A stretch of DNA of 64,000 nt from Alphaproteobacteria bacterium (lineage in GTDB: Bacteria; Pseudomonadota; Alphaproteobacteria; TMED109), in contig JAJDWH010000009.1 in NCBI GenBank assembly GCA_022825705.1, positions 62,001 to 126,000 of the forward strand. The letters are read 5' to 3'. Both the position numbers and the translations under genes were made by a program. The notes beneath the pieces were generated by a model that had not been told where the DNA came from, did not search any database, and saw only the letters and a program-made list of their open reading frames with translations. Shown here one piece after another: positions 1 through 64,000 of this stretch (positions are counted from its first letter, which is position 1; every line of letters begins with the position of its first letter).

Positions 1-1319
1 CCGTTGGTGCCCTCGTAGATGGGGAGAATCCGGGCATCCCGGTAGTGCTGGGCCGCGCCGGTTTCCTCGATGTACCCCATGCCACCGTGCACCTGAAGGG
101 CCGTTGAGGCGACGTCGACGCCCTGGTCCGTGCCCCAGCCCTTCATAATCGGGACCAGGATCTCGGCGCGGAGTGCCGAGCGCTCCTGCACCTCCGCGTC
201 CGGGTGCGCACGGGCCCGATCGAGGGCTTCCGCAGTCACGATCGCCAACGCGCGCGCCGCCTCCGTCTTTGCCTTCATGTCCATGATCATGCGCCGGACA
301 TCGGGATGACGGATGATCTCGACGGCGGCGGCGCGCGGCTCTTCGATGGGTGATCCCTGGACCCGCGCTCGCGCGTACTCGACGGCCTGCTGGTAGGCGC
401 GCTCGGCGATCGCGACGCCCTGGATGCCGACGTTGAGGCGCGCGTGGTTCATCATCGTGAACATCGTCTTGAGGCCGCCATGCGGCTCGCCGACGAGCTC
501 CGCGCGCGCGCCCTCATCATCGCCATACATCAGCACGCACGTGGGCGAGCCCATCTGACCCAGCTTGTGTTCCAGCGAATTGACGCGCACGTCGTTGTGG
601 GCGCCGAGCGAACCGTCTTCCAGGATGTCTCGCTTGGACACGAGAAAGAGCGAAATTCCCCGCACCCCGGGCGGTGCGTCGGGCAGACGCCCCAGCACCA
701 GATGCACGATGTTGTCGCACATGTCGTGGTCGCCGAAGGTGATGAAGATCTTCTGGCCGCGCAGTCGCCAGGCCCCGTTGGCCCCTTCCGCCCGGGTCTG
801 CAGGCGCCCGAGGTCCGAACCGGCGTGAGGCTCCGTCAGGTTCATCGTCCCGGACCATTCGCCGCTGATGAGCTTGGGCAGATAGGTCCGCTTCTGCGCC
901 TCCGTGCCGTGGTGCGACAGAAGTTCCACCGCCCCTTGGGTCAGCATCATGCAGTTCGCCAGCGACATGTTGGCGGACTGCCAAATCTCGTTGAGCGCCG
1001 TGCTCACGACCCAGGGTAGCCCCTGTCCGCCCCAGGTGGTCGGTCCGCAGACTGCATTCCACCCGCCGTCCACGAAGCGTCCATAGGCCTCGGCAAAGCC
1101 GTCGGGAACCCGTACCACGCCGTTCTCGATCCGGGCGCCGGACAGGTCGCCGGAACGGTTGAGTGGCGCCAGCACCTCGCTGGCGAACCTGCCCGCCTCA
1201 TCCAGCACCTGATCGACGAGTTCCGGCGTCGCACCGTTGCTGCCTGAAACAGCCGCGAGATCGGCGACATCGTTCAGCGCAAACTGGAGGTCGGCGAGCG
1301 GGGCCCGGTATTCGGCCAT
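1..1319 (-). CDS. Acyl-CoA dehydrogenase (C-terminus beyond window)
   Basis: This is a FAD-dependent acyl-CoA dehydrogenase that would introduce a 2,3-double bond into an acyl-CoA thioester in the cytoplasm. The 439 codons visible on the minus strand show the N-terminal helical domain, the middle beta domain (GEWSGTMNLTEPHAGSDLG, about residues 150-170) and the start of the C-terminal domain. The last visible residues, IYEGTN, are the signature of the long subfamily (about 590 residues) that contains DmdC-type methylthiopropanoyl-CoA dehydrogenases and AidB-like proteins. About 150 residues are therefore missing beyond the window edge. The start is the ATG at 1319, preceded by AAGGAGG six bases upstream. 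The substrate cannot be read from the sequence. It is divergent from the permease gene at 1616. Confidence 0.9.
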   Translation of the reverse strand, partial: MAEYRAPLADLQFALNDVADLAAVSGSNGATPELVDQVLDEAGRFASEVLAPLNRSGDLSGARIENGVVRVPDGFAEAYGRFVDGGWNAVCGPTTWGGQGLPWVVSTALNEIWQSANMSLANCMMLTQGAVELLSHHGTEAQKRTYLPKLISGEWSGTMNLTEPHAGSDLGRLQTRAEGANGAWRLRGQKIFITFGDHDMCDNIVHLVLGRLPDAPPGVRGISLFLVSKRDILEDGSLGAHNDVRVNSLEHKLGQMGSPTCVLMYGDDEGARAELVGEPHGGLKTMFTMMNHARLNVGIQGVAIAERAYQQAVEYARARVQGSPIEEPRAAAVEIIRHPDVRRMIMDMKAKTEAARALAIVTAEALDRARAHPDAEVQERSALRAEILVPIMKGWGTDQGVDVASTALQVHGGMGYIEETGAAQHYRDARILPIYEGTN

Positions 1320-1615
1320 GGAGGCCTCCTTCGGCACAGTTCGTCGGAAGACGGGAACAGCCATGCGACCGCGGCGCGGGCGCCCGGCAGCGCATCCAGG
1401 GGAATATATCGCGACCGGAGTTCGGTTGACACGTGGTCGCCCGCGCAGCGGACGCCACGGTCGGGACGGACACCTGTTTCCCGGCGTCGGGCCCCTGCCG
1501 ACGTTCGCGCCCGGCGCGGAAAACCTCATACTGCGTGTCCGTCCGCGGAATTACCCTACGGCCCGATGCGACGGTTCCCCAGCCGACCGCTTCACCCGAA
1601 CTCGGAACCATCCCC

Positions 1616-3034
1616 ATGCCAAGCATCCGGGCATCCATGGCCACCTACCTGGAGCGGCGCATGGGCCGCATCTTTCTCCTCGGGATCATCAGCGGCTTTC
1701 CCTGGGTGCTGATCGGCAGCTCCCTCAGCCTGTGGTTGCAGGAGGACGGCCTGAGCCGGACCGCCATCGGCTGGGCAGGCCTGATTTTCGGCGTCTACGC
1801 ATTCAACTTCCTCTGGGCGCCGTTCATCGACCGGATCCGCATACCGTGGCTGTCACCGCGTCTCGGCCACCGGCGCGCCTGGATCGTTACGCTGCAGGCG
1901 GTCATCCTGCTGTGCCTCGTGGCGTGGAGCGCCATCGAACCGTCGGCAAACCTCGCCGGCGTCGTCGCCATCGGACTCGTGATTGCCGTCGCCTCCGCAA
2001 CCCAGGACATCACCATCGACGCGCTCCGAATCGAGCAGATCGGCACCACGGAGAGCGAAACGATGGCAGCCGGCGCGGCTACTGCCGTTGTCGGATGGTG
2101 GACGGGATACAAGCTCGGCGGCGTGGTGGCCCTGGAGACTGCGGCAGGCCTGCAGGGCGCGGGGATCGAGAATTACTGGCAGGTGACATTCCTCGTGCTG
2201 GGCGTGGTCGTCATCCTCTGCAACATCGGACTGATGTTCGTGCGCGAGCCGGCACCCGAGGCGAGGATCGCGGCTCAGGCGGCAGACGAGGAACTGGTGG
2301 CCGGCCGCGTGGCGACCGCAGGACACCTCGGGCGCGCCGGCGCCTGGCTGACCAGCACCGTGGTCGGACCGTTGATGAGCTTCTTCCGACGAAACGGGTT
2401 CGCGATCGCGGCCGCCGTGCTCGGCTTCGTGTTCCTGTTCAAGATCGGCGAAGCGTTCATGGGGCGCATGTCACTTGTCTTCTACAAGGAGATCGGTTTT
2501 TCCAAGTCCGATATCGCGCTGTACTCCAAGGGGCTGGGCTGGGTCACCACGGTCGTGTTCACCGTGCTCGGCGGATTGTGCGCAATCCGTATCGGCCTCG
2601 TGCGCGCCATGTTCGTGGCGGGAATCGCTATGGCCCTGACCAACCTCATGTTTGCGGCACTGGCCTGGACAGGAAAGTCGGAAGCGTTGTTCGCGGCCGC
2701 GGTCGTCATGGACGACCTGACCAGCGCCTTCGCGACCGTCACCTTTGTCGCCTTTATCTCGATGCTGGTCGACCGGACCTACACGGCAACGCAGTACGCG
2801 CTGCTGGCGTCGATCGGCACGGCGGGAAGAACGCTCTTCGCGGCGTCGTCCGGCACGCTGGTCGACTACCTGGGCGGCGATTGGGGAACGTTCTTCATCA
2901 TCACCACCCTGATGGTCATTCCCTCGCTGCTGTGCCTGTGGGCAATCCGGGGGAAGCTCAGGGACATGCTGACCGGCGCAAGGGTGCGCCTGTTCGGAAA
3001 GGACGCCGAAGCCGCACCGTCTGCCGCATCATGA
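1616..3034 (+). CDS. AmpG-like major facilitator superfamily permease
   Basis: This is an integral membrane transporter of about 472 residues. Its N-terminal half (RMGRIFLLGIISGFPWVL, then LSLWLQEDGL and WAPFIDR) matches the AmpG family, which imports anhydro-muropeptides during peptidoglycan recycling. Alternating hydrophobic segments cover the whole length, and ATQDITIDALRIE is the AmpG-typical loop after the fourth helix. The reading frame is open upstream to 1433, but that extension is Arg/Pro-rich with no membrane character. I chose the ATG at 1616; ATG 1637 is an alternative. No ampC, nagZ or other recycling gene is nearby, so the muropeptide substrate is inferred from family only. Confidence 0.8.
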   Translation: MPSIRASMATYLERRMGRIFLLGIISGFPWVLIGSSLSLWLQEDGLSRTAIGWAGLIFGVYAFNFLWAPFIDRIRIPWLSPRLGHRRAWIVTLQAVILLCLVAWSAIEPSANLAGVVAIGLVIAVASATQDITIDALRIEQIGTTESETMAAGAATAVVGWWTGYKLGGVVALETAAGLQGAGIENYWQVTFLVLGVVVILCNIGLMFVREPAPEARIAAQAADEELVAGRVATAGHLGRAGAWLTSTVVGPLMSFFRRNGFAIAAAVLGFVFLFKIGEAFMGRMSLVFYKEIGFSKSDIALYSKGLGWVTTVVFTVLGGLCAIRIGLVRAMFVAGIAMALTNLMFAALAWTGKSEALFAAAVVMDDLTSAFATVTFVAFISMLVDRTYTATQYALLASIGTAGRTLFAASSGTLVDYLGGDWGTFFIITTLMVIPSLLCLWAIRGKLRDMLTGARVRLFGKDAEAAPSAAS

Positions 3035-3212
3035 CGGCGCCCCCGGCGCTTCCACACCGCTCCGCCGCCCGCAGCCAGCTTCTGTCAACCGACCCGGAAC
3101 CGCGCCTGCCGGCGGCCTGATGGCAGGAGGCCCTGGTAACGGTGCTGCTAGAATCGGCCTTGCGCGCCTGCGACGGGCGCCGGGTCATCGCGCCATCCCG
3201 GAAGGAAAACGA

Positions 3213-4403
3213 ATGAAAGTCTCACGGGGCGCTCGCCATCTCCATCGTCGAACTGTCCTCGCCGGGCTTGCCGCAAGCGGGGCCGCCAGCCTTCTTCCCG
3301 TTCCTGCGATCGGACAGAGTAAGGCGCTCCGCGTGGGCGCGTTGCTGCCGCTGACCGGCGGCCTTGAGCAGCACGCAGCGCAGATGCGCCTCGGCCTTGA
3401 AACCGCAGCAGACGCCGTCAACGGGTCCGGCGGCGTACTCGGGAGGCCCATCGAAATCGTGTACGCCGACACGGGGACCACGCCGCTCGGCCTCGCTGAG
3501 ACTTGCGCCCGCCTCGTGCACGACGAGAAGGTCTCGGCAGCAGTGGGCCCCTTCATTGCGGCCGGGCGAAAAACTGCTGCCCGCGCCTTCGGGGAGTTCG
3601 GCGTCCCGCTGATTTCGGCGACGAACAACGAAGGCCTGTTTTGTGCCGACAACTACTTTTCCGTCGGACCGACACCGAACCAGGACATCTTCTCGCTGGC
3701 GCGCCACATCGACGGCGGAACGGGGCGCAGCTACTTTCTCATCGGCACCTATTCCAGCTGGCAGCTGTCAAGTTTTCGCCAGGCGATCCTCAAGGTCATC
3801 TACACCTTCAACGGATCGGTGACCGGCCAGGCCCTTACCCCGATCGATGAAGAGGCTTTCCGGCCCATCATCCGCTGGATCGCCGACACCGGCGCGGATA
3901 CCGTGCTGTTCTGCGTCCCGCGCATGCCCGGCGTGCAATTCGTCCACCAGGCCCGTGAACTGGGGTTGCTGGAGCGAATCAAATTCGGCTGGGTCGGTTT
4001 CAACGAGATGCACGCCCACCTGCTCCCGGTGGCGGAGTCGACAGAGGTCACCACGGTCGCGCCGTTCGTTGCCAGCGATTCCAGCGGCGGCGTGCCCGAC
4101 CTGGTTGCGCGGATGCAGCGGCTGGGCAGTAGCGATGTCCCGGCGACGTACTACGCCTACACCCATCACATCGCGCTCACCGCGATCGCCGCGGCTGCAG
4201 ACAGCTCCGGAGAGGTGCATGCCAGCGCGGTACTCGAGGGTCTCACGGGCCTGACGTTTGACACCCCGACCGGGCCAGTGACGATCGATGCCGGATCGCA
4301 CCACGCCCATCTGGACATAGTCGCCGCGCGGGGAAGTGGGAACGGCCTCGAGGTCACCGAGCGGCTGGGGACGATCGCACCGGAAGCTGGTTGCAGCGCC
4401 TGA
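3213..4403 (+). CDS. Periplasmic branched-chain amino acid-type ABC binding protein
   Basis: This is a 396-residue periplasmic ligand-binding protein of the LivK/Leu-Ile-Val-binding fold (Peripla_BP_6). The N-terminus HLHRRTVLAGLAASGAAS with a downstream PAIGQ reads as a Tat-like signal peptide. The mature protein starts LRVGALLPLTGG, the standard first strand of the fold, followed by GLETAADAVNGSGGVLGRPI. The start ATG at 3213 has GGAAGGAA just upstream; the frame is open to 3120 but the extension is not signal-like. No permease or ATPase genes accompany it, so it either works with the liv permease at 22.5-26.4 kb or with transporters elsewhere. The ligand is unknown; members of the family also bind amides and aromatic acids. 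Confidence 0.85.
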   Translation: MKVSRGARHLHRRTVLAGLAASGAASLLPVPAIGQSKALRVGALLPLTGGLEQHAAQMRLGLETAADAVNGSGGVLGRPIEIVYADTGTTPLGLAETCARLVHDEKVSAAVGPFIAAGRKTAARAFGEFGVPLISATNNEGLFCADNYFSVGPTPNQDIFSLARHIDGGTGRSYFLIGTYSSWQLSSFRQAILKVIYTFNGSVTGQALTPIDEEAFRPIIRWIADTGADTVLFCVPRMPGVQFVHQARELGLLERIKFGWVGFNEMHAHLLPVAESTEVTTVAPFVASDSSGGVPDLVARMQRLGSSDVPATYYAYTHHIALTAIAAAADSSGEVHASAVLEGLTGLTFDTPTGPVTIDAGSHHAHLDIVAARGSGNGLEVTERLGTIAPEAGCSA

Positions 4404-4753
4404 ACCGGTCCGGGCTGGCGTCCCCTGTTCCGTGATCGGTACCACTCTGCGAGAGCAGTACTGATGGGCGACGGCGGGATTCTCTCCGTCTCAGGCTGAC
4501 GGACCAACCCGGGTCATCAAGCCCACACGGTATCCGTTGACGGTCTCCCGTTGATCGTGGGAGATCGCGCAACGTCCGGCGGCACGGCCGCCCCGACCGC
4601 AGGCCCGTACCCGCCGGCCAGCGGTGCCGACCCATTCCGGCACCTTGCTAAGATCGACGCAGCTGGCTGCCCTGACTCCACCAGCGATGTCCGGTGGACG
4701 GACTCTCGGACTCCGGGGCACCGGCCCTATTCCCAGAACCAGGCAATATCCTC
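4404..4753. other. Intergenic region without a recognisable gene
   Basis: These 350 bases lie between the binding-protein gene and the enoyl-CoA hydratase gene. Short open frames exist on both strands but none has a ribosome-binding site plus a protein-like composition. I see no clear hairpin with a T-tract. The promoter of the downstream hydratase gene presumably lies here but I could not pick one out. Confidence 0.5.
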
Positions 4754-5566
4754 ATGACCTTTGAGCAAATCCTCGTGCGTGTCGAGCGTGGCATCGCCAC
4801 CGTCACGCTAAACCGACCTGACCGGCTGAACGCGTGGACTCCCCACATGAGCCGGGAGCTTCGGACCTGCTTTCGGGCCCTCGCCGATGACCACGAAGTT
4901 CGCGTGATCATCCTGACCGGAGCGGGGCGTGGTTTCTGCGCCGGCGCCGACATCGAAGCCCTGCAGGCCATTGAACCGGGCTCGGAAGGCTCAAGCGGCC
5001 GGCCGGCACCCTTCGATCCCAATGCGCCCAAGGGATTTCAGGGCGCGCACACCTGGTTTCCGACAGTGCCGCAGCCGATCATTGCGGCGATCAATGGTCC
5101 GGTAGCAGGACTGGGACTGGTCCTGGCGCTCTGGTGCGATCTGCGTTTCGCCGCCAAGGAGGCAGTGTTCTCAAGTGCCTTCAGCGCTCGTGGCCTCATC
5201 GCAGAGCACGGGATTAGCTGGCTGCTGCCGCGCCTGGTGGGACTTTCCCGGGCGCAGGACATCCTGCTTTCGGCTCGCCGGATCTCCGGTACCGAGGCGG
5301 CCGAACTGGGCTTGATCAATGCTGCGTTTGACGCCGACGACCTCCTGTCGTCGGTGAACAGTTACGCCACCATGCTGGCCACGAAAGTCTCGCCGCGGTC
5401 GACGCGCATCATGAAGCGCCAACTCTGGGAGGCGCTTGGCGATGGCCTGGATGAGGCACTGGCCATCGCTGACCGGGAAATGGAAAAGAGCTTCTCGAGT
5501 GAGGATTTCAAGGAGGGCGTCGCCTGCTTCGCCGACAAACGCGAACCCCAGTTCACCGGCCGGTAA
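4754..5566 (+). CDS. Enoyl-CoA hydratase/isomerase family protein
   Basis: This 270-residue crotonase-fold enzyme would add water to, or isomerise, an enoyl-CoA in the cytoplasm. The family landmarks are visible: TLNRPDRLNAW near residue 20, the oxyanion-hole region GAGRGFCAGADIEAL near residue 60, and the second loop NGPVAGLGLVLALWCDLRFA near residue 115. The region ISWLLPRLVG follows, where a catalytic Glu is often found. In its place the sequence reads AEHGISWLLPRLVG, so one candidate Glu is kept just upstream of the Gly. The start ATG at 4754 gives the usual N-terminus FEQILVRVERGIATVTLNRP. It probably works with the acyl-CoA dehydrogenase-type chemistry encoded at the window start, although the genes are not in one operon. 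Confidence 0.88.
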   Translation: MTFEQILVRVERGIATVTLNRPDRLNAWTPHMSRELRTCFRALADDHEVRVIILTGAGRGFCAGADIEALQAIEPGSEGSSGRPAPFDPNAPKGFQGAHTWFPTVPQPIIAAINGPVAGLGLVLALWCDLRFAAKEAVFSSAFSARGLIAEHGISWLLPRLVGLSRAQDILLSARRISGTEAAELGLINAAFDADDLLSSVNSYATMLATKVSPRSTRIMKRQLWEALGDGLDEALAIADREMEKSFSSEDFKEGVACFADKREPQFTGR

Positions 5567-5630
5567 CCGTTCGCACGGGGGTGTGTCGGGCCGAGTGGGC
5601 CGCGCCACCCGGTGTTCCACCCGGCTCCGG

Positions 5631-6368
5631 TCAGCCGTTGATATCGCAGCCCAGGAATCGGCGATCCGTCTGTTGGCATGCCTCCAGCACGGAGAATGAG
5701 CCCGCTGCCGGATCGACGATCACGTCGCCCGGGTTGCTCACGGCCTCGATCAAGGCGGCCTGTAGGCCGACCGGTTTCCCGTGGGTGTGCCCGCTCCGGG
5801 CCACTGGCTCGACCCAAACATCCGGGATGTCGTGGCGAGTCCAGACCCCCTTGGCCCGGCGCGGCGGCTTCTGCAGTGCAACCACGTGCTCACCCACCCG
5901 ACGCGAACGGTAGCCCATGCCCAGCTTCTGCTTGCTCCAGGTGATCATGTCCACGACCTCGAGTCGCGTACCTGCCAACCAGTCCTGGAAGCCTGAACAA
6001 AGATGGTACTTGTCCATCCACAGGAACAGGTGACCGCTCGGCATGAGCACCCGATCGATCGCACGCACGAATTCGGGAATTTCTCCCGTCATCTGCCGCA
6101 ACGCCCGGCGGTGGCTGCCTCGCGTTTCTCCCTCGTTACCGTAGGCCAAGTGTTCCAGAACGCCCCGGTACTGCGGATCGAAGATGACCACCGGGATGCT
6201 ATCGTCGGGCAGCGCGGCTAGCAGGCGCAGTCCCTCCATCTGGAGCCGCACATCGTACGCGAGGCTCCCTGGAAGGCAGATTGTCGGCTGGGAGAGGTTG
6301 CGCGCGGAGGAGTAGACGGAATTCCGAGCCGTTTCCAGCGATGGCGGCGTCTTGTCGCGGTGCAGCAT
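5631..6368 (-). CDS. Orphan beta-class site-specific DNA methyltransferase
   Basis: This 245-residue protein has the circularly permuted order of beta-class amino-methyltransferases: the catalytic motif IV comes first (VVIFDPQYRG, about residues 61-70) and the SAM-binding motif I comes last (VIVDPAAGSFSVLEA, about residue 215). It would methylate adenine N6 or cytosine N4 in DNA. The catalytic tetrapeptide is DPQY rather than the usual DPPY, a conservative departure because the D and Y are retained. The target recognition region is probably around residues 130-190. No restriction endonuclease gene is adjacent, so it looks solitary, like CcrM or Dam homologues, but it lacks the C-terminal CcrM extension. 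The start at 6368 is not supported by a good ribosome-binding site; a start nearer MEGLRLLAAL is possible. Confidence 0.8.
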   Translation of the reverse strand: MLHRDKTPPSLETARNSVYSSARNLSQPTICLPGSLAYDVRLQMEGLRLLAALPDDSIPVVIFDPQYRGVLEHLAYGNEGETRGSHRRALRQMTGEIPEFVRAIDRVLMPSGHLFLWMDKYHLCSGFQDWLAGTRLEVVDMITWSKQKLGMGYRSRRVGEHVVALQKPPRRAKGVWTRHDIPDVWVEPVARSGHTHGKPVGLQAALIEAVSNPGDVIVDPAAGSFSVLEACQQTDRRFLGCDING

Positions 6369-6502
6369 TCGCAGGTTTCAACGCGGGCGGAAAGATCGAC
6401 AGGTCCACAAGGAACAGGGGCCTAGGCAGGAAGCGGCCGCATCGCAACAGGACGGGCATGCCACTTTCCGATCAAGGCCGCTCGCAGGCTCCGAAGCAAG
6501 AC

Positions 6503-6530
6503 GCCCCGGAAGGCCAATGCCTTCCGGGGC
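6503..6530 (-). terminator. Strong hairpin downstream of the secreted-protein gene
   Basis: A perfect 12-bp inverted repeat (gccccggaaggc / gccttccggggc) with a 4-base loop lies 27 bases beyond the stop codon of the minus-strand gene at 6557-7078. The bases after the stem on the minus strand (GTCTTGCTTC) are only moderately T-rich, so termination is likely but not certain to be factor-independent. Confidence 0.65.
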
Positions 6531-6556
6531 GGATGGGTGCCATTGAACGGATGCCG

Positions 6557-7078
6557 CTACTCGCGGACGATGTGCAGCTCAGCCGGGCCGAACACCTCGC
6601 TTTCGCGGCGTCCCGGTAGTTCCGGGTATTCCGCCCAATCGCGGTCCTGTAACTCAGCGGGAAGGTTCTCCGCCTCGTTCGCGTACCGGACCTTCACCTT
6701 GAAACGCAGCTGGTTCATGGATTTTGGCGCATCGGAGTTGATGCAGGTTGGGCCATGGCCTCCGAACTCACCAGCACCTTCGGTTACGCACCACTCGGGT
6801 TGCGGGCTGCGTTCGCTGGTCGTTACCAGATGGAGGATGACGCTCTTCCCCGCTTCGGGACCGCCCTGCACATCCAGGACGGCCATGTAAGGCTGGTCGA
6901 CCCAGGCATCTGGCGTGTCTTCGGGGATTCCACCCTTTAGGAACAGGATGTACGCCGGGTACAGCCCTTGGAAATACAGCCGGGCCTCCTCGCCCTTCAC
7001 CGACACGATGTCGGCCTGCGCCGCGGAAGCCGCGAACGAACCAACGAGAAAACCTGTCGCAATCAGTAACTTACGCAT
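6557..7078 (-). CDS. Secreted protein of unknown function
   Basis: I do not recognise this family. The 173-residue product begins with a clear Sec signal peptide (MRKLLIATGFLVGSFAASAAQA), so the mature protein of about 151 residues should be periplasmic or secreted. The mature chain contains only two Cys residues (in EWCVTEG and HGPTCINS), which could form a disulfide in the oxidising periplasm. No membrane segment follows the signal. It is transcribed in the same direction as the amidohydrolase upstream, but a strong terminator lies between them, so it probably has its own promoter in 7079-7160. Confidence 0.7.
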   Translation of the reverse strand: MRKLLIATGFLVGSFAASAAQADIVSVKGEEARLYFQGLYPAYILFLKGGIPEDTPDAWVDQPYMAVLDVQGGPEAGKSVILHLVTTSERSPQPEWCVTEGAGEFGGHGPTCINSDAPKSMNQLRFKVKVRYANEAENLPAELQDRDWAEYPELPGRRESEVFGPAELHIVRE

Positions 7079-7160
7079 AATGCCCTTCCAGATGCCCGCG
7101 TCGATCGCCGCCCGGCATTAAAGGCGGGGCGCGTTCTGACCCAGGCATCGCAAGAAAGAA

Positions 7161-7187
7161 GGGGAGCGCGGGAATTCCGCGCTCCCC
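7161..7187 (-). terminator. Rho-independent terminator of the amidohydrolase gene
   Basis: An 11-bp perfect inverted repeat (ggggagcgcgg / ccgcgctcccc) with a 5-base loop lies 16 bases past the stop codon at 7203. On the minus strand the stem is followed by TTCTTTCTTGC, a T-rich run expected of an intrinsic terminator. Confidence 0.8.
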
Positions 7188-7202
7188 CAGAAGCAAACCT
7201 TC

Positions 7203-8720
7203 TCAGGCGGTGCGGACGTAGCCGTACCGCTTGTTGGACGGTACTCCGCCCTCCTCCCGGAACTGCTGCGCCAGTTGCGCCAGCCGGTCCTCGGAGAAGT
7301 CCGGCATGTCCGGCATCTCGGATGCTGACTGCACGCCCACGTCGTAGAGACGGGCGGCGTTCAACCCGAAGATGGCCTGCTTGGTCAGGCTGTTCGGCCC
7401 GCCCAGAGACGGCATGTTGTACTTCGCACGCATGTCCTCGGGCACCTCGAGCCGACGCATGGCCTCGATCTGCCACTGCGGCGATCCGTACCACACCGTG
7501 TCCGATCCCCAGATCACGTGGTCGGCGCCGAGGTCGCGGACGAGCGTGCCCATCAGGGCAGCCGAGAAGCGCGGGTGCGCCACTGCGGAGTTCGCGAACG
7601 ACGTTCCGATCTCGCCGTAGACGTTGGAGACACCGTGCTCTTCCGGGATGCGGGTGAGGTCGGTCACCCACTTGATCTCGCCGCCGGACTCCTCGAACTC
7701 CTTCCAGGCCTGGTCGGGCAACTCAAGGAACGGCCGCAGACCGGAGTGGTAGATCACGAAGTTCATGTCCGGCCAGTCCTTGGCCGCCTGCGGAAGGTCG
7801 TCCAGGGTCGCGTACTGCCACACGCCCGGGAATGACACCTCGTAGTCCGGAGGCAGCAGGCCCTTGTGCGTGCAGATCGTGTTGATGCCTGCCTTCAGCG
7901 ACTTCTCGTAGAAGGGGTACATGATCTCTTCATCGTCCAGGCGCCACGGGTACTTCGACGGCGACAGCGGGTCGCCAATCGTGTAGGACTTCCATGACTC
8001 GGGGTGAAGCGTTTCGATCGCCTGGTCAACCGCATCCATCCAGCCTGGCTGGCCTGGCGTGATGACGCTGTGCGCGAGCATCCGCCGCGCGCCGGCAAAG
8101 TCGTTCACCAGGTCACGGGCGGCCGTGATCTGCTCGTTGGACAGGAGCCACCAGGTCGGGTCGTCGAACGGCGCGCCCGAAAGCAGCGCCATTTTCGTGT
8201 CACTGGTGTACCAGAGCTCGCGGATGTAGTTCTCGAACTTGTACCGCGCGAGGCTGAGGCCTTCTTCCTTCAGCTTCGGGTTCCAATGCTCTGCGGCAAA
8301 CTCGCCCAGACCGAGGATGGCTTCGTGTGCGAAGTCGTCACGCAGGAAGTGGGTCTGGTCGTCCAGAATGAACTGGCCCGACAACGCCTTGTCGCGCTCG
8401 CTCATCATCTCGGGGTCGCGTGCTTCCGCGTCGCTGACCTGGAAGACCCCACCGCCATAAATCTCGTTCATGGCGAGGAACGCAGTCGCCATACCGCAGC
8501 TCGTGTGCATGAACGCACGCCGGCTCATGCCGAGGTATTTCGCGTTCTCCTCGGCAAGGTCGAGCATTCGCTGCTCGACGCGTTTCTGGGTTTCAGACTG
8601 CTTCGGGGGTAGATACTCCCCGTTGGAGACAATCTGCGTCGGGACCGGGAGATCGAGATCGAGCTTTTCGGCTCCATCGACCAGCGCCTGCTCCCGCTCG
8701 CTTAGCCAAACATGGCCCAT
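7203..8720 (-). CDS. Amidohydrolase-family protein with internal Tat-like motif
   Basis: This 505-residue protein belongs to the amidohydrolase-2 (TIM-barrel metal hydrolase/decarboxylase) superfamily. Supporting segments are INTICTHKGLLPPDYEVSF, MNFVIYHSGLRPF, EIGTSFANSAVAHPRFSAAL and DHVIWGSDTVWYG, the last giving the conserved late Asp ligand. The ATG at 8720 is preceded by GGAGGAGGAAACCT, an excellent ribosome-binding site, and it fixes the N-terminus. About 66 residues in, SRRAFM is followed by an uncharged stretch (HTSCGMATAFLAMNEIYGG), which resembles a Tat signal placed behind an unusually long leader. Whether it is exported is unclear. The substrate is unknown; related proteins hydrolyse or decarboxylate cyclic and aromatic acids. 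It is followed by an intrinsic terminator and appears monocistronic. Confidence 0.82.
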   Translation of the reverse strand: MGHVWLSEREQALVDGAEKLDLDLPVPTQIVSNGEYLPPKQSETQKRVEQRMLDLAEENAKYLGMSRRAFMHTSCGMATAFLAMNEIYGGGVFQVSDAEARDPEMMSERDKALSGQFILDDQTHFLRDDFAHEAILGLGEFAAEHWNPKLKEEGLSLARYKFENYIRELWYTSDTKMALLSGAPFDDPTWWLLSNEQITAARDLVNDFAGARRMLAHSVITPGQPGWMDAVDQAIETLHPESWKSYTIGDPLSPSKYPWRLDDEEIMYPFYEKSLKAGINTICTHKGLLPPDYEVSFPGVWQYATLDDLPQAAKDWPDMNFVIYHSGLRPFLELPDQAWKEFEESGGEIKWVTDLTRIPEEHGVSNVYGEIGTSFANSAVAHPRFSAALMGTLVRDLGADHVIWGSDTVWYGSPQWQIEAMRRLEVPEDMRAKYNMPSLGGPNSLTKQAIFGLNAARLYDVGVQSASEMPDMPDFSEDRLAQLAQQFREEGGVPSNKRYGYVRTA

Positions 8721-8912
8721 AGGTTTCCTCCTCCGTTCCCACAGCGCAGATGCGAGGTGAGAACCTCTATTGCACATCACCAACCATATACCGATGTCCT
8801 GACAAAGCAAGTTTGACGCGGCTGCGAAGCAGGGAATCTTGTGGAGAATTGACGTGCATCGGCCGGCGTACGCGATAGATTGCCGGCAGTTCCTCGGGCA
8901 ATGGAGACATCC

Positions 8913-9353
8913 ATGATCACAACCCGTCCGATTAGTGGCTGTACCGCCTTGGTTCTGGCATTCGGGGCAGTGTTCCTCGCCGGTTTAGTGCCACTGCCCG
9001 CTCACAGCGCGGACAAGGCATTTCAGCTGGCCACACTGATGACCGGTTCCGAAGGCGACATCCGGGACGCGATGGAAGCGGATTTCGTCCCAGCCAAGAA
9101 ACGAACTCCGGGGTGTCGCTCGTTCAACTCTGACAGCGGCGACGCGAAACGGTTCATGAATTCCCGCCTGCTGACTGCCCGTCCCCACGCGACTGTGCAC
9201 ATGGGTCCTGGCAAGCACTTCTGTGTCTCCGGCTTCGTGGTCGGACGCGACCTGCGACTCCAGGTCGTGGGGGAGACGACTGGGTGGTTCCGCATCAAGC
9301 TTGGGGATGTCGACGGTTGGGTCCCGGCCGAAAGCGTCAGACGGGAACTCTGA
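8913..9353 (+). CDS. Exported SH3-like domain protein
   Basis: The product is about 146 residues. It starts with a signal peptide (hydrophobic GCTALVLAFGAVFLAGLVPL, then AHSADKA) and ends in a bacterial SH3-like repeat: ARPHATVHMGPGKHFCVSGF, LQVVGETTGWFRIKLGDVDGWV. Such domains in the periplasm usually bind cell-wall peptides or other proteins. The ATG at 8913 has GGAG six bases upstream; ATG 8901 and an in-frame start at 8880 are less likely. Its stop codon overlaps the start of the next gene by one base (TGATG), so translation is probably coupled, although no functional link with the ThDP enzyme is obvious. Confidence 0.72.
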   Translation: MITTRPISGCTALVLAFGAVFLAGLVPLPAHSADKAFQLATLMTGSEGDIRDAMEADFVPAKKRTPGCRSFNSDSGDAKRFMNSRLLTARPHATVHMGPGKHFCVSGFVVGRDLRLQVVGETTGWFRIKLGDVDGWVPAESVRREL

Positions 9354-9898
9354 TGACGGCCCCGGTACCGTTGCCTGTTTCCACGCCAGTGACGTGGCCC
9401 GATGCACTGTACGACACGTTGAAAGAAGTCGGAATCGATCAAATCGGCCACGTCCCCGACGCCGGCCACGCCCGCCTCATTGACCGTTGCGAGCATGATC
9501 CGGGGATCGCCGTGACAGGCCTCACGAGCGAGGAAGAAGGCGTGGGCCTGGCGGCAGGGGCTTGGCTTGGCGGCCAACGCGCGGCCCTTCTGATGCAGTC
9601 AAGCGGGCTCGGCAATTGCATCAATGCGATTGCGTCGCTCGCCGAAGCAGGGCAGTTCCCGTTGCTGATGATCATCACGATGCGAGGCGAATGGGGCGAG
9701 TTCAATCCGTGGCAGGTGCCGCTGGGCCGGGCGACCCGCGATGTGCTGCTGGCCATCGACTGTCGTGTTCTAAACGTGCATCGACCGGACGAGGTCGGCG
9801 ATACGGCGCTGGCCGCTGCGCGCCTCGCGTTTGACTCGTCGCAACGCGTCGCAATGCTGCTGACCCAACGTCTCATCGGTACCAAGGCTTTTCGATAA
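9353..9898 (+). CDS. ThDP-dependent decarboxylase, alpha subunit (sulfopyruvate/phosphonopyruvate decarboxylase-like)
   Basis: This 181-residue protein is the pyrimidine-binding (PYR) half of a thiamine-diphosphate enzyme split over two genes, as in sulfopyruvate decarboxylase ComD/ComE. The conserved Glu that activates the cofactor lies in LTSEEEGVGLAAGAWLGG near residue 60. The stretch QSSGLGNCINAIASL and the following TMRGEWGEFNPWQVPLGRAT are typical of the sulfopyruvate and phosphonopyruvate decarboxylase group. It probably pairs with the product of the next gene, whose ATG overlaps its stop by one base (TAATG). The reaction is non-oxidative decarboxylation of a 2-oxo acid; which acid cannot be told. 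No other coenzyme M or phosphonate genes are nearby. Confidence 0.82.
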   Translation: MTAPVPLPVSTPVTWPDALYDTLKEVGIDQIGHVPDAGHARLIDRCEHDPGIAVTGLTSEEEGVGLAAGAWLGGQRAALLMQSSGLGNCINAIASLAEAGQFPLLMIITMRGEWGEFNPWQVPLGRATRDVLLAIDCRVLNVHRPDEVGDTALAAARLAFDSSQRVAMLLTQRLIGTKAFR

Positions 9899-10503
9899 TG
9901 ACCGGTGCCCTGACCCGCCAGATGATCGCCGATCGGCTGGTAGGCAACGATGCCGACCTGCTGGTCGTGACCGGGCTGGGCGGCACGGCCTGGGACGCCA
10001 GCCGCGCGGGAGACCGCGAGCTCACCTACTACCTCTGGGGCGGCATGGGTCTGGCTGCCAGCATGGGGCTGGGCCTTGCGTTGAGCCGCCCGGATCGTCG
10101 GGTCTTGGTGCTGACCGGTGACGGCGAGATGCTGATGGGCCTCGGAAGTTTGGCAACGGTTGCCCGCGCAGCACCAACGAATCTGGCGATCGTCGTGGTC
10201 GACAACGAGCTGTACGGTGAAACGGGCGGCCAGATGTCACACACCGCCGGCGCCTGCGACCTCGCCGCCGTTGCACGGGCCACAGGTATCGCGGATTCCC
10301 GTCTCGTTTCCGATGCGGCGCAACTGGAGGACGTGGCCGGTGCCCTTAGGACCTTGGGAACGGAACGACAAGGCCCTGTATTCGCGGTAGTTCGGGTGCC
10401 GGGTCAGTTGTCCGGCCCGCCCGCCGAGCTTCCGCCACGCGACGGCACGTACTTGAAGCACCGCTTTCGAGAAGCTTTGATGGGGTCGGCTGTGCTCCGC
10501 TGA
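9898..10503 (+). CDS. ThDP-dependent decarboxylase, beta subunit
   Basis: This 201-residue protein is the diphosphate-binding (PP) half of the split enzyme. The ThDP/Mg binding motif is intact: GDGEMLMGLGSLATVA followed by VVVDNELYGETGGQ, that is GDG followed by the conserved Asn about 30 residues later. GLGGTAWDASRAGDRELTYYLWGGMG is the usual entry segment. Together with the alpha subunit it forms a complete active site across the subunit interface. panC begins 48 bases downstream, so the pair and panC may be cotranscribed. A role in supplying or disposing of a pantothenate-pathway 2-oxo acid is conceivable but is only inference from position. Confidence 0.85.
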   Translation: MTGALTRQMIADRLVGNDADLLVVTGLGGTAWDASRAGDRELTYYLWGGMGLAASMGLGLALSRPDRRVLVLTGDGEMLMGLGSLATVARAAPTNLAIVVVDNELYGETGGQMSHTAGACDLAAVARATGIADSRLVSDAAQLEDVAGALRTLGTERQGPVFAVVRVPGQLSGPPAELPPRDGTYLKHRFREALMGSAVLR

Positions 10504-10551
10504 TAGCGTCGGGTCCAGCCCTCCATACCCGCTCAGACCAGGCAAGATGGC

Positions 10552-11397
10552 ATGAAGGTGGTCCGCAAGGTTTCGGAGTTGAGGTCCGTCGTCCAGCAAT
10601 GGCGCGCGGCCGGTTTCAACGTCGCGCTGGTTCCGACAATGGGAGCGCTGCACGCCGCGCATGCCGCGCTGGTTGCCGACGCCCGCAACCGCGCTGACCG
10701 CGTCGTCGCGACGATCTTCGTCAACCCGCGTCAGTTCGGCGATGACGAGGATCTCGCCGAGTACCCGAGAACCGAAGAAGCCGATCTCCGGCAACTCCGG
10801 GCAGGGGGCGTGGACCTCGTCTTCGCACCGGCGGTAGACGAAATGTACCCGGAGCGCTTCGCCACCTCGGTGATCTTGACCGGTCCGGCGGAAGGCCTGT
10901 GCGGTGCGGCCCGACCGGGGCACTTTGACGGGGTGGCGACGGTGGTTGCGAAGCTTCTCCTGCAGTGCCTGCCCGATGTCGCCGTGTTCGGTGAGAAGGA
11001 CTACCAGCAGCTGCTGGTGATCCGAAGGATGGCTCAAGACCTTGATATACCGGTGCAAATTGTTGGCGTTCCGACCGTGCGTGAGGCCGATGGCCTCGCA
11101 TGCTCCTCGCGAAACGGCTACTTGAACCGGAGTGAACGGGCATCCGCGCCGGTGCTCTACCAATCATTGCGGAGCGCCGCCCAGCAAATCTCCGATGGCA
11201 GCGACGTGTTGCCTGCCGTCAGAGAAGCGCGCGATTCGATTCTCGATGGGGGCTTCCAGGCGGTTGAGTACATCGAGCTTCGCCGCGCCGATACCCTGGA
11301 TCATCCGTCCGTTCGCGACGGAACGCCCGCACGGCTGTTGGCCGCCGCCCAGTTGGGCACCACCCGCCTGATCGATAACGTCGGGCTAACATTTTGA
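10552..11397 (+). CDS. panC: Pantothenate synthetase
   Basis: PanC condenses pantoate with beta-alanine using ATP, the last step of pantothenate (coenzyme A precursor) synthesis in the cytoplasm. The 281-residue length is normal. Family motifs are present: VPTMGALH at residues 25-32, TIFVNPRQFG near residue 58, the GEKDYQQL motif near residue 147, and SSRNGYLN near residue 183. The nucleotide-binding HxGH-type motif reads HAAH, with Ala where most members have Gly, although both His residues are kept. The ATG is fixed because the ATG six bases earlier is out of frame and stops at once. panB and panD are not in the window. Confidence 0.95.
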   Translation: MKVVRKVSELRSVVQQWRAAGFNVALVPTMGALHAAHAALVADARNRADRVVATIFVNPRQFGDDEDLAEYPRTEEADLRQLRAGGVDLVFAPAVDEMYPERFATSVILTGPAEGLCGAARPGHFDGVATVVAKLLLQCLPDVAVFGEKDYQQLLVIRRMAQDLDIPVQIVGVPTVREADGLACSSRNGYLNRSERASAPVLYQSLRSAAQQISDGSDVLPAVREARDSILDGGFQAVEYIELRRADTLDHPSVRDGTPARLLAAAQLGTTRLIDNVGLTF

Positions 11398-11448
11398 CCG
11401 TGCAACCTTGCCATGGCTGCCCGTCGGACTACCCTACCGCAGCCTGTG

Positions 11449-11525
11449 GCGCCCGTAGCTCAACTGGATAGAGCACCTGACTACGGATCAGGAGGCTGAG
11501 GGTTCGAATCCTTCCGGGCGCGCCA
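11449..11525 (+). tRNA. tRNA-Arg (anticodon ACG)
   Basis: A 77-nt cloverleaf is present with an acceptor stem GCGCCCG/CGGGCGC, an anticodon stem CCTGA/TCAGG around loop CTACGGA, a T-arm GAGGG-TTCGAAT-CCTTC, discriminator G and an encoded CCA. The ACG anticodon, with A34 expected to be deaminated to inosine, reads CGU, CGC and CGA. Confidence 0.97.
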
Positions 11526-11622
11526 ACAGCAACGTCTCTTGGCGCTGCCGCTGAATCCGGTGGACCCGTCTCTCAGCACAGTGTCACCGGATCCACCGGA
11601 ACACAGCATCGGAGTTGATCGA

Positions 11623-12135
11623 ATGGGAACCCTTCTTGATGGACGTGGAGGTCTGAGCGCACGCCTCGGCCTGATCATGCTTGTTGGGTCGCTGCTGATT
11701 GCTGCCCCGGCCAACGCCGATGACATGGATGAGCGCTTGGCGGCGTTCAAGCTGTTTACGAATTGCGAACCCATTGACTTCCGCGTTGGGGGATTGCACC
11801 CGGTGGCTGAGGACATCAACCTCACCCGGGAAGCGATTATTGCCACCGTCGAGGGCCGCCTCAATGGTGCGGGCCTGTACGGGCCCGATTCCGATACTTA
11901 CCTGTTTATCAACGTGAACCTCACGACTGAAGCCTTTGACATCATCCTGGCGTTGAAGAAGCAGTTGTACGATCGTTACTCCGGCGAAAGCCGGCCGGCC
12001 ACCACGTGGCCAACCGGTGCCGTCGGCACCCACGAAGACAGTCCGGATGCGATCCTGGCCGCGATCGACGGTCTGATGGATAAGTTTCTCGGCGAGTTTC
12101 AGCGCGTAAACGAATCGGCGTGCAACCAGCGCTAG
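11623..12135 (+). CDS. Exported protein of unknown function
   Basis: I do not recognise this 170-residue protein. A signal peptide is visible (LSARLGLIMLVGSLLIAAPANA, cleavage before DDMDERL). The mature part contains FKLFTNCEPIDFRVGGLHPV, then an acidic helical region and a second Cys near the C-terminus, so a single disulfide is possible. The ATG at 11623 has GGAG eight bases upstream and gives a proper signal; the frame is open to 11539 but the added residues are not signal-like. The gene sits alone between tRNA-Arg and a convergent TRAP cluster. Confidence 0.68.
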   Translation: MGTLLDGRGGLSARLGLIMLVGSLLIAAPANADDMDERLAAFKLFTNCEPIDFRVGGLHPVAEDINLTREAIIATVEGRLNGAGLYGPDSDTYLFINVNLTTEAFDIILALKKQLYDRYSGESRPATTWPTGAVGTHEDSPDAILAAIDGLMDKFLGEFQRVNESACNQR

Positions 12136-12207
12136 CCCTGCCCGGTACCGAAGCCCGCCGGCCGGCCCGCGCGCAAGCTGCGCGCGCGATCCGCGCCCGA
12201 TGATGGA

Positions 12208-12238
12208 CCCCTCGGATGCCGGCGACGTCGCCGAGGGG
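12208..12238. terminator. Hairpin between convergent genes
   Basis: cccctcgg at 12208-12215 pairs with ccgagggg at 12231-12238, and the loop contains a further self-complementary ggcgacgtcgcc at 12221-12232. It lies between the exported-protein gene on the plus strand and dctM on the minus strand, so it may terminate either. No T-tract follows on either side. Confidence 0.45.
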
Positions 12239-12374
12239 CCTAGATTCCCGTCCGTCCGCGGGTACGCCCTGTCATTCGAGCCCCCTCCGCCTTGCACTCG
12301 TTGACTGATTGAATCCGGGCCCGGTTGTTCGGTCGTGGCCAGCCCGTCACCACGGCCGTCTTGACGCGCTCGGC

Positions 12375-13733
12375 CTACCCCATGGTCCTTGGCAGCCACA
12401 ACACGATCCCGGGGAACGCCAGCAAGACCGCAACCGTGAGCAGGTCGGCGACGAAGAACGGCCCGATACCGCGAAAGACGTCCTGAAGCGGAATGGCGAG
12501 CGAACGTCCCTCTGAATCGCGAAGCTCGCGCGAGACCCCTGCGACGACGAAGCAATTGAGACCGATCGGCGGCGTGATCAGGCAGATCTCCGCCATCTTG
12601 ACGACGATGATGCCGAACCAGATCGGGTCATAGCCCAGTGCGACGACGGCTGGGAAGACGACCGGAAGAGTCAGCACCAGCATCCCGATCGCATCCATGA
12701 ACATGCCGAGTACGGCATACGCGAGCAGAATGCAGATCATGATGACGATCGGGGGCATGTCGAGCGTGACGACCCAGTCCGCAAACACGCTCGGCAGACC
12801 GGCGAAACCGAGGAACCGAACAAACAGGAACACACCCCAGATCAGCGTGAAGATCATGACGGTGAGCTTCGCGGTCTCCATCAGCGCCATGCGGAGTCTT
12901 CCGCCCATCTCGCGAAGCGCACGTTCCCGGTAGGCCCTGATCACGTAGAAGCAGAACACCACCATGGCGCCGAGCGCACCGGCTTCCGTGGGCGTCGCGG
13001 CCCCTGTGTACAGCGCGCCGAAGATCACGCCAATGACAAGGAAAATAGGCAGCGTGCCGGGCACGCTCTGAAAGCGCTGGCGCCAGGTGAAGCCGGTGAT
13101 CGGCCGGCCCAGCCCGGGGCGGATCCTGCACATTCCGATGATCAGCCCGGCATAGATCAGGGCCGACACGATCCCCGGCAGGAACCCAGCCAGCAGCAGG
13201 CGACCGACCGACTCCTCGACGATGATGGCGTATACGACAAGAATTGCAGATGGCGGAATCAGTGAGGCGAGCGTTCCGCCTGCCGCGATCACCCCTGCCG
13301 TCAGCCGCCGATCGTAGGCGTTTCGCATCATGTCGGGGATGGCGACCCTGGAGAACACCGCCGCCGTCGCGGTCGATGCACCAGACACCGCCGCAAAGCC
13401 TGCCGCCGCAAACACCGTGGCGACGGCCAGCCCACCCGGAACCCAGCCGAACCAGCGGCGCGCCGCTTCGAATAGCCGTGACGTGAGTCCCGCGTGAAAT
13501 GCGAGAAATCCGATCAGGATAAAGAGCGGCAACACCGACAGCGGATAGGTGACTGCCTTCGAATGCGGGATCGTGCCGGCGATGGCCCCGGCCACATCCC
13601 AGTTCCTGAGCGCGAGCAAGCCGAGGAAGCCGGTCAGCGCCGCCGCCACGAACACGCGCACGCCAATGACCACGAAGACGATAAGCAGGCAAACCCCGAC
13701 GATGCCGATCGTGGCGTTGTCCAAGCCGAGCAT
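12375..13733 (-). CDS. dctM: TRAP transporter large permease (DctM)
   Basis: This 452-residue protein is the transport channel of a tripartite ATP-independent periplasmic transporter, which imports carboxylates or similar small acids using the sodium or proton gradient. It has about twelve hydrophobic segments and the family motifs SVLPLFILIGFLAFHAGL, GASTATAAVFSRVAIPDM, AGGTLASLIPPSAILV and APTPTEAGA-type text (reads AATPTEAGALGA). The ATG at 13733 overlaps the dctQ stop by one base (TGATG), which fixes the start; the frame is open further upstream but only through dctQ. It forms an operon with dctQ and dctP, all transcribed leftwards. Confidence 0.93.
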   Translation of the reverse strand: MLGLDNATIGIVGVCLLIVFVVIGVRVFVAAALTGFLGLLALRNWDVAGAIAGTIPHSKAVTYPLSVLPLFILIGFLAFHAGLTSRLFEAARRWFGWVPGGLAVATVFAAAGFAAVSGASTATAAVFSRVAIPDMMRNAYDRRLTAGVIAAGGTLASLIPPSAILVVYAIIVEESVGRLLLAGFLPGIVSALIYAGLIIGMCRIRPGLGRPITGFTWRQRFQSVPGTLPIFLVIGVIFGALYTGAATPTEAGALGAMVVFCFYVIRAYRERALREMGGRLRMALMETAKLTVMIFTLIWGVFLFVRFLGFAGLPSVFADWVVTLDMPPIVIMICILLAYAVLGMFMDAIGMLVLTLPVVFPAVVALGYDPIWFGIIVVKMAEICLITPPIGLNCFVVAGVSRELRDSEGRSLAIPLQDVFRGIGPFFVADLLTVAVLLAFPGIVLWLPRTMG

Positions 13734-14371
13734 CAGGGTCGATCCCTGCCGAGGTCGGCACTGTGGGGGTTGTCCGGCACCGCATCTCGCGTCTGGCTGA
13801 TGTTCTCGGCCGCCGTCTCCTCCACCTCCTTCAGGAGCGGCACCGCGACCGGCTCCCGGTCGGGATGGACGACCAGGCGAACGTAGCCCGCCAGCTGCAG
13901 CAGCAAGCGCCCGAGCAATACGGCGAGTGCAACCGGAACGACCAGTTTGGCCGGCCACGTCACGATCTCGATATCGATCGTCGAGTCCCCGAAATTGAGG
14001 GCGCGCTCGAAATGACGGTACGAGTAGGGAATCAGCACCGCCACGATGAAGATCGCGAGCGCTGTCCCGACGGTTTCAGCGATCCATAGCGTCCGGCCCC
14101 TCAGACGGCCGATCAGGAGCTCCATTCGAACATGGCCGCCCAAACTCTGTACGAAGGAAATCGCGAGTACCGCGAACCCCACCATGGAAACCTCGACGAT
14201 GTCGATGTATCCGAAGATGGGTGCCCGGAACACGGTACGCAGTACGATTTGGGTGACACCCAAGAGCATCAACGCGAAGATCAGCAGACCGGCTACCAGG
14301 TTGAGCCGGCTTTCGAGCCAACCGACCCACTGGTCGGCCACTGCCAGACCTCGGCCAAAGCTATCCCTCAT
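13733..14371 (-). CDS. dctQ: TRAP transporter small permease (DctQ)
   Basis: The 212-residue product has four predicted membrane helices, starting with LNLVAGLLIFALMLLGVTQIVLRTVF, and the DctQ-type loop GYIDIVEVSMVGFAVLAISF followed by GGHVRMELL. It forms the membrane complex with DctM. The C-terminal 45 residues are hydrophilic and probably cytoplasmic, longer than in many DctQ proteins. Its stop overlaps the start of dctM by one base. The binding-protein gene lies 72 bases upstream. Confidence 0.9.
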   Translation of the reverse strand: MRDSFGRGLAVADQWVGWLESRLNLVAGLLIFALMLLGVTQIVLRTVFRAPIFGYIDIVEVSMVGFAVLAISFVQSLGGHVRMELLIGRLRGRTLWIAETVGTALAIFIVAVLIPYSYRHFERALNFGDSTIDIEIVTWPAKLVVPVALAVLLGRLLLQLAGYVRLVVHPDREPVAVPLLKEVEETAAENISQTRDAVPDNPHSADLGRDRP

Positions 14372-14443
14372 GGAGAGACCCGGTCCGACATCACGCGGAC
14401 GGCTGCATGGGCACGCGTGACGAAGCGAGCGACACGAACGCGG

Positions 14444-15475
14444 CTAGTAGGCCTGTCCAACGGCACCAAAGATCGCTTCGATCATCCCGCGGGCATCAAA
14501 GCGATCCTGGTTTTCCTCGATCCAGTCCTCGATCACGGGCCGGCCGGCAGCGGCGCGAAATTCCGCGAGATCGGCTTCCGAGTAACGGATCTCCACCAGC
14601 TCTCGCCGGAGCATGGGCAGGTTCTTCTCGTCCATGGCGATATAGGCCTGGATCTGGGTCTCGATGACCTCTTCCTTCACATCCTCAAGCAAGGCCTTGT
14701 ATTGCGGCGGCAGACTTTCGTAGGCGTTGATCGAGAACGCCACGGGACAATCGGAGGTGCCAGGCGTCAGGTTGGAAGTGAACCATTCCGTGACCTCGTG
14801 GATCTTGTAGTCCACGTGGCCGTACGAGAACGGGAATGACACCGCGTCCATCGTTCCCTGCTGGACACCGGTATAGACCTCTGTGGCAGTCGAACTCGTG
14901 GGTGTGGAACCCAGTACCTTCATCGCGCGGCCGAGCCCGCCACCGGCTCGAACGGTGAGTCCCTTCCAATCGTCCAGCGTCAGGGGCGGCTTGCCGCGGC
15001 CCAGGAACTCGTACTGCGGCAGGTAGGAGGAGACGTACGTCATCGCATTCCACCGGGCAAGCTCTTTCTTGACCGCCGGATGGGCGTAAACCGCTGCACG
15101 CGCGTTTCGGTTGTCCTCCCAGCTCCGAAGGGGCAGGAACGGCATGGTGAGCGCCATCAACGCGGGGTTCTTCCGCGGGTGATAGAAGTTGCAGAACATC
15201 GCCGCCTGGAACGCGTCGATGGAAATGCCGTCGAGATTCTCTCGGGCTTTCGACAGGGCTTCACCGTAGTGGAGCACGATGTTCCAGTTCCCGTCGGTCT
15301 TTTCCGCGACCAACTCGCTGAGCCGCTCGACACCCGCGGTGAAGGCCCGTTCCTTGCCCCAAAGCGAAACGTCCCAAGTCAGCTTCGGCCCATCGACCTC
15401 CGCCGCCCGCAGCCCGACAACTGGTAGTAGCAGAGCTGTCAGCAGCGCCAGTCCTGTTGCACGCATTCTTGTCAC
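14444..15475 (-). CDS. dctP: TRAP transporter periplasmic binding protein (DctP)
   Basis: This is the solute receptor of the TRAP system, 343 residues with a Sec signal (MRATGLALLTALLLPVVGLRAAEVD). The fold is recognisable from WGKERAFTAGVERLSELVAEKT, LTLDDWKGLTVRAGGGLGRA and EVYTGVQQGTMDAVSFPFSY. It has no Arg in the GLKIR position typical of C4-dicarboxylate receptors; the sequence there is GLTVRAGG, which keeps an Arg two residues later and so still fits carboxylate binding. Two starts nine bases apart (15475 and 15466) are both plausible. As first gene of the leftward operon it precedes dctQ and dctM. Confidence 0.9.
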   Translation of the reverse strand: MTRMRATGLALLTALLLPVVGLRAAEVDGPKLTWDVSLWGKERAFTAGVERLSELVAEKTDGNWNIVLHYGEALSKARENLDGISIDAFQAAMFCNFYHPRKNPALMALTMPFLPLRSWEDNRNARAAVYAHPAVKKELARWNAMTYVSSYLPQYEFLGRGKPPLTLDDWKGLTVRAGGGLGRAMKVLGSTPTSSTATEVYTGVQQGTMDAVSFPFSYGHVDYKIHEVTEWFTSNLTPGTSDCPVAFSINAYESLPPQYKALLEDVKEEVIETQIQAYIAMDEKNLPMLRRELVEIRYSEADLAEFRAAAGRPVIEDWIEENQDRFDARGMIEAIFGAVGQAY

Positions 15476-15757
15476 CGCATGTCGCCTCCGATGCCATGAG
15501 CCTCTTGCAGCGCCTGGATCCAGTAGTCCTGGAGGCAGCGCCCAAAGAGACGGACCTGAAGCATATCCGGCACGGGACCCAGATGACGGTGCCTACGACT
15601 GCAGCGCAGGCTCATCCCAACGATGTTCAGATGACCACCCGCCGCAAGGGACCCGACGGTGCGGGCACTTCAATCCGTGAATGGGCCCGGCCTGATCCCC
15701 GGACCCGGCGTTGCCGGTACATGCCCAGCAGCATTGGAGACGCCACGCGTGCAGGGC

Positions 15758-16786
15758 TCAGCGCGGCCGCCAGACGTGTCTGGCGATTCCTCGTGCCCTC
15801 GTCTTGGACGGCGATTCGCCGAACTGCAGCCTGTAGAGCTGGGCGAAGCGACTGTGATTCCAGAAACCGTATTCCGCCGCGACGTCGCCAATCGTCTGCT
15901 GTGCGCGTCGCGGGGACTGCAATGCCCGACGTGCGTTGGTCAGCCTGATGGCGCGGAAGTACCGAAGTGGCGTTGTGCCAGCATGCCTGGCGAACGCCAG
16001 CTGAATGGATCTGACGCTGCGGGAGGTGGCTTCGCACAGGAGCGTGTAATCCAGTTCCGGCATCATGCTCGTCGACATGACGTTTCGGGCTTTCACGAAG
16101 GTCTGATAGTCGCCCTGCCTTTTTCCACTCGGCCGCAGTTCATGGATGGCGTCGTGCAGAGCGAATTCAGCCCCGATCGCACCGACAAACGACCGACCAA
16201 CATTCCGTCCTGCAAGCCGGCTCCCTTGCTCTCGAACTACGTGCAGCAGCGACATGGCGCCGGCCCGGATCCGCGCCGCAAGTTCCGGTGCCCGGATCAC
16301 CGTGATTCCGCCGACCGCCGGATCAAGCGGGTAGACGGGCTCGTTACCGGCCGCAGCCTGGCAAAGCGCTGATTGATCGAGACAAATGGCCAGGATCTGG
16401 CCGCCCGGCGGGCTGTTGAGAACCAGTTCGCGCCCGGGCTTGGTCACCAGCAGCCGTTCCGGGCAAAGTTCCACGCCGTTGGCCTTGAAGGATGGCCCGC
16501 TCCCGACCACGAGACCGAGGCTGATCAACCCCTCCGGGCAACCGACCCGTTGTGCCAAGGCCTGATTCGCAGTCTCCAGATGGAGCGAGACCCCTTCGCC
16601 GAGGAACGCCGACACAAAGCGGCCATGGAATGCGCCGGTCGACAACTGCAGATACTCCTGATCATGGGCAGTGAGCTGCTCTGACTGAGCATCGAAGTCG
16701 TCGAAGCGCCGGTCCGTACAGGCCGGACGGTATTCGTTTATTTGGCACTCCATGGTGGAATGCGAAGCAGGGTCGTCTTTTTTCAT
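15758..16786 (-). CDS. AraC-family transcriptional regulator
   Basis: The C-terminal 100 residues form the double helix-turn-helix of AraC/XylS regulators: LLCEATSRSVRSIQLAFARHAGTTPLRYF for the first and IGDVAAEYGFWNHSRFAQLYRLQFGESP for the second. The N-terminal 230 residues resemble the effector-binding part of OruR/FeaR-type activators. The gene is divergent from the alpha/beta hydrolase at 16883 and follows no operon partner, so the hydrolase or the TRAP operon may be its targets. The frame is open to 16882, overlapping the hydrolase leader. I placed the start at ATG 16786, but ATG 16753 is nearly as likely because neither has a good ribosome-binding site. Confidence 0.85.
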   Translation of the reverse strand: MKKDDPASHSTMECQINEYRPACTDRRFDDFDAQSEQLTAHDQEYLQLSTGAFHGRFVSAFLGEGVSLHLETANQALAQRVGCPEGLISLGLVVGSGPSFKANGVELCPERLLVTKPGRELVLNSPPGGQILAICLDQSALCQAAAGNEPVYPLDPAVGGITVIRAPELAARIRAGAMSLLHVVREQGSRLAGRNVGRSFVGAIGAEFALHDAIHELRPSGKRQGDYQTFVKARNVMSTSMMPELDYTLLCEATSRSVRSIQLAFARHAGTTPLRYFRAIRLTNARRALQSPRRAQQTIGDVAAEYGFWNHSRFAQLYRLQFGESPSKTRARGIARHVWRPR

Positions 16787-16882
16787 GGCACTGTGAATAC
16801 CGGAGTCTGCGCAAACGACATAACCGTTCGAACCCCCGGACCGTAGTCTAACCGTGTCGCTCCCTACGGTGAGGTGATCCAC

Positions 16883-17818
16883 ATGCTTCGACGCAACTTC
16901 CTGCGGGGGACTGCCGCGGCGGTCATCGGCGGTACCGCAGTCCGAACCGCACCGGCCTGGGCCGAGTCACCCCCGGAAACGATGTTCGTGCTGGTGCACG
17001 GTTCGTGGCACGCGGGTTGGTGCTGGGGTCTGGTCAGTCCCACCCTACATGCGGCCGGCTTCCCGACCGTGGCCGTAGACCTTCCCGGCCACGGCCTAGC
17101 TGCCGTCCTTCCGCAGTCGTACCTGCAACGACCCGTTGACCCGGCAGCATTTGCCAGCGAGCCGTCGGGGCTGGCAGGTATCGGCATCGACGCCTATGCG
17201 GACGCCGTGGTCAAGGCGGCGCGCGACGCGCGGGCCATGGGAGCCAAGCGCGTCTTCGTGGTTGCACATTCCATGGGCGGCGTACCGGCCACGTTCGCAG
17301 CCGCCAGAGCACCCGATCTCTTCGCGGGCCTGATCTACGTTGCTGCTCTTGTGCCGACACCCGGAAAGCCGGCCGGCGCCTACCTCGCGCTGGAAGACCA
17401 GCACGCCAACAGCTTGGTCGGGCGGGCGATTCTCGCGGATCCGGCGGTCGTCGGAGCACTGCGCATCGACCCGCGATCGACCGACGCGGCCTATCTAGCC
17501 GGTACCAAGGAAGCAGTCGCCGCGGACGTCGATGACGCACTCTGGTCAGCCGTGCTCAACATGCTTACACCCGATGCGCCCGTGTCGATCTACGGGGAAA
17601 CCGCCACGTTCGATCCGGCCTTCGGCGGCCTCCGTCGCACCTATATCCGTGCCGCCGGCGATCGCACGGTGGTCCCGTCGACTTGCGATGCCATCGTGGC
17701 GGACTTGAACGCCGCCTGGCCGGACAACCCGACTTCTCTCGTTGATATCGACGCGTCGCACGAAGCGATTTTTGCCCAGCCGGACTCGCTGGCCGAACTG
17801 CTGATGGCCGCCGTGTAG
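16883..17818 (+). CDS. Tat-exported alpha/beta hydrolase
   Basis: The 311-residue product begins with a Tat signal (LRRNFLRGTAAAVIGG, with cleavage near PAWAES), so it should fold in the cytoplasm and act in the periplasm. The hydrolase fold shows the oxyanion region VLVHGSWHAGWCW, the nucleophile elbow VVAHSMGGV (Ser near residue 127), and a late His in DIDASHEAIFAQP. This matches the salicylate-esterase/methylesterase-like EstC group of alpha/beta hydrolases, where the active site is Ser-Asp-His. GAGGTGA lies five bases before the ATG. It is divergent from the AraC regulator, which may control it. The natural ester substrate is unknown. Confidence 0.85.
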   Translation: MLRRNFLRGTAAAVIGGTAVRTAPAWAESPPETMFVLVHGSWHAGWCWGLVSPTLHAAGFPTVAVDLPGHGLAAVLPQSYLQRPVDPAAFASEPSGLAGIGIDAYADAVVKAARDARAMGAKRVFVVAHSMGGVPATFAAARAPDLFAGLIYVAALVPTPGKPAGAYLALEDQHANSLVGRAILADPAVVGALRIDPRSTDAAYLAGTKEAVAADVDDALWSAVLNMLTPDAPVSIYGETATFDPAFGGLRRTYIRAAGDRTVVPSTCDAIVADLNAAWPDNPTSLVDIDASHEAIFAQPDSLAELLMAAV

Positions 17819-17973
17819 CGTCCGAATCCAGGGAATGGGCTGGTGCCGAAGCAGGACGGCTGACCTTGGGCCCATAACCGCTGTGGGCCATTCAGGGAGT
17901 GACGCGAAGCCGTGCCATGCCCAACCCGATGCTGGCGTCCGTCAGGAGTTCCGGCAGTCCAGCGATGGACCCG

Positions 17974-18369
17974 TCACGACGACGGAGGACGTGAAGGGCG
18001 CGTAACAATCCAGGCGGCGACGAGGCCCAGCATTGCAGCCGTGACGGCATAGGCCCACAGCGGCCACTCGCGCACCAGCACCAGCCACGCCAAGCCCGCC
18101 GAGATCGCGACCAGCGCCATCCCTTTTGCCCACGGCGGAATCACCCGATGGTCCTCCCAGGCTCGCACCAGCGAGCCGAAACGCCGGTGGTGGCGCAGCC
18201 ATCGCCGCCACCGCGGTGCGCTGCGTCCGAAGGCCCACGCCGCCAACAGCAGGAACGGCGTAGTTGGGAACAGAGGCAGCACCAGTCCGAGACCGGCAAA
18301 CCCCACACAGGCCCATCCGATCGCAAGGAACAGCCAGCGGCTGGACTTGCCGGAAGGTACGTTCGTCAT
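17974..18369 (-). CDS. YbaN-like inner-membrane protein (DUF454)
   Basis: This 131-residue protein carries the DUF454 pattern: two hydrophobic segments flanking PLFPTTPFLLLAAWAFGRSAPRW, then LRHHRRFGSLVRAWEDHRVIPPWAK, then two more helices. Four membrane segments are expected. The function of the family is not established. The ATG at 18369 starts MTNVPSGKSSRW; a longer frame to 18402 adds only eleven residues. It stands alone in a region of unrelated genes. Confidence 0.8.
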   Translation of the reverse strand: MTNVPSGKSSRWLFLAIGWACVGFAGLGLVLPLFPTTPFLLLAAWAFGRSAPRWRRWLRHHRRFGSLVRAWEDHRVIPPWAKGMALVAISAGLAWLVLVREWPLWAYAVTAAMLGLVAAWIVTRPSRPPSS

Positions 18370-18718
18370 GGGAACAGTGCTTGCATCGATGTCCCGCAGC
18401 ATCGGCCAACCGATCGGCCCGTCGCAGTCGGGCGGGGCCGCGCCGTGGGAGGAAAGCGTGCTGCGGTCCTGGCTTCAGCGCGCAATCGATGCGCCGACAA
18501 GGCCGCTCCCTGACGGCATGCCGGCCGCCGCGCGATCGGCACGGGCAGACCTTCGAAGCGTTTGCCCGCGAATTTCATGGCGAACGCCGGCGAATGAACC
18601 GTCCTATTCAGGATGGTCTGCCTGCTGAGCCTTGCGCCGCCATAGCAACACAAGGCCTGTGTTCCGCGGTCGCTGGCGGCCCACCGTCTACGCCGGCCAC
18701 TGCGGGTCCGCGGGCCGG
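18370..18718. other. Intergenic region without a recognisable gene
   Basis: These 349 bases separate two leftward genes. Several Arg-rich frames are open on the plus strand, as is common in GC-rich DNA, but none has a start with a ribosome-binding site or resembles a protein family. I see no convincing terminator. Confidence 0.45.
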
Positions 18719-19831
18719 CTAGCGCAGGTAGCCGTACTCCGCCCAGGTGCGATAGCGCTCGTGAAAGGCGAAGTAGGATTCTGCGACCCGCGCGAAATCC
18801 GCATCCTTCGCCGATTCCTCGGCCACGACCTCCTTCCAGCCCTCTCGCATCGCGTCCAAGATCTCGGGAGACCAGCGGTGAAACTGTACCCCTCGATCCG
18901 CCAATTCGGCTAGCGCCTCCGATTGCGCCGCCTCTCCGATCGCAGCACCGCGAACGAAATTGGCTTCACAAACCATCTCTATCTGGGCCTGCTGCACAAG
19001 GGACAGTTCGTTCCAGCGGTCGATCGACACCAACAGCTCAAACAGGCTCGTCTGCTGATGCCACCCCGGGAAGTAGTAGTGCTTGGCCACCTGATAGAAG
19101 CCTTGATTCAGATCGATAACGGGCATGGAGTACTCGGCGGCGTCGATGGCGCCGAGTTCAAGGGCCGGGAAGATGTCGCCGCCGGCCAGCAACTGGGTCG
19201 ATACTCCCAGCTTTTCCATCACCCGCGCGCCAAGCCCAAAGAAGCGCATCTTCAGGCCGCGAAGGTCTTCAATCGACTTGATCTCCTCGCGGAACCAGCC
19301 TGACCCCTCCGGGGAATGCAAGCCGCAATGCATTGCGTGAATGCCGTGGGGCACGTAGAGGTCCCGATACGTCTGCTCGGCTCCATCCGCGTACAGCCAT
19401 CCCAAGTACTCGCCGATCCCGGGGCCGAAGGGGACCGCGGTGAAGAACTGCAGGGCGGGAATCTTGCCGGCCCACAGGCCTGCGGACGCCCAAGCCGCGT
19501 CGATCGAGCCCTGCGACACCGCGTCGAACATCTCGAGCGGAGGCACCAGCGCATTCGGCTCGAAGAACTGGATCCTGACCGTCCCCCCGGTCACCCGATC
19601 AACCTGCTCCACCAGATGGATGCCGAGCTCTCCCTGAATTGGCCACTGGCTCCCGAAAGCGCTCGCCATCTTCCAGCGAATCGGAGCAACGTCTTCGTCG
19701 CCACCGGTGCCCGTGACCCCGGCGGTTTCCGCACCGGGGGCAGCGGACTCCTCAGTATTCCATTGAGATGCGACGAAACCGCCTGCAGCACCCACCAAGA
19801 GCGCAAGCACGACTACAACAGTTCGGCCCAT
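18719..19831 (-). CDS. Lone TRAP-type (DctP) solute-binding protein
   Basis: This 370-residue receptor has a signal or anchor segment (MGRTVVVVLALLVGAAGGFVAS) followed by an acidic Gly/Thr-rich linker of about 35 residues, so it may stay tethered to the inner membrane. The mature part has WKMASAFGSQWPIQGELGIHL, IQFFEPNALVPPLEMFDAVS, and the receptor motif EDLRGLKMRFFGLGARVMEKL, with the ligand-clamping Arg kept. This pattern fits the DctP subgroup that binds 2-oxo acids or lactate-like ligands (TakP-type). No DctQM genes flank it, so it must use a membrane complex encoded elsewhere. The frame is open 44 residues upstream without signal character; ATG 19831 was chosen. Confidence 0.85.
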   Translation of the reverse strand: MGRTVVVVLALLVGAAGGFVASQWNTEESAAPGAETAGVTGTGGDEDVAPIRWKMASAFGSQWPIQGELGIHLVEQVDRVTGGTVRIQFFEPNALVPPLEMFDAVSQGSIDAAWASAGLWAGKIPALQFFTAVPFGPGIGEYLGWLYADGAEQTYRDLYVPHGIHAMHCGLHSPEGSGWFREEIKSIEDLRGLKMRFFGLGARVMEKLGVSTQLLAGGDIFPALELGAIDAAEYSMPVIDLNQGFYQVAKHYYFPGWHQQTSLFELLVSIDRWNELSLVQQAQIEMVCEANFVRGAAIGEAAQSEALAELADRGVQFHRWSPEILDAMREGWKEVVAEESAKDADFARVAESYFAFHERYRTWAEYGYLR

Positions 19832-20414
19832 GACGTTCGCTCCGCTGTTCAAACTGGGCAACGAACGTAACACGCCCACTGCGGCGATCCTTGTTGCAAG
19901 CCGATCGTCGGGCGCCATTCCGGAGACGGCCGTCCTGTCAAACGACGGGCCGATCCCTGGCACGCAAGCGCCGCTAGGGGCGGATCACGGGAGGGCACAT
20001 TCGAGCGGCGCACGACAGTCCTATCCGCGCGCACGCAAATGCTGCGCGGCGTCCGAAAACGGTGCGCCTGCCGCCATGCACGCTGGACGGCGTGCCGGGT
20101 GAGCCACCGGGCACAGTTCCAACGGCAAGCCCACCGGACGGCACGCTTCAGCCCATCAGGATCAATTGTCCGGAAACGGTGTCCGCCATTTCCGCCACAG
20201 CGCCGCTGCTCCTGGCCCGTGCGGCAGGCGGCGCTCCGGAGGCCGGCACCGGGCACCACCCACCCGGCAAATCAGAAGTCGGAGAGCATCTAGATCGTCC
20301 GGCACACACGCCGCGGCGGCGTCCGGACGCAAATCCGCCGCCGATCAAGCGATGACCGGCGGCGGAGTAAGGGCGAGCGGCGGTTCCAAGTCCGCCGCCC
20401 GATGCAGGAAAGCG
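19832..20414. repeat. 583-bp intergenic region with two GC-rich hairpins
   Basis: No gene is supported here. Two hairpins lie close to the glnA stop codon: gcggcgg 20377-20383 pairs with ccgccgc 20392-20398, and tccgccgccg 20334-20343 pairs with cggcggcgga 20357-20366. They follow glnA on the minus strand and are candidate terminators, though without a T-tract. The rest of the region shows only short, Arg/Ala-rich frames. Confidence 0.5.
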
Positions 20415-21827
20415 TCAGACCGAGTAGTACATGTCGAATTCGGCGGGATGTGGCGAATAATCCAGCCGCTGGATCTCCTCACGCCTGAGCTCGATGTAGC
20501 CTTCGATGGCGTCCTTCGAGAACACGCCGCCTTCCGTCAGGAAGTCGTGATCGCTTTCCAGGCAGTCGACGGCTTCCTTCAGGCTCTCCGACAGGGTCGC
20601 GATCCCGCTCCGTTCTTCCGGAGCCAGGTCGTACAGGTTCTTGTCCAGCGGGTCGCCCGGGTGAATCCGGTTGCGAATCCCGTCGAGCCCGGCCATCAGC
20701 ATTGCGGCGAATGCCAAGTACGGATTGGACGAGGGATCAGGGAAGCGAACCTCGACCCGCTTGCCGTTGGGCCCCGTGGTGAAGGGGATCCGGCAGCTTG
20801 CCGACCGGTTCCGGGCCGAGTAGGCCAGGAGTGTCGGTGCCTCGAAGCCCGGAACCAACCGTTTGTAGCTGTTGGTCGTCGGATTCGTGAAGGCGTTCAG
20901 CGTCCGCGCATGCTTGATGATGCCGCCAATGTAGTGCAGGCAAGTCTCGGACAGGCCGGCATACCCGTCGCCAGCAAACAACGGTGCGCCCCCCTTCCAG
21001 ACGGACTGGTGCACGTGCATGCCTGAGCCATTGTCATCGACTACAGGCTTCGGCATGAAGGTCGCAGTCTTGCCGTAGGAATGCGCCACCATGTGGACGC
21101 AGTACTTGTAAATCTGGAGCGAGTCCGCCGCCAGCACCAGGGGACTGAACTTCAATCCGAGTTCGTGCTGGGAAGGCGCCACCTCGTGGTGGTGCTTTTC
21201 CATCTCAAGACCCATCTCCGCCATGGTCGTCACCATCTCGGAGCGGAGATCGGTAGCGGAATCCACCGGCGGGACCGGGAAGTACCCGCCCTTCGCAACC
21301 GGACGGTGACCCACGTTCCCGCCCTCGAACTCCTCGCCGGAATTGTACGGTCCTTCCTCCGAATCGATGCGGTAGAACGTGTGATTCATCGTCACGTCCC
21401 AACGCACGTCGTCGAACACGAAGAACTCGGCCTCAGGCCCGAAATACGCGGTGTCACCGATACCCGACGACTTCAGGAAAGCCTCGGCACGGATCGCAGT
21501 GGAGCGCGGGTCGCGCTCGTAGGCCTCGCCCGTCGTAGGTTCGAGGATGTTGCAGAAAAGGATCAGCGTCGGCTGCGCCGTGAACGGGTCAACAACAGCG
21601 GTGGACGCGTCCGGCATCATGCACATGTCGGACTGACTGATGTCCTTCCAACCCGCGATCGACGAGCCGTCGAACATCACACCGTCGGCAAACGTGTCCT
21701 CGGTGACGACGTTCGCGGTCTGGGATACGTGTTGCCATTTTCCCCGCGGATCCGTGAAACGAAAGTCGACGAACTCGACGTTTTTTTCACGGATCAATTC
21801 GAGAACGTTTTCGACATCAGAAGCCAT
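20415..21827 (-). CDS. glnA: Glutamine synthetase type I
   Basis: GlnA makes glutamine from glutamate, ammonia and ATP and is the main entry point for ammonium. The product is 470 residues, the normal GSI length. Visible landmarks are [17 protein letters not shown] near residue 52, the metal-binding [11 protein letters not shown] (129-139), the ATP-site [12 protein letters not shown] (211-222), [10 protein letters not shown] (266-275) and the adenylylation loop [10 protein letters not shown] with Tyr399. Retention of that Tyr indicates the beta subtype, regulated by GlnE adenylylation. ATG 21827 follows GGAGGGACCAC, a good ribosome-binding site. It lies 66 bases after glnB in the same direction; the two are a single transcription unit behind the sigma-54 promoter near 22300. 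Confidence 0.97.
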
Positions 21828-21893
21828 GTGGTCCCTCCACGGCATGCTCACAGTTGGGTTGGGAGAACGAGCCGGACGCTGCCGGCAGCGTAG

Positions 21894-22370
<477 letters not shown>

Positions 22371-22506
22371 TTATGCATGTTTTCGCCTAGTTCATGGGCA
22401 CGCTGCTGGGGTGGCGTAACCTACCGAACGTCATCACCAATTGTTGCAGTCCCAACTCCCCCAAGCGATCATGGGCCATGGCGACGGTCGGGCACATTTC
22501 TACGTT

Positions 22507-23424
22507 ATGGACTATTTCGCGCAACAGTTCATTAATGGCATCAGTCTTGGGGCAATCTACGGCCTGATCGCAATCGGTTACACGATGGTCTACGGGATCA
22601 TCGGCATGATCAATTTCGCTCACGGCGAGATCTACATGATCGGGGCCTTCATTGCGCTCATGGTCATGGTCGCCTTCGGGATCGGCGAGGGCGGCCTGGT
22701 CATCGTCGCTCTGCTGTCCGCGCTGCTCGTGTCCATGGCCCTGACCTCGCTGTACGGGTGGGTACTGGAGCGCGTCGCCTACCGCCCGCTCCGGGGGTCG
22801 CAGCGGCTGGCCGCGCTGATCTCGGCAATCGGCATGTCCATTGCGCTCCAGAACTACGTGCAGCTTACGCAGGGCGCCCGTGTCAAGACCCTCCCGCCGA
22901 TCATTCAGGGCGGGTTCGAGTTCCAGTTTGGTGACACCGACTTCATTGTCCGCCTCAGCGCCCTCCAGATCATGATCGTCCTGGTGACCATTGCTCTCAT
23001 GGCCGTGTTCGCGCTGCTGATCGCCCGGACGGCCCTCGGGCGAGCACAGCGCGCCTGCCAGCAAGACCAGAGCATGGCGGCCCTGCTGGGAGTCAACGTG
23101 GACCGGACGATCTCCCTGACGTTCGTGATGGGCGCCGCCCTCGCCTCGGTGGCCGGACTGATGGTCACGCTCTACTACGGTGTCATTGATTTCTTTGTCG
23201 GTTTCATCGCCGGAATCAAGGCCTTTACCGCAGCGGTGCTGGGCGGGATCGGCTCCATTCCCGGGGCCATGCTGGGCGGACTCCTGATCGGTTTCACGGA
23301 AGCGATGTGGTCGGGATATTTCAGTATTGAATACAAGGACGTGGCAACCTTCTCCATCCTGGTGATCGTGCTGATCTTCCTGCCAACCGGTATCCTGGGC
23401 ACGCCTGAAGTGGAGAAGGTGTGA
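22507..23424 (+). CDS. livH: Branched-chain amino acid ABC permease LivH
   Basis: This 305-residue membrane protein is the first of the two permeases of a high-affinity branched-chain amino acid importer. The N-terminus [20 protein letters not shown] and the motifs [22 protein letters not shown] and [17 protein letters not shown] are diagnostic for LivH. The frame is open to 22441 but the family N-terminus begins at ATG 22507, whose ribosome-binding site is weak. It ends in a 4-base overlap with livM (GTGA), and is divergent from glnB, so the two nitrogen operons share the 22.24-22.50 kb control region. Confidence 0.95.
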
Positions 23425-24875
23425 GGCCGCCTTTCGCCTCACCGCTTCTTCGCGACGCGGTGCTGGTTGCGGGAATCGCCGGCGTCCTCGCCTTCCCGTT
23501 CGTCGGCCTGCTGCTGACCACGCAGGGGACTGCGCCGACCCTCAGCACGCGTTTCCCCGAGTTCGCAGGGGCAGTCGTGCTCATCTTTTTCGGGCGCCTG
23601 GGCATCAGCGCCGCGCGCCGCGGCCACAGCCTCTTCCCGATCGTGCTCGGCATTGCGATGGCGACCGTCGGCGCGTTCTCGCTCCTCTTCGAGACCACCG
23701 GCATGGCGGCCGACAGCGCCGCCCCTTGGCATGCGTTCGTGCCCGGCACCTTCCTGGCAACCGTCGCCAGCGCCGGCGGCGTCGCCATCGCCGTCGTTGC
23801 GGGGCGCAACCACCTGCTCCGAGACAGCGTGCCGGTGGCACAGAAACCGCTGCCGATGAAGCAACTGCTGCTGTGGACCGGGATCGCGCTGGCCGGCGTC
23901 GCAATCGTCTTGCCACTGCTGCCTGCGGTCGACCGACGGTTGATCGACGTCGCCACGCTGGTCCTGACCTACGTGATGCTCGGATGGGGTCTCAATATCG
24001 TCGTCGGACTGGCAGGCCTGCTGGACCTCGGTTACGTCGCGTTCTACGCGGTGGGCGCGTACTCGTACGCCCTGCTCTCGGTGACCTTTGGCTGGAGCTT
24101 CTGGGTCTGCCTGCCTCTGGCGGGCGCCCTGGCGGCCCTGTTCGGCATCCTGCTCGGATTTCCCGTGCTGCGGCTCCGCGGCGACTACCTGGCGATCGTC
24201 ACGCTCGGCTTCGGAGAAATGATCCGGATCATCCTGCTCAACTGGTACGATTTCACCAATGGACCGGACGGTATCTCCAACATCGGCCGACCGAGCTTCT
24301 TCGGCTTCCAGTTTGCAGCGAAGCCCGCCGAAGGAACCGAATCGTTTCACACGCTATTCGGCATCGCCTATGACCCCGTGCATCGACTGATCTTTCTGTA
24401 CTACCTGATTCTCGCGCTCGCCCTGCTGACCAACGCGTTCACCCTCCGCATCCGCCGACTGCCCGTCGGGCGGGCATGGGAAGCACTCCGGGAGGACGAG
24501 ATCGCCTGCCGGTCGCTGGGCGTCAATCCCCGCAACACCAAGCTTTCCGCCTTCGCGATCGGCGCCATGTTCGCCGGGTTCGCCGGCTCGTTCTTTGCCA
24601 CCCGGCAGGGATTTGTCAGCCCGGAGAGCTTCACGTTCATCGAATCCGCCATTCTGGTTGCCATCGTCGTACTGGGGGGCATGGGGAGTCAGATCGGCGT
24701 CGCCGTCGCGGCCATCATCCTGGTAGGCCTGCCCGAGTACTTCCGGGAACTGCAGGAGTATCGAATGCTGGCGTTCGGGATGGGCATGGTGCTCATCATG
24801 CTGTGGCGCCCGGGCGGACTCCTCACGCACCGTGAACCCACGATCCGCACGCGCCCTCAGCCCGCCTCGGCATGA
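23421..24875 (+). CDS. livM: Branched-chain amino acid ABC permease LivM
   Basis: LivM is the second permease of the importer. At 484 residues it is longer than a minimal LivM because of an extra N-terminal hydrophobic region of about 150 residues (four or so helices) before the core, which starts near [21 protein letters not shown], a layout common in alphaproteobacteria. Core motifs are [29 protein letters not shown] (given here in parts: [28 protein letters not shown]) and [20 protein letters not shown]. The GTG start overlaps the livH stop by four bases, and the stop overlaps the livG ATG by four bases, indicating translational coupling. Confidence 0.94.
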
Positions 24876-25708
24876 ACCCCTCCGCGCTTCTCCAGGTCGA
24901 GCACCTCACCATGCGGTTCGGCGGCCTGGTAGCGGTTGACGACGTGAGCTTCTCGGTCGCGCAAGGCGCCATCCATGCCCTGATTGGCCCCAATGGCGCC
25001 GGCAAGACCACGGTGTTCAACTGCCTGACCGGCTTCTACAAGCCGTCCGTCGGCAGGATCACGCTGAATTCGCCGGAATCCCAGGCCACGTTCCTCCTGG
25101 AACAGATGGACGACTTCCGGATCGTGCGCGATGCGAGGGTCGTGCGCACATTTCAGAATATCCGCACGTTTCCCAAGATGTCCGTCCTCGAGAACCTGAT
25201 GGTGGCACAGCACAACCACCTCATGCGCGCGTCCGGGTGGACGTTCCTCGGCCTCATCGGCGCCCCATCCTTCCGGCACGCCGAGGCCGCGTCCGTGGAG
25301 CGGGCCGAGTACTGGATCGACCGCACCGGGCTGGCCGAATATGCCGACAGCGAGGCCGGCGCCCTCCCCTACGGCGAACAGCGGCGACTGGAGATCGCCC
25401 GCGCCATGTGCTGCGATCCCGTCCTGCTGTGTCTCGACGAGCCGGCGGCCGGCCTCAACCCGAGCGAAACCGAGCAGTTGAGCGAGCTCATCGGGTACAT
25501 CCGTGACCATCATCACATCAGCGTCCTGCTGATCGAACATGACATGTCCATGGTCATGGGAGTTTCCGACCACATCGTGGTGCTGGATTACGGCCAGAAA
25601 ATCGCCGAAGGAACACCTGAGGAAGTCCGCAACGATCCGGCGGTCGTCCAGGCCTACCTGGGCAGCGACGACGACGAGACCGACAACGCCGCGGACACCA
25701 CGACGTGA
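24872..25708 (+). CDS. livG: Branched-chain amino acid ABC ATPase LivG
   Basis: This 278-residue ATPase energises the importer on the cytoplasmic side. Walker A is GPNGAGKTT near residue 40, the signature is [15 protein letters not shown] (LPYG in place of LSGG, as usual for LivG), and Walker B is [34 protein letters not shown] is the typical LivG Q-loop region. The last 20 residues are acidic. Four-base overlaps link it with livM upstream and livF downstream. Confidence 0.95.
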
Positions 25709-26427
25709 CCCCGTTGCTCAAAGTATCGGGCGTGCGCACGTTCTACGGCGCGATCGAAGCCCTGCGCGGGGTCGACATCGAGGTCGCCGAGGGCGAGATC
25801 GTCACGCTGATCGGCTCGAACGGGGCCGGCAAGTCCACCCTGCTCATGACCATCTGCGGCAATCCGCAGGCCCGCGCCGGCGAGATCCGATTTGCGGACC
25901 GGGACATCACCCGCTTCCGTACTTGGGACATCGTGCGCCTGGGGATCGCCCAGACTCCCGAGGGACGGCGGATCTTTCCGCGCATGACGGTGCTCGAAAA
26001 TCTGCAAATGGGGGCGGTTGCCAATCCTGATGCTGATTTCGATGACGGCGTCCGGCGCGCCTTCGAGTTGTTCCCGGTGCTTGGGCAGCGCCGAAATCAA
26101 AGTGGCGGCACGCTTTCTGGTGGTGAGCAACAAATGCTGGCCATCGCGCGGGCACTCATCAGTCGGCCGAAATTGCTGCTGCTTGATGAGCCGTCGCTGG
26201 GGCTCGCACCGCGGCTGGCCCGGCAGATCTTCGCGGTACTCCGCGAGATCAACCGCGCCAGCGGAACCACGATTTTCCTGGTGGAGCAGAACGCCTACCA
26301 CGCCCTGCGGCTCTGCCACCGGGGATACGTGCTCGCCAACGGCGTGGTCACGCTGGAAGGGACCGGCAGCGAACTGCTGCAAAACCCCGCGGTGCAGGCC
26401 GCCTATCTCGGAGGAACCGGCCAGTGA
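25705..26427 (+). CDS. livF: Branched-chain amino acid ABC ATPase LivF
   Basis: LivF is the partner ATPase of LivG, 240 residues. Walker A is GSNGAGKST near residue 36, the signature is LSGGEQQMLAIARAL and Walker B is LLLLDEPSLGLAP. GIAQTPEGRRIFPRMTVLENL is the conserved segment that distinguishes LivF. The GTG start sits in a GTGA overlap with the livG stop; the stop overlaps the ATG of the next small gene in the same way. Confidence 0.95.
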   Translation: MTPLLKVSGVRTFYGAIEALRGVDIEVAEGEIVTLIGSNGAGKSTLLMTICGNPQARAGEIRFADRDITRFRTWDIVRLGIAQTPEGRRIFPRMTVLENLQMGAVANPDADFDDGVRRAFELFPVLGQRRNQSGGTLSGGEQQMLAIARALISRPKLLLLDEPSLGLAPRLARQIFAVLREINRASGTTIFLVEQNAYHALRLCHRGYVLANGVVTLEGTGSELLQNPAVQAAYLGGTGQ

Positions 26428-26813
26428 CCGAGTCCCTGCTCGGCATGCCGCTCAGCGTCTACGTCGGCTTCACGGTCATCGTGGCAGGGGGTGCGGCATG
26501 GTTTTCTGGCCGGGCTCTGGCACTCGGCTGGAGACCGACGTGGATGGTGGTACCAGCCACCCTGGGACTGGCGCTTGCGGACCGCTTCTTCGTGTGGGCC
26601 CTGTTCGGGGGTGAGTTCTACCCCGTCGCCGGCACGTTTTCAGAGTTTGCCACCCTGCTTGTCCTAGGGCTGCTTGCCCACCGATACACTCGGGCCCGCC
26701 GGATGGTGCAACAGTACCCCTGGCTATACAAGCGCAACGGACCGCTCATGTGGCGGCCCGTGTCCCAGAATTCCGATAGCAAACCGCCGCGTCAGGGTAC
26801 CCTTTCCGACTGA
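26424..26813 (+). CDS. Small membrane protein inside the liv operon (DUF6867-like)
   Basis: This 129-residue protein has three or four membrane segments (LSVYVGFTVIVAGGAAWFSG, MVVPATLGLALADRFFVWAL, TFSEFATLLVLGLLAHRY) and a basic C-terminal tail with RRMVQQYPWLYKRNG. The tail pattern and its location between livF and livK fit the family I know as DUF6867, found in alphaproteobacterial liv operons; I am recalling this rather than checking it. Its coupled overlap with livF suggests a role with the importer, for example assembly or regulation, but no function is established. Confidence 0.78.
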   Translation: MTESLLGMPLSVYVGFTVIVAGGAAWFSGRALALGWRPTWMVVPATLGLALADRFFVWALFGGEFYPVAGTFSEFATLLVLGLLAHRYTRARRMVQQYPWLYKRNGPLMWRPVSQNSDSKPPRQGTLSD

Positions 26814-26882
26814 TATAATGCGGGCACCGGCGCAGTCTGGCGCAATGGCCGCGCGGAGATGCGTCAAGGGAGGAGCTGACCG

Positions 26883-28019
26883 ATGAAGCAGATCATTTAC
26901 GGGATCCTGGTCGCGGTCGCGGCCGTGGTCGTCGTCATCATCGCCATGGACCGCTTTGGTGGGGATGATGGTGATTCCGGCCAACCGATTGAAGTCGCTA
27001 CTGTGGGGCCGCTCACGGGCCAGTACGCGTCGTTCGGTCAGCAACTGGAACAGGGCGGTGCGGCGGCGGTCGCCGACCTGAATGCCCAGGGCGGAGTCCT
27101 CGGGAGACAACTCGTGTTCTCGGCTGAAGACGACGCATGCGATCCGAAGCAGGCGGTCGCAGTCGCCAACAGTCTGGCGTCCAAGGAAGTTCCGATCGTG
27201 ATCGGCCACTTCTGTTCCGGGTCGTCGATCCCTGCATCCAACGTCTATGCCGAGGAAGGGATCGTTCAGATCTCGCCGGCATCCACGAACCCGCAGTTCA
27301 CTGAGCGCGGACTGGACAATGTGTTCCGCACCTGCGGCCGTGACGACGCGCAGGGACTGATTGCCGGTGTCTACCTGGCTGAGAGCCACGGGAGCGACCG
27401 CATTGCCATCGTCCATGACAAGACGGCATACGGTAAGGGCCTGGCGGACGAGACCCGGGCTGCGCTGAACGCCCAGGGTGTCACGGAGGTCCTGTACGAA
27501 GCGTACACGGCGGGTGAAAAAGACTACTCCACGCTGGTATCGAAGCTGAAGCTCGAGCAGATCGACGTGCTCTATGTCGGCGGTTATCACTCCGAAGCCG
27601 GTCTGATCGTGCGCCAGATGCGTGATCAGGGGCTTGACACGCAGCTGATCTCCGGGGATGCGCTGGTGTCGCAGGAATACTGGGCGATTACCGGCGATGC
27701 GGGTGAAGGCACCCGGATGACGTTCTCGCCCGACCCGCGGAACAACCCGGAAGCGGCCGATGTCGTGAAGCGGTTCCGGGAAGAACTGAACTACGAGCCG
27801 GAGGGCTACACGCTGTACACCTACGCGGCGATTCAGGCGTGGGCCCAAGCGGCCGAAAGCGCGGGCTCCCTTGAACCCGATGCCATCAAGGCAGCGCTCA
27901 AGGGCGGCACCTTTGAGACGGTGCTCGGCACCCTGAGCTTCGATGAAAAGGGCGATATCGAGGGCCCGTCGTATGTTTTCTACGAATGGAGCAACGGCGA
28001 TTACCGAGAAGTCAATTAG
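26883..28019 (+). CDS. livK: Branched-chain amino acid binding protein LivK
   Basis: This 378-residue receptor delivers ligand to LivHMGF. An N-terminal hydrophobic segment (IIYGILVAVAAVVVVIIAM) without an obvious cleavage site may act as signal or membrane anchor. The mature domain begins IEVATVGPLTGQYASFGQQL and includes HFCSGSSIPASNVYAEEGIV and HDKTAYGKGLAD, all typical of Leu/Ile/Val receptors. GGGAGGAG lies seven bases before the ATG. It is the last gene of the operon, as shown by a hairpin about 50 bases past its stop. Confidence 0.95.
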   Translation: MKQIIYGILVAVAAVVVVIIAMDRFGGDDGDSGQPIEVATVGPLTGQYASFGQQLEQGGAAAVADLNAQGGVLGRQLVFSAEDDACDPKQAVAVANSLASKEVPIVIGHFCSGSSIPASNVYAEEGIVQISPASTNPQFTERGLDNVFRTCGRDDAQGLIAGVYLAESHGSDRIAIVHDKTAYGKGLADETRAALNAQGVTEVLYEAYTAGEKDYSTLVSKLKLEQIDVLYVGGYHSEAGLIVRQMRDQGLDTQLISGDALVSQEYWAITGDAGEGTRMTFSPDPRNNPEAADVVKRFREELNYEPEGYTLYTYAAIQAWAQAAESAGSLEPDAIKAALKGGTFETVLGTLSFDEKGDIEGPSYVFYEWSNGDYREVN

Positions 28020-28069
28020 CGGCCGGATTCGACTATAAATCCCCGCACGGCGCGGGCGGTACCGACGCT

Positions 28070-28091
28070 GGGCGACTTACCTAAGTCGCCC
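28070..28091 (+). terminator. Hairpin after livK
   Basis: A perfect 10-bp inverted repeat, gggcgactta / taagtcgccc with a 2-base centre, lies between livK and tRNA-Ser. No T-tract follows, so it may be a Rho-assisted terminator or RNA-stabilising stem. Confidence 0.55.
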
Positions 28092-28114
28092 GGCCGGGGC
28101 GCGCCCGGGTCACG

Positions 28115-28204
28115 GGAGGGATGCCGGAGTGGTCGAACGGGGCGGTCTCGAAAACCGTTGTGCGCGTCAGCGTACCGAGGGTTCGAATCCCTCTCCCTCC
28201 GCCA
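28115..28204 (+). tRNA. tRNA-Ser (anticodon CGA)
   Basis: This 90-nt type II tRNA has an acceptor stem GGAGGGA/TCCCTCC, anticodon stem GCGGT/ACCGT with loop CTCGAAA, a long variable arm (TGTGCGCGTCAGCGTACC), T-loop TTCGAAT and encoded CCA. The CGA anticodon reads UCG. Accessory DNA starts soon after its 3' end, as is common for tRNA genes used as integration sites. Confidence 0.97.
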
Positions 28205-28740
28205 TAGCCGTTTCCAATTTTGGGGCGGATTTCATGATTTGTGCTCCTGATTGGCATGGAGACAGACTCAAGGAGTACGAAAAAAAACTGATAGTTAGAG
28301 AATCAAGCCAGACCGGGTTAGATTTTCTGCTTACAAAGATCCCCAACTAAATCGGATCTTTTTTGAAAGGGATTCATCCCTGTCATGGTGCCGTCGAGAG
28401 CGACAGATGGGTTGCCGAACGCACCGCTGGCGCAGGCGTTCTCACCAATCCGAATATTCGAGGACTGACCAATTGACGTCCGTGGTGATGGCGCGGGCCG
28501 CCGGCCGGAAGGCGGCTGATCAGCGAGTGCCCCCGACCTGCCGGCCAGGCCTGCTAGAGATTTTGCGCTTGCAACTTTCCTGAGTACGGACGCGGTCCTG
28601 CGGAGAATCTCTCCACCATTCACTGATCACCCGCTGCTCTGGCTCGCTGAGACCTCCTTCCCGTTCGCCGCGCACGGTCAGGGAAGCAGCAATCAGCGAT
28701 GTGATCCTCTCGATGTATCTGACCAAGAGCAGACAGCCGA
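28205..28740. other. AT-richer intergenic region without a supported gene
   Basis: About 540 bases follow tRNA-Ser. The first 150 are visibly AT-richer than the flanks, with runs such as gaaaaaaaactgatag near 28280. Open frames are present on both strands but none shows a family resemblance or a ribosome-binding site. The composition and the position behind a tRNA gene suggest decayed acquired DNA. Confidence 0.5.
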
Positions 28741-28790
28741 TTGTCTATCTGCCTTCATATTGATATATGGGATGCATTGCATGCAAAATG
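28741..28790 (+). promoter_or_regulatory. Promoter and palindromic operator of the toxin-antitoxin pair
   Basis: TTGTCT at 28741-28746 and TATATG at 28764-28769 are spaced by 17 bases and form a plausible sigma-70 promoter. A perfect 10-bp palindrome, TTGCATGCAA at 28777-28786, overlaps the expected transcript start, 15 bases before the antitoxin ATG. Autoregulation by the antitoxin-toxin complex at such palindromes is the rule for this type of system. Confidence 0.6.
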
Positions 28791-28801
28791 GATAAGTGAC
28801 T

Positions 28802-29053
28802 ATGGCCATGTTGACTGTCCGCAACCTGTCCGACGAGGTGCATCGCGCTCTGCGTGTGCGCGCCGCCCTGAGGGGCCGCAGCACCGAGGCTGAGGTACGC
28901 TCGATTCTGGAGGAAACGGTTCTGCCGGAAGGACGGGCCACGCTGGGGACGTTGCTGACTGCCATCGGCCGGCGCGCCGGGTTGACAGACGGGGAGTTCG
29001 CGGGCTTCGCGCAACGCGATACCGCTCCGGCCCGATCGATCGATCTGGAATGA
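28802..29053 (+). CDS. FitA/VapB-type antitoxin (ribbon-helix-helix)
   Basis: This 83-residue antitoxin starts MAMLTVRNLSDEVHRALRVR, the ribbon-helix-helix DNA-binding domain of the FitA group, followed by AALRGRSTEAEVRSILEET. The C-terminal 35 residues would wrap the toxin. It should neutralise the PIN toxin encoded next and repress the operon by binding the palindrome upstream. ATG 28802 was chosen; GTG 28796 and ATG 28808 are in frame. Its stop overlaps the toxin ATG by four bases (ATGA). Confidence 0.88.
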   Translation: MAMLTVRNLSDEVHRALRVRAALRGRSTEAEVRSILEETVLPEGRATLGTLLTAIGRRAGLTDGEFAGFAQRDTAPARSIDLE

Positions 29054-29469
29054 TTCTGGTAGACACCAACGTGGTGTCGGAGCCGCTGCGCTCGGCTGCG
29101 GAGCCACGCGTCGCCGAATGGCTCGACGCGCAGGCGCTGGAAACGCTTTATCTGTCTGCAATCACCGTCGCCGAACTGCGATTCGGGGTCCGGTCGCTGC
29201 CGGCCGGCCGCCGCCGGAACCGACTGCACGAGGATCTGGAGGGGCAAGTGTTGCCCATGTTTGTCGGGCGGGTCCTGCCCTTCGATCTTGCAGCCTCGCA
29301 GGCTTATGCGGAGCTGATGGCAGAAGCACGATCCGGAGGGCGAACGATCCCGGTCTCCGACGGTTACATTGCGGCGATCGCCGCGGCCAACGGCATGATG
29401 GTGGCGACGCGGGACACCGCGCCGTTCGAGGCGGCGGGGTTAAAGACTGTCGATCCGTGGACGCTGTAG
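29050..29469 (+). CDS. FitB/VapC-type PIN-domain toxin
   Basis: This 139-residue PIN-domain ribonuclease has the acidic metal-binding residues in place: Asp in MILVDTNVVSE (residue 5), Glu in SAITVAELRFG (near 42), Asp in IPVSDGYIAAIA (near 100) and a late Asp in VATRDTAPFEAAG. It is predicted to cleave RNA, often tRNA, when the antitoxin is lost. The four-base overlap with the antitoxin gene supports a genuine pair. All catalytic residues are present, so the toxin looks functional. Confidence 0.9.
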   Translation: MILVDTNVVSEPLRSAAEPRVAEWLDAQALETLYLSAITVAELRFGVRSLPAGRRRNRLHEDLEGQVLPMFVGRVLPFDLAASQAYAELMAEARSGGRTIPVSDGYIAAIAAANGMMVATRDTAPFEAAGLKTVDPWTL

Positions 29470-29486
29470 AAAACTACCGGAGGACC

Positions 29487-29639
29487 GTGTGGCGGCACGG
29501 CTACAAGGCCCACACCAGGATTGACCGGCGGTTCCGGCTGATCCGCTGTCGGGACGTCACCGCCGTCAGCCGGTACGACGGCCGGCCCCTGTGCAAAAGA
29601 CTCCTCGATCCCACGAACACCGTGGCCACGGTACTCTGA
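29487..29639 (+). pseudogene. IS5-family transposase remnant
   Basis: Read from 29487 this 51-codon frame gives VWRHGYKAHTRIDRRFRLIR, then DVTAVSRYDGRPLCKRLLDP. It aligns by eye with the middle of IS5-type DDE transposases, which have the pattern GYK-H...D....LIR...VT....D...LLDP.N. The flanking parts, including the other catalytic acidic residues, are missing, so this is a decayed scrap. It begins 17 bases after the toxin stop codon. Confidence 0.6.
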
Positions 29640-29899
29640 TCTGCCCCGGATCTGGACCCCCCCATTGCGAGAAATTTCTCCGATAAGTTTGCTACGAAAA
29701 CTGGCGTACTTGATTGTTCGGGTTCGAATCACCATCTGAACTCGCGTACTGCCTAACGATAGCGTGACGCGCCGGATACGAGCGGCGCCATTCCCCGGGC
29801 AATACCAAACCCATGTTTCCGCTCCTGCCGCATCCGGGACGGATCATCTCGGCCCGACCACGCCACCCGCGCTGGTTGTGCCGCAAAGAAGGACACTTG

Positions 29900-31162
29900 T
29901 TGACCAAACCCAAGTTCTCGGACCTCGGTCTAGCCGGTCCGATACAGCGTGCATTAGCCGCCAGAAACCATCTCCAGCCGACACCAATCCAGGCACGCGC
30001 CATTCCCGATCTTCTCACCGGCCGTGACCTGGTGGGCATCGCCCAGACCGGTACGGGCAAGACAGCGGCCTTTGCACTTCCCATTCTCGACCGACTTGCC
30101 CGCAATCACGGTCAGTCTGATCGGCACCGGCCACGCGCGCTCGTCCTTGCGCCCACCCGCGAACTCGCAATCCAGATCGGCGAGGAAATCAGCGCCTACG
30201 CCAAATACCTCCGTCTACGCCAAACGATAATTTTCGGCGGGGTCGGGCAGAAGCCCCAAGTCGATGCCCTGCGGCGTGGGGTCGACATCGTGACAGCCAC
30301 GCCAGGTCGCCTACTCGACCTTGTGAACCAGCGTCTGCTGGCGCTCGACGCGGTCGAAGTGTTTGTCCTGGACGAGGCAGACCGCATGCTCGACATGGGC
30401 TTTGTGCGCGATGTCCGAAAAATAATCTCGAGCTTACCTGTCAGCCGCCAGTCGCTACTGTTCTCGGCCACCATGCCGGCCGAAATTGCCCGTCTGTCTG
30501 GCGATATCCTGACCGATCCCGTGCATGTCGAGGTCACTCCCCGGGCCACGCCGGCAACGCGTGTCGAACAGCGCGTCTACCATGTCGATGCACAGGGAAA
30601 GCGGGCCTTGCTGACCCGTATTCTGGACGATCCGGCGCTGTCGCGCGTCCTGGTGTTTTCGAGAACCAAGCATCGTGCCAACCGGATCGCGCAGCAGCTC
30701 GACCAGGCCGGCGTCGACGCCGAAGCGATCCACGGGAACAAATCCCAAGGCGCTCGACAGCGGGTGCTAAAACGGTTTCGGGCTGGCGAAACCCGCGTCC
30801 TGGTCGCGACTGATATCGCTGCGCGCGGCATTGATGTAGACGGCATAAGCCACGTCATCAATTACGAACTGCCCAACGAGGCAGAAAGCTATGTCCATCG
30901 AATCGGCCGCACGGCGCGGGCTGGTGCGAGCGGGTTCGCGTTCTCGTTCTGCGACCCGACGGAACGGAAGTACCTCAACGCCATCGAACGCCTGATCCGT
31001 TCCCGTCTTACGGTGGTTGGGGACGGTCCCGTGTCTGGCACGCTGAACCATGCACCGAAGCCCAGAAGAAACGGAAATCACCAACCGCGCAAAGCCCGCG
31101 ACCGGAACCGACGTCGGGGCCGCGCCTCCGCGCTGCAATCGGGTACATCGAACTTTGCCTAG
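29900..31162 (+). CDS. rhlE: DEAD-box RNA helicase (RhlE type)
   Basis: This 420-residue ATP-dependent RNA helicase is likely involved in ribosome assembly or RNA turnover. All motifs are present: TPIQARAIP (Q motif), AQTGTGKTAAFALP (I), PTRELAIQI (Ia), VLDEADRMLDMGF (II), LFSATMP (III), ATDIAARGIDVD (V) and HRIGRTARAG (VI). The C-terminal 50 residues are Arg/Lys-rich, as in RhlE. No ATG fits; I chose the TTG at 29900, which has AAGAAGGA seven bases upstream and gives MTKPKFSDLGL, the family-like N-terminus. The frame is open upstream to 29813 but the extension is not conserved in type. Confidence 0.92.
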   Translation: MTKPKFSDLGLAGPIQRALAARNHLQPTPIQARAIPDLLTGRDLVGIAQTGTGKTAAFALPILDRLARNHGQSDRHRPRALVLAPTRELAIQIGEEISAYAKYLRLRQTIIFGGVGQKPQVDALRRGVDIVTATPGRLLDLVNQRLLALDAVEVFVLDEADRMLDMGFVRDVRKIISSLPVSRQSLLFSATMPAEIARLSGDILTDPVHVEVTPRATPATRVEQRVYHVDAQGKRALLTRILDDPALSRVLVFSRTKHRANRIAQQLDQAGVDAEAIHGNKSQGARQRVLKRFRAGETRVLVATDIAARGIDVDGISHVINYELPNEAESYVHRIGRTARAGASGFAFSFCDPTERKYLNAIERLIRSRLTVVGDGPVSGTLNHAPKPRRNGNHQPRKARDRNRRRGRASALQSGTSNFA

Positions 31163-31396
31163 GATTGCTCGATCGTCGCTTGCCCGTAACCCGTTCTCCC
31201 CCGCTGCGCCCGGACCTCGGGATGCGCTGAGCGGGCCACAGGAGGTCCTCGAACGTCAGCGGTTCGCACTCGAGGCCGAGGCGCATCGCCGGGGTTCTGT
31301 CCCACCGATTTCTCGCCTCAACGGTGGGCCAATTCAGTGGGGGCAGGTCACTACCCTGTCGAGCTCGGTCCAGCTCGTCGGACTCGGGAGACGCCG
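31163..31396. other. Spacer with a possible transposase scrap on the minus strand
   Basis: Minus-strand translation of about 31240-31340 gives RNRWDRTPAMRLGLECEPLT, which is reminiscent of the C-terminal tail of integrase-core transposases that end with a TPA-type motif. The match is short and uncertain. Otherwise nothing is recognisable. Confidence 0.25.
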
Positions 31397-31546
31397 CTAG
31401 TCGACTACTCGCACGAAACAAGGATTGAAAATGTCACCGCATCCCGCGTCTACCGCATCTGCATCGCCGACGACGCCCTGAACTGCAATCGCGCACAGCG
31501 CGACCGCGATGACAGTGAGAACGGTTTTGGTGTATGCGTCAAACAT
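31397..31546 (-). CDS. Small exported or membrane protein, 49 residues
   Basis: This short gene is well supported: ATG at 31546 follows GGAGGT with five bases between, and the product MFDAYTKTVLTVIAVALCAI starts with a typical signal or anchor helix. It ends with a short two-Cys segment (AGCGDIFNPCFVRVVD). I recall similar small proteins with the opening xYTKxVLTVIAxAL in many alphaproteobacteria, generally annotated as hypothetical; their function is not established. The Cys pair could form a disulfide in the periplasm. It is transcribed against rhlE. Confidence 0.75.
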   Translation of the reverse strand: MFDAYTKTVLTVIAVALCAIAVQGVVGDADAVDAGCGDIFNPCFVRVVD

Positions 31547-31712
31547 GGTGGACCTCCGGCGTGAGCAAGAGCGACGGTCTGCGCCCCTTGGGCATGATAG
31601 GTCAGGTAGTAGGTGTAATTTCTGTGCCTACTGGTACGTTGCCCTGCAAGACCACAAACTCGTAAAAGTCATTGGCGGCAACATCAAGCTGCCCACGCCC
31701 TATCGGGCTCAT

Positions 31713-31898
31713 CTATTCCGAGAACGCTCGCGCCTGACAGTTGATCAGCTTCTTGGGATTGAACTCAATATCCGTAAGTGTGTCGTACAGGATTTTGTCG
31801 GAGTTCCAATCTGCAAGTGCGTGCAGTGCTCTTATGTACAGCCAGTCATAGAACGCATTCTTTGGAACCAAAGGATGAGGTGCGCTGGTATGGCTCAA
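31713..31898 (-). pseudogene. Fragment of a foreign gene
   Basis: The minus-strand frame reads KNAFYDWLYIRALHALADWN, then LYDTLTDIEFNPKKLINCQA and stops. It has strongly protein-like composition, with balanced hydrophobic and aromatic residues, and is AT-richer than its surroundings. I have the impression of a conserved family ending in TDIEFNPKKSINCQAR, but I cannot name it with confidence. No ribosome-binding site is present and the frame ends abruptly 17 codons after that motif begins, so it looks like the middle of a truncated acquired gene. Confidence 0.5.
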
Positions 31899-32045
31899 AT
31901 CCAGTGAACCTTCCTAGACTGCTCCCTCGTACGTACTTCTTGGCGTTGACAGGCCAGTTCGTCCGGTAGGCGCGGCACGTCCATTCCCGGGCCTGTTGGC
32001 ATTGCGCGCCGGCGGGGAGCGGCCGGGATCGTCGTCCTCGGCGGG

Positions 32046-32393
32046 ATGCTCGGTAGTCCGGCAGGAGCCCAGGAAGCGGATGGCTCGGACGCCGCGCCCA
32101 GCAAGCCAGTGTTCAGCAATCCGTTTTCGGGGCAGGAGGACATTCAGGCCGAGGGGCGGACAAAGTTCAACGTGCATTGCTCGCATTGCCACGGGCCCAA
32201 CGCGATTCAGGGTGAGCGGCCGCGCGACCTTCGGCGCCTGACGTTGCGCTACGGCGAGAAGGTCGCCGAAGTGTTCTTGACGACCGCGCTCGACGGACGC
32301 CCAGACAAGGGCATGCCACCATGGCGTAACGTCATGCCCGAGGAAGAACTCTGGAAGGTGTTCACGTTTCTCGGGACGGTTCAGAAGAAATAG
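32046..32393 (+). CDS. Class I cytochrome c, start uncertain
   Basis: This is a small periplasmic electron carrier. Haem attaches at CSHCH (residues 45-49 from the ATG), and the distal ligand is probably Met90 in KGMPPWRNVM. The rest, RYGEKVAEVFLTTALDGRPD and EEELWKVFTFLGTVQ, is typical of cytochromes that serve PQQ-dependent dehydrogenases. The ATG at 32046 gives only MLGSPAGAQEA, half a signal peptide. The missing half is in frame upstream (IARRRGAAGIVVLGG), but the only codons there that could start it are ATT. Either a rare start is used or the 5' end was damaged. The gene lies at the edge of a region with mobile-element scraps. Confidence 0.8.
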   Translation: MLGSPAGAQEADGSDAAPSKPVFSNPFSGQEDIQAEGRTKFNVHCSHCHGPNAIQGERPRDLRRLTLRYGEKVAEVFLTTALDGRPDKGMPPWRNVMPEEELWKVFTFLGTVQKK

Positions 32394-32428
32394 GGTCGGA
32401 ACGACGGTTCCGATTAGCGAGGTCTCCC

Positions 32429-33235
32429 ATGCCCATTGCCACGACGCCGACCGGCGACTTGCACTACCAGGTTCTGGAAGCTGTTCCGCCGTGGGCGGGG
32501 CCGCCGGAAACGGTGCTGTTCCACCACGGCGTTGCCGCCAACCTGCACCTCTGGTCGCCTTGGCTGTCGGCGCTCTCTGACCGCTACCGCATCGTTCGCT
32601 TCGATACGCGGGGATACGGCGGATCCTCGGCAGCCGGCCAGGGTTTCACGTTCACGTTCGAATCGCTCACCGACGATGTCCTGGCGGTCGCTGATGCCGC
32701 CGGCGCGGAACAGTTTCATTTTGTCGGCGAATCCATGGGCGGCACGGTGGGAATTGCGTTGGCCCTCCGCGCCCAGAAGCGCCTGCACAGCCTCATCCTG
32801 TCCAATGCCGCAGCACGCGGCGGCTTGATTCGCAACGTCGACGGTTGGAAAGCGATCGCCGACGGCGACGGCGCGGCTGGCTGGGCTCGCCAGATGATGG
32901 AATGGCGTTTCTATCCGGATTCCCTGGATCCCCATGTCCGCGAATGGTTCAGGGCGGTCCATGAAGACAGCTCGATGGACGTCAATCTGGCGCTTGCCGA
33001 TCTGTTGCTGCACGCCGACTTCATGGACGACCTGGAGTCCATCAAACTTCCCACCCTGCTGCTGGCGCCAGAAGCAAGCCCGTTCATAGCGCTTGATCTG
33101 ATGACCGAGATGCGGCGCAAGATCCCGAACGCGGAACTGCAGGTGTTCGCGCATTCCAAACACGGGTTGCCCCTGTCGCACGGCACCCAATGTGCAGCCG
33201 TCGTCAGGGACTTCCTGGAACGGCAGCACGGCTGA
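32429..33235 (+). CDS. Alpha/beta hydrolase
   Basis: This 268-residue cytoplasmic hydrolase has the oxyanion segment LFHHGVAANLHLWSPWL, the strand FDTRGYGGSS, the nucleophile elbow FVGESMGGTVG (Ser near 100) and a late catalytic-type His in KHGLPLSHGTQ. The pattern resembles PcaD/enol-lactonase-like and haloperoxidase-like hydrolases, but the exact substrate is unknown. It begins 35 bases after the cytochrome c gene in the same direction and may be cotranscribed with it. Confidence 0.85.
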   Translation: MPIATTPTGDLHYQVLEAVPPWAGPPETVLFHHGVAANLHLWSPWLSALSDRYRIVRFDTRGYGGSSAAGQGFTFTFESLTDDVLAVADAAGAEQFHFVGESMGGTVGIALALRAQKRLHSLILSNAAARGGLIRNVDGWKAIADGDGAAGWARQMMEWRFYPDSLDPHVREWFRAVHEDSSMDVNLALADLLLHADFMDDLESIKLPTLLLAPEASPFIALDLMTEMRRKIPNAELQVFAHSKHGLPLSHGTQCAAVVRDFLERQHG

Positions 33236-33262
33236 ACGGAATCCACGGGCGCCGGGCCAAGG

Positions 33263-34549
33263 TCAATAGATTTGTTCCGGTAGCCAGAGTGCGAGCTGCG
33301 GAAAGGCCAGCAGCAGCGCCACCATGGCAATCATCATGAGCACGAAGGGGAGCGCACCCCAGGCGACATCGTTGAACTTGCCGCCCCGCAACCGGATCCC
33401 GTGCACGACATAGAGATTGACTCCAATCGGCGGCGTGATCAGCGCAGTCTCCATCAGGACCGTGATCAGGATCCCGAACCACACGGGGTCGTACCCCAAC
33501 TGCACGATCAGGGGGAACACCACCGGGACGGTGGTGAGCAGCATCGACAGCGTTTCCATGAACATGCCGAGGATCAGGTAGAACACCACCAGCACGATCA
33601 TGGTCTGCAGGGGTGTCCAGCCGAGTTCGCCGATGAAGTTGATCAGCGCCTGCGTGACGCCGATAAAGCCGAGAACGAAATTCAGAAACACGGCCGCGAG
33701 AATGATCAGCATGATCACCGCGGTCGTCCGCATGGTCCCCTCGAAGGCCTCCCGCAGCATCCTGAGATTCAGGGAACGGGTCCAGGCAGCCAGCAGCAGC
33801 GCGAAGACCACACCGATGGACGCCGCCTCGGTCGGCGTAGCGATCCCGGCGTAAATCGAGCCGACCACAGCGGCAAACAGAAAAATCGGGGGCAACAGGT
33901 CCTGTAGCGCGCGGAGTCGCTCTGACCAACTTGTCCTTGGCTTGGCGCCCGCCCAGGCGGGGCGCGAAACGCAGGCTGCAACGATGATCAGGATAAAGAG
34001 GCTGGAAAGGATCAGGCCCGGCACGAAGCCCGCCATGTAGAGCTCGGGAACCGACGTGTCGGTGATCAGGCCGTAGATGATCAGGTTGATCGACGGGGGG
34101 ATCAGGATGCCGAGCGTGCCGCCGGCGGCGAGCGACCCGAGGAACAGCCCTTCGTGGTACTTCCGTTTTTCGATTTCCGGATAGGCCACCGTACCGATGG
34201 TCGCGGCGGTCGCCACCGAAGAGCCGGACGAGGCGGCAAAGATCGCGCACGAGCCGATGTTTGCATGCATCAGCCCGCCCGGAAGCCAGCTGAGCCACTG
34301 CGCCACCGCGTTGTACATCCTCCGGGCGATGCCGGCCCGCAGCATGATCTCGCCAAGGAGGATGAACATTGGGATGGCGACGAGAATGAATTCCTTCTGC
34401 TTGTCCCAGACGAATTCACCCATGGCACGGGACAACCGCCCGCCCATGTAGATCTCGTCGAGCCCCATCGAAAGGAGGCCCAGGACCGCGGCCACTGGCA
34501 CGGCAACCAGCACCAGCCCCAGAGTCGCGACGAGCGCCCAAGCGGCCAT
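33263..34549 (-). CDS. dctM: TRAP transporter large permease (DctM), second system
   Basis: This 428-residue protein is the ion-coupled channel of a second TRAP importer. Family motifs include FILVAIPMFILLGEIMLRAG, ASSGSSVATAATIGTVAYPE, AGGTLGILIPPSINLI and ATPTEAASIG, along with about eleven hydrophobic segments. The last helix LLLAFPQLALWLP is a common DctM ending. It is separated by 128 bases from dctQ upstream on the same strand, so one transcript is likely though not tightly coupled. Confidence 0.93.
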   Translation of the reverse strand: MAAWALVATLGLVLVAVPVAAVLGLLSMGLDEIYMGGRLSRAMGEFVWDKQKEFILVAIPMFILLGEIMLRAGIARRMYNAVAQWLSWLPGGLMHANIGSCAIFAASSGSSVATAATIGTVAYPEIEKRKYHEGLFLGSLAAGGTLGILIPPSINLIIYGLITDTSVPELYMAGFVPGLILSSLFILIIVAACVSRPAWAGAKPRTSWSERLRALQDLLPPIFLFAAVVGSIYAGIATPTEAASIGVVFALLLAAWTRSLNLRMLREAFEGTMRTTAVIMLIILAAVFLNFVLGFIGVTQALINFIGELGWTPLQTMIVLVVFYLILGMFMETLSMLLTTVPVVFPLIVQLGYDPVWFGILITVLMETALITPPIGVNLYVVHGIRLRGGKFNDVAWGALPFVLMMIAMVALLLAFPQLALWLPEQIY

Positions 34550-34677
34550 CTACAGGGCCCTCTTGCCACGCACGAACGCCGCCGCAGGACCGCAGCCCAT
34601 GGTCCGCGCCCCGGTAGAGACGTTCGCCGTCGGCCAGTCCGCCCTGGCCGCTCCACGCACTCCCCGACCGCGCCGGG

Positions 34678-35268
34678 TCACCGTTCCGGTTCCGTGAGGC
34701 TATGGGTCTCTTCGGTGATCTCTTCCTGGACGCTCCGGGTCCCGGCGAGCCGTTGGACCGAGGCCGGGCCAAGCACCACGAAGGAGCATGCCGTGTAGAG
34801 GAGCACGAAAATGAGCGTGACGTTGAAGAAGATCAATCCGGCCAGCCACACCAGCTGTGGAATCCACAAGGGCGTGGTCAGCGTCGTGACCGAGACTGAA
34901 TTGTTTACCCATGACTCGGTGAACACGGTCACGGCTTTGGAGGACAGAAAGCCGATGAAGATCAGCAGCGCCAGCAATCCGACGATGTCCAGAGCGGCGC
35001 GCAGGAACAGCGGCAAGAGGTTGTACAGCGCATCGATTCGAATGTTCGAGCGGTGTAGCAGGCAGTACGCATAGGCCCACGTCGTGGCGCCGGCAAACAC
35101 GTAGCCGGTGATCTCGTCCGAGCCCGACATGGTCACGTTCAGGTACTTGCGGCTCAGCACGTCAATGGTGACCATCACCGCCGACAGCAGGAGCGCAGTC
35201 CCCCCGGCCCAGACCGCCCAGAGTGCAAGCCGTTCAAGCAACCGGTGGATGTACGCGAGCAGTTCCAA
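34678..35268 (-). CDS. dctQ: TRAP transporter small permease (DctQ), second system
   Basis: This 196-residue protein shows four helices and the DctQ pattern DVLSRKYLNVTMSGSDEITGYVF, with AYCLLHRSNIRIDALYNLLP in the middle. It forms the membrane complex with the downstream DctM. It lies 68 bases after the binding protein gene. Confidence 0.9.
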   Translation of the reverse strand: MELLAYIHRLLERLALWAVWAGGTALLLSAVMVTIDVLSRKYLNVTMSGSDEITGYVFAGATTWAYAYCLLHRSNIRIDALYNLLPLFLRAALDIVGLLALLIFIGFLSSKAVTVFTESWVNNSVSVTTLTTPLWIPQLVWLAGLIFFNVTLIFVLLYTACSFVVLGPASVQRLAGTRSVQEEITEETHSLTEPER

Positions 35269-35336
35269 TCGGCGCTACCGTCCGTGGAGCCCGCGAATCG
35301 CCTAGTTGGTACCCGGTGCCGCGTACTGCTTCGTGA

Positions 35337-36386
35337 TCAGAGAGGTGCCTTCAACCCGGCGATGTCGCCCATGGTGGCATTCCATTCCTCGGCGCAGGCC
35401 CGGCCGCAGCGCTCAGCGAAGCGCTTGAGGACGAAATTCTCCACGATGTCCTTCAGCTTGGCCTGGTCGGCCGAAGACGGGGCAACCGGGGTCATGCCGC
35501 CCACCTCGCCCCAGGGGCACGGTCCGGATGCATTGCACGCCAGCGCTGTCTCGTCCAGCTGCTTGATCGAATCCCAAATCTCGTTCTCGACCCTGGCGGC
35601 ACTCTCGCGGATTACCCTCCGGGTTGCCTCGCTCAGCGAATTCCAGGTGTCACCGTTCACCGCCATGAACGTCGCCGCGTAGCCGAGGCGGATCTGGATG
35701 TTGTGGGTCACCACCTGCCACCATTTGGCGTTGTAAGCGGGCCCGGTGCCCGTGATGCCGCAGTCCGCAACGCCCTTTTCCAGGGCCGGTACCACTTCGG
35801 CGAAGGACAGTGTCACCGCTGCCGCTCCGAGTCCCTCGATGAAGTCGCCAAGGGAAGTGGAATAGGTTCGGATCTTCTTTCCGGCCAGACTCGCGAGCGA
35901 GCCGTCCTCGGCGTCGCCAAGCTTGCACCAGAGCATCTGGCTCGGAAACGTGTAGAGCATGACGAGTTCTGCGTCGTACTTGTTCTTGAGCTCGCGCTCG
36001 ATGATCGGCCGGTAGGCTTGAAGAGCTCTACGATACGTATCCATGTCCTGGAAAACGCCAGCAAGGTCAATGCCTTCCAGGGCAGGGCTGTCCTGGCTCG
36101 TGTAGGTTGTCAGCGCGTGGACAGCGTCGTAGGCACCAAGCTTGAGCAACTTGACGACCTCGTAGCCTGAGAGCCCCAACTCGGTGTAAGGCTTGGCGTT
36201 CGCAGTGATCTTCCCACCGGATGCCGTCGGCAGCACATCGCCCCAGAGCCGGCTTTCATGCAGGCTCCAGTTGGTGAGGTTGCCCCACGTACCGACGACC
36301 GCGAACTCTCGGGATTCGATCTCGTCCGCCGCTGCGGTGCCAATCGCAAGTATCGCAACGAGGGCTGCGCCCAGTGCCAGTCTCAT
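35337..36386 (-). CDS. dctP: TRAP transporter binding protein (DctP), second system
   Basis: This 349-residue periplasmic receptor starts with a signal peptide (MRLALGAALVAILAIGTAAA). The ATG at 36386 has GGAGG five bases upstream; the open frame to 36467 is not used. The receptor fold is visible in LPTASGGKITANAKPYTELG and LAGKKIRTYSTSLGDFIEGL, where the GKKIR Arg would clamp a carboxylate. The C-terminal third carries four Cys residues (ALACNASGPCPWG and ERCGRACAEE), unusual for DctP and suggestive of two disulfides. It is the first gene of the leftward operon. Confidence 0.9.
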   Translation of the reverse strand: MRLALGAALVAILAIGTAAADEIESREFAVVGTWGNLTNWSLHESRLWGDVLPTASGGKITANAKPYTELGLSGYEVVKLLKLGAYDAVHALTTYTSQDSPALEGIDLAGVFQDMDTYRRALQAYRPIIERELKNKYDAELVMLYTFPSQMLWCKLGDAEDGSLASLAGKKIRTYSTSLGDFIEGLGAAAVTLSFAEVVPALEKGVADCGITGTGPAYNAKWWQVVTHNIQIRLGYAATFMAVNGDTWNSLSEATRRVIRESAARVENEIWDSIKQLDETALACNASGPCPWGEVGGMTPVAPSSADQAKLKDIVENFVLKRFAERCGRACAEEWNATMGDIAGLKAPL

Positions 36387-36951
36387 GATTCCTCCTGCGA
36401 ATCGGGGGCTGATGGCCATGCTTCCATAGTAGGTGGGGCGCAGAATCCCGTCAAAGTTGGAAAGCACCGCTTTTGCTATGCCGATAAGGAGGTTATGCCG
36501 TCTTCGGAGATCTTGCGGCCTCCCTCAGCCGATATGCAAACCATTGAATCTCTGGCAGCTGAAGCGAGGCTCGCCATCCCACCCGATACCTGGTCGAGCC
36601 AGCCAATCGGTACGTCGGGGAACCCGGGTCGGCTCCGGCAGGAATGCAGGCGACCGACTTGTCTGCTCGCCAACGCCGGATCAACGCGCGCGAGGAGGCG
36701 CCTCGGGCACTCGGGTGAGCACCTTCCCGACGGCCTCGCAAGCCCTCGTACCGCGATCCACGTTCGTGGTTTCCAGTCCCGTGTTGGTGTTGGTCAGTGT
36801 CCAGGAGCGCTTGACGTCGAAGGGCCGACGCTGCCGCCCTCGAGAAGGCTGCACTGCAGTATCGCCGGCGCTGACAACTCCCCGAACGACGAGTCCCCAA
36901 GGTCCCGAATGGCGAGCGGTGGTACTTCTGCGGTTCCGTGCCCGGTGTCGA
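36387..36951. other. Intergenic region without a recognisable gene
   Basis: These 565 bases separate the dctP start from the end of the ABC exporter operon, both leftward. The dctP promoter should be near 36400-36480, but I see no clear -35/-10 pair. Long frames on the plus strand continue into the exporter genes and are shadows. Confidence 0.5.
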
Positions 36952-38127
36952 TCAAATCGGCGGAGAGAAACGGAACCTGAGCAGGGCGATGGCGCCGAAC
37001 ACGAACGCGAACATGACGAGCGCAAGCATCGCGGGCGCGACATCAGACGCACTCGCTCCGAACAGCATGAGCCGGTTGAACGCATCGTTGGCCCAGCCGT
37101 GGGGCGTAAGACGCGCCATTACCTGAAGCCACTCGGGTGCGATGAACAGCGGCCACCAGCAGCCGCCAAGCGGGGCGAGCGTCAGCGAGGTAAACACCCC
37201 GATGGTGGCCGCACCCCGAAGATTGTCGACCATCGCTGCCAGCATGACGCCGAACGCGGCGGAAACGAGCACGAAGAGCAGGGACACCACGACGACCGCA
37301 CCGGGCGAGGCGCCCAGGTCCATCGAGAGCCCGAGTACGCCCACCGTCCACAACACCGTAAGTTGCGCGACGCCGCGGCTGGCTCCCGAGAGAAACTTAC
37401 CGACGAGAATGGAGGAGGCGCGCACCCCGGTGGACATCAGGCGCTCCAGAGTCCGGTTCTGGCGCTCACGCACGATCGCTCCTGCCCCGAGCGCCGCGGC
37501 AAAGAACACGAACATGGTGAGATAGCCGGGCAGCGTAAAGTTGGCGGGATTGTGTCTGCGCTGGCCCGTCCGTGTCATCTCGAGTGATGTGAGCGGCGGG
37601 AGTCGCAGCGCCTCAAGCATCGCTTCGGCATCGGGCGGGCGTGCAGGCTCGAGGGCTCCCACCGCGCGAGCGGCGAGAGCGAGCGTCTCGACCCGACTGC
37701 CGATGGCGCGGGCAGCGCCTTGGAGCACCGCCGCCGCCCCCGGATGGTTTCCCGACACCACGACGTGAATGCGTGCCTCGCCACCGGTTGCAACGCTCGT
37801 GCCGAAGCCTTCGGGAAACAGCAGAAATCCTTCGATCTTGCCGTTCTCGACAGCATCCAGGGCCTCTTGCCGGGTCCTCTCGTCGACCGCCCATCCGGAA
37901 GCAGCCAGCCCTGCCGAAATCTCGCGCAGGACGCCATGCTTCTCCTGGGCGACAACGGTGAGGCGGGGCGTCGCGTCGGGGGCCCCGCCGTCTTTGAGGG
38001 CGTGGCTGAAGGCAAAGGCGAACAGGAGGGGGAAGAGGAAGGCTAGCGCCAAGCCGAACCGGTCCCGCCAGAATATCCGCGTGTCCTTCGCCGCCAGGAT
38101 GAAGGCTTGCCGGAAAAACGTGATCAC
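36952..38127 (-). CDS. ABC-2 type exporter permease, second subunit
   Basis: This 391-residue membrane protein belongs to the YhhJ/YbhR-type ABC-2 permeases: an N-terminal helix (FGLALAFLFPLLFAFAFSHA), a large extracytoplasmic domain of about 180 residues, then five helices containing RERQNRTLERLMSTGVRASS, the coupling helix motif of the family. The start is the GTG at 38127, three bases after the stop of the preceding permease gene; the frame is open upstream only through that gene. It forms a heterodimer with that permease. Exported substrate unknown; relatives handle drugs, sodium or lipids. Confidence 0.87.
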   Translation of the reverse strand: MITFFRQAFILAAKDTRIFWRDRFGLALAFLFPLLFAFAFSHALKDGGAPDATPRLTVVAQEKHGVLREISAGLAASGWAVDERTRQEALDAVENGKIEGFLLFPEGFGTSVATGGEARIHVVVSGNHPGAAAVLQGAARAIGSRVETLALAARAVGALEPARPPDAEAMLEALRLPPLTSLEMTRTGQRRHNPANFTLPGYLTMFVFFAAALGAGAIVRERQNRTLERLMSTGVRASSILVGKFLSGASRGVAQLTVLWTVGVLGLSMDLGASPGAVVVVSLLFVLVSAAFGVMLAAMVDNLRGAATIGVFTSLTLAPLGGCWWPLFIAPEWLQVMARLTPHGWANDAFNRLMLFGASASDVAPAMLALVMFAFVFGAIALLRFRFSPPI

Positions 38128-38129
38128 TG

Positions 38130-39308
38130 CTAGACCGCGGACGACGAAACGCGGAACATCATGCCTGCCGTGGCGAGGCCGAGTATTGCCACCGCACCGA
38201 GGATGACGAGTTCCGCGCCCTGGTCGGCGAGGGTCGCAGCCTCGCCGAAGAGCCCCACGAACGCGTCCGTGGCGTACTTGTTCAGGGTGAATCGGGCGAG
38301 CACGTCGAGCCATCCGGTACCGCTGGTCGGGAGGAACGTGCCCCCGAACACGCTCATGAACATTGTCAGGACGACGGCAGAAAATGCGGCCTGCTCCTCA
38401 GTGCGCGCGACGGCGGCGATGACCAGGCCGATTGCGGTCACTGCTGCCGCGACAACGATGGCGAGGACCAAGCACTGCAGGAAGACGACGGGTCCTGCCA
38501 TCCCGAGTACGGCGAAGGCAAGCCCGAGGAGGACAAAGGACTGGAGTACCACCCGACCGATTCCCGCAAGGAATTTCCCGACGAAGAGCTCCCCGGCGCT
38601 GAGCCGCGTGGTCATGAGACGCTCCAGAGTTCCGGTCCGGCGCTCCTCGATGAGCGCCCGGGCGCCGAGGGTGCCTGAGAAGAGGAGAAACATGACGACG
38701 ATGCCGGCGAGGAGACGATCGAGCTGACTCGCTTCACGCACCCACATCGATTCGGTCACGACGACCACCGGCGGGCGGGTGCGCGCGCCGGCCAGCGCCT
38801 GTCGAACCGCCTCATCGAGCCGTGCATCGTTCGCCGGATCACCCACCAGGACGCCGGCGACTCGCCGTAGCTCAATCTCGGACGCTGCTGCACGCAGGGC
38901 TCCCTGAACGATCCCCGTGACGAACCGACCCTCGTCGCTGCCGGACCCGCGCGATTTGACGACAATTGATGCTGGTGCGCCGGATTCGACACTCGCGGAA
39001 AATCCCGGCGGAATCACGAATCCGGTGGAGATGGCGGCGCGTCCGAGCGCGTCAGCGAGCTCATCCCGCGTGTAACGGCGGACAGCAACGCCGTCAGCAT
39101 TTTCGACCCGTTCGAGGATGCGGCTCGCAAGGGAACCGCCGTCGAGATCCGCGACGTGCATGACGCCGCGGAACTTTGCGTCTGGCCCGAGCGCCACCAT
39201 CATGAGGGAGAAGAGGACCACCGGCAGGGCGATGCCAAACGCGAGGTCGCTCCGGTGCGCGAGATAGCGTCTGAGCTCGAAGCGAGCCAGATGGAACGAA
39301 CGGCCCAT
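38130..39308 (-). CDS. ABC-2 type exporter permease, first subunit
   Basis: This 392-residue permease has the same layout as its downstream neighbour: an N-terminal helix (LAFGIALPVVLFSLMMVAL), a periplasmic domain, then EERRTGTLERLMTTRLSAGE and five helices. The ATG at 39308 starts MGRSFHLARFELRRYLAHR. It lies eight bases after the stop of the ATPase gene, and the three genes form a tight operon in the order ATPase, permease, permease. Confidence 0.87.
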   Translation of the reverse strand: MGRSFHLARFELRRYLAHRSDLAFGIALPVVLFSLMMVALGPDAKFRGVMHVADLDGGSLASRILERVENADGVAVRRYTRDELADALGRAAISTGFVIPPGFSASVESGAPASIVVKSRGSGSDEGRFVTGIVQGALRAAASEIELRRVAGVLVGDPANDARLDEAVRQALAGARTRPPVVVVTESMWVREASQLDRLLAGIVVMFLLFSGTLGARALIEERRTGTLERLMTTRLSAGELFVGKFLAGIGRVVLQSFVLLGLAFAVLGMAGPVVFLQCLVLAIVVAAAVTAIGLVIAAVARTEEQAAFSAVVLTMFMSVFGGTFLPTSGTGWLDVLARFTLNKYATDAFVGLFGEAATLADQGAELVILGAVAILGLATAGMMFRVSSSAV

Positions 39309-39315
39309 GCCGGCC

Positions 39316-40086
39316 CTAGTCGCGGAGGCTTCGACCGGTGAGATGGAGGAAGACCTCCTCCAGCGTGGTCTGGTCGGGATCGCCGACTTGCCGCTTGAGT
39401 TCCGTCGGGGTGTCCACGGCAACGATGCGGCCCCGGTCCATGACGCCGATCCGGTCGCAGAGCCGGTCCGCCTCTTCCATGTAGTGCGTGGTGTAGAGCA
39501 CGGTCGTCCCCTCGGCGCGGAGGGAGAGGACCGTCTCGAAGATATGGTTTCTCGACTGAGGATCGATCCCGACCGTCGGCTCGTCGAGGAAGAGCAGCTC
39601 CGGCCGGTTCATGAGCGCGATCCCGATGTTGACACGGCGCTGCATTCCGCCGGAGTACTTCTTGACCACCTCGTTTCCGCGGGATTCGAGGCCCACGCTC
39701 GCAAGCACGGTACGTGCACGTGCTCTTGCCTCGCGACCGGAAAGACCGGCCATCCGGCCGAAGAACACGAGGTTGTCGACGGCGGAGAGTTCGGGATAGA
39801 GCGCGAGCTCCTGCGGACAGATGCCGATCCGCTTGCGAACTTCGTCTCCCTCGCGGATGACCGAGTGCCCCCCGACACAGACGTCGCCCACGTCGGGGGC
39901 GAGGACAGTCGAAAGCATGCGGATGGTCGTGGTCTTGCCGGCCCCGTTCGGTCCGAGGAGCCCAAAAATCTCCTTCCTGCGGATGACGAAGGAGACGTCC
40001 TCGACGGCCGCAACACCATCGAAGTACTTGGTAAGCCCCTCGGCTTCCAGGTATGTCTCCAAACGTTGCTCCGCAGCCAGCTCCAA
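39316..40086 (-). CDS. ABC exporter ATPase
   Basis: This 256-residue ATPase drives the two permeases downstream. Walker A is [13 protein letters not shown] near residue 43, the signature is YSGGMQRRVNIGIAL, Walker B is LLFLDEPTVGIDP, and the switch His is in TTHYMEEA. This CcmA/DrrA-type sequence is usual for ABC-2 exporters. The apparent start is a TTG at 40086; the next in-frame alternatives would cut into the first strand. No ATG precedes it, so the start is less certain than the rest. Confidence 0.9.
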   Translation of the reverse strand: MELAAEQRLETYLEAEGLTKYFDGVAAVEDVSFVIRRKEIFGLLGPNGAGKTTTIRMLSTVLAPDVGDVCVGGHSVIREGDEVRKRIGICPQELALYPELSAVDNLVFFGRMAGLSGREARARARTVLASVGLESRGNEVVKKYSGGMQRRVNIGIALMNRPELLFLDEPTVGIDPQSRNHIFETVLSLRAEGTTVLYTTHYMEEADRLCDRIGVMDRGRIVAVDTPTELKRQVGDPDQTTLEEVFLHLTGRSLRD

Positions 40087-40410
40087 CCGCCGGGGCGAAC
40101 GCGAATGTTACTGCGCGGCGAAGCCTACGGCCAAGCCGGTCGACAACAGCACGCCGGAAGTTGCGGAGGTCGCCGAGTTAGCCCCGGGGCGCGGACCCGC
40201 ACAAACCCGACTCCGCCCCACCGGGCCTGCGTGCCGTTTCGACGGTGTTGCCGCCCCCGGCAGCAGCCGTGCCGCCTGCCGCCGGAAGAAGGCAGACAGC
40301 CAAACCATCGCGATCGAGTGGCACGGAAGTCCCGGTTACGCGCCTGCAACCCGGCCGGCATGCGTCACATGTCCGTCTGGAAGCTGCGTAGCGGGCACCG
40401 CCCGCACGGT
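40087..40410. other. Divergent intergenic region upstream of the zinc locus
   Basis: About 320 bases between the leftward exporter operon and the rightward zinc locus hold no supported gene. The right end carries the candidate Zur site listed separately. Promoters for both operons should lie here. Confidence 0.45.
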
Positions 40411-40423
40411 GTAATACTATATC
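40411..40423. promoter_or_regulatory. Candidate Zur box upstream of the zinc-binding protein gene
   Basis: The 13-mer GTAATACTATATC matches the Zur core GTTATANTATAAC at 10 of 12 defined positions, one mismatch per half-site. It lies 55 bases before the GTG of the ZrgA-like gene and in the same neighbourhood as a zur gene, which makes zinc-dependent repression likely. The surrounding GC content makes a chance match to so AT-rich a site less probable. Confidence 0.6.
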
Positions 40424-40477
40424 GTTCCTCCATGAAAGCTGGAGTCGATTCATCAGCCTGAATGTGGAGAAGACCAA

Positions 40478-41176
40478 GTGATATCCATTCAGAAACGACA
40501 TTCCTTCCGCGGCTGGCGGCTAGCCGCGGCATCCGTTCCCATCTTCCTTGCAACTGTCGCACTGGCAGCGGAACACGAGCATCGCGAGCACGATGCCCAT
40601 GCGCACGGACACGGAACGCTCGATATCGTCGTGGAAGGCGATCAGGCCTTGATCGAGCTTCGTATTCCCGCCGTGAACGTCGTCGGATTTGAGCACGCAC
40701 CGCGAGACGATGCCGAGCACGAAGCCGTGCGACGGGCGCTCGAACCCCTCCAGGACGGGGGCTCGCTGTTCGCGCTATCCGCAGATGCAGACTGCGCCGT
40801 CGAAGCGGCCGCCGCCGATATCGTCAGTTTGTCTGAGGACGACCATCATGACGAAGGCGACCACGAAGCGGATGAGCATGCTGCGCACGAGGATGAGCAC
40901 GCAGCCCACGAAGACGAGCATGAAGCGCACGAGGACGAGCATGCAGAGCATGATGACGAAGGGAGTGAGACAGCTGCCGGCGAGGAGGAGCATTCAGAGC
41001 TTCAGGCAACCTATCGTTTCCGTTGTGGTGCGCCCGCGCAGCTCAGCCAGATCGACGTTCGCCTGTTCGAGCACTTGCATGACGTTGAAGAGATCAGCGT
41101 GCGCGTGGTAACGCCAACTGCGCAGTCGGCAACCGATCTGCACCCCGGCTCGACTGCCGTCGCGCTGGCACCCTGA
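40478..41176 (+). CDS. Periplasmic zinc-binding protein (ZrgA/DUF2796-like)
   Basis: This 232-residue exported protein has a signal peptide (WRLAAASVPIFLATVALAA) directly followed by the His-rich start EHEHREHDAHAHGHGTLD. The DUF2796 core is seen in VEGDQALIELRIPAVNVVGF and ATYRFRCGAPAQLSQIDV. Between them, residues 130-165 are a run of about four heptads of the type HEDEHAA, a flexible metal-binding tract. In Vibrio cholerae the related ZrgA serves an ABC zinc importer. The GTG start has GGAGA seven bases upstream. The gene leads a rightward cluster with an ABC ATPase, a permease and a DUF3299 protein. Confidence 0.85.
   Translation: MISIQKRHSFRGWRLAAASVPIFLATVALAAEHEHREHDAHAHGHGTLDIVVEGDQALIELRIPAVNVVGFEHAPRDDAEHEAVRRALEPLQDGGSLFALSADADCAVEAAAADIVSLSEDDHHDEGDHEADEHAAHEDEHAAHEDEHEAHEDEHAEHDDEGSETAAGEEEHSELQATYRFRCGAPAQLSQIDVRLFEHLHDVEEISVRVVTPTAQSATDLHPGSTAVALAP
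40873..40962 (+). repeat. Degenerate 21-bp tandem repeat coding His/Glu/Asp heptads
   Basis: About four imperfect 21-bp units within the ZrgA-like gene encode HEDEHAA-type heptads. Synonymous differences between units indicate that the repeat is old rather than a recent slippage product. Copy number probably varies among relatives. Confidence 0.7.
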
Positions 41177-41436
41177 GGCGGCGATACCTGAACGCGGCCC
41201 TGAGGACATTTGGCACGTTTAGCCGTCGCCGTGGACGGCGATTCCCATGTTCTCGGGTCGATACAACCGGTTGGAGTGCGCTGTCGCGGTCACGCGCGCG
41301 GCCGCGACAGCTTCGCCGAGCGCGGCGAAATGATCATCATGGAGCCACGGCCCCGGTGCGGTGGGAACCGGCGGCAGGGTCGATCTGGTGAACCCGGCCT
41401 GAGGTCGTCGGTGAGAGCCCGAGAGCGGAGCCAAGG

Positions 41437-42150
41437 ATGATCGTCGAGATTGACCGCGTACGATTTGCTTGGAAGACCGGCCAGCGAGACATCCTCGACA
41501 TAACACGGCTGGAAATCGCCGCAGGGGAGCGCGTATTCATCGAAGGCCCGAGCGGCAGCGGCAAGAGCACGTTGTTCAGCCTGCTGGGCGGGGTCGTAAG
41601 CCCGCGAGTGGGAACGGTACGGGTTCTCCAAGCAGACATTTCCCAGATGCCGGCGGCCCGGCGGGACAGGTTCCGGGCCGACCACATAGGTTTCGTGTTC
41701 CAGATGTTCAATCTGGTGCCCTACCTATCGATGATGGACAATGTCGTGCTGCCTTGCCGATTCTCTCACCGGCGCTTCGAGCGGGCCCAGACACGATCCG
41801 GATCTCCCGATGCGGAGGCGCGACGCCTTCTGGTCCGCCTCGGGCTGGAACCAGCCGAACTGCTGGGGCGCCCAGTAACCGAACTCAGCATCGGCCAGCA
41901 ACAGCGCGTTGCCATTGCGCGGGCACTGATCGGAGCGCCAGAGCTGATCATGGCTGACGAGCCCACCTCCGCTCTCGACGAGGGTACCCGCAAGCGCTTT
42001 CTCCAGGTTTTGTCTGAGCAGTGCGACGAAGCCGGGGTATCGCTTTTGTTCGCGAGCCACGATACGCGCTTGGGCGCGCTGTTCGACCGTCGGATCTCAC
42101 TCGACGAGCTGAACCGGAATGGCACCGGTATGCCCGGGCAAGCACCCTGA
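41437..42150 (+). CDS. LolD/MacB-like ABC ATPase of the zinc locus
   Basis: This 237-residue ATPase has Walker A GPSGSGKST near residue 40, signature LSIGQQQRVAIARAL (LSIG in place of LSGG) and Walker B LIMADEPTSALDE. Its closest functional classes are LolD, FtsE and MacB ATPases, which work with FtsX-like permeases rather than classical importers. The FtsX-like gene follows after 142 bases. By analogy with the Vibrio Zrg system the pair is expected to energise zinc acquisition with the ZrgA-like protein. Confidence 0.88.
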   Translation: MIVEIDRVRFAWKTGQRDILDITRLEIAAGERVFIEGPSGSGKSTLFSLLGGVVSPRVGTVRVLQADISQMPAARRDRFRADHIGFVFQMFNLVPYLSMMDNVVLPCRFSHRRFERAQTRSGSPDAEARRLLVRLGLEPAELLGRPVTELSIGQQQRVAIARALIGAPELIMADEPTSALDEGTRKRFLQVLSEQCDEAGVSLLFASHDTRLGALFDRRISLDELNRNGTGMPGQAP

Positions 42151-42292
42151 ACGGCTGCCGTGCATTGCTCTCGGACCCACAAACGGGGCACACGCGGCCG
42201 ATCTCGGGGCCGGGTCTGCCCGCCGGCCGGCCGGCCGGCTGCACCCGTGGAGGTTGTGGCGAAGTGATGAGTTCCCCGGCCTAGGACGACCG

Positions 42293-43552
42293 ATGGCAAT
42301 GCTTCGACTCGCACTGTTGAGCGTACTCAGCCGTCGCGTTACGGCGGGGCTGACTCTGCTCGCAATCGCGATCAGCGTCGCCATGCTGCTGAGTGTGGAG
42401 AAAGTGCGGCGCGACGCTCGCGGCGCCTTCGCCAATACCATTTCCGGCACCGACCTGGTCGTCGGGGCCCGCAGCGGCGCAATCCAGCTGCTTCTCTACT
42501 CGGTCTTTCGCATCGGCAACGCCACGAACAACATCTCCTGGGAGACCTACCAGGACATCGGGAACTTCCCCCGGGTCCTTTGGACGGTACCGATTTCGCT
42601 CGGGGACTCGCACCGCGGCTTCCGGGTGATGGGAACGTCGGGCGCCTATTTCGAGCACTATCGGTACGCCCGCACCGAAACCCTCCAATTCGGCAGCGGC
42701 GGACCGTTCGTCGACGTCTTCGATGCAGTGCTCGGAGCGGAAGTTGCGAACCGACTGGGTTATGCGCTCGGCGACAAGATCATCGTCTCCCACGGTGCGG
42801 GCGACGTGAGCTTCGTGGACCACGATGACAAACCGTTTCGTGTCGCCGGGATTCTCCGACCAACCGGTACCCCGGTCGATCGAACCGTGCATGTCAGCGT
42901 GGAAGGCTTCACCGCGATGCATATCGACTGGAGGGCTGGAGCGCCGATGCCCGGCCTCACGATCACGGCCGATGACGCCCGCGGCATGGATCTCACGCCG
43001 AAGACGATCACCGCCTTTCTGGTAGGGCTCGACCGCAAGATCGCCATCTTCAACGTTCAGCGTAGAATCAACGAGTACAGCGAAGAGCCGGTCCTGGCGA
43101 TCATTCCCGGCGTTGCCCTGCAGGAGTTGTGGGATCTGATGAGTGTCGCCGAAAACCTGCTTCGCTTTGTTTCCGCCATGGTGGTAGCGACCGGGCTGCT
43201 CGGGATGCTGACCGTCATTCTCTCAAGCCTTGAAGCGCGACGACGCGAAATGGCGGTGCTCCGGTCCGTCGGAGCCAGGCCGTTGCATGTGTTCGCGCTG
43301 TTCATGAGCGAGGCGATGGTGTTTGCTCTGGTCGGAGCAGCCGCTGGAGTGATACTGCTCTACGTCGCTCTGCTAGTCGGGCAACCGATCGTTGCGCGCG
43401 AGTTCGGCCTGCACTTGCCGATAGCGCTACTTGGGCCGGGGGACTGGTGGATCATCGCCGCCGTCGTCGCGGCGGGCACCGCCGCCGGCGCCGTTCCGGC
43501 GGTCCGCGCCTACCGGCTGTCGCTCGCCGACGGCCTTTCGATGAGGATTTGA
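42293..43552 (+). CDS. FtsX/LolC-like ABC permease of the zinc locus
   Basis: This 419-residue protein has the four-helix layout of the FtsX/MacB family: one N-terminal helix (LTLLAIAISVAMLLSVE), a periplasmic domain of about 230 residues, then three C-terminal helices with the family motif LEARRREMAVLRSVGARP. The periplasmic part contains the MacB-type segment VVGARSGAIQLLLYSVFRIG near residue 55. AGGA lies six bases before ATG 42293. It ends two bases before the DUF3299 gene. Confidence 0.88.
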   Translation: MAMLRLALLSVLSRRVTAGLTLLAIAISVAMLLSVEKVRRDARGAFANTISGTDLVVGARSGAIQLLLYSVFRIGNATNNISWETYQDIGNFPRVLWTVPISLGDSHRGFRVMGTSGAYFEHYRYARTETLQFGSGGPFVDVFDAVLGAEVANRLGYALGDKIIVSHGAGDVSFVDHDDKPFRVAGILRPTGTPVDRTVHVSVEGFTAMHIDWRAGAPMPGLTITADDARGMDLTPKTITAFLVGLDRKIAIFNVQRRINEYSEEPVLAIIPGVALQELWDLMSVAENLLRFVSAMVVATGLLGMLTVILSSLEARRREMAVLRSVGARPLHVFALFMSEAMVFALVGAAAGVILLYVALLVGQPIVAREFGLHLPIALLGPGDWWIIAAVVAAGTAAGAVPAVRAYRLSLADGLSMRI

Positions 43553-43554
43553 CC

Positions 43555-44118
43555 ATGTTGACAAGACAGGCCCGCAAGACTTGGGCCCTGCCGGCAACCG
43601 TGGCCGCGGCCGTTCTCTGCGCTGCGCTGGCGTCGAGCAGCCCTGTCGCGGCAGCGCCGGATGCGGCGCGGGAACTCGGATGGGAGGACCTCATTCCAAG
43701 TGGCTGGGATCCGCGCGCCGACCTCGAATCCCTGGGGGACGAGGAATTGCAAGACCTTTCCGACGGGAGCGATCGAGCCCTAGAACTGCTTGAAGCCTAT
43801 CGCGAAGCGGCCCGCTCGGCGCCGGTTGTCACGGAGCTCGATGGCCAGCGGATCCGGATTCCCGGATACATGGTGCCTCTCGAATTCGAGCACATGGCGA
43901 TCTGGGAGTTTCTGCTCGTCCCGTACTTCGGCGCATGCATTCATGTGCCCCCACCGCCCGCGAACCAAATCGTCTATGTGACGACCAAGGCCTCCTATCC
44001 GATGACAAACGTATTCAAACCGGTATGGGTCACCGGTGTGATCACCACGCAGGCACACCTCAACGACGTTGGCGACGCCGGGTACACCATGGAGGCGATG
44101 AGCATCGAACTCTACTGA
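43555..44118 (+). CDS. Exported DUF3299 protein of the zinc locus
   Basis: This 187-residue exported protein has a signal sequence (LPATVAAAVLCAALASSSPVAAA) and the DUF3299 signature: IRIPGYMVPLEFEHMAIWEF followed by LVPYFGACIHVPPPPANQIV. The single Cys and adjacent His in that motif could bind a metal. The family often accompanies ZrgA-like proteins and their ABC partners, so a role in zinc handling is inferred. The ATG is two bases after the permease stop, which marks it as cotranscribed. Confidence 0.85.
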   Translation: MLTRQARKTWALPATVAAAVLCAALASSSPVAAAPDAARELGWEDLIPSGWDPRADLESLGDEELQDLSDGSDRALELLEAYREAARSAPVVTELDGQRIRIPGYMVPLEFEHMAIWEFLLVPYFGACIHVPPPPANQIVYVTTKASYPMTNVFKPVWVTGVITTQAHLNDVGDAGYTMEAMSIELY

Positions 44119-44356
44119 TGCGATGCGGCGAGCAGCCGGCCGCCCAGGCAGACGGCAGGCACCGCGCCGGCGTGGCGGGCAACCGATGGGAAGGAGTCTT
44201 CTGCCCCCGTTTGCGGTTCGCGACCAGACCGACGCCTGGACTGCGAGACTGGGCGATCGGCAACGCTGTACCGAGGCTCATCCCGAGTTCGGTATGCGTT
44301 TCCGTAGCACGCACGTGCAACCGATTGGCAACGGCATCAGGCCCAGCTGAACCGTC

Positions 44357-44851
44357 TCAGGCATCCCCAGTCGCGACGCAATCCGGACACCGGCCGATGA
44401 CCTCAAGCATGTGCGCACGGGGCTCAAAGCCGGAATTGCCAGCCAGCTCCTTCACGGCACGACTCAATCCGGCAGCGCTCGGCTCGGCGACCATCCGACA
44501 CTGCTCACACACCAGCAGGAATGTGCCGTGCCCCTCGCCCCTGCTGCTGCAAGCGACATAGGCGTTTTGACTTGCGACCCGATGCACGAGACCCATGGTC
44601 TCGAGGAAGGACAGCGCACGGTAGATTTGCACCGGCGCCGGCTTGCGGCCCTTCCAGTCGAATCGCTCCAGGATGTCGTAGGCCCCGGCCGAGCGGTGTT
44701 CCGCCAGCAAGAGCTCGAGTACTTGCCGGCGGTTCTCGGTGAGCCGTTCCTGTCGGTCCTGGCATATTTCCTCGGCCCGGGCGAGGCCAGTCGCTATGCA
44801 CTCACTGTGATCATGCCGCGGGGCCGGGAACAGAGACGACAACGTTGTCAT
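44357..44851 (-). CDS. zur: Fur-family zinc uptake regulator
   Basis: This 164-residue repressor has the Fur-type winged helix (LTENRRQVLELLLAEHRSAG, then PAPVQIYRALSFLETMGLVH). It has the Zur-type structural zinc site formed by VCEQCRM and GRCPDCVA, and the regulatory-site region GEGHGTFLLVCEQC. The N-terminal extension contains extra His and Cys residues (PRHDHSECIA), also typical of Zur. Convergence of the two zinc transcription units around 44.1-44.4 kb and the Zur-like box upstream of the first gene support the assignment. Confidence 0.88.
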   Translation of the reverse strand: MTTLSSLFPAPRHDHSECIATGLARAEEICQDRQERLTENRRQVLELLLAEHRSAGAYDILERFDWKGRKPAPVQIYRALSFLETMGLVHRVASQNAYVACSSRGEGHGTFLLVCEQCRMVAEPSAAGLSRAVKELAGNSGFEPRAHMLEVIGRCPDCVATGDA

Positions 44852-45077
44852 GTGTTTCCTTAGTCCAACGAGTGACCAGTTGCACCGAATTTATGGCGAT
44901 TCGTTGCAAGACTACACGAGTCTCCCGCAAACAAGGCGTTGCCTCCGGGAATCAGGCAGCGGCGCTGTTCTCGACCAAAGAACACCGCGCAAGCTGCCGG
45001 AACATTTCTGACTACCGCGAACGACGGGATTCCTTCTGCCGGCAATGCCGGGCGACAGTGCCTCCTCCCGGAGGATG

Positions 45078-45437
45078 TCACCCGGTATGGCTCAGGATGT
45101 TGATGAGTACGCCGTTCGGGTCGTTGACCTGGAAGCGGCGGACTCCCCATGGTTCGTCCGTCAACGGATACTCGACCTGAATGCCTCGTGACTCCGCGTC
45201 AGCGTAGACTTTGTCAACATCCGCGACCTCGACAGACATGCTCATCCCGTCGTGTCTGGCGTCCGACCGGGTGCCCCGCAGCAGGCTAACCTGGGCGGCC
45301 GGATGGCTCGGTGATGCGAGCGTCACGATCCAGCCCAGGTCCATTGCCACCTCGAAGCCGAGGAATTCCGTGTAGAACGCCCGGCTTTCTTCAAGGTGAT
45401 CCGACGTGATGTTCGGAACGACGCGTCTGATGTCCAA
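45078..45437 (-). CDS. Glyoxalase/bleomycin resistance (VOC) family protein
   Basis: This 119-residue single-domain VOC protein shows VVPNITSDHLEESRAFYTEF at the N-terminus and EPWGVRRFQVNDPNGVLINI at the C-terminus, the two beta-alpha-beta-beta-beta modules of the fold. It presumably dimerises to form a metal site. The specific reaction is unknown. It is isolated, transcribed away from the DUF1800 gene. Confidence 0.85.
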   Translation of the reverse strand: MDIRRVVPNITSDHLEESRAFYTEFLGFEVAMDLGWIVTLASPSHPAAQVSLLRGTRSDARHDGMSMSVEVADVDKVYADAESRGIQVEYPLTDEPWGVRRFQVNDPNGVLINILSHTG

Positions 45438-45685
45438 CTGATGTCTCCTGTACTCGGTCCAGACGGCACGTGGGAGTGCCGGGCAAGGCGATCGGTGACA
45501 GAAACGAACCTAGACAGAACCCACCGAACCTTACGCCCAACGGCCGTCCGGCAGGGACCATCAGCGTATTCGACTTCGAGTTCGTTCCGCTCCTTTGTGC
45601 GTCGATCACCGCGATTGCGGCGCCGTCTTAGCTCTATTGCTGCTGCTATAGTCTGCGCGGAAGCTCTTCCAGGGAAATGGGCATC

Positions 45686-47491
45686 ATGACGCGAATATTC
45701 TTGGCCTTTGCGGCAATCCTTGGGGTGATGGCGATCGCTGTGACCGGAAGTGCCGGCGACCGCACAGCCATGACTCAGTGGGAGGGGGATCTCGCTCCGA
45801 TTACAGCGTCGGAGTGGAACTACGAGCACGCCGCTCACCTGCTGGAGCGGGCGGGATTCGGCGGCACCCCCGAAGATGTGGCGCGCCTGGCAGCGCTGAG
45901 CCCGGAAGACGCAGTCTCATTCCTGATCGATTGGGAACGCGTGCCAAACGACCGCCTGCGGGATTTCGACCATTCCGACATCTTTCGGGCGGGCATGATC
46001 GAAGTGCCGCGAAGCCGCGCACAGGCGGTGCGCGACGCCCGTCGTGACGGTAAGGCCTTGGGCGTGATGATCAAACCCGGCGGATCACGGCCGATGCAGC
46101 CGGTCGTGAATGCGTTTTTCTACATCCTGAATGCCGATCGCCTGGAAATCAGGCGGCTGTCACGGTGGTGGGGCGAGCGCATGGTGCTCACCGAGCGGCC
46201 GCTGCAGGAAAAACTCGCACTGTTCTGGCACGGGCATTTCGCCACTGGGAATGTCAAGGTCCGCGACTACCGGAAGATGCTGCAGCAGCTTGAGCTGTTC
46301 CACGCCAGGGGCAAGGGATCCCTGCGGGACCTGCTGCGCGGCGTCGCCACCGACCCGGCGATGCTGGTGTACTTGGACGCCGGACAGAACGTGCGGGGCA
46401 ATCCAAACGAGAACTTCGCCCGCGAAATCCTTGAGCTCTTCACGCTGGGCCCGGGCAACTACACGGAAGCCGACATTCGAGAAGCGGCCCGCGCGTTCAC
46501 AGGCTGGACGCATGACCCTCATACGCTTTCCTTCGTGGTAAATGCCGACCAGCACGACACCGACCCGAAGACGTTCCTTGGACACACCGGCAATTTCGAC
46601 GGCTACGACATCATCGACTTGATCCTCCAGCAGCCTGCGACCGCGCGGTTCCTCGCCGGGAAGATGTATCGCTACTTCGTGCGTGACAGCGGCGGCGAGG
46701 CGGTCGTCGGCGCTTTGGCAAATGAGTACCGAGAAAGCGACTACGACACGGCAGGCTTGCTCCGAACAATCTTCCTGAGCCGGGACTTTTACGCTCCGGC
46801 TGCTGTCGGGAGCCTGATCAAGAGCCCTGTGCAGATGGTGGTGAGCACGTACCGCAAACTCGGTCTCGCCGAAATGCCCGGTGTGCCCGACTTTCACGTG
46901 ACCACGGAGCGGCTGGGGCAGCGGCTGTTTGAGCCTCCCAATGTCGCCGGATGGGCCGGCGGCCGTGCCTGGATTACCTCTGCCACCCTGCTCGACCGTG
47001 GGAACTTCGGCCGGCAACTCCTGTTCCCCGACATGTTCGCGTTCCGGTCGCCGGACCCGCTCTATTCCGACACGCTGGTCAAGGTCGGGGCGAAGATCGC
47101 CGCGGGCGCGGAGATCACCCAAGCCACGGTGCAGGGCGAATCCATGGCGATGGAGATGGCGGCGTCCGACGAAGCCTACAATACGCGTTACGCGTCATGG
47201 CATGGCCACTCCGAAGCCATGCGCGTTGTCAAACCCACCAAGGACGATGCCGCTCATTTGGACGTCCTGGCCCTGGTGGATGGGCTGGAAACCTCGGAAG
47301 AAGTCGTGGATTCGCTCTGCCAGCGGCTGCTGCGACGCCCACTCGCCGAAGCAGACCGACTGGCATTGGTTCAGTTCCTGGACGACGAGCTCGCAGGTGC
47401 GTCACTTGCGGAAGCAGCGTCATGGATCCGCGAACCTCTCCGTCTTCTCGTGCACCTCGTACTCAGCACTCCGGAATACCAGCTATCATGA
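45686..47491 (+). CDS. DUF1800 family exported protein
   Basis: This large protein of about 601 residues carries the DUF1800 pattern: AAHLLERAGFGGTPEDVARL near residue 50, RRLSRWWGERMVLTERPLQE near 155, LFWHGHFATGN, then NENFAREILELFTLGPGNYT, ARAFTGWTHD and FLGHTGNFDGYD. A signal peptide (MTRIFLAFAAILGVMAIAV) directs export. ATG 45686 fits the AGGG better than ATG 45677. DUF1800 proteins are almost always paired with DUF1501 proteins, as here, where the stop overlaps the next ATG by four bases. Their biochemical role is not established. Confidence 0.92.
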   Translation: MTRIFLAFAAILGVMAIAVTGSAGDRTAMTQWEGDLAPITASEWNYEHAAHLLERAGFGGTPEDVARLAALSPEDAVSFLIDWERVPNDRLRDFDHSDIFRAGMIEVPRSRAQAVRDARRDGKALGVMIKPGGSRPMQPVVNAFFYILNADRLEIRRLSRWWGERMVLTERPLQEKLALFWHGHFATGNVKVRDYRKMLQQLELFHARGKGSLRDLLRGVATDPAMLVYLDAGQNVRGNPNENFAREILELFTLGPGNYTEADIREAARAFTGWTHDPHTLSFVVNADQHDTDPKTFLGHTGNFDGYDIIDLILQQPATARFLAGKMYRYFVRDSGGEAVVGALANEYRESDYDTAGLLRTIFLSRDFYAPAAVGSLIKSPVQMVVSTYRKLGLAEMPGVPDFHVTTERLGQRLFEPPNVAGWAGGRAWITSATLLDRGNFGRQLLFPDMFAFRSPDPLYSDTLVKVGAKIAAGAEITQATVQGESMAMEMAASDEAYNTRYASWHGHSEAMRVVKPTKDDAAHLDVLALVDGLETSEEVVDSLCQRLLRRPLAEADRLALVQFLDDELAGASLAEAASWIREPLRLLVHLVLSTPEYQLS

Positions 47492-48750
47492 ACTTCTCCC
47501 CAATTCGGCGCTTGTCCCGTCGTCACTTCATGTCCGCAGCCGGTGCTGCGGGACTCGGCGCGTTCGGCGTGCCGCCGGTGTTCCAGCAGGCCCTCGCCGC
47601 CTCCGACGCGACCACGGACGCTGGCGACCAAGCTGCGCTGGACCGCGAAGGGCGAATTCTGGTCGTGGTCGAGCTCACCGGCGGGAATGACGGGCTGAAC
47701 ACCGTCGTACCATACGGTGACGACGCCTATTACAACGAGAGACCCAGAATTGGGATCCCGGCCGGCGACCTTCGAACCATCGACGACCATTTCGGCTTCC
47801 ATCCGTCGTGCAAGGGTCTGGCCGAGCTGTACGACCGGGGAGAACTCGCGATCGTTCACGGATGTGGCTACGACCAACCAAGCTTTTCGCATTTCATCTC
47901 CATGAGCTACTGGCACTCGGCAGCACCCAACAGCGGCGAGTCTTCCGGCTGGGTAGGGCGCGCCGCAGCAAACCTCAGTCCGACCCCGCAGCGCGACTAC
48001 ATCATCAACGTGGATGAGCGTCCGTCGCAGGCGGTGCGGAATCCGGTACACCCGGCGCTCGTGTTCGACCAGCCGGAAACCTTCCGGAGAGACGGCGTTT
48101 ACGAGCAGCAACCGATGTTCGACGAGCTGATCGGAGACCCCGGTGCTTCCGAATCCAACCTGGCGTTCCTGAGCCGGAGCGCTCGGGACGCACGGCAGTC
48201 GGCAATGCTTGTTCGCGAGGCATGGAATGCCTATCAGAGTGATGTCGACTACGGCATCAACATCGGTCTCGCGCAAGACCTGCGGAAAATCGTGTCGCTA
48301 ATCGATGCCAGGATGCCCGCTCGGTTCTACTACTGCGGGTACCGTGGCAACTCCTTCGACACCCATGTCCACCAGGTGGACGTCCATGCGCGGCTTCTGG
48401 CCTATGCAACGGACGCGATTCGTGGCTTCGTAGATGACGTCGAACGAATCGGCCGCAGCGACGATGTGCTCATGCTGGTGTTCACGGAGTTCGGACGCCG
48501 TGTACCCGAAAACATCTCCCTGGGCACCGACCACGGAACTGCCACCCCCGTATTCCTCGCCGGCGCTCCAGTGGCCGGCGGCCAATACGGGACACCCCCT
48601 AGCCTGACCGAGCTTGACGACGGAAACCTGCTTCACACGACCGACTTCCGCAGGGTCTACGCCAGCGCGGTCGGGAACTGGATGGGGGCAGACCCGGCGG
48701 TGGTTCTGGGGGGCGACTTCGACCCGATCCCGGCGGTCGCGACCGCCTAA
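47488..48750 (+). CDS. DUF1501 family Tat-exported protein
   Basis: This 420-residue protein begins with a Tat signal (RLSRRHFMSAAGAAGLGAFG) and has the DUF1501 pattern: VVELTGGNDGLNTVVPY near residue 60, FHPSCKGLAELYDRGELAIV, SHFISMSYWHSA, FDTHVHQ and the conserved FTEFGRRVPENISLGTDHGT near residue 335. The fold is related to sulfatases/alkaline phosphatases, and the His and Asp residues may bind metal. It is coupled to the DUF1800 gene by an ATGA overlap, and the two products are presumed to act together outside the cytoplasm. Confidence 0.92.
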   Translation: MNFSPIRRLSRRHFMSAAGAAGLGAFGVPPVFQQALAASDATTDAGDQAALDREGRILVVVELTGGNDGLNTVVPYGDDAYYNERPRIGIPAGDLRTIDDHFGFHPSCKGLAELYDRGELAIVHGCGYDQPSFSHFISMSYWHSAAPNSGESSGWVGRAAANLSPTPQRDYIINVDERPSQAVRNPVHPALVFDQPETFRRDGVYEQQPMFDELIGDPGASESNLAFLSRSARDARQSAMLVREAWNAYQSDVDYGINIGLAQDLRKIVSLIDARMPARFYYCGYRGNSFDTHVHQVDVHARLLAYATDAIRGFVDDVERIGRSDDVLMLVFTEFGRRVPENISLGTDHGTATPVFLAGAPVAGGQYGTPPSLTELDDGNLLHTTDFRRVYASAVGNWMGADPAVVLGGDFDPIPAVATA

Positions 48751-48780
48751 CGAGAAACCGCATTGGGCCCGGCTGGCGGA

Positions 48781-49629
48781 TCAGCCGGCCGGGCCACAGA
48801 CGTGATCCCGGTAGAGCTCCCGCAGGCGACGGGTCACCGGACCCGGAACGCCGTCCCCGATCTCGTTGCCGTCAATGGAAATAACCGGCACGACGAACGA
48901 CGATGTACTGGTCAGAAACGCCTCCTCGGCGCTCCTGACATCGGTCGGGCGGAAGGGCTCCTCCAAGACCTCTATGTTGTTCGCGGCGGCAAGCTCCAGA
49001 AGCACCTCACGCGTGATACCGCCCAGCACGTCAGGACTCAGCGGATGCGTGTGGACTGACCCGTCCCGCACGATCCAGGCATTGGACGACGCGCCTTCCG
49101 TCACCACTCCGCCTTTGACCATCCAGCACTCAAATGCTCCGGCTTCCTGTGCACGCTGTTTGGCCAGAACATTCGGGAGCAGGCCGGTCGTCTTGAGGTC
49201 GCACCGCTGCCAGCGAAGATCATCGCCGGAAACCACTGCCACGCCCGAGGCCAACGAGCTGGGGAACGGTGTCCACGAGCGCAGCGTCACCATCAGCGAG
49301 GCCCGCGGTTCAGCCGGGAACGCGTGGTTTCTCGGTGCCTGCCCGCGGGTGACCTGCAGGTAGAGGAGCCCGTCCCGCAACCGGTTGCGCCGTACCACCT
49401 CACGCAGCACGACGCGCAGCCCTGCGTCGGCCATCGGCGCCGGCAGCCCTAATCCGCTCCTGGACCGCGCCAGCCGCGCAAGATGCTGGTCAAGGTCAAC
49501 CAGTCTCCCAGCGACCAGCGCGATCACCTCGTAGACGCTGTCGGCGAACTGCAGCCCGCGATCTTCGACGGAGACCACAGCTCCAGGCAGGTCGGAATAC
49601 TGTCCGTCCACGTAAGCGACGCGGGCCAC
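48781..49629 (-). CDS. D-amino-acid transaminase-like class IV aminotransferase
   Basis: This 282-residue PLP enzyme shows the fold-type IV landmarks: VSVEDRGLQFADSVYEVI at the N-terminus, catalytic Lys146 in RCDLKTTGLLPNVLAKQ, the glycine-rich EGASSNAWIV, and the C-terminal EEAFLTSTSSFVVPVISID. LLPNVLAKQ and the Lys position near 145 favour D-alanine/D-amino-acid transaminase over branched-chain aminotransferase. The start is GTG 49629, with GGAG seven bases upstream; the open frame to 49782 has no family character. It would supply D-glutamate or interconvert D-amino acids for cell-wall synthesis. Confidence 0.88.
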   Translation of the reverse strand: MARVAYVDGQYSDLPGAVVSVEDRGLQFADSVYEVIALVAGRLVDLDQHLARLARSRSGLGLPAPMADAGLRVVLREVVRRNRLRDGLLYLQVTRGQAPRNHAFPAEPRASLMVTLRSWTPFPSSLASGVAVVSGDDLRWQRCDLKTTGLLPNVLAKQRAQEAGAFECWMVKGGVVTEGASSNAWIVRDGSVHTHPLSPDVLGGITREVLLELAAANNIEVLEEPFRPTDVRSAEEAFLTSTSSFVVPVISIDGNEIGDGVPGPVTRRLRELYRDHVCGPAG

Positions 49630-50022
49630 TGTCAAACTCCTTGGCTCAAGCCATCTCGAGGAAGGGCGCACGCGGGAGGCTCGCCCCCGCCACCCGCGAC
49701 CAAGTGCAGTTGCTGTAATGGCACGCCAATCTGCCCCCAGTCCTGTACCAGTACCTCGACGCAGCGTAGCCGGTCGCGGCAAGTGTCGCGCCGCCGACCG
49801 CCGCCCACCCTAGCTGCCTGCGGCAACAACTGGCTGCGCAACGGATCAGCACCGCCAGAGCCCCCGGGAAACGGCCGGCCCGCGTGGCGCGAAGGGTAAA
49901 CACGTACCGCGTCCGCCGTCGCCCTGCCGGCGACAAAAGGCGACGCCGTTCCCCAAACGAATGCCATACACTCCGGTCCCGTGTCGCTAACTGAGCGCTC
50001 CCCCGGACTTCGCGGCAGAACC
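49630..50022. other. Divergent intergenic region
   Basis: About 390 bases lie between the transaminase gene and thrB. Minus-strand frames are open throughout, one with a Cys-rich middle, but none has a good start or a recognisable motif. The thrB promoter should lie near 49950-50020. Confidence 0.45.
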
Positions 50023-50991
50023 ATGGCGGTCTACACACAAGTCAACGCGGACCAGGTTAGGGCCTTCATCGCTGGCTACGACATCGGGTCCCTGGAAACC
50101 TACGTTGGAATCGCAGATGGTGTGGAGAACACCAACTATCTCCTGTTTACAGGCTCGGGCCGATACATCCTCACGCTTTACGAGAAACGGGTAGCGGAAG
50201 GCGACCTGCCGTACTTCCTTGACCTGATGGATCATCTCAGCAATCAGGGAATCCCCTGTCCGGTGCCGCTCCACGATCGCAAGGGCAACGCGCTAGGCCG
50301 CCTGGCCGACCGCCCGGCCGCAGTCGTCACCTTTCTGGAGGGAATTGCCCGTTCCCGAATTGAACCCGGGCATTGCCGCGCCGTAGGACGGGCCTTGGCG
50401 CTCCTTCACACCGCCAGTTCCGACTTCGGGAAGTCGCGCCCGAACGGGCTGTCGCTCGGTGCGTGGGAACAAACGCTAACGCAATCGGAAGCGAGACTCG
50501 AGAACTACGATAAGGGGCTCTACGAGGAAGTGAGCGACGACTTCACGCGTATCGCCACTGCCTGGCCGACATCCCTGCCCAGGGGTGTCATTCACGCCGA
50601 TTTGTTCCCGGACAACGTGTTCTTCAGGGACGGAGAGGTAAGTGGGCTGATCGACTTTTACTTCGCCTGCAACGATTTCTTCGCCTACGACCTCGCCATC
50701 TGTATCAACGCCTGGTGCTTTGAGCGGGATGCCGACTTCAACATCACGAAAGCCGGCGCGCTCCTGAAGGGGTACGAGGAGAATCGCCGTCTGTCGGCCG
50801 GAGAGATCGCGGCACTTCCGGTGCTGTGTGCGGGGTCGGCGATGCGGTTCCTGTTCACGCGTCTGGTCGATTGGGATACGACCCCGTCCTCTGCAGTGGT
50901 GCGGCCCAAGGATCCCGCCGAGTACTTGGGACGCCTCCGATTTCACCGTGCAGCTCGGGGTCCCGACAGCTACGGGCTTGGCCGCACGTGA
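50023..50991 (+). CDS. thrB: Homoserine kinase, type II
   Basis: ThrB phosphorylates homoserine on the path to threonine. This 322-residue version belongs to the aminoglycoside-phosphotransferase-like type II used by alphaproteobacteria. Visible motifs are GIADGVENTNYLLFTGSGRYILTLYEK (quoted in parts: GVENTNYLLFT, YILTLYEKR), the catalytic loop GVIHADLFPDNVFF and the Mg-binding LIDFYFACNDFFAYDLA. ATG 50023 starts MAVYTQVNADQV, the usual opening. Its stop overlaps the rnhA start (GTGA), the gene order typical of the class. Confidence 0.95.
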   Translation: MAVYTQVNADQVRAFIAGYDIGSLETYVGIADGVENTNYLLFTGSGRYILTLYEKRVAEGDLPYFLDLMDHLSNQGIPCPVPLHDRKGNALGRLADRPAAVVTFLEGIARSRIEPGHCRAVGRALALLHTASSDFGKSRPNGLSLGAWEQTLTQSEARLENYDKGLYEEVSDDFTRIATAWPTSLPRGVIHADLFPDNVFFRDGEVSGLIDFYFACNDFFAYDLAICINAWCFERDADFNITKAGALLKGYEENRRLSAGEIAALPVLCAGSAMRFLFTRLVDWDTTPSSAVVRPKDPAEYLGRLRFHRAARGPDSYGLGRT

Positions 50992-51431
50992 TCGAAAAAC
51001 CGACGATCGTCTACACGGACGGGTCCTGCATCGGCAATCCGGGGCCGGGAGGCTGGGGGGTCGTGATCGAATCTCCCGCAGGTACCCGGGAGTTGTCGGG
51101 TGGTGCCCCTAGTACCACGAACAATCGGATGGAACTGATGGCGGCAATCCGCGCGCTTGAGGAAATCGAGCCTGGTTCGCCTGTTCAAGTCGTCACGGAC
51201 AGCCGGTACGTGATGGATGGCATCACGTCATGGATGGACAACTGGCGTCGAAGGAAATGGCGAACCGCCAACGGCAAGCCGGTGAAGAACCAGGACCTGT
51301 GGCAGCGACTTGAGCAGGCGGCAGCAAGACATAACGTGACGTGGCAGTGGGTACGCGGCCACACGAACGATCCGGGCAACGAACGGGCGGATGCCTTGGC
51401 GCGGGCGGCCTCCGATGTTTCGCGCCAATAG
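50988..51431 (+). CDS. rnhA: Ribonuclease HI
   Basis: RNase HI cuts the RNA strand of RNA-DNA hybrids. The 147-residue product carries the four acidic active-site residues in order: YTDGSCIGNPGPGG (first Asp), NNRMELMAAIRAL (Glu), VTDSRYVMDG (Asp) and GNERADALARAA (last Asp), with the loop His in WVRGHTND. Substrate-binding WMDNWRRRKWRTANGKPVKN is intact. The start is the GTG overlapping the thrB stop, giving IEKPTIVYTDGSC. Confidence 0.97.
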   Translation: MIEKPTIVYTDGSCIGNPGPGGWGVVIESPAGTRELSGGAPSTTNNRMELMAAIRALEEIEPGSPVQVVTDSRYVMDGITSWMDNWRRRKWRTANGKPVKNQDLWQRLEQAAARHNVTWQWVRGHTNDPGNERADALARAASDVSRQ

Positions 51432-51501
51432 TTTCGGCAGCGTGGAAAAACGAGCAGCAGTCCGCCATATTCGGACCGAGTTCATGCCATACTGTGGCGC
51501 T

Positions 51502-51594
51502 GGATGGGTGGCCGAGCGGCTGAAGGCGCTCCCCTGCTAAGGGAGTATACGGTGATGAGCCGTATCGCGGGTTCGAATCCCGCCCCATCCGCCA
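51502..51594 (+). tRNA. tRNA-Ser (anticodon GCT)
   Basis: This 93-nt type II tRNA has acceptor GGATGGG/CCCATCC, anticodon stem CTCCC/GGGAG with loop CTGCTAA, a long variable arm, T-loop TTCGAAT and encoded CCA. It reads AGC and AGU. A T-rich stretch (tttctttctttt) follows immediately. The accessory island begins just past this 3' end, so the gene is a likely integration site. Confidence 0.97.
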
Positions 51595-51721
51595 TTTCTT
51601 TCTTTTAAGCTATTGTGTTAGTACGGATTATGGTGGATCCCTGAAAAAATATATACAAACAAATATACAATCGCGCCGGCACTTCCACCCGTCTCCAAAT
51701 CTTGCGGCACTCACGACCCCA

Positions 51722-52081
51722 CTATGTACAGCGTCTTGCCCGGGTGCCAACAGTGACCTCCAGCCCGGCCAGCATCCGGTCCTCGATGACTGCTCGGTCG
51801 ATGCCGCGGCAGTCGGAGCAGGTCCCGTTCATCACGTAGTTCAAGCAGCCGTAACGGTCCTGCCCGCGCATAGCGGGTGGGCCGCCGCAGACGCCGCACT
51901 GCAGCAACACCGAAAGCAGGTGCCGTAGCCGGTGAGGTCCGTTAGGGCAGTTGGCTTGCGCTGACTGCACGGCCTCGATCATTGTCGCGTAGCGCTCCGT
52001 CAGCTCGCCTTAACGTTCCCTGACCGCCTGCCGCAGAGCGTCGCCCACGATGCAAAGTTCTGGCACCGGACAAATGGGCAT
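51722..52081 (-). pseudogene. Truncated large serine recombinase (integrase) remnant
   Basis: The frame holds the end of a recombinase domain and its zinc ribbon: PELCIVGDALRQAVRER, then an in-frame TAA at 52010-52012, then GELTERYATMIEAVQSAQAN, HLLSVLLQCGVCGGPPAM, YGCLNYVMNGTCSDCRGI and IEDRMLAGLE. The four ribbon Cys are retained. The N-terminal catalytic serine domain and the C-terminal coiled-coil are absent. The stop falls where homologous proteins usually have a Gln, so a single C-to-T change is the simplest explanation. It lies about 130 bases after tRNA-Ser and is likely the inactivated integrase of the island. Confidence 0.8.
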
Positions 52082-52171
52082 GATCAACTCTCTCCGTAAA
52101 CTTCAGGTGACTGCCCGGCGGTAGAATGGAGGGGCCGATTACGTACCATCTGCCCGGATCCGGAATGGTCG

Positions 52172-54916
52172 ATGAACGCCGTTGAGATCGAGGAAGCAAT
52201 CTCCGCGCTTGCCGAGCTCCCCTTCGAGGCCGGGGAGTTCCCGTTCGCGTTCCTCCAGGCATTTGGCAACAAGGCGACAACGATAAAGCGCCTGCGTTCC
52301 GGAGCGTCGAACAACTCCGATCTCGGCGGGGTTCTTCAACGCAGCCACATTCACATCAAGGCTTGTCCGGAGGGAGAAGTGGCCACCACCTTGGCTGTGC
52401 TCAAGGCGAGCCCGGCGACCGTTCGCGCCAAGGCCAAGTTCGTGCTCGCCACCGATGGCAGAGATTTCCACGCCGAAGATGTGAACAGCGGCGATGTGAT
52501 CGTCTGCGACTATCCGGACTTTCCCGAGCACTTTGGCTTCTTCCTTCCGCTTGCCGGCATTACGACCGTCAAGCAGGTCCGGGAAAGCGCATTCGACATC
52601 AAGGCGACGGGACGCCTGAGCCGGCTCTATGTCGAACTGCTGAAGGAGAATCCCGCATGGGGGACCGCCGACCGCCGTCCCGAAATGAACCATTTCATGG
52701 CGCGGCTCATTTTCTGCTTCTTTGCCGAGGACACCGACATCTTCACCGTCTCGGGTCTCTTCACGGACACCATCGAACGGATGAGTGCAGCCACCAGCTC
52801 GAACACCCACGAGGTGATCGGCAAGATCTTTCGCGCCATGAACACGGATCTCAGCGCCCGCGCTGCATCGGACATACCCCGCTGGGCTGCAGTGTTCCCT
52901 TTTGTGAACGGAGGTCTCTTTTCGGATTCGACCGAGATACCCCGATTTAGCCGGATCGCCCGATCCTATCTTCTCCACATCGGGAACCTCGACTGGCAGA
53001 AGGTCAATCCAGACATCTTCGGGTCGATGATCCAAGCGATCGCGGATGACGAGGAACGTGGCGCGCTCGGCATGCACTACACCAGCGTACCGAATATCCT
53101 GAAGGTGCTTAACCCATTGTTCCTCGATGACCTCCGCCAGAAACTGGAGGAGGCAGGAGGCAGTTCCCGCAAACTCCTGAACCTGCGGAGCCGCATGGCA
53201 AGGATCCGGGTTTTCGATCCAGCCTGCGGGTCCGGCAATTTCCTCGTCATCGCCTACAAGGAGATGCGGGCCATCGAAGCAGAGATCAACAAACAGAGAG
53301 GCGAAGACGGGCGTAGGTCAGACATTCCGCTGACCAACTTCCGAGGCATCGAATTGCGGGACTTTTCCGCCGAAATCGCACGATTGGCTCTCATTATCGC
53401 CGAGTATCAGTGTGACACGCTTTATCGTGATCGGCAGACAGCGCTGGCTGAGTTCCTGCCACTTGACGCTGAAAACTGGATTGTCTGCGGCAACGCGCTG
53501 CGGCTGGACTGGCTGACACTCTGCCCGCCCACAGGAATGGGTATCAAACTACACGCCGACGATTTGTTCGAGACGCCCCTCGATCAGGCCGAAATCGATT
53601 TCAGGAACGCGGGGGGCGAAACCTACATTTGCGGAAATCCTCCATATTTGGGGAAGGGAAAGAAAGGAAGCGCCCAATTGAATGACATGAAGCACGTCCT
53701 CGGCGGGTATACGAAGAGATTCGGGTATGTAGATTATGTGGGTTGTTGGTTCTTGCGTGCCGCCGAGTACATTCAGGGAACAAAGGCGTCAGCGGCGTTC
53801 GTTGCAACGAACTCGCTTTGCCAGGGTAGACAACTGCCGCAAATCTGGCCCTTTGTACTAAGAGAAGGCGTTGAGATTTTCTTTGCGCATCACTCGTTCA
53901 AATGGTCGAACAACGCCGCCCGGAATGCCGGCGTCACATGCGTCATTGTGGGCATTGCAGCAAAACAAGAGAGACCCAAGACGATCAACTACGGCTCGTT
54001 GTCCCGGCGCGTATCGAATATCGCCGCCTATCTTGTGGAAGGCGAGAGCATTTATGTCAAGAGCTCTCCTAGACCCTTAGCCAAGCATTTGCCTGAAATG
54101 CGCACAGGCAGCGTTCCCAATGACGGTGGAAACCTGATTCTTTCACACGAGGAGGCACATGAGCTGACCCGGAAGTATGAACTTGCCCCATCATTCTTGC
54201 GCTCTTTTTTTGGCTCCCAGGACTTTCTGCACGGAAATGTAAGAAGTTGTCTCGTCATCGGTGATGATCAGGTCCACACTGCCAAGGCAATTCCCGAGAT
54301 CAATTCTCGCTTGGCCGAAGTCTCTAGATTGAGAAGCAAGAGCAAGAAGAGAGAGACGAGAGAACAGCTTGCAGCGCTTCCGCATCGCTTTCAGCATCGG
54401 GGACCAATACCTTCAGACCACGTCATCATCGTGCCGTCTGTGAGTTCCGAACGCAGAAAGTGGTTCCCGGCCGGAGTGCTTCCCAAGGAAACAGTAGTCT
54501 CCAATCTTGCATTCATGATCGTGGACTCTCCGCTGTGGAATCTGGCGTTGATTACATCGCGGCTGCATCTGGTTTGGATTGCTACGGTCTGCGGAAAGCT
54601 GAAAACAGACTTCAGGTATTCAAACACGCTCGGCTGGAACACCTTCCCGGTACCGACCCTGACGGAGAAGAATAGAGCCGACCTCACCGCCTGCGCCGAG
54701 AACATTCTGCTCGCGCGCGAGTCGCACTTCCCGACGACGATCGCCAAACTCTACGATCCCAAGAAGATGCCGGAGAGTCTCCGTGCTGCGCATGAGCGTA
54801 ACGACGAGGTTCTCGAGCGCATCTACATCGGCCGCCACTTCCGTAACGACACGGAACGGCTGGAGAAGCTCTTCGAGCTTTACATCGACGAGAGCAAAGC
54901 CAGAGGGGCGGCATGA
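52172..54916 (+). CDS. Large adenine-type DNA methyltransferase of a five-gene defence operon
   Basis: This 914-residue protein is a gamma-class amino-methyltransferase related to the MmeI/COG1002 group. Order: an N-terminal domain (1-130), a helical spacer (131-340, with HFMARLIFCFFAEDTDIF, FPFVNGGLF and DIFGSMIQAI), motif I FDPACGSGNF at 348-357, motif IV ICGNPPYLGKG around 487-495, and a C-terminal target-recognition region from about 500 to 800. The N-terminal domain matches the MmeI position but has HIHIK at 60-63 instead of the D...ExK nuclease motif, so cleavage is probably not done by this protein. The segment encoding residues 490-830 is AT-richer than its neighbours. ATG 52172 has no strong ribosome-binding site. 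The stop overlaps the next ATG by four bases. Confidence 0.88.
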   Translation: MNAVEIEEAISALAELPFEAGEFPFAFLQAFGNKATTIKRLRSGASNNSDLGGVLQRSHIHIKACPEGEVATTLAVLKASPATVRAKAKFVLATDGRDFHAEDVNSGDVIVCDYPDFPEHFGFFLPLAGITTVKQVRESAFDIKATGRLSRLYVELLKENPAWGTADRRPEMNHFMARLIFCFFAEDTDIFTVSGLFTDTIERMSAATSSNTHEVIGKIFRAMNTDLSARAASDIPRWAAVFPFVNGGLFSDSTEIPRFSRIARSYLLHIGNLDWQKVNPDIFGSMIQAIADDEERGALGMHYTSVPNILKVLNPLFLDDLRQKLEEAGGSSRKLLNLRSRMARIRVFDPACGSGNFLVIAYKEMRAIEAEINKQRGEDGRRSDIPLTNFRGIELRDFSAEIARLALIIAEYQCDTLYRDRQTALAEFLPLDAENWIVCGNALRLDWLTLCPPTGMGIKLHADDLFETPLDQAEIDFRNAGGETYICGNPPYLGKGKKGSAQLNDMKHVLGGYTKRFGYVDYVGCWFLRAAEYIQGTKASAAFVATNSLCQGRQLPQIWPFVLREGVEIFFAHHSFKWSNNAARNAGVTCVIVGIAAKQERPKTINYGSLSRRVSNIAAYLVEGESIYVKSSPRPLAKHLPEMRTGSVPNDGGNLILSHEEAHELTRKYELAPSFLRSFFGSQDFLHGNVRSCLVIGDDQVHTAKAIPEINSRLAEVSRLRSKSKKRETREQLAALPHRFQHRGPIPSDHVIIVPSVSSERRKWFPAGVLPKETVVSNLAFMIVDSPLWNLALITSRLHLVWIATVCGKLKTDFRYSNTLGWNTFPVPTLTEKNRADLTACAENILLARESHFPTTIAKLYDPKKMPESLRAAHERNDEVLERIYIGRHFRNDTERLEKLFELYIDESKARGAA

Positions 54917-55779
54917 GCGAGTTCAATCGCATGACCGTCGTCGCTGCCGCCGAGGTCATTTCGAGCTTCCTATCGCACAGCGACATGAAAGTACTGGAAG
55001 TCCAATGGGGGATAGCGGGAAGGTGCAGCGATTCGAGCAAATCGGCGCGGGTCGCGGATCTGGCGCGTATCGCCTGCGAGGAGGAAATCGAAGTCCTGAC
55101 GGAAGGTGGACAGGTGCACCTCAGCCGCGCGCTGGTCGAGATCGCAATTGCAGCGGGCGAGTACCAGCAACTTTCGGCTGCCTGGCGGAAGTTCGTCGCG
55201 GGCTTGCGATTTGACGGGTTCGAAGTCCGCTCGACGCAGGTAGATGCCGAGTCAGACGAGTATTGGCAAAGCGGCCGAAATGAAACTGCCGTTGAGCTTG
55301 TCCGAATGCTGCCGTCGGACGCTCCCGGCCTCGACTTTCGGGAAGCGGAAAGCGAAGTCACGCTGCTCTTGGACCGACACGGCTTCACCGTTGCAAAGGG
55401 GCATTTGCAGCAGGCGGTCTCAGCATTCAGTCGCGGGGAATGGTCATCGGCCAACGGAGAGTTGCGAAATCTCCACGAGAGCTACCTCAACGAAATCGCG
55501 ACGAGCTTGGGCTATACCGGCAGCGCTGACGGCAAGGCAAGGCGGGACTACCTCGGGAGCCTTCAGCCGCCGTTTCTACTCGCGGACTACAACGAGTGGA
55601 ATTCCAATAACCAAAAACCGCAATACGTTCAGGGATTGATGAGCAGAATGCACCCCCATGGCGGACACCCGGGCCTCTCTGAGGAAGAAGACGCGACCTT
55701 CAGGCTTCAGATTTCGCTCGTGACCGCACGCCTTTTCCTTCGCCGATTCGACCAGAGGATCGGGCCTTCCCATGAATGA
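54913..55779 (+). CDS. Unknown protein in the five-gene defence operon
   Basis: I cannot assign this 288-residue protein to a family. The N-terminal half is helical with acidic patches. The C-terminal half contains LQQAVSAFSRGEWSSANGEL, LNEIATSLGY, GLMSRMHPHGGHPGLSEEED and LQISLVTARLFLRRFDQRIG. The last two segments resemble the end of abortive-infection and HEPN-like helical domains, where a conserved GxxH-type turn precedes an ATxRLxxxLxxxxL helix; this is an impression, not a match. It overlaps the methyltransferase stop by four bases and the helicase start by eight, so its production is coupled to both. Confidence 0.8.
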   Translation: MSEFNRMTVVAAAEVISSFLSHSDMKVLEVQWGIAGRCSDSSKSARVADLARIACEEEIEVLTEGGQVHLSRALVEIAIAAGEYQQLSAAWRKFVAGLRFDGFEVRSTQVDAESDEYWQSGRNETAVELVRMLPSDAPGLDFREAESEVTLLLDRHGFTVAKGHLQQAVSAFSRGEWSSANGELRNLHESYLNEIATSLGYTGSADGKARRDYLGSLQPPFLLADYNEWNSNNQKPQYVQGLMSRMHPHGGHPGLSEEEDATFRLQISLVTARLFLRRFDQRIGPSHE

Positions 55780-57817
55780 CTCCATCCCCTCAGTCTCGGT
55801 CACCTACGCCCGCAGCGGCAACTCCACGAGGTCCAACGAGCTCGGCATGCGTCCGATGCAGGAGCGAGCCTGGGAGAAGCGAGGCGAGCAGTATCTCCTG
55901 ATCAAGTCGCCGCCGGCGTCAGGCAAGAGCCGGGCTCTCATGTTCATCGCGCTGGACAAGCTGCACAACCAGGGCCTCCGCCAGGCTATCGTCGTGGTGC
56001 CGGAGAGGACCATCGGCGCGAGCTTCGCCGACACGGCGCTGAGCGACTTCGGCTTCTGGACCGACTGGACCGTTCCCCCGAAATGGAACCTTTGCAACGC
56101 GCCGGGCACCGACGGCGGGAAAGTCAATTCGGTCAAAGCGTTTCTCGACAGTGATGACCGCATCCTGGTCTGCACCCATGCCACCTTCCGCTTTGCGGTG
56201 GACCGGTTCAGCGCGGGCGCGTTTGACGGCCGGCTGATCGCGGTCGACGAGTTTCACCATGTCTCGGCCAACCCAGACAACCGGCTGGGCGAGCATGTTG
56301 GGCAGCTCATCGCCCGTGACAAGTCGCACATCGTGGCGATGACGGGCTCATATTTCCGGGGCGATGCCGAGCCCGTGCTCATGCCCGATGACGAGGCAAG
56401 GTTCGAAACCGTCACCTACACCTATTACGAGCAGCTCAACGGCTACGAGCACCTGAAGCGGCTCGACATCGGCTATTTCTTCTACACAGGCAACTATGCC
56501 GAGGACATCCTGCGTGTGCTCGACCCCGATGAGAAGACGATAGTCCACATCCCCAGCGTCAACTCGCGCGAGAGCACCAAGGACAAGATCCGCGAGGTCG
56601 AACACATCATCGAGGAACTCGGCGAGTGGCAGGGCGCCGATGCGACGACCGGGTTCCAGCTGGTCAAGACGCCGGCAGGCCGGATTCTGCGGATCGCCGA
56701 CCTAGTCGATGACGACCCGGGGAGGCGGGAGCGTGTCGCGGCCGCGCTCCGGGATCCGGACCGGATGAACGATCGCGACCATGTCGACATCATCGTCGCC
56801 CTCGGCATGGCTAAGGAAGGATTCGACTGGGTCTGGTGCGATCACGCGCTGACTGTCGGCTACCGATCCAGCCTCACCGAGATCGTGCAGATCATCGGTC
56901 GGGCAACGCGTGACGCGCCCGGCAAGACCCGAGCCCGATTCACGAACCTGATCGCCGAGCCGGACGCCTCGGAAGAGGCAGTCACCGAGGCGGTGAACGA
57001 CACGCTCAAGGCCATCGCAGCGAGCCTGCTGATGGAGCAGGTGCTGGCACCTCGCTTCAATTTCAAGCCCAAGCGACAGGACAGCGGTCCCGTCGAGGGT
57101 GCCGACTATGGCGAGGCAGGTTACGACCCGGAGAAGTGCAACGTCGGGTTCGATCACGATACCGGCCAGTTCCACATCGAGATCAAGGGGCTGGCAGAGC
57201 CGACGGGCAAGGAGGCCGAGCGTATCTGCCGCGAAGACCTGAACGAGGTGATCACTGCGTTCGCGCAGGACAAGACTTCCATCGAGCGCGGGATCTTCGA
57301 CGAGGAACTCGTGCCGGAGGAACTGACCCAAGTGCGCATGGGCAAGATCGTCAAGGACCGTTACCCGGAACTCTCCGAAGAAGACCGAGAGGCGGTGCGT
57401 CAGCACGCCGTCGCCGCCCTGAACCTCACCCGGAAAGCGAAAGAAACCGTGCTCGACGAGACGGAAACGCAGATGAACGGCAGTACCGCGCTGATCGACG
57501 GGGTGCGGAAGTTCGCCATGGACGTGCGCGATCTCGACATCGACCTGATCGACAGGATCAACCCCTTCGGCGAAGCCTACGCGATCCTGGCCAAGACGAT
57601 GAGCGAAGAGAGCCTGAAGCAGGTCGCCGCCGTTATCACGGCGAAGAAGATCCAGCTCACGCCGGAAGAGGCGCGAGACCTCGCGCGGCGAGCCCTCCGG
57701 TTCAAGCAGGAGCGCGGCCGTCTGCCGTCGATCACTTCGCAGGACCCGTGGGAGAAGCGCATGGCGGAAGGCGTGGCCTTCCTCGCCCGCATGAAGGCCC
57801 AGACCTTCAGTGGATAG
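55772..57817 (+). CDS. SF2 DEAD/DEAH-type helicase of the defence operon
   Basis: This 681-residue protein is a superfamily 2 ATPase. Motifs: a Q residue in RPMQERAW (Gln30), Walker A SPPASGKSR (46-54, Ser-Pro-Pro in place of the common TGxGKT), motif II VDEFHH (DEFH 159-162), motif III MTGSYFRG (TGS 191-193), and motif VI IIGRATRD (375-381). It resembles the translocase subunits of type I and III restriction systems but has no nuclease domain: residues 430-681 are helical and charged. It probably remodels or translocates on DNA for the GIY-YIG subunits. It overlaps both flanking genes by eight bases. Confidence 0.88.
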   Translation: MNDSIPSVSVTYARSGNSTRSNELGMRPMQERAWEKRGEQYLLIKSPPASGKSRALMFIALDKLHNQGLRQAIVVVPERTIGASFADTALSDFGFWTDWTVPPKWNLCNAPGTDGGKVNSVKAFLDSDDRILVCTHATFRFAVDRFSAGAFDGRLIAVDEFHHVSANPDNRLGEHVGQLIARDKSHIVAMTGSYFRGDAEPVLMPDDEARFETVTYTYYEQLNGYEHLKRLDIGYFFYTGNYAEDILRVLDPDEKTIVHIPSVNSRESTKDKIREVEHIIEELGEWQGADATTGFQLVKTPAGRILRIADLVDDDPGRRERVAAALRDPDRMNDRDHVDIIVALGMAKEGFDWVWCDHALTVGYRSSLTEIVQIIGRATRDAPGKTRARFTNLIAEPDASEEAVTEAVNDTLKAIAASLLMEQVLAPRFNFKPKRQDSGPVEGADYGEAGYDPEKCNVGFDHDTGQFHIEIKGLAEPTGKEAERICREDLNEVITAFAQDKTSIERGIFDEELVPEELTQVRMGKIVKDRYPELSEEDREAVRQHAVAALNLTRKAKETVLDETETQMNGSTALIDGVRKFAMDVRDLDIDLIDRINPFGEAYAILAKTMSEESLKQVAAVITAKKIQLTPEEARDLARRALRFKQERGRLPSITSQDPWEKRMAEGVAFLARMKAQTFSG

Positions 57818-59000
57818 GAAGTTCACCGACGAAGACGACGCCCTGCTCGCCGAACTCGGCGTCGTCGTCGAGCCTGAAAAAGGGGCAAGCCGCACGCCTC
57901 GGGAGGAGCGCATCATCGCGGGCTTCGAGGAGATCCAGCGTTTCGTTGAGACGCACGGCCGCGTTCCACGCCACGCCGGGGGCGGCGACATCTTCGAACG
58001 CCTGTACGCAGTGCGTCTGGACCGTATCAGTGAGCAGGACGACTGCCGCGCGCTGCTGACTCCATTCGACCGTCAGGGGCTCCTGAACGATCAACCCGAA
58101 GCCGCGTCTGCCCCATTGGATGCCATGGACGATGAAACATTGCTGGCAGAGCTCGGCGTCGAGTCCGCCGCGCCAGACATCGGCAAGCTTCGCCATGTTC
58201 GGTCCAGCGCTGAGAAGCGCGCTGCTGAGGAGATCGCAACCCGCAACAAGTGTGAGGACTTCGAGACGTTCCTGCCGCTCTTCGAGCAGGTGCAGAAGGA
58301 ACTGGACGCTGGTCTCCGGGAAACCCGTCCCCTTGGCGTCCAGGCTGACATCGAGCCTGGCCGGTTCTTCATCGTCGGCGGCCAGAAAGCCTATGTCGCC
58401 GAGATGGGCGAAGAGTTCACGCAAAGTTACGGCGACCGGGACGCGCGGCTGCGCGTCATCTTCGACAACGGCACCGAGAGCAACATGCTCAGGCGCTCGC
58501 TTCAGCGCGCGCTCCACAAGGACGAGACGGGCAGGCGGATACTGGAGACCACGGAGGGCCCATTGTTCGCGAATGTGACGTCGGACGGCGACGAGGCCAG
58601 CGGCACAATCTATGTGCTGCGGAGCAAGGCGGACATTCCGTACGTCGCCAAGAACCGCAATCTCGTTCACAAGATCGGCGTCACCACCTCGAAGGTGGAG
58701 ACTCGCATCGCAGGTGCGCGTCTGGAACCGACGTTTCTGATGGCCGACGTCGAGATCGTCGCCTCGTACAAGCTCTACAACATCGACCGCGCCAAGCTGG
58801 AGAAGCTGATCCACCGCATCTTCGCGCCAGCGCGTCTCGATATCGAAATCGAGGACCGTTTCGGCAACCCTGTCGTCCCGCGCGAATGGTTCCTGGCACC
58901 CCTCGACGCCATCGACGACGCGGTCGAGAAGATCCGGGAGGGAACCATTACCCGGTACCGATACGACGCCGCGTCGGCGTCGCTTGTTGAGAGGCAGTGA
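57810..59000 (+). CDS. GIY-YIG family protein with T5orf172/MUG113-like domain
   Basis: This 396-residue protein ends in a GIY-YIG-type domain of the T5orf172/MUG113 kind. GTIYVL is at 265-270, KIGVT at 288-292 (the YIG strand), a catalytic-type Arg at 299 in ETRIAGARL, and Glu331 in KLEKLIHRIF, which is the metal-binding position. The N-terminal 260 residues contain two related acidic segments (DDALLAELGVVVEPEKG and DETLLAELGVESAAPDI), the second about 125 residues after the first. This suggests an internal duplication. It is predicted to be a nuclease subunit. GTG 57810 overlaps the helicase stop by eight bases. Confidence 0.8.
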   Translation: MDRKFTDEDDALLAELGVVVEPEKGASRTPREERIIAGFEEIQRFVETHGRVPRHAGGGDIFERLYAVRLDRISEQDDCRALLTPFDRQGLLNDQPEAASAPLDAMDDETLLAELGVESAAPDIGKLRHVRSSAEKRAAEEIATRNKCEDFETFLPLFEQVQKELDAGLRETRPLGVQADIEPGRFFIVGGQKAYVAEMGEEFTQSYGDRDARLRVIFDNGTESNMLRRSLQRALHKDETGRRILETTEGPLFANVTSDGDEASGTIYVLRSKADIPYVAKNRNLVHKIGVTTSKVETRIAGARLEPTFLMADVEIVASYKLYNIDRAKLEKLIHRIFAPARLDIEIEDRFGNPVVPREWFLAPLDAIDDAVEKIREGTITRYRYDAASASLVERQ

Positions 59001-59917
59001 TGGCGGATCCGTTCACCATCCGCATCTATGTCCCCGGCGGCGACCCGGAGGGGCTCCGCCTGATCGATCGCATGAACTGGACGGGGCTCGGCCTGGTATT
59101 TCGCAGGTCTGACTGGCCCGAGGTTCGCAAGCGCGACGAAATGCAGCAAACCGGCATTTACGTTCTCGTCGGCTACCGCAATGCGGACGATGATTTGCCT
59201 ACCCTCTATATCGGGCAGGCCGACGGCATCAAGGCGCGCATCGACACTCACCAAAAGGACAAGGAATTTTGGCACTGGGCTGCGGTGTTTGTTTCGACCA
59301 GCCTCGGGCTGAACCGGGCTCACGTCACCTGGCTCGAATATGCGCTCGTCAAGCGGGCGGCGGAGACAATGGGCTGCCACCTCGACAACGGCAACGCGCC
59401 CCAGGAGCCTGCTTTGACCGAAGCAGAGAAGGCTGACACGCAAGCCTTCATGAAGGAAATCCTTCAGATTCTCCCGCTCGCCGGCCTGCGGGCATTCGAA
59501 ATCCCGAAAGCGGTCGCGGCGCCGCTCGCCAGCGATCCTCTGACCGGCACGAAGCCAAGCGGCTGGGAACGGGACACGATCATTGTTCCTGCAAAGAAGG
59601 ACGGGTTCGAGGAGATCTTCCTTGGGGAAGATTGTTGGTACGCAATCCGTATCGCCGGTGGAATGCTCGACAAGATCAAGTACATCGCCGCGTACCAGAC
59701 GAAGCCGGTATCGGCCATCACGCACTACGCCCCCGTCTCCCGTATCGAGCCCTATGGTGAAGGCGGCAAGTACAAGGTCGTGTTTTCCGATAGCGCCAAG
59801 CCCATCGGGCCCATTCCCTACGGAGACGCCCGTGGCGCCATGCAGGGTCCAAGCTACACGTCGTTCGCACGCCTGCAGAATGCGCGAAAGCTCACCGACG
59901 TTCTGGGCACGAACTGA
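59000..59917 (+). CDS. GIY-YIG nuclease, last gene of the defence operon
   Basis: This 305-residue protein is a second GIY-YIG nuclease, of a different subfamily from its neighbour. GIYVL at 52-56, YIG at 70-72 in LYIGQADGIKARI, Arg80, His84 and the metal ligand Glu113 in WLEYALVKRA are all in place, followed by FWHWAAVFVSTSL and VSRIEPYGEGGKYKVVF. The C-terminal half resembles the DUF4357-type wrapper found behind such nuclease domains. The catalytic set is complete. ATG 59000 overlaps the preceding stop by one base (TGATG); an in-frame GTG three bases earlier is also possible. It is the last gene of the tightly packed operon. Confidence 0.88.
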   Translation: MADPFTIRIYVPGGDPEGLRLIDRMNWTGLGLVFRRSDWPEVRKRDEMQQTGIYVLVGYRNADDDLPTLYIGQADGIKARIDTHQKDKEFWHWAAVFVSTSLGLNRAHVTWLEYALVKRAAETMGCHLDNGNAPQEPALTEAEKADTQAFMKEILQILPLAGLRAFEIPKAVAAPLASDPLTGTKPSGWERDTIIVPAKKDGFEEIFLGEDCWYAIRIAGGMLDKIKYIAAYQTKPVSAITHYAPVSRIEPYGEGGKYKVVFSDSAKPIGPIPYGDARGAMQGPSYTSFARLQNARKLTDVLGTN

Positions 59918-60011
59918 TGCTGGGCCCAATGTCGCAGCCTTCGGTGGTTCGGTTTCGAACGCAATTCGGGCCACGGCCCGCGCCCAATCTCATCCAACTC
60001 AGAGCATTGCG

Positions 60012-60233
60012 ATGACCGATACGCTCATCGAACGCAACCCGGACATCCTTGGCGGGACCCCCGTCTTCGCGGGAACCCGGGTTCCAGTGCGCATCTTGAT
60101 GGAACATCTCGAGGCCGGGGACCGCCTCGACGATTTCCTGATGGACTACCCAACGGTGTCGCGACACCAGGCTGTCGCGTTGCTGGAGCGCGCGACGACC
60201 ATGCTGGTGTCCACCGATGAAGCTGCTGCTTGA
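60012..60233 (+). CDS. DUF433 antitoxin
   Basis: This 73-residue protein has the DUF433 winged-helix pattern, NPDILGGTPVFAGTRVPVRI followed by LMEHLEAGDRLDDFLMDYPT and RHQAVALLERA. The family is the antitoxin of VapC-like DUF5615 toxins. It overlaps the damaged toxin frame by 17 bases. As the toxin is broken, it is probably left as an orphan antitoxin. Confidence 0.88.
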   Translation: MTDTLIERNPDILGGTPVFAGTRVPVRILMEHLEAGDRLDDFLMDYPTVSRHQAVALLERATTMLVSTDEAAA

Positions 60234-60469
60234 TGAATCGGTACCTCGGCGCCTCGCCGCGTCCTTTCCCGCGCCATCACGTAATTTCTGCTTTATCGGC
60301 CGCGCCAGCAGCGCCACCGAAACGTCGCCGCAGGCAGCGAGCCGTCCCTGGCGGGGAAATCTGAAGTGGCGGCGGGCACGGCGATCAGCGTGGGAACGAC
60401 CAGCAACACGAACACCCGACCGGAAATTGGTCGTGGCGGCGCTCAAGTTCGAGGACCCTGGAATGGCAC
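60217..60469 (+). pseudogene. Broken DUF5615 PIN-like toxin
   Basis: The frame opens with MKLLLDESVPRRLAASFPAP, the normal start of DUF5615 toxins, overlapping the antitoxin end as intact pairs do. After about 20 residues the sequence loses any resemblance (RNFCFIGRASSATETS). Traces of the family's DxxxxxQQH segment reappear in another frame near 60395. It therefore looks frameshifted and rearranged and should be inactive. Confidence 0.7.
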
Positions 60470-61108
60470 TCACGAGCGTCGTCGTCCATTTGGATCTACG
60501 TATTCCGGATTCTTCTCCACCCCGCCATCTTTGGTAACGCGAAACGGCCGGTCCGGCGGGAGCTCGATCCGGTAGGCGCCCCTTTGTTTCGGCGATCTGT
60601 TGTTTACGGTCTGCACGACCGCTTCGGTATCACGACTTGTGTAATCAACTTGGCCTTCCTTTGCCGCGTTCCTGCCGTAACGCGGCGGAAAGCTCAAGAA
60701 CGCCTCGAATGTTCTCATGACAGGCTCGTCATAGTCTGCAGGGTGATCCTTCGCGAGTTTGGCTAGCGTGGCAATCGCAGCGGTTCGGGTAACGTAACTC
60801 CAACCCCCGCTCTGCTCGGCTCCCCTAAGCTGGGCCGCCGCTATCTCGTATTGCTTATTCCACAGGGTCCTGAGCGTGGCGTTCCAGTTGAACCACGCGG
60901 TGGCAACCGCCCCAAGCGCGGCGATGGCTAGCCCGAGCTTGGCAGCCAGTTCCAGCCATGCCATCCAGTTCTCACCTCCATCGTCCGACGCGACAGGGGC
61001 GCTGCAGCAGGCCGAAAACATGACCAGCGGACACAGGGCGATAAGTCTCCACGCGGCGCGAAACGACAGACCTCCGATCTGTCTACCCACTCCGCTTACA
61101 ATTCCCAT
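60470..61108 (-). CDS. Membrane protein of unknown function
   Basis: The 212-residue product has two hydrophobic segments (WRLIALCPLVMFSACCSAPVA, with a lipobox-like FSAC, and LELAAKLGLAIAALGAVATAW). They precede a cytoplasmic helical region, AIATLAKLAKDHPADYDEPV, that resembles the N-terminal domain of bacterial pentapeptide-associated membrane proteins. The function is unknown. The start is taken at ATG 61108; a TTG at 61132 would add eight residues. It lies inside the island in opposite orientation to its neighbours. Confidence 0.62.
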   Translation of the reverse strand: MGIVSGVGRQIGGLSFRAAWRLIALCPLVMFSACCSAPVASDDGGENWMAWLELAAKLGLAIAALGAVATAWFNWNATLRTLWNKQYEIAAAQLRGAEQSGGWSYVTRTAAIATLAKLAKDHPADYDEPVMRTFEAFLSFPPRYGRNAAKEGQVDYTSRDTEAVVQTVNNRSPKQRGAYRIELPPDRPFRVTKDGGVEKNPEYVDPNGRRRS

Positions 61109-61226
61109 CCCGGTGGCACCATGTTGCGGCAACGTTCCGGCCCTTTGCTGGCGCCACCGTGATGCGGCAGCTGTTCGATTTCCATCCCCATGCCCCAGTG
61201 CTGCCGCACGTGATCCATTCAGCGGT

Positions 61227-61500
61227 GTGGGGCAGGTCTTGGAAGAGTGTAGCGCCTATGTCGGGCTGGACGTCCACAAGGACACAATCGCCGTGGCGGT
61301 GGCCTGTCCGGGCCTGGAGGAGGCGGTCAACCGGGGCCCGGTCCGGAACACGGATGCGTCGCTGCAGCGGCTGGTGCGCCAGCTGAGTCCGAACGGTGAG
61401 CGGCTGAGCTTCAGCTACGAGGCGAGTCCGTGCGGATACGGGCTCTACCGGGAGCTGATGGCGCTGGGGCATGGTCTGGCTGCACGCGCCTCCACGATCC
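61227..61500 (+). pseudogene. IS110-family transposase remnant
   Basis: The frame opens with CSAYVGLDVHKDTIAVAVAC, the DEDD catalytic start of IS110 transposases, and continues to EASPCGYGLYRELMALGHGL, its second acidic region. From there on no IS110 sequence remains: the expected segment with a conserved Lys-Arg-rich run and the C-terminal transposase-20 domain are missing. It is a 5'-end fragment. Confidence 0.75.
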
Positions 61501-62006
61501 GCGGCCGGCTCCTGAAGGTCGCCACCCGCCTCTCCTTCATCCGGCGCAAGATCTGCATCGCATTCATGTCGGTCTACCTGCTGCAGGCCGTTTTCGCCCA
61601 CATGCTCGCGACCCTGTGCGCAACGCCGACCCGCACCAACCCCGGCCGATCCCGCCCAATGGTACTGCTCGACGCGCTGACTAAGAGCGCCGCCGGTGGA
61701 ATTTGCCCGGCGTCAGGCCATGCACCGTCACCCACCGCCGAATCGTTTTGGCCGCGGCTGGCGCTGGCCGGCGGCGTCTGCCCCACGGCACGATCCATAC
61801 CGCGAGGCTCGTCCGAACCGGGCCCGTGCACCTCACGACGTCAGCACAACCGGCGCTGGCGAGCGAAGCGGGCTGAGTTGGGTGAGAACGGGCGCGTTCG
61901 CTTGGCCCGCGACGTCACGGGAACTCGAAAACCTTGGTATGGTCCGAGTTAGGCCGGGAACACCTCAAGCCGGTGGTCGACCAAGAACGAGTACGTGTTC
62001 GGCCGT
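61501..62006. other. Spacer between IS110 remnant and the next operon
   Basis: About 500 bases contain no gene I can support. Open plus-strand frames continue from the IS110 fragment but have no family character. I see no terminal inverted repeat. Confidence 0.45.
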
Positions 62007-62780
62007 ATGGCATCGGTCACGAGTTCTTCAAGCCTTATGGACGTGGCGGTGGAAGCACGACTAAAACGCCTTGATGCGGCGCATGAAGTGACGCTTGCAG
62101 TTCCGTTGTTTGAACTTCCGCAGCGAGGACTGGAGCTGCTCCGTGACTTGCATGGCCGCCTCTCTGACCTGGCCCACCCCATCGCATCGCACGAGATGCA
62201 TTTCTTCGGTGGTACTGCGTTGTCAGACGTGCGCGCGCAAATTCAGCTGTACGGCGGCAACGCGGAGGTCGAGGTCACGGTCGAAAAATGCAGTGTCCGT
62301 TTCAACAATATGCCCGGGCTGGATCAAGTCCAACTGTTCAAAGATTGCGTTGAGACGGTATGGGAAAGCATCCTTGAGATTTTTCCGACCGCCAGCGCCG
62401 CGTTGCTATCCATTCGCCCCACACTCCAAATGGAGTTGGCGGATGCAAGTAACGCCGGCAGGTACCTCACGCAAGTTGCCGGCTGGGGCAAGGAAGGGGC
62501 GTGGGACAAGTTCGGGCGCGTAGCCGAGCACCCGGGCGTCAGTCTCGAGCTTGCGCACGCGGATGAAGGATGGAACGCAGTCTTCAATGTATTTCGTGAT
62601 CGCACCTCCGAATCATCGCTTGTGCTGACGTGCGTTGCGATCTACATGATCCGAGACGAGAAAGACCCAAATGCGAGCGGTGCCATGATGGATCGCTTCA
62701 CACACTTGGAAGGGCTGCTGGAGGCATTCGTTGACCAATGCGGGCTGGAGGCTGCTAAGGGTAGCGAGAGCAAGCCATGA
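62007..62780 (+). CDS. Unknown protein upstream of a DUF2384-RES pair
   Basis: The 257-residue product does not match any family I know. It is a soluble protein with alternating strands and helices, including FELPQRGLELLRDLHGRLSD, HEMHFFGGTALSDVRAQIQL and NAVFNVFRDRTSESSLVLTC. Its stop overlaps the antitoxin ATG by four bases (ATGA), so it belongs to the toxin-antitoxin operon. The start is uncertain: GTG 61995, ATG 62007 and ATG 62037 are all possible, none with a good ribosome-binding site. It could be a third component of the system or a carrier gene. Confidence 0.62.
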   Translation: MASVTSSSSLMDVAVEARLKRLDAAHEVTLAVPLFELPQRGLELLRDLHGRLSDLAHPIASHEMHFFGGTALSDVRAQIQLYGGNAEVEVTVEKCSVRFNNMPGLDQVQLFKDCVETVWESILEIFPTASAALLSIRPTLQMELADASNAGRYLTQVAGWGKEGAWDKFGRVAEHPGVSLELAHADEGWNAVFNVFRDRTSESSLVLTCVAIYMIRDEKDPNASGAMMDRFTHLEGLLEAFVDQCGLEAAKGSESKP

Positions 62781-63436
62781 CACAGATGACACCGCTCAGT
62801 CCCGACAACGTGCAACCTGCCTCAGAACCTTATGAATTGGCATCCCCCCGGAATCAGCCGATTGTCGGGCTCGGGGAGATCCCGGCCTACCAATTGCGAG
62901 AGGCAATATCGTTTGAGTCCCTGTTTGCCGGTATTGAAGATGCGTACAAGGAAGACGAGAGCACCCGAATGGATGCCGCGGCGACCTCGAGGCAGCGGTT
63001 CATTGCAGTCTTGGTCGATCGCCAGCTTGAGGAACCCCGGGCTGAACGCCACTTCTCATTTACGATTTCTGACCGCCGGGGACAGCCGTCCGGCCCAATC
63101 AAGTTCTTCTTGCTTCTGCTCAAGACGTGGAAGCTCGAGCGCGGCGACGCGGCGACGCTGCTTGGTTTCGAACGTGCTGAACTGGGTCACGTAGATCGAC
63201 TACTCGAGGGGCATGCATTGCTCACCGGGCGAGACGTCAAGGATCGAATCGCCTACTTGTTCGAGGTCAGGAGAACCCTCGCGGGTCTATTCCGCAACGA
63301 GGACGTAGAGAACGCTTGGCTCAGGGAGCCGCATGCCGGCCTCGGCGAGCGGAGTCCGTTGAATCTGTTGCTGGAAGGCACAATGGAAAATCTTCTGGTC
63401 ATCAGGGACTATGTGCTGAACGCCGCGGGTAAGTGA
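62777..63436 (+). CDS. MbcA/ParS/Xre-type antitoxin (DUF2384)
   Basis: This 219-residue protein ends in the DUF2384 toxin-binding domain: LLEGHALLTGRDVKDRIAYL, EVRRTLAGLFRNEDVENAWL, LGERSPLNLLLEGTMENLL and RDYVLNAAG. The middle region (KFFLLLLKTWKLERGDAATL) may be the remnant or variant of the Xre helix-turn-helix. The N-terminal 60 residues are unusual for the family. It should neutralise the RES toxin encoded next. Its stop is two bases from the toxin start. Confidence 0.85.
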   Translation: MTQMTPLSPDNVQPASEPYELASPRNQPIVGLGEIPAYQLREAISFESLFAGIEDAYKEDESTRMDAAATSRQRFIAVLVDRQLEEPRAERHFSFTISDRRGQPSGPIKFFLLLLKTWKLERGDAATLLGFERAELGHVDRLLEGHALLTGRDVKDRIAYLFEVRRTLAGLFRNEDVENAWLREPHAGLGERSPLNLLLEGTMENLLVIRDYVLNAAGK

Positions 63437-63437
63437 A

Positions 63438-64000
63438 TTGTTAGCGTCCATCAGGACCGAACCGCTCGAACTGAAGTTGCACCGATGCGCCAGCCATCAG
63501 GGTGTCTCTGAATTCCTGGGTACGCTTGAGTTGGAGGACCAGGCGGTGGTCGAGATGATGGAGCTGCTGAACGAGCGCGGTATGGACGAATCGCTGGACC
63601 ATCTCTGCGACGGTCCGTTTAGGCAAAAGACGCGATTGCACGGAGACAAGGCCCGAGCTACCCGGTATTCGGACGGCACGTATCCAGTGTTCTACAGCTC
63701 GCTGGAAACTGAGACTGCCGAAGCAGAAATTCGACATTGGTTTCCCTCGGTCATTGGTCGGCCTCCGACCCCGAGAACGGCCTATTACGTATGCTTTTCC
63801 TGCGAATTTGAGGGCCAGACAAAAGACCTGCGCCCGAAGCTCCGCGACTGGGCGGACCTTGTTTCGGACGACTACGGGTTTTGCAATGGGTTGGGCCGAG
63901 AGGCCATGCAGCAGGAACTGGATGCCCTCTTAGCTCCATCGGCGCGCCGTTCAGAAGGCACCAACGTCCCGGTACTCCGAAGAAGCTCCATCCGTGACCC
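63438..64000 (+). CDS. RES-domain toxin (runs off the window)
   Basis: This partial frame (187 codons, no stop in the window) encodes a RES-domain protein: KLHRCASHQGVSEFLGTLEL at the start, then ATRYSDGTYPVFYSSLETET, AEIRHWF, and EGTNVPVLRRSSI near the end. The Arg, Glu and Ser residues of the motif are at TRYSDG, ETAEAEI and VLRRSSI. RES toxins of the ParT/MbcT type degrade NAD or modify nucleotides. The start I infer is a TTG at 63438, one base past the antitoxin stop; no ATG fits before residue 43. Confidence 0.82.
   Translation, partial: MLASIRTEPLELKLHRCASHQGVSEFLGTLELEDQAVVEMMELLNERGMDESLDHLCDGPFRQKTRLHGDKARATRYSDGTYPVFYSSLETETAEAEIRHWFPSVIGRPPTPRTAYYVCFSCEFEGQTKDLRPKLRDWADLVSDDYGFCNGLGREAMQQELDALLAPSARRSEGTNVPVLRRSSIRD

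Follow-up and report, generated by a model that had tools for sequence, protein, structure and literature searches.

An island-borne alphaproteobacterial operon: a probable DnmA(YeeA)-YeeB-YeeC restriction–modification system hosting two accessory defence genes

Introduction

The gene cluster dnmA(yeeA)-yeeB-yeeC has been suggested to form a Type I-like restriction–modification (RM) system (PMC7261158; PMC9973331). According to these two reports, DnmA makes m6A at GACGAG, and yeeB and yeeC adjoin dnmA. The role of the cluster is disputed: deletion of yeeB or yeeC in Bacillus subtilis left phage killing and plaquing unchanged and the authors speak of a relic, whereas Vibrio crassostreae is reported to have become more sensitive to some phages upon deletion of its dnmA or yeeB homologue (PMC9973331). 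Other reports provide precedents for accessory toxin or defence genes within defence operons, namely HEPN or RhuM genes inside RM operons, DarTG2 in Type I RM and Septu in Hma (PMC3710099; PMC12255303). The label PDC, which recurs below, denotes a guilt-by-embedding candidate of PADLOC (PMC12988326).

Results and Discussion

Layout of the operon

The window, by which we mean the whole 64,000-nucleotide stretch of DNA that was analysed, carries five overlapping plus-strand genes, M, U, H, N4 and N5, at 52172–59917 (Table 1); an ORF check gave the same coordinates as an earlier note on this DNA. Successive overlaps are 4, 8, 8 and 1 bases, the last becoming 4 with the GTG start of N5. This gene encodes 306 aa from GTG 58997 or 305 aa from ATG 59000, and the ATG is favoured because the alignments of most N5 relatives begin at the second residue. 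The operon sits inside a 41.4-kb tRNA-Ser island, for which two sister genomes show empty sites. We consider it probable that it is an island-borne DnmA(YeeA)-YeeB-YeeC RM system into which two accessory defence genes, U and N5, have been embedded.

Table 1. Features of the operon and of the left edge of the island
Feature	Position	Strand	Description	Evidence
tRNA-Ser (gct)	51502..51594	+	3' 14 bases (51581-51594) form the left repeat of the island	Empty-site comparison
Serine recombinase fragment (zinc ribbon)	51722..51982	-	86 aa; near left edge of island	Pfam Zn_ribbon_recom 1.8e-6
M	52172..54916	+	914 aa; YeeA/DnmA-type, MmeI-derived adenine DNA methyltransferase with own TRD and degenerate PD-ExK site	Pfam, 5hr4 match, motif column
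U	54913..55779	+	288 aa; guest-slot gene, weakly predicted HEPN-like fold	No family in Pfam or PADLOC scans
H	55772..57817	+	681 aa; YeeB-type SF2 ATPase/helicase; intact Walker A, DEFH and motif VI sequences	
N4	57810..59000	+	396 aa; YeeC-type GIY-YIG nuclease (T5orf172/MUG113); invariant catalytic residues	
N5	58997..59917	+	PDC-S14 GIY-YIG nuclease; its additional C-terminal domain is weakly suggested to be ASCH-like	

The methyltransferase

M has all five Pfam domains of MmeI (Type IIL, 5hr4) in the same order, with MmeI_Mtase at 3e-110, MmeI_TRD at 3.6e-76 and also MmeI_N, MmeI_hel and MmeI_C, and the MmeI structure 5hr4 matches it at 5e-129. In PADLOC 2.0.0 it matches REase_MTase_IIG at 8.6e-273, and partial matches to DrmMI (8.2e-31) and PglX (2.7e-6) lie far below this. 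The Type IIG label was dropped because the Glu of the ExK motif is lost. This residue is absent from all 37 YeeA-type rows of the alignment, M included, which have K, A, L or I at its position; in the window M, the residue two positions earlier is a His. The alignment has 40 rows, in which L004/L085 and L062/L097 each look like one genome entered twice, and the motifs DPACG and NPP are conserved in it. M is thus an adenine DNA methyltransferase by sequence class, and by analogy with B. subtilis DnmA it would be expected to methylate.

Compared with three near relatives, M is a mosaic, with 85–94% identity in the N-terminal domain vs 37–49% in the TRD, a pattern that would be expected if specificity were set by M alone.

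Type IIL and Type I RM, BREX and DISARM do not describe the operon. Type IIL (MmeI) RM needs an active PD-ExK site within the chain, whereas the motif column of M lacks the Glu and, unlike in MmeI, helicase and nuclease are separate proteins. Type I RM was rejected on the absence of a separate HsdS and of a fused HsdR, the TRD lying within M and helicase and nuclease being encoded by separate genes. BREX would call for PglX together with PglZ/BrxC, and DISARM for DrmABC; for both there are only the partial matches of M, and U, H, N4 and N5 had no BREX or DISARM match in PADLOC. The domain, motif and PADLOC comparisons agree with the earlier note, which had set the operon apart from these types and had recognized in it an MmeI-like methyltransferase devoid of the PD-ExK motif and the parts list of an RM system. 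Its further view that the combination is not a recognized named type is not supported for M, H and N4, which fit the published dnmA(yeeA)-yeeB-yeeC cluster (PMC7261158; PMC9973331).

The YeeB-YeeC pair

H matches the Pfam families DEAD (9.2e-8) and ResIII (1.3e-5), and N4 matches MUG113 (8e-14) and T5orf172 (4.2e-11), which we take to be branches of the GIY-YIG group. PADLOC, a check that the earlier note had proposed, yielded strong matches for M and for N5 (PDC-S14), only weak ones for H (best 1.7e-5) and N4 (best 6.5e-4), and none for U; NCBIfam gave nothing for U, N4 and N5 and only a hit below the cut-off for H. Searching solved structures by sequence was uninformative for the four proteins other than M, and myosin light chain matches to N4 (0.001) were taken as chance. 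The helicase catalytic residues are invariant in 44 aligned H rows, as are the GIY-YIG ones in 44 aligned N4 rows, and by sequence comparison H and N4 are under purifying selection (omega of H, N4 and N5 0.08–0.18 against the same three relatives).

The loci compared here were collected by similarity to H or N5 and not at random. The H-N4 junction could be measured in 44 distinct loci (46 measurable rows without L051, L156 and L158, less two duplicates). By estimated positions, it spans -29 to +10 nt in 43 of these, too short for any gene to fit, and 152 nt in the remaining one. M, H and N4 form a single run of genes in plasmid, genome and IMG/VR sequences. A total of 264 plasmid records contain an H relative, and 166 of these plasmids are typed as conjugative or mobilizable; the relative on pAC258-26 is annotated YeeB. 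A phage sequence collection contained three partial matches to H.

By its domains, gene order and one YeeB label, M-H-N4 looks like the DnmA-YeeB-YeeC cluster. The clusters described for B. subtilis and V. crassostreae (PMC9973331; PMC7261158) share with the window an MmeI-like methyltransferase without endonuclease motif, an SF2 helicase and a T5orf172/GIY-YIG protein in the same order and on the same strand; the window differs from them in the gene between yeeA and yeeB and in the second GIY-YIG gene that overlaps the end of yeeC. The YeeABC core of the window is best read as intact-looking. Alternatively, M could be an orphan methyltransferase beside the decayed remains of a restriction system, the conclusion drawn for B. 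subtilis DnmA, and the operon would then only mark the host chromosome; the phage and transformation tests in B. subtilis were indeed negative (PMC9973331; PMC7261158). However, H, N4 and N5 have intact catalytic motifs, the selection on H and N4 and the strong divergence of the TRD among sister genomes do not fit a relic, and neither does the frequency of H relatives on plasmids, many of them mobile, so we regard decay as unlikely.

U and the slot between yeeA and yeeB

Of 40 loci measured, 16 have a guest slot of 400 nt or more at the M-H junction. The 40 loci derive from 49 rows, from which the duplicates L004 and L174 and, for an unmeasurable M end, L044, L073, L087, L145, L146, L156 and L158 were left out. 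U was found in four of the 40 loci. Other occupants include RhuM, PD-(D/E)XK and DUF1016 genes, and in the same-genus genome G001 the Septu genes PtuA and PtuB replace U while M, H, N4 and N5 are kept; the contents in L052 and L055 are unsure because of possible frame damage. Slot content changes between close relatives, and at least 11 changes between filled and empty were counted on an H tree built by a quick method, with long branches and no shuffle control, gaps of 102–211 nt (L151, L152, L154, L155) being scored empty. With Septu, RhuM, PD-(D/E)XK and U-type occupants, the slot is a ready hunting place for new defence genes. It resembles the precedents cited above in holding an accessory gene within a defence operon, and differs from them in that the host operon is YeeABC and the slot lies at yeeA/yeeB.

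A HEPN fold is weakly suggested for U by the Foldseek match of its model to 1o3u (probability 0.99, TM 0.61 by target), with an E of 0.17 (> 0.001) and an output that does not show the aligned part of the model. The HEPN RNase motif is a conserved R-x4-6-H. H247 and H252 of U are invariant in 11 rows, but the preceding Arg is not, and HEPN-type RNase activity is doubtful for this reason. In viral contigs, a single-sequence scan retrieved zero relatives of U and a profile scan three.

Among the loci examined, M-U-H-N4-N5 is complete and in identical order in the window, L085 (=G006) and L135 only; its recurrence in the latter two argues that the arrangement is not due to chance. This shared order and the overlapping genes would suit a dedicated five-subunit machine, in which U would have a structural role and the two GIY-YIG proteins would together make up one hetero-nuclease. 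Such a machine is nevertheless very unlikely: G001 has the other four genes with Septu in place of U, U is as rare as stated above, N5 lies behind yeeC in only four of 40 loci (window, L085, L086 and L135), with a distant PDC-S14 protein in L150 besides, and among 385 genomes of the class, a sample that does not include G001 and G006, H and N5 occur in 17 each and co-occur only in the window's own genome. The single five-gene unit of the earlier note was therefore given up; U and N5 also occur apart, as the note had named as grounds against it, whereas the H-N4 pair stays together. Literature searches on related terms, each naming fewer than the five genes, listed no paper on the five-gene set.

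The guest nuclease N5

The N-terminal half of N5 matches PADLOC PDC-S14 models (4.5e-55, 2.1e-48 and 4.8e-46), and the Pfam GIY-YIG match lies below cut-off (E 0.2). G53/Y55, Y71/G73, R81, E114 and N131 are invariant in all 40 aligned rows, that is, the window and 39 of 43 full-length N5 relatives. The C-terminal half is unlike the DUF4357 end of PDC-S14 members such as L078 and L150. Eight of the top nine Foldseek matches of the N5 model are ZmASCH chains (ranks 1–7 and 9; probability 0.99–1.00, best E 5.5e-3, > 0.001), which weakly suggests that part of N5 is ASCH-like; this part is presumably the C-terminal half, the model region not being shown in the output.

Some but not all N5 relatives also adjoin RM genes of the type I, ISP or IIG-like kind. 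Twenty-one N5 loci have a same-strand, non-YeeC ORF of at least 150 aa no more than 150 nt upstream. The 13 such neighbours examined comprise seven clear RM genes, two ResIII helicases and four others (TPR, AAA_23, oxidoreductase and DUF3854), counts for which there is no random-gene background rate; further neighbours in L063, L064 and L066 had no RM match, one being PDC-S01. We dropped the idea that N5 substitutes for the lost PD-ExK site, since MmeI-type neighbours (L097 and L134) retain their own ExK and type I operons with N5 homologues have HsdR. The same two observations count against N5 being the cutter of the system and YeeC a regulatory protein. N5 does have a full GIY-YIG site and PDC-S14 proteins often adjoin methyltransferases, but N5 is absent from most YeeABC loci examined and YeeC follows YeeB with invariant catalytic residues, so that this arrangement is hardly credible. 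The GIY-YIG proteins are nevertheless the likely nucleases of the operon, as previously proposed.

On the reading that we prefer, an RM system with two guests, the TRD of M would recognize a single asymmetric target, and M would methylate an adenine. On unmethylated foreign DNA M, having no complete nuclease site, may recruit or license the YeeB ATPase, which, by a Type I-like logic, would translocate or remodel DNA until the YeeC GIY-YIG nuclease cuts. U, in the interchangeable M/H slot, might be a HEPN-like accessory effector, probably an abortive second line when restriction fails, and N5 a guest in its own right, a GIY-YIG nuclease attached downstream of yeeC that a putative ASCH-like domain may direct to certain DNA. 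More speculative, and rather doubtful, is a wider proposal in which N5 represents a novel type of guest nuclease. It would cut with its GIY-YIG site, and an exchangeable C-terminal domain (ASCH-like in the window, DUF4357 in members beside type I genes) would sense how DNA is modified. Such a nuclease would move among RM operons of unrelated types as a backup against DNA mismarked by the methyltransferase or disguised by phages; with it and the HEPN-like slot gene, YeeABC would become a layered defence platform. The N5 family thereby offers a testable idea for GIY-YIG guests that work with unrelated methyltransferases. YeeABC itself is found on many plasmids and genomes, yet among its three proteins only the methyltransferase has a strong match to the PADLOC models used here.

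The YeeABC core

We conclude that the operon is an intact-looking YeeABC restriction-modification (RM) system that sits in a tRNA island and has two guest genes embedded in it, the 288-aa gene U and the second GIY-YIG gene, N5. The five-gene layout described in an earlier note was confirmed, with overlaps of 4, 8, 8 and 1 base in gene order, the last (N4/N5) becoming 4 if GTG 58997 is the N5 start; its view that the core combination has no name did not hold, as the YeeABC core is already known. By domains, gene order and one YeeB label, the methyltransferase M, the SF2 helicase H and the GIY-YIG protein N4 correspond to the published DnmA-YeeB-YeeC cluster. In Pfam searches, M carries MmeI_N, MmeI_hel, MmeI_Mtase, MmeI_TRD and MmeI_C, in that order, H has DEAD/ResIII matches and N4 has MUG113/T5orf172 matches, and on an Acetobacter plasmid an H relative annotated YeeB has a DNA methyltransferase on one side and a GIY-YIG protein on the other. 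B. subtilis DnmA (YeeA) is described as an MmeI homologue without the endonuclease motif, followed downstream by YeeB (SF2 helicase) and YeeC (T5orf172) in a gene order conserved in other bacteria; the cluster has been put forward as a Type I-like RM system and, in B. subtilis, had no effect on tested phages or transformation (PMC7261158, PMC9973331). The second of these papers also describes higher sensitivity to some phages in Vibrio crassostreae upon deletion of dnmA or yeeB homologues (PMC9973331). Among 72,556 plasmid records (tblastn, E 1e-5), relatives of H were found in 264, of U in 38 and of N5 in 50.

M matches MmeI (5hr4) at 5e-129, and the proposal that it lacks a PD-ExK nuclease was borne out. 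In a 40-row alignment (the window M plus 39 others, with two pairs of rows that seem to share a genome), the ExK Glu is restricted to the MmeI-type methyltransferases of loci L062/L097 and L134, and the motif column holds K, A, L or I in the 37 YeeA-type rows. Because this Glu is lost there, we infer that M marks and recognizes DNA and does not cut it. Motif I (DPACG) is invariant across the alignment and motif IV nearly so, with NPQ in place of NPP in one row. Compared with near relatives, the window M is a mosaic, with 85-94% identity in the N-terminal domain and 37-49% in the TRD, a pattern that speaks against a relic and fits a functioning RM system whose target specificity has been exchanged. 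H and N4 likewise look active from their sequences: across 44 aligned rows each, H shows invariant catalytic residues in Walker A, DEFHH, TGS and motif VI, and N4 has invariant GIY/KIG, Arg, Glu and EWF residues. In comparisons of the window with G006 (L004), L135 and G001 (L086), omega was 0.084-0.134 for H, 0.085-0.111 for N4 and 0.105-0.181 for N5; U, present in two of these relatives, gave 0.18-0.29.

A variable set of guests

The five genes do not form a conserved unit. Across 385 genomes of the class, relatives of H occur in 17, of U in 2 and of N5 in 17, and H and N5 co-occur only in the window's own genome; within the genus, H is present in 3/7 genomes and N5 in 4/7. A contig scan of genomes gave 58 N5 loci, among which H, N4 and N5 stand jointly in L085 (apparently G006), L086 (apparently G001), L087 and L135. 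The full set was found in the window, L085 and L135; G005 (L059, apparently the same contig as L092) retains an end fragment of N4 ahead of N5, and L120 has a YeeABC set close to N5 but on the opposite strand. Of 40 distinct loci in which both M and H were measurable, U is present in four and N5 at an identity of at least 55% in five, L120 included, while L150 has a distant N5 relative (25% identity).

At least 400 nt separate M from H in 16 of these 40 loci, and H is tightly joined to N4 in 43 of 44 distinct loci, with 152 nt at this junction in the remaining one. The occupants of this slot between yeeA and yeeB are varied (see table). The H, N4 and N5 of G001 (L086) share 94-96% identity with those of the window, and in its slot U is replaced by PtuA (8.9e-80) and PtuB (3.8e-40), that is, Septu. 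Mapped on a tree built from the 40 H proteins, the slot changed between filled and empty at least 11 times, and close neighbours differ in its state (for example L049 vs L051; L153 vs L151/L152/L155). In the literature searched on related terms, we found no match for this guest-slot behaviour or for YeeABC combined with U and N5.

In L054 (1-3811), RhuM separates the methyltransferase main body from a 75-aa piece resembling its C-terminus, which is followed by a DUF1016 nuclease gene. A second variable place lies behind yeeC in L155 (11050-13844), where a PRTase-CE gene and an ORC-CDC6-like gene are coupled to yeeC by 4-base overlaps.

Features of the window (nucleotide positions, operon genes on the + strand) and of related loci (L numbers, gathered by similarity to H or N5)
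Feature	Location	Remark
tRNA-Ser island	51595-92996	51595-64000 inside window
M	52172-54916	MmeI-like methyltransferase
U	54913-55779	288 aa
H	55772-57817	SF2 helicase
N4	57810-59000	GIY-YIG
N5	58997-59917	GIY-YIG
DUF433 gene and short following frame	60006-60534	directly after operon
IS110-like transposase frame	60876-61952	weak Pfam match
Xre/MbcA/ParS toxin-binding domain gene	62777-64000	within the island
Slot: RhuM	L048, L153	
RhuM	L054	before a last piece of M
Slot: PD-(D/E)XK	L045, L156	L156 outside the 40
Slot: DUF1016/YhcG	L054	
Slot: SLFN AlbA ATPase	L006	after U
Slot: pentapeptide protein	L055	
Slot: RelB/YafQ-like pair	L056	by eye
Slot: no Pfam hit	further loci	
N5 relative	L065	HsdM before, HsdS after
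N5 relative	L078, L079	between hsdS and hsdR
N5	L062/L097, L134	MmeI-type methyltransferase before
N5	L095	Type ISP enzyme before
N5	L060/L093	large IIG/DrmMI-like methyltransferase before
N5	L108, L117	HsdR-like proteins before
N5	L110	C5 methyltransferase before
N5	L090, L113	ResIII helicases before

The guests U and N5

No Pfam family was found for U. Its invariant core in an 11-member alignment is H-x2-G-x-HPGLS...FR, without the conserved Arg of a canonical HEPN RNase motif. An AlphaFold2 model from six sequences (mean pLDDT 77, pTM 0.49) gave as best Foldseek match the HEPN protein 1o3u (probability 0.99, target TM 0.61, weak E 0.17), with further HEPN chains lower in the list; the aligned part is taken to be the predicted helical C-terminal half. 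Since RM operons with HEPN and RhuM genes have been described (PMC3710099), an accessory, perhaps abortive, role of U is plausible. U is also found behind M at an IMG/VR contig end (L082), ahead of H on a plasmid of Falsirhodobacter (L073), and apart from YeeABC. At L005 (8512-13112), a distant relative shares a run of genes with an ABC-type protein that matches PDC-M68B and with a PD-Lambda-3_B match, close to what by eye is a Tn7-like transposition gene set; this suggests an association of U-type genes with other defence modules too.

N5 falls below the Pfam GIY-YIG cut-off (E 0.2) and matches PDC-S14 of PADLOC at 4.5e-55, and its GIY-YIG catalytic residues are invariant (40/40 rows). For a model from 40 sequences (pLDDT 86.3, pTM 0.77), the best Foldseek matches were to Zymomonas ASCH (probability 1.00, target TM 0.51, best E 5.5e-3), the aligned part being taken as the predicted strand-rich C-terminal half. 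PDC-S14-like relatives (L065, L066, L077, L078, L079, L081) have different C-terminal ends, and Pfam confirmed DUF4357 in L078 and the related L150 protein. Apart from the RM neighbours tabulated, N5 is preceded in four other loci by TPR, oxidoreductase, AAA_23 and DUF3854 proteins, and the annotation of a Tolypothrix plasmid shows no RM operon immediately next to the N5 relative. As the DUF4357-type PDC-S14 protein of L150 stands behind yeeC, YeeABC seems to have acquired guests of the N5 kind on more than one occasion.

The tRNA island

The operon starts 577 bases past tRNA-Ser(gct). In the sister genomes G002 and G004, this tRNA is joined directly to sequence at window coordinate 92983 (same contig, beyond the window), and these are empty sites. 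The 14-base repeat CGCCCCATCCGCCA at both ends delimits an island of about 41.4 kb, the first 12.4 kb of which lie inside the window. The same tRNA has the operon beside it in G001 and G006, and the match between G005 and the window stops just past this tRNA, at 51616. The short frame after the DUF433 gene, for which Pfam gave no hit, may be a decayed partner. A RES-domain gene follows the Xre/MbcA/ParS-domain gene in L004, the syntenic locus of G006, and the island likely contains an Xre-RES toxin-antitoxin pair.
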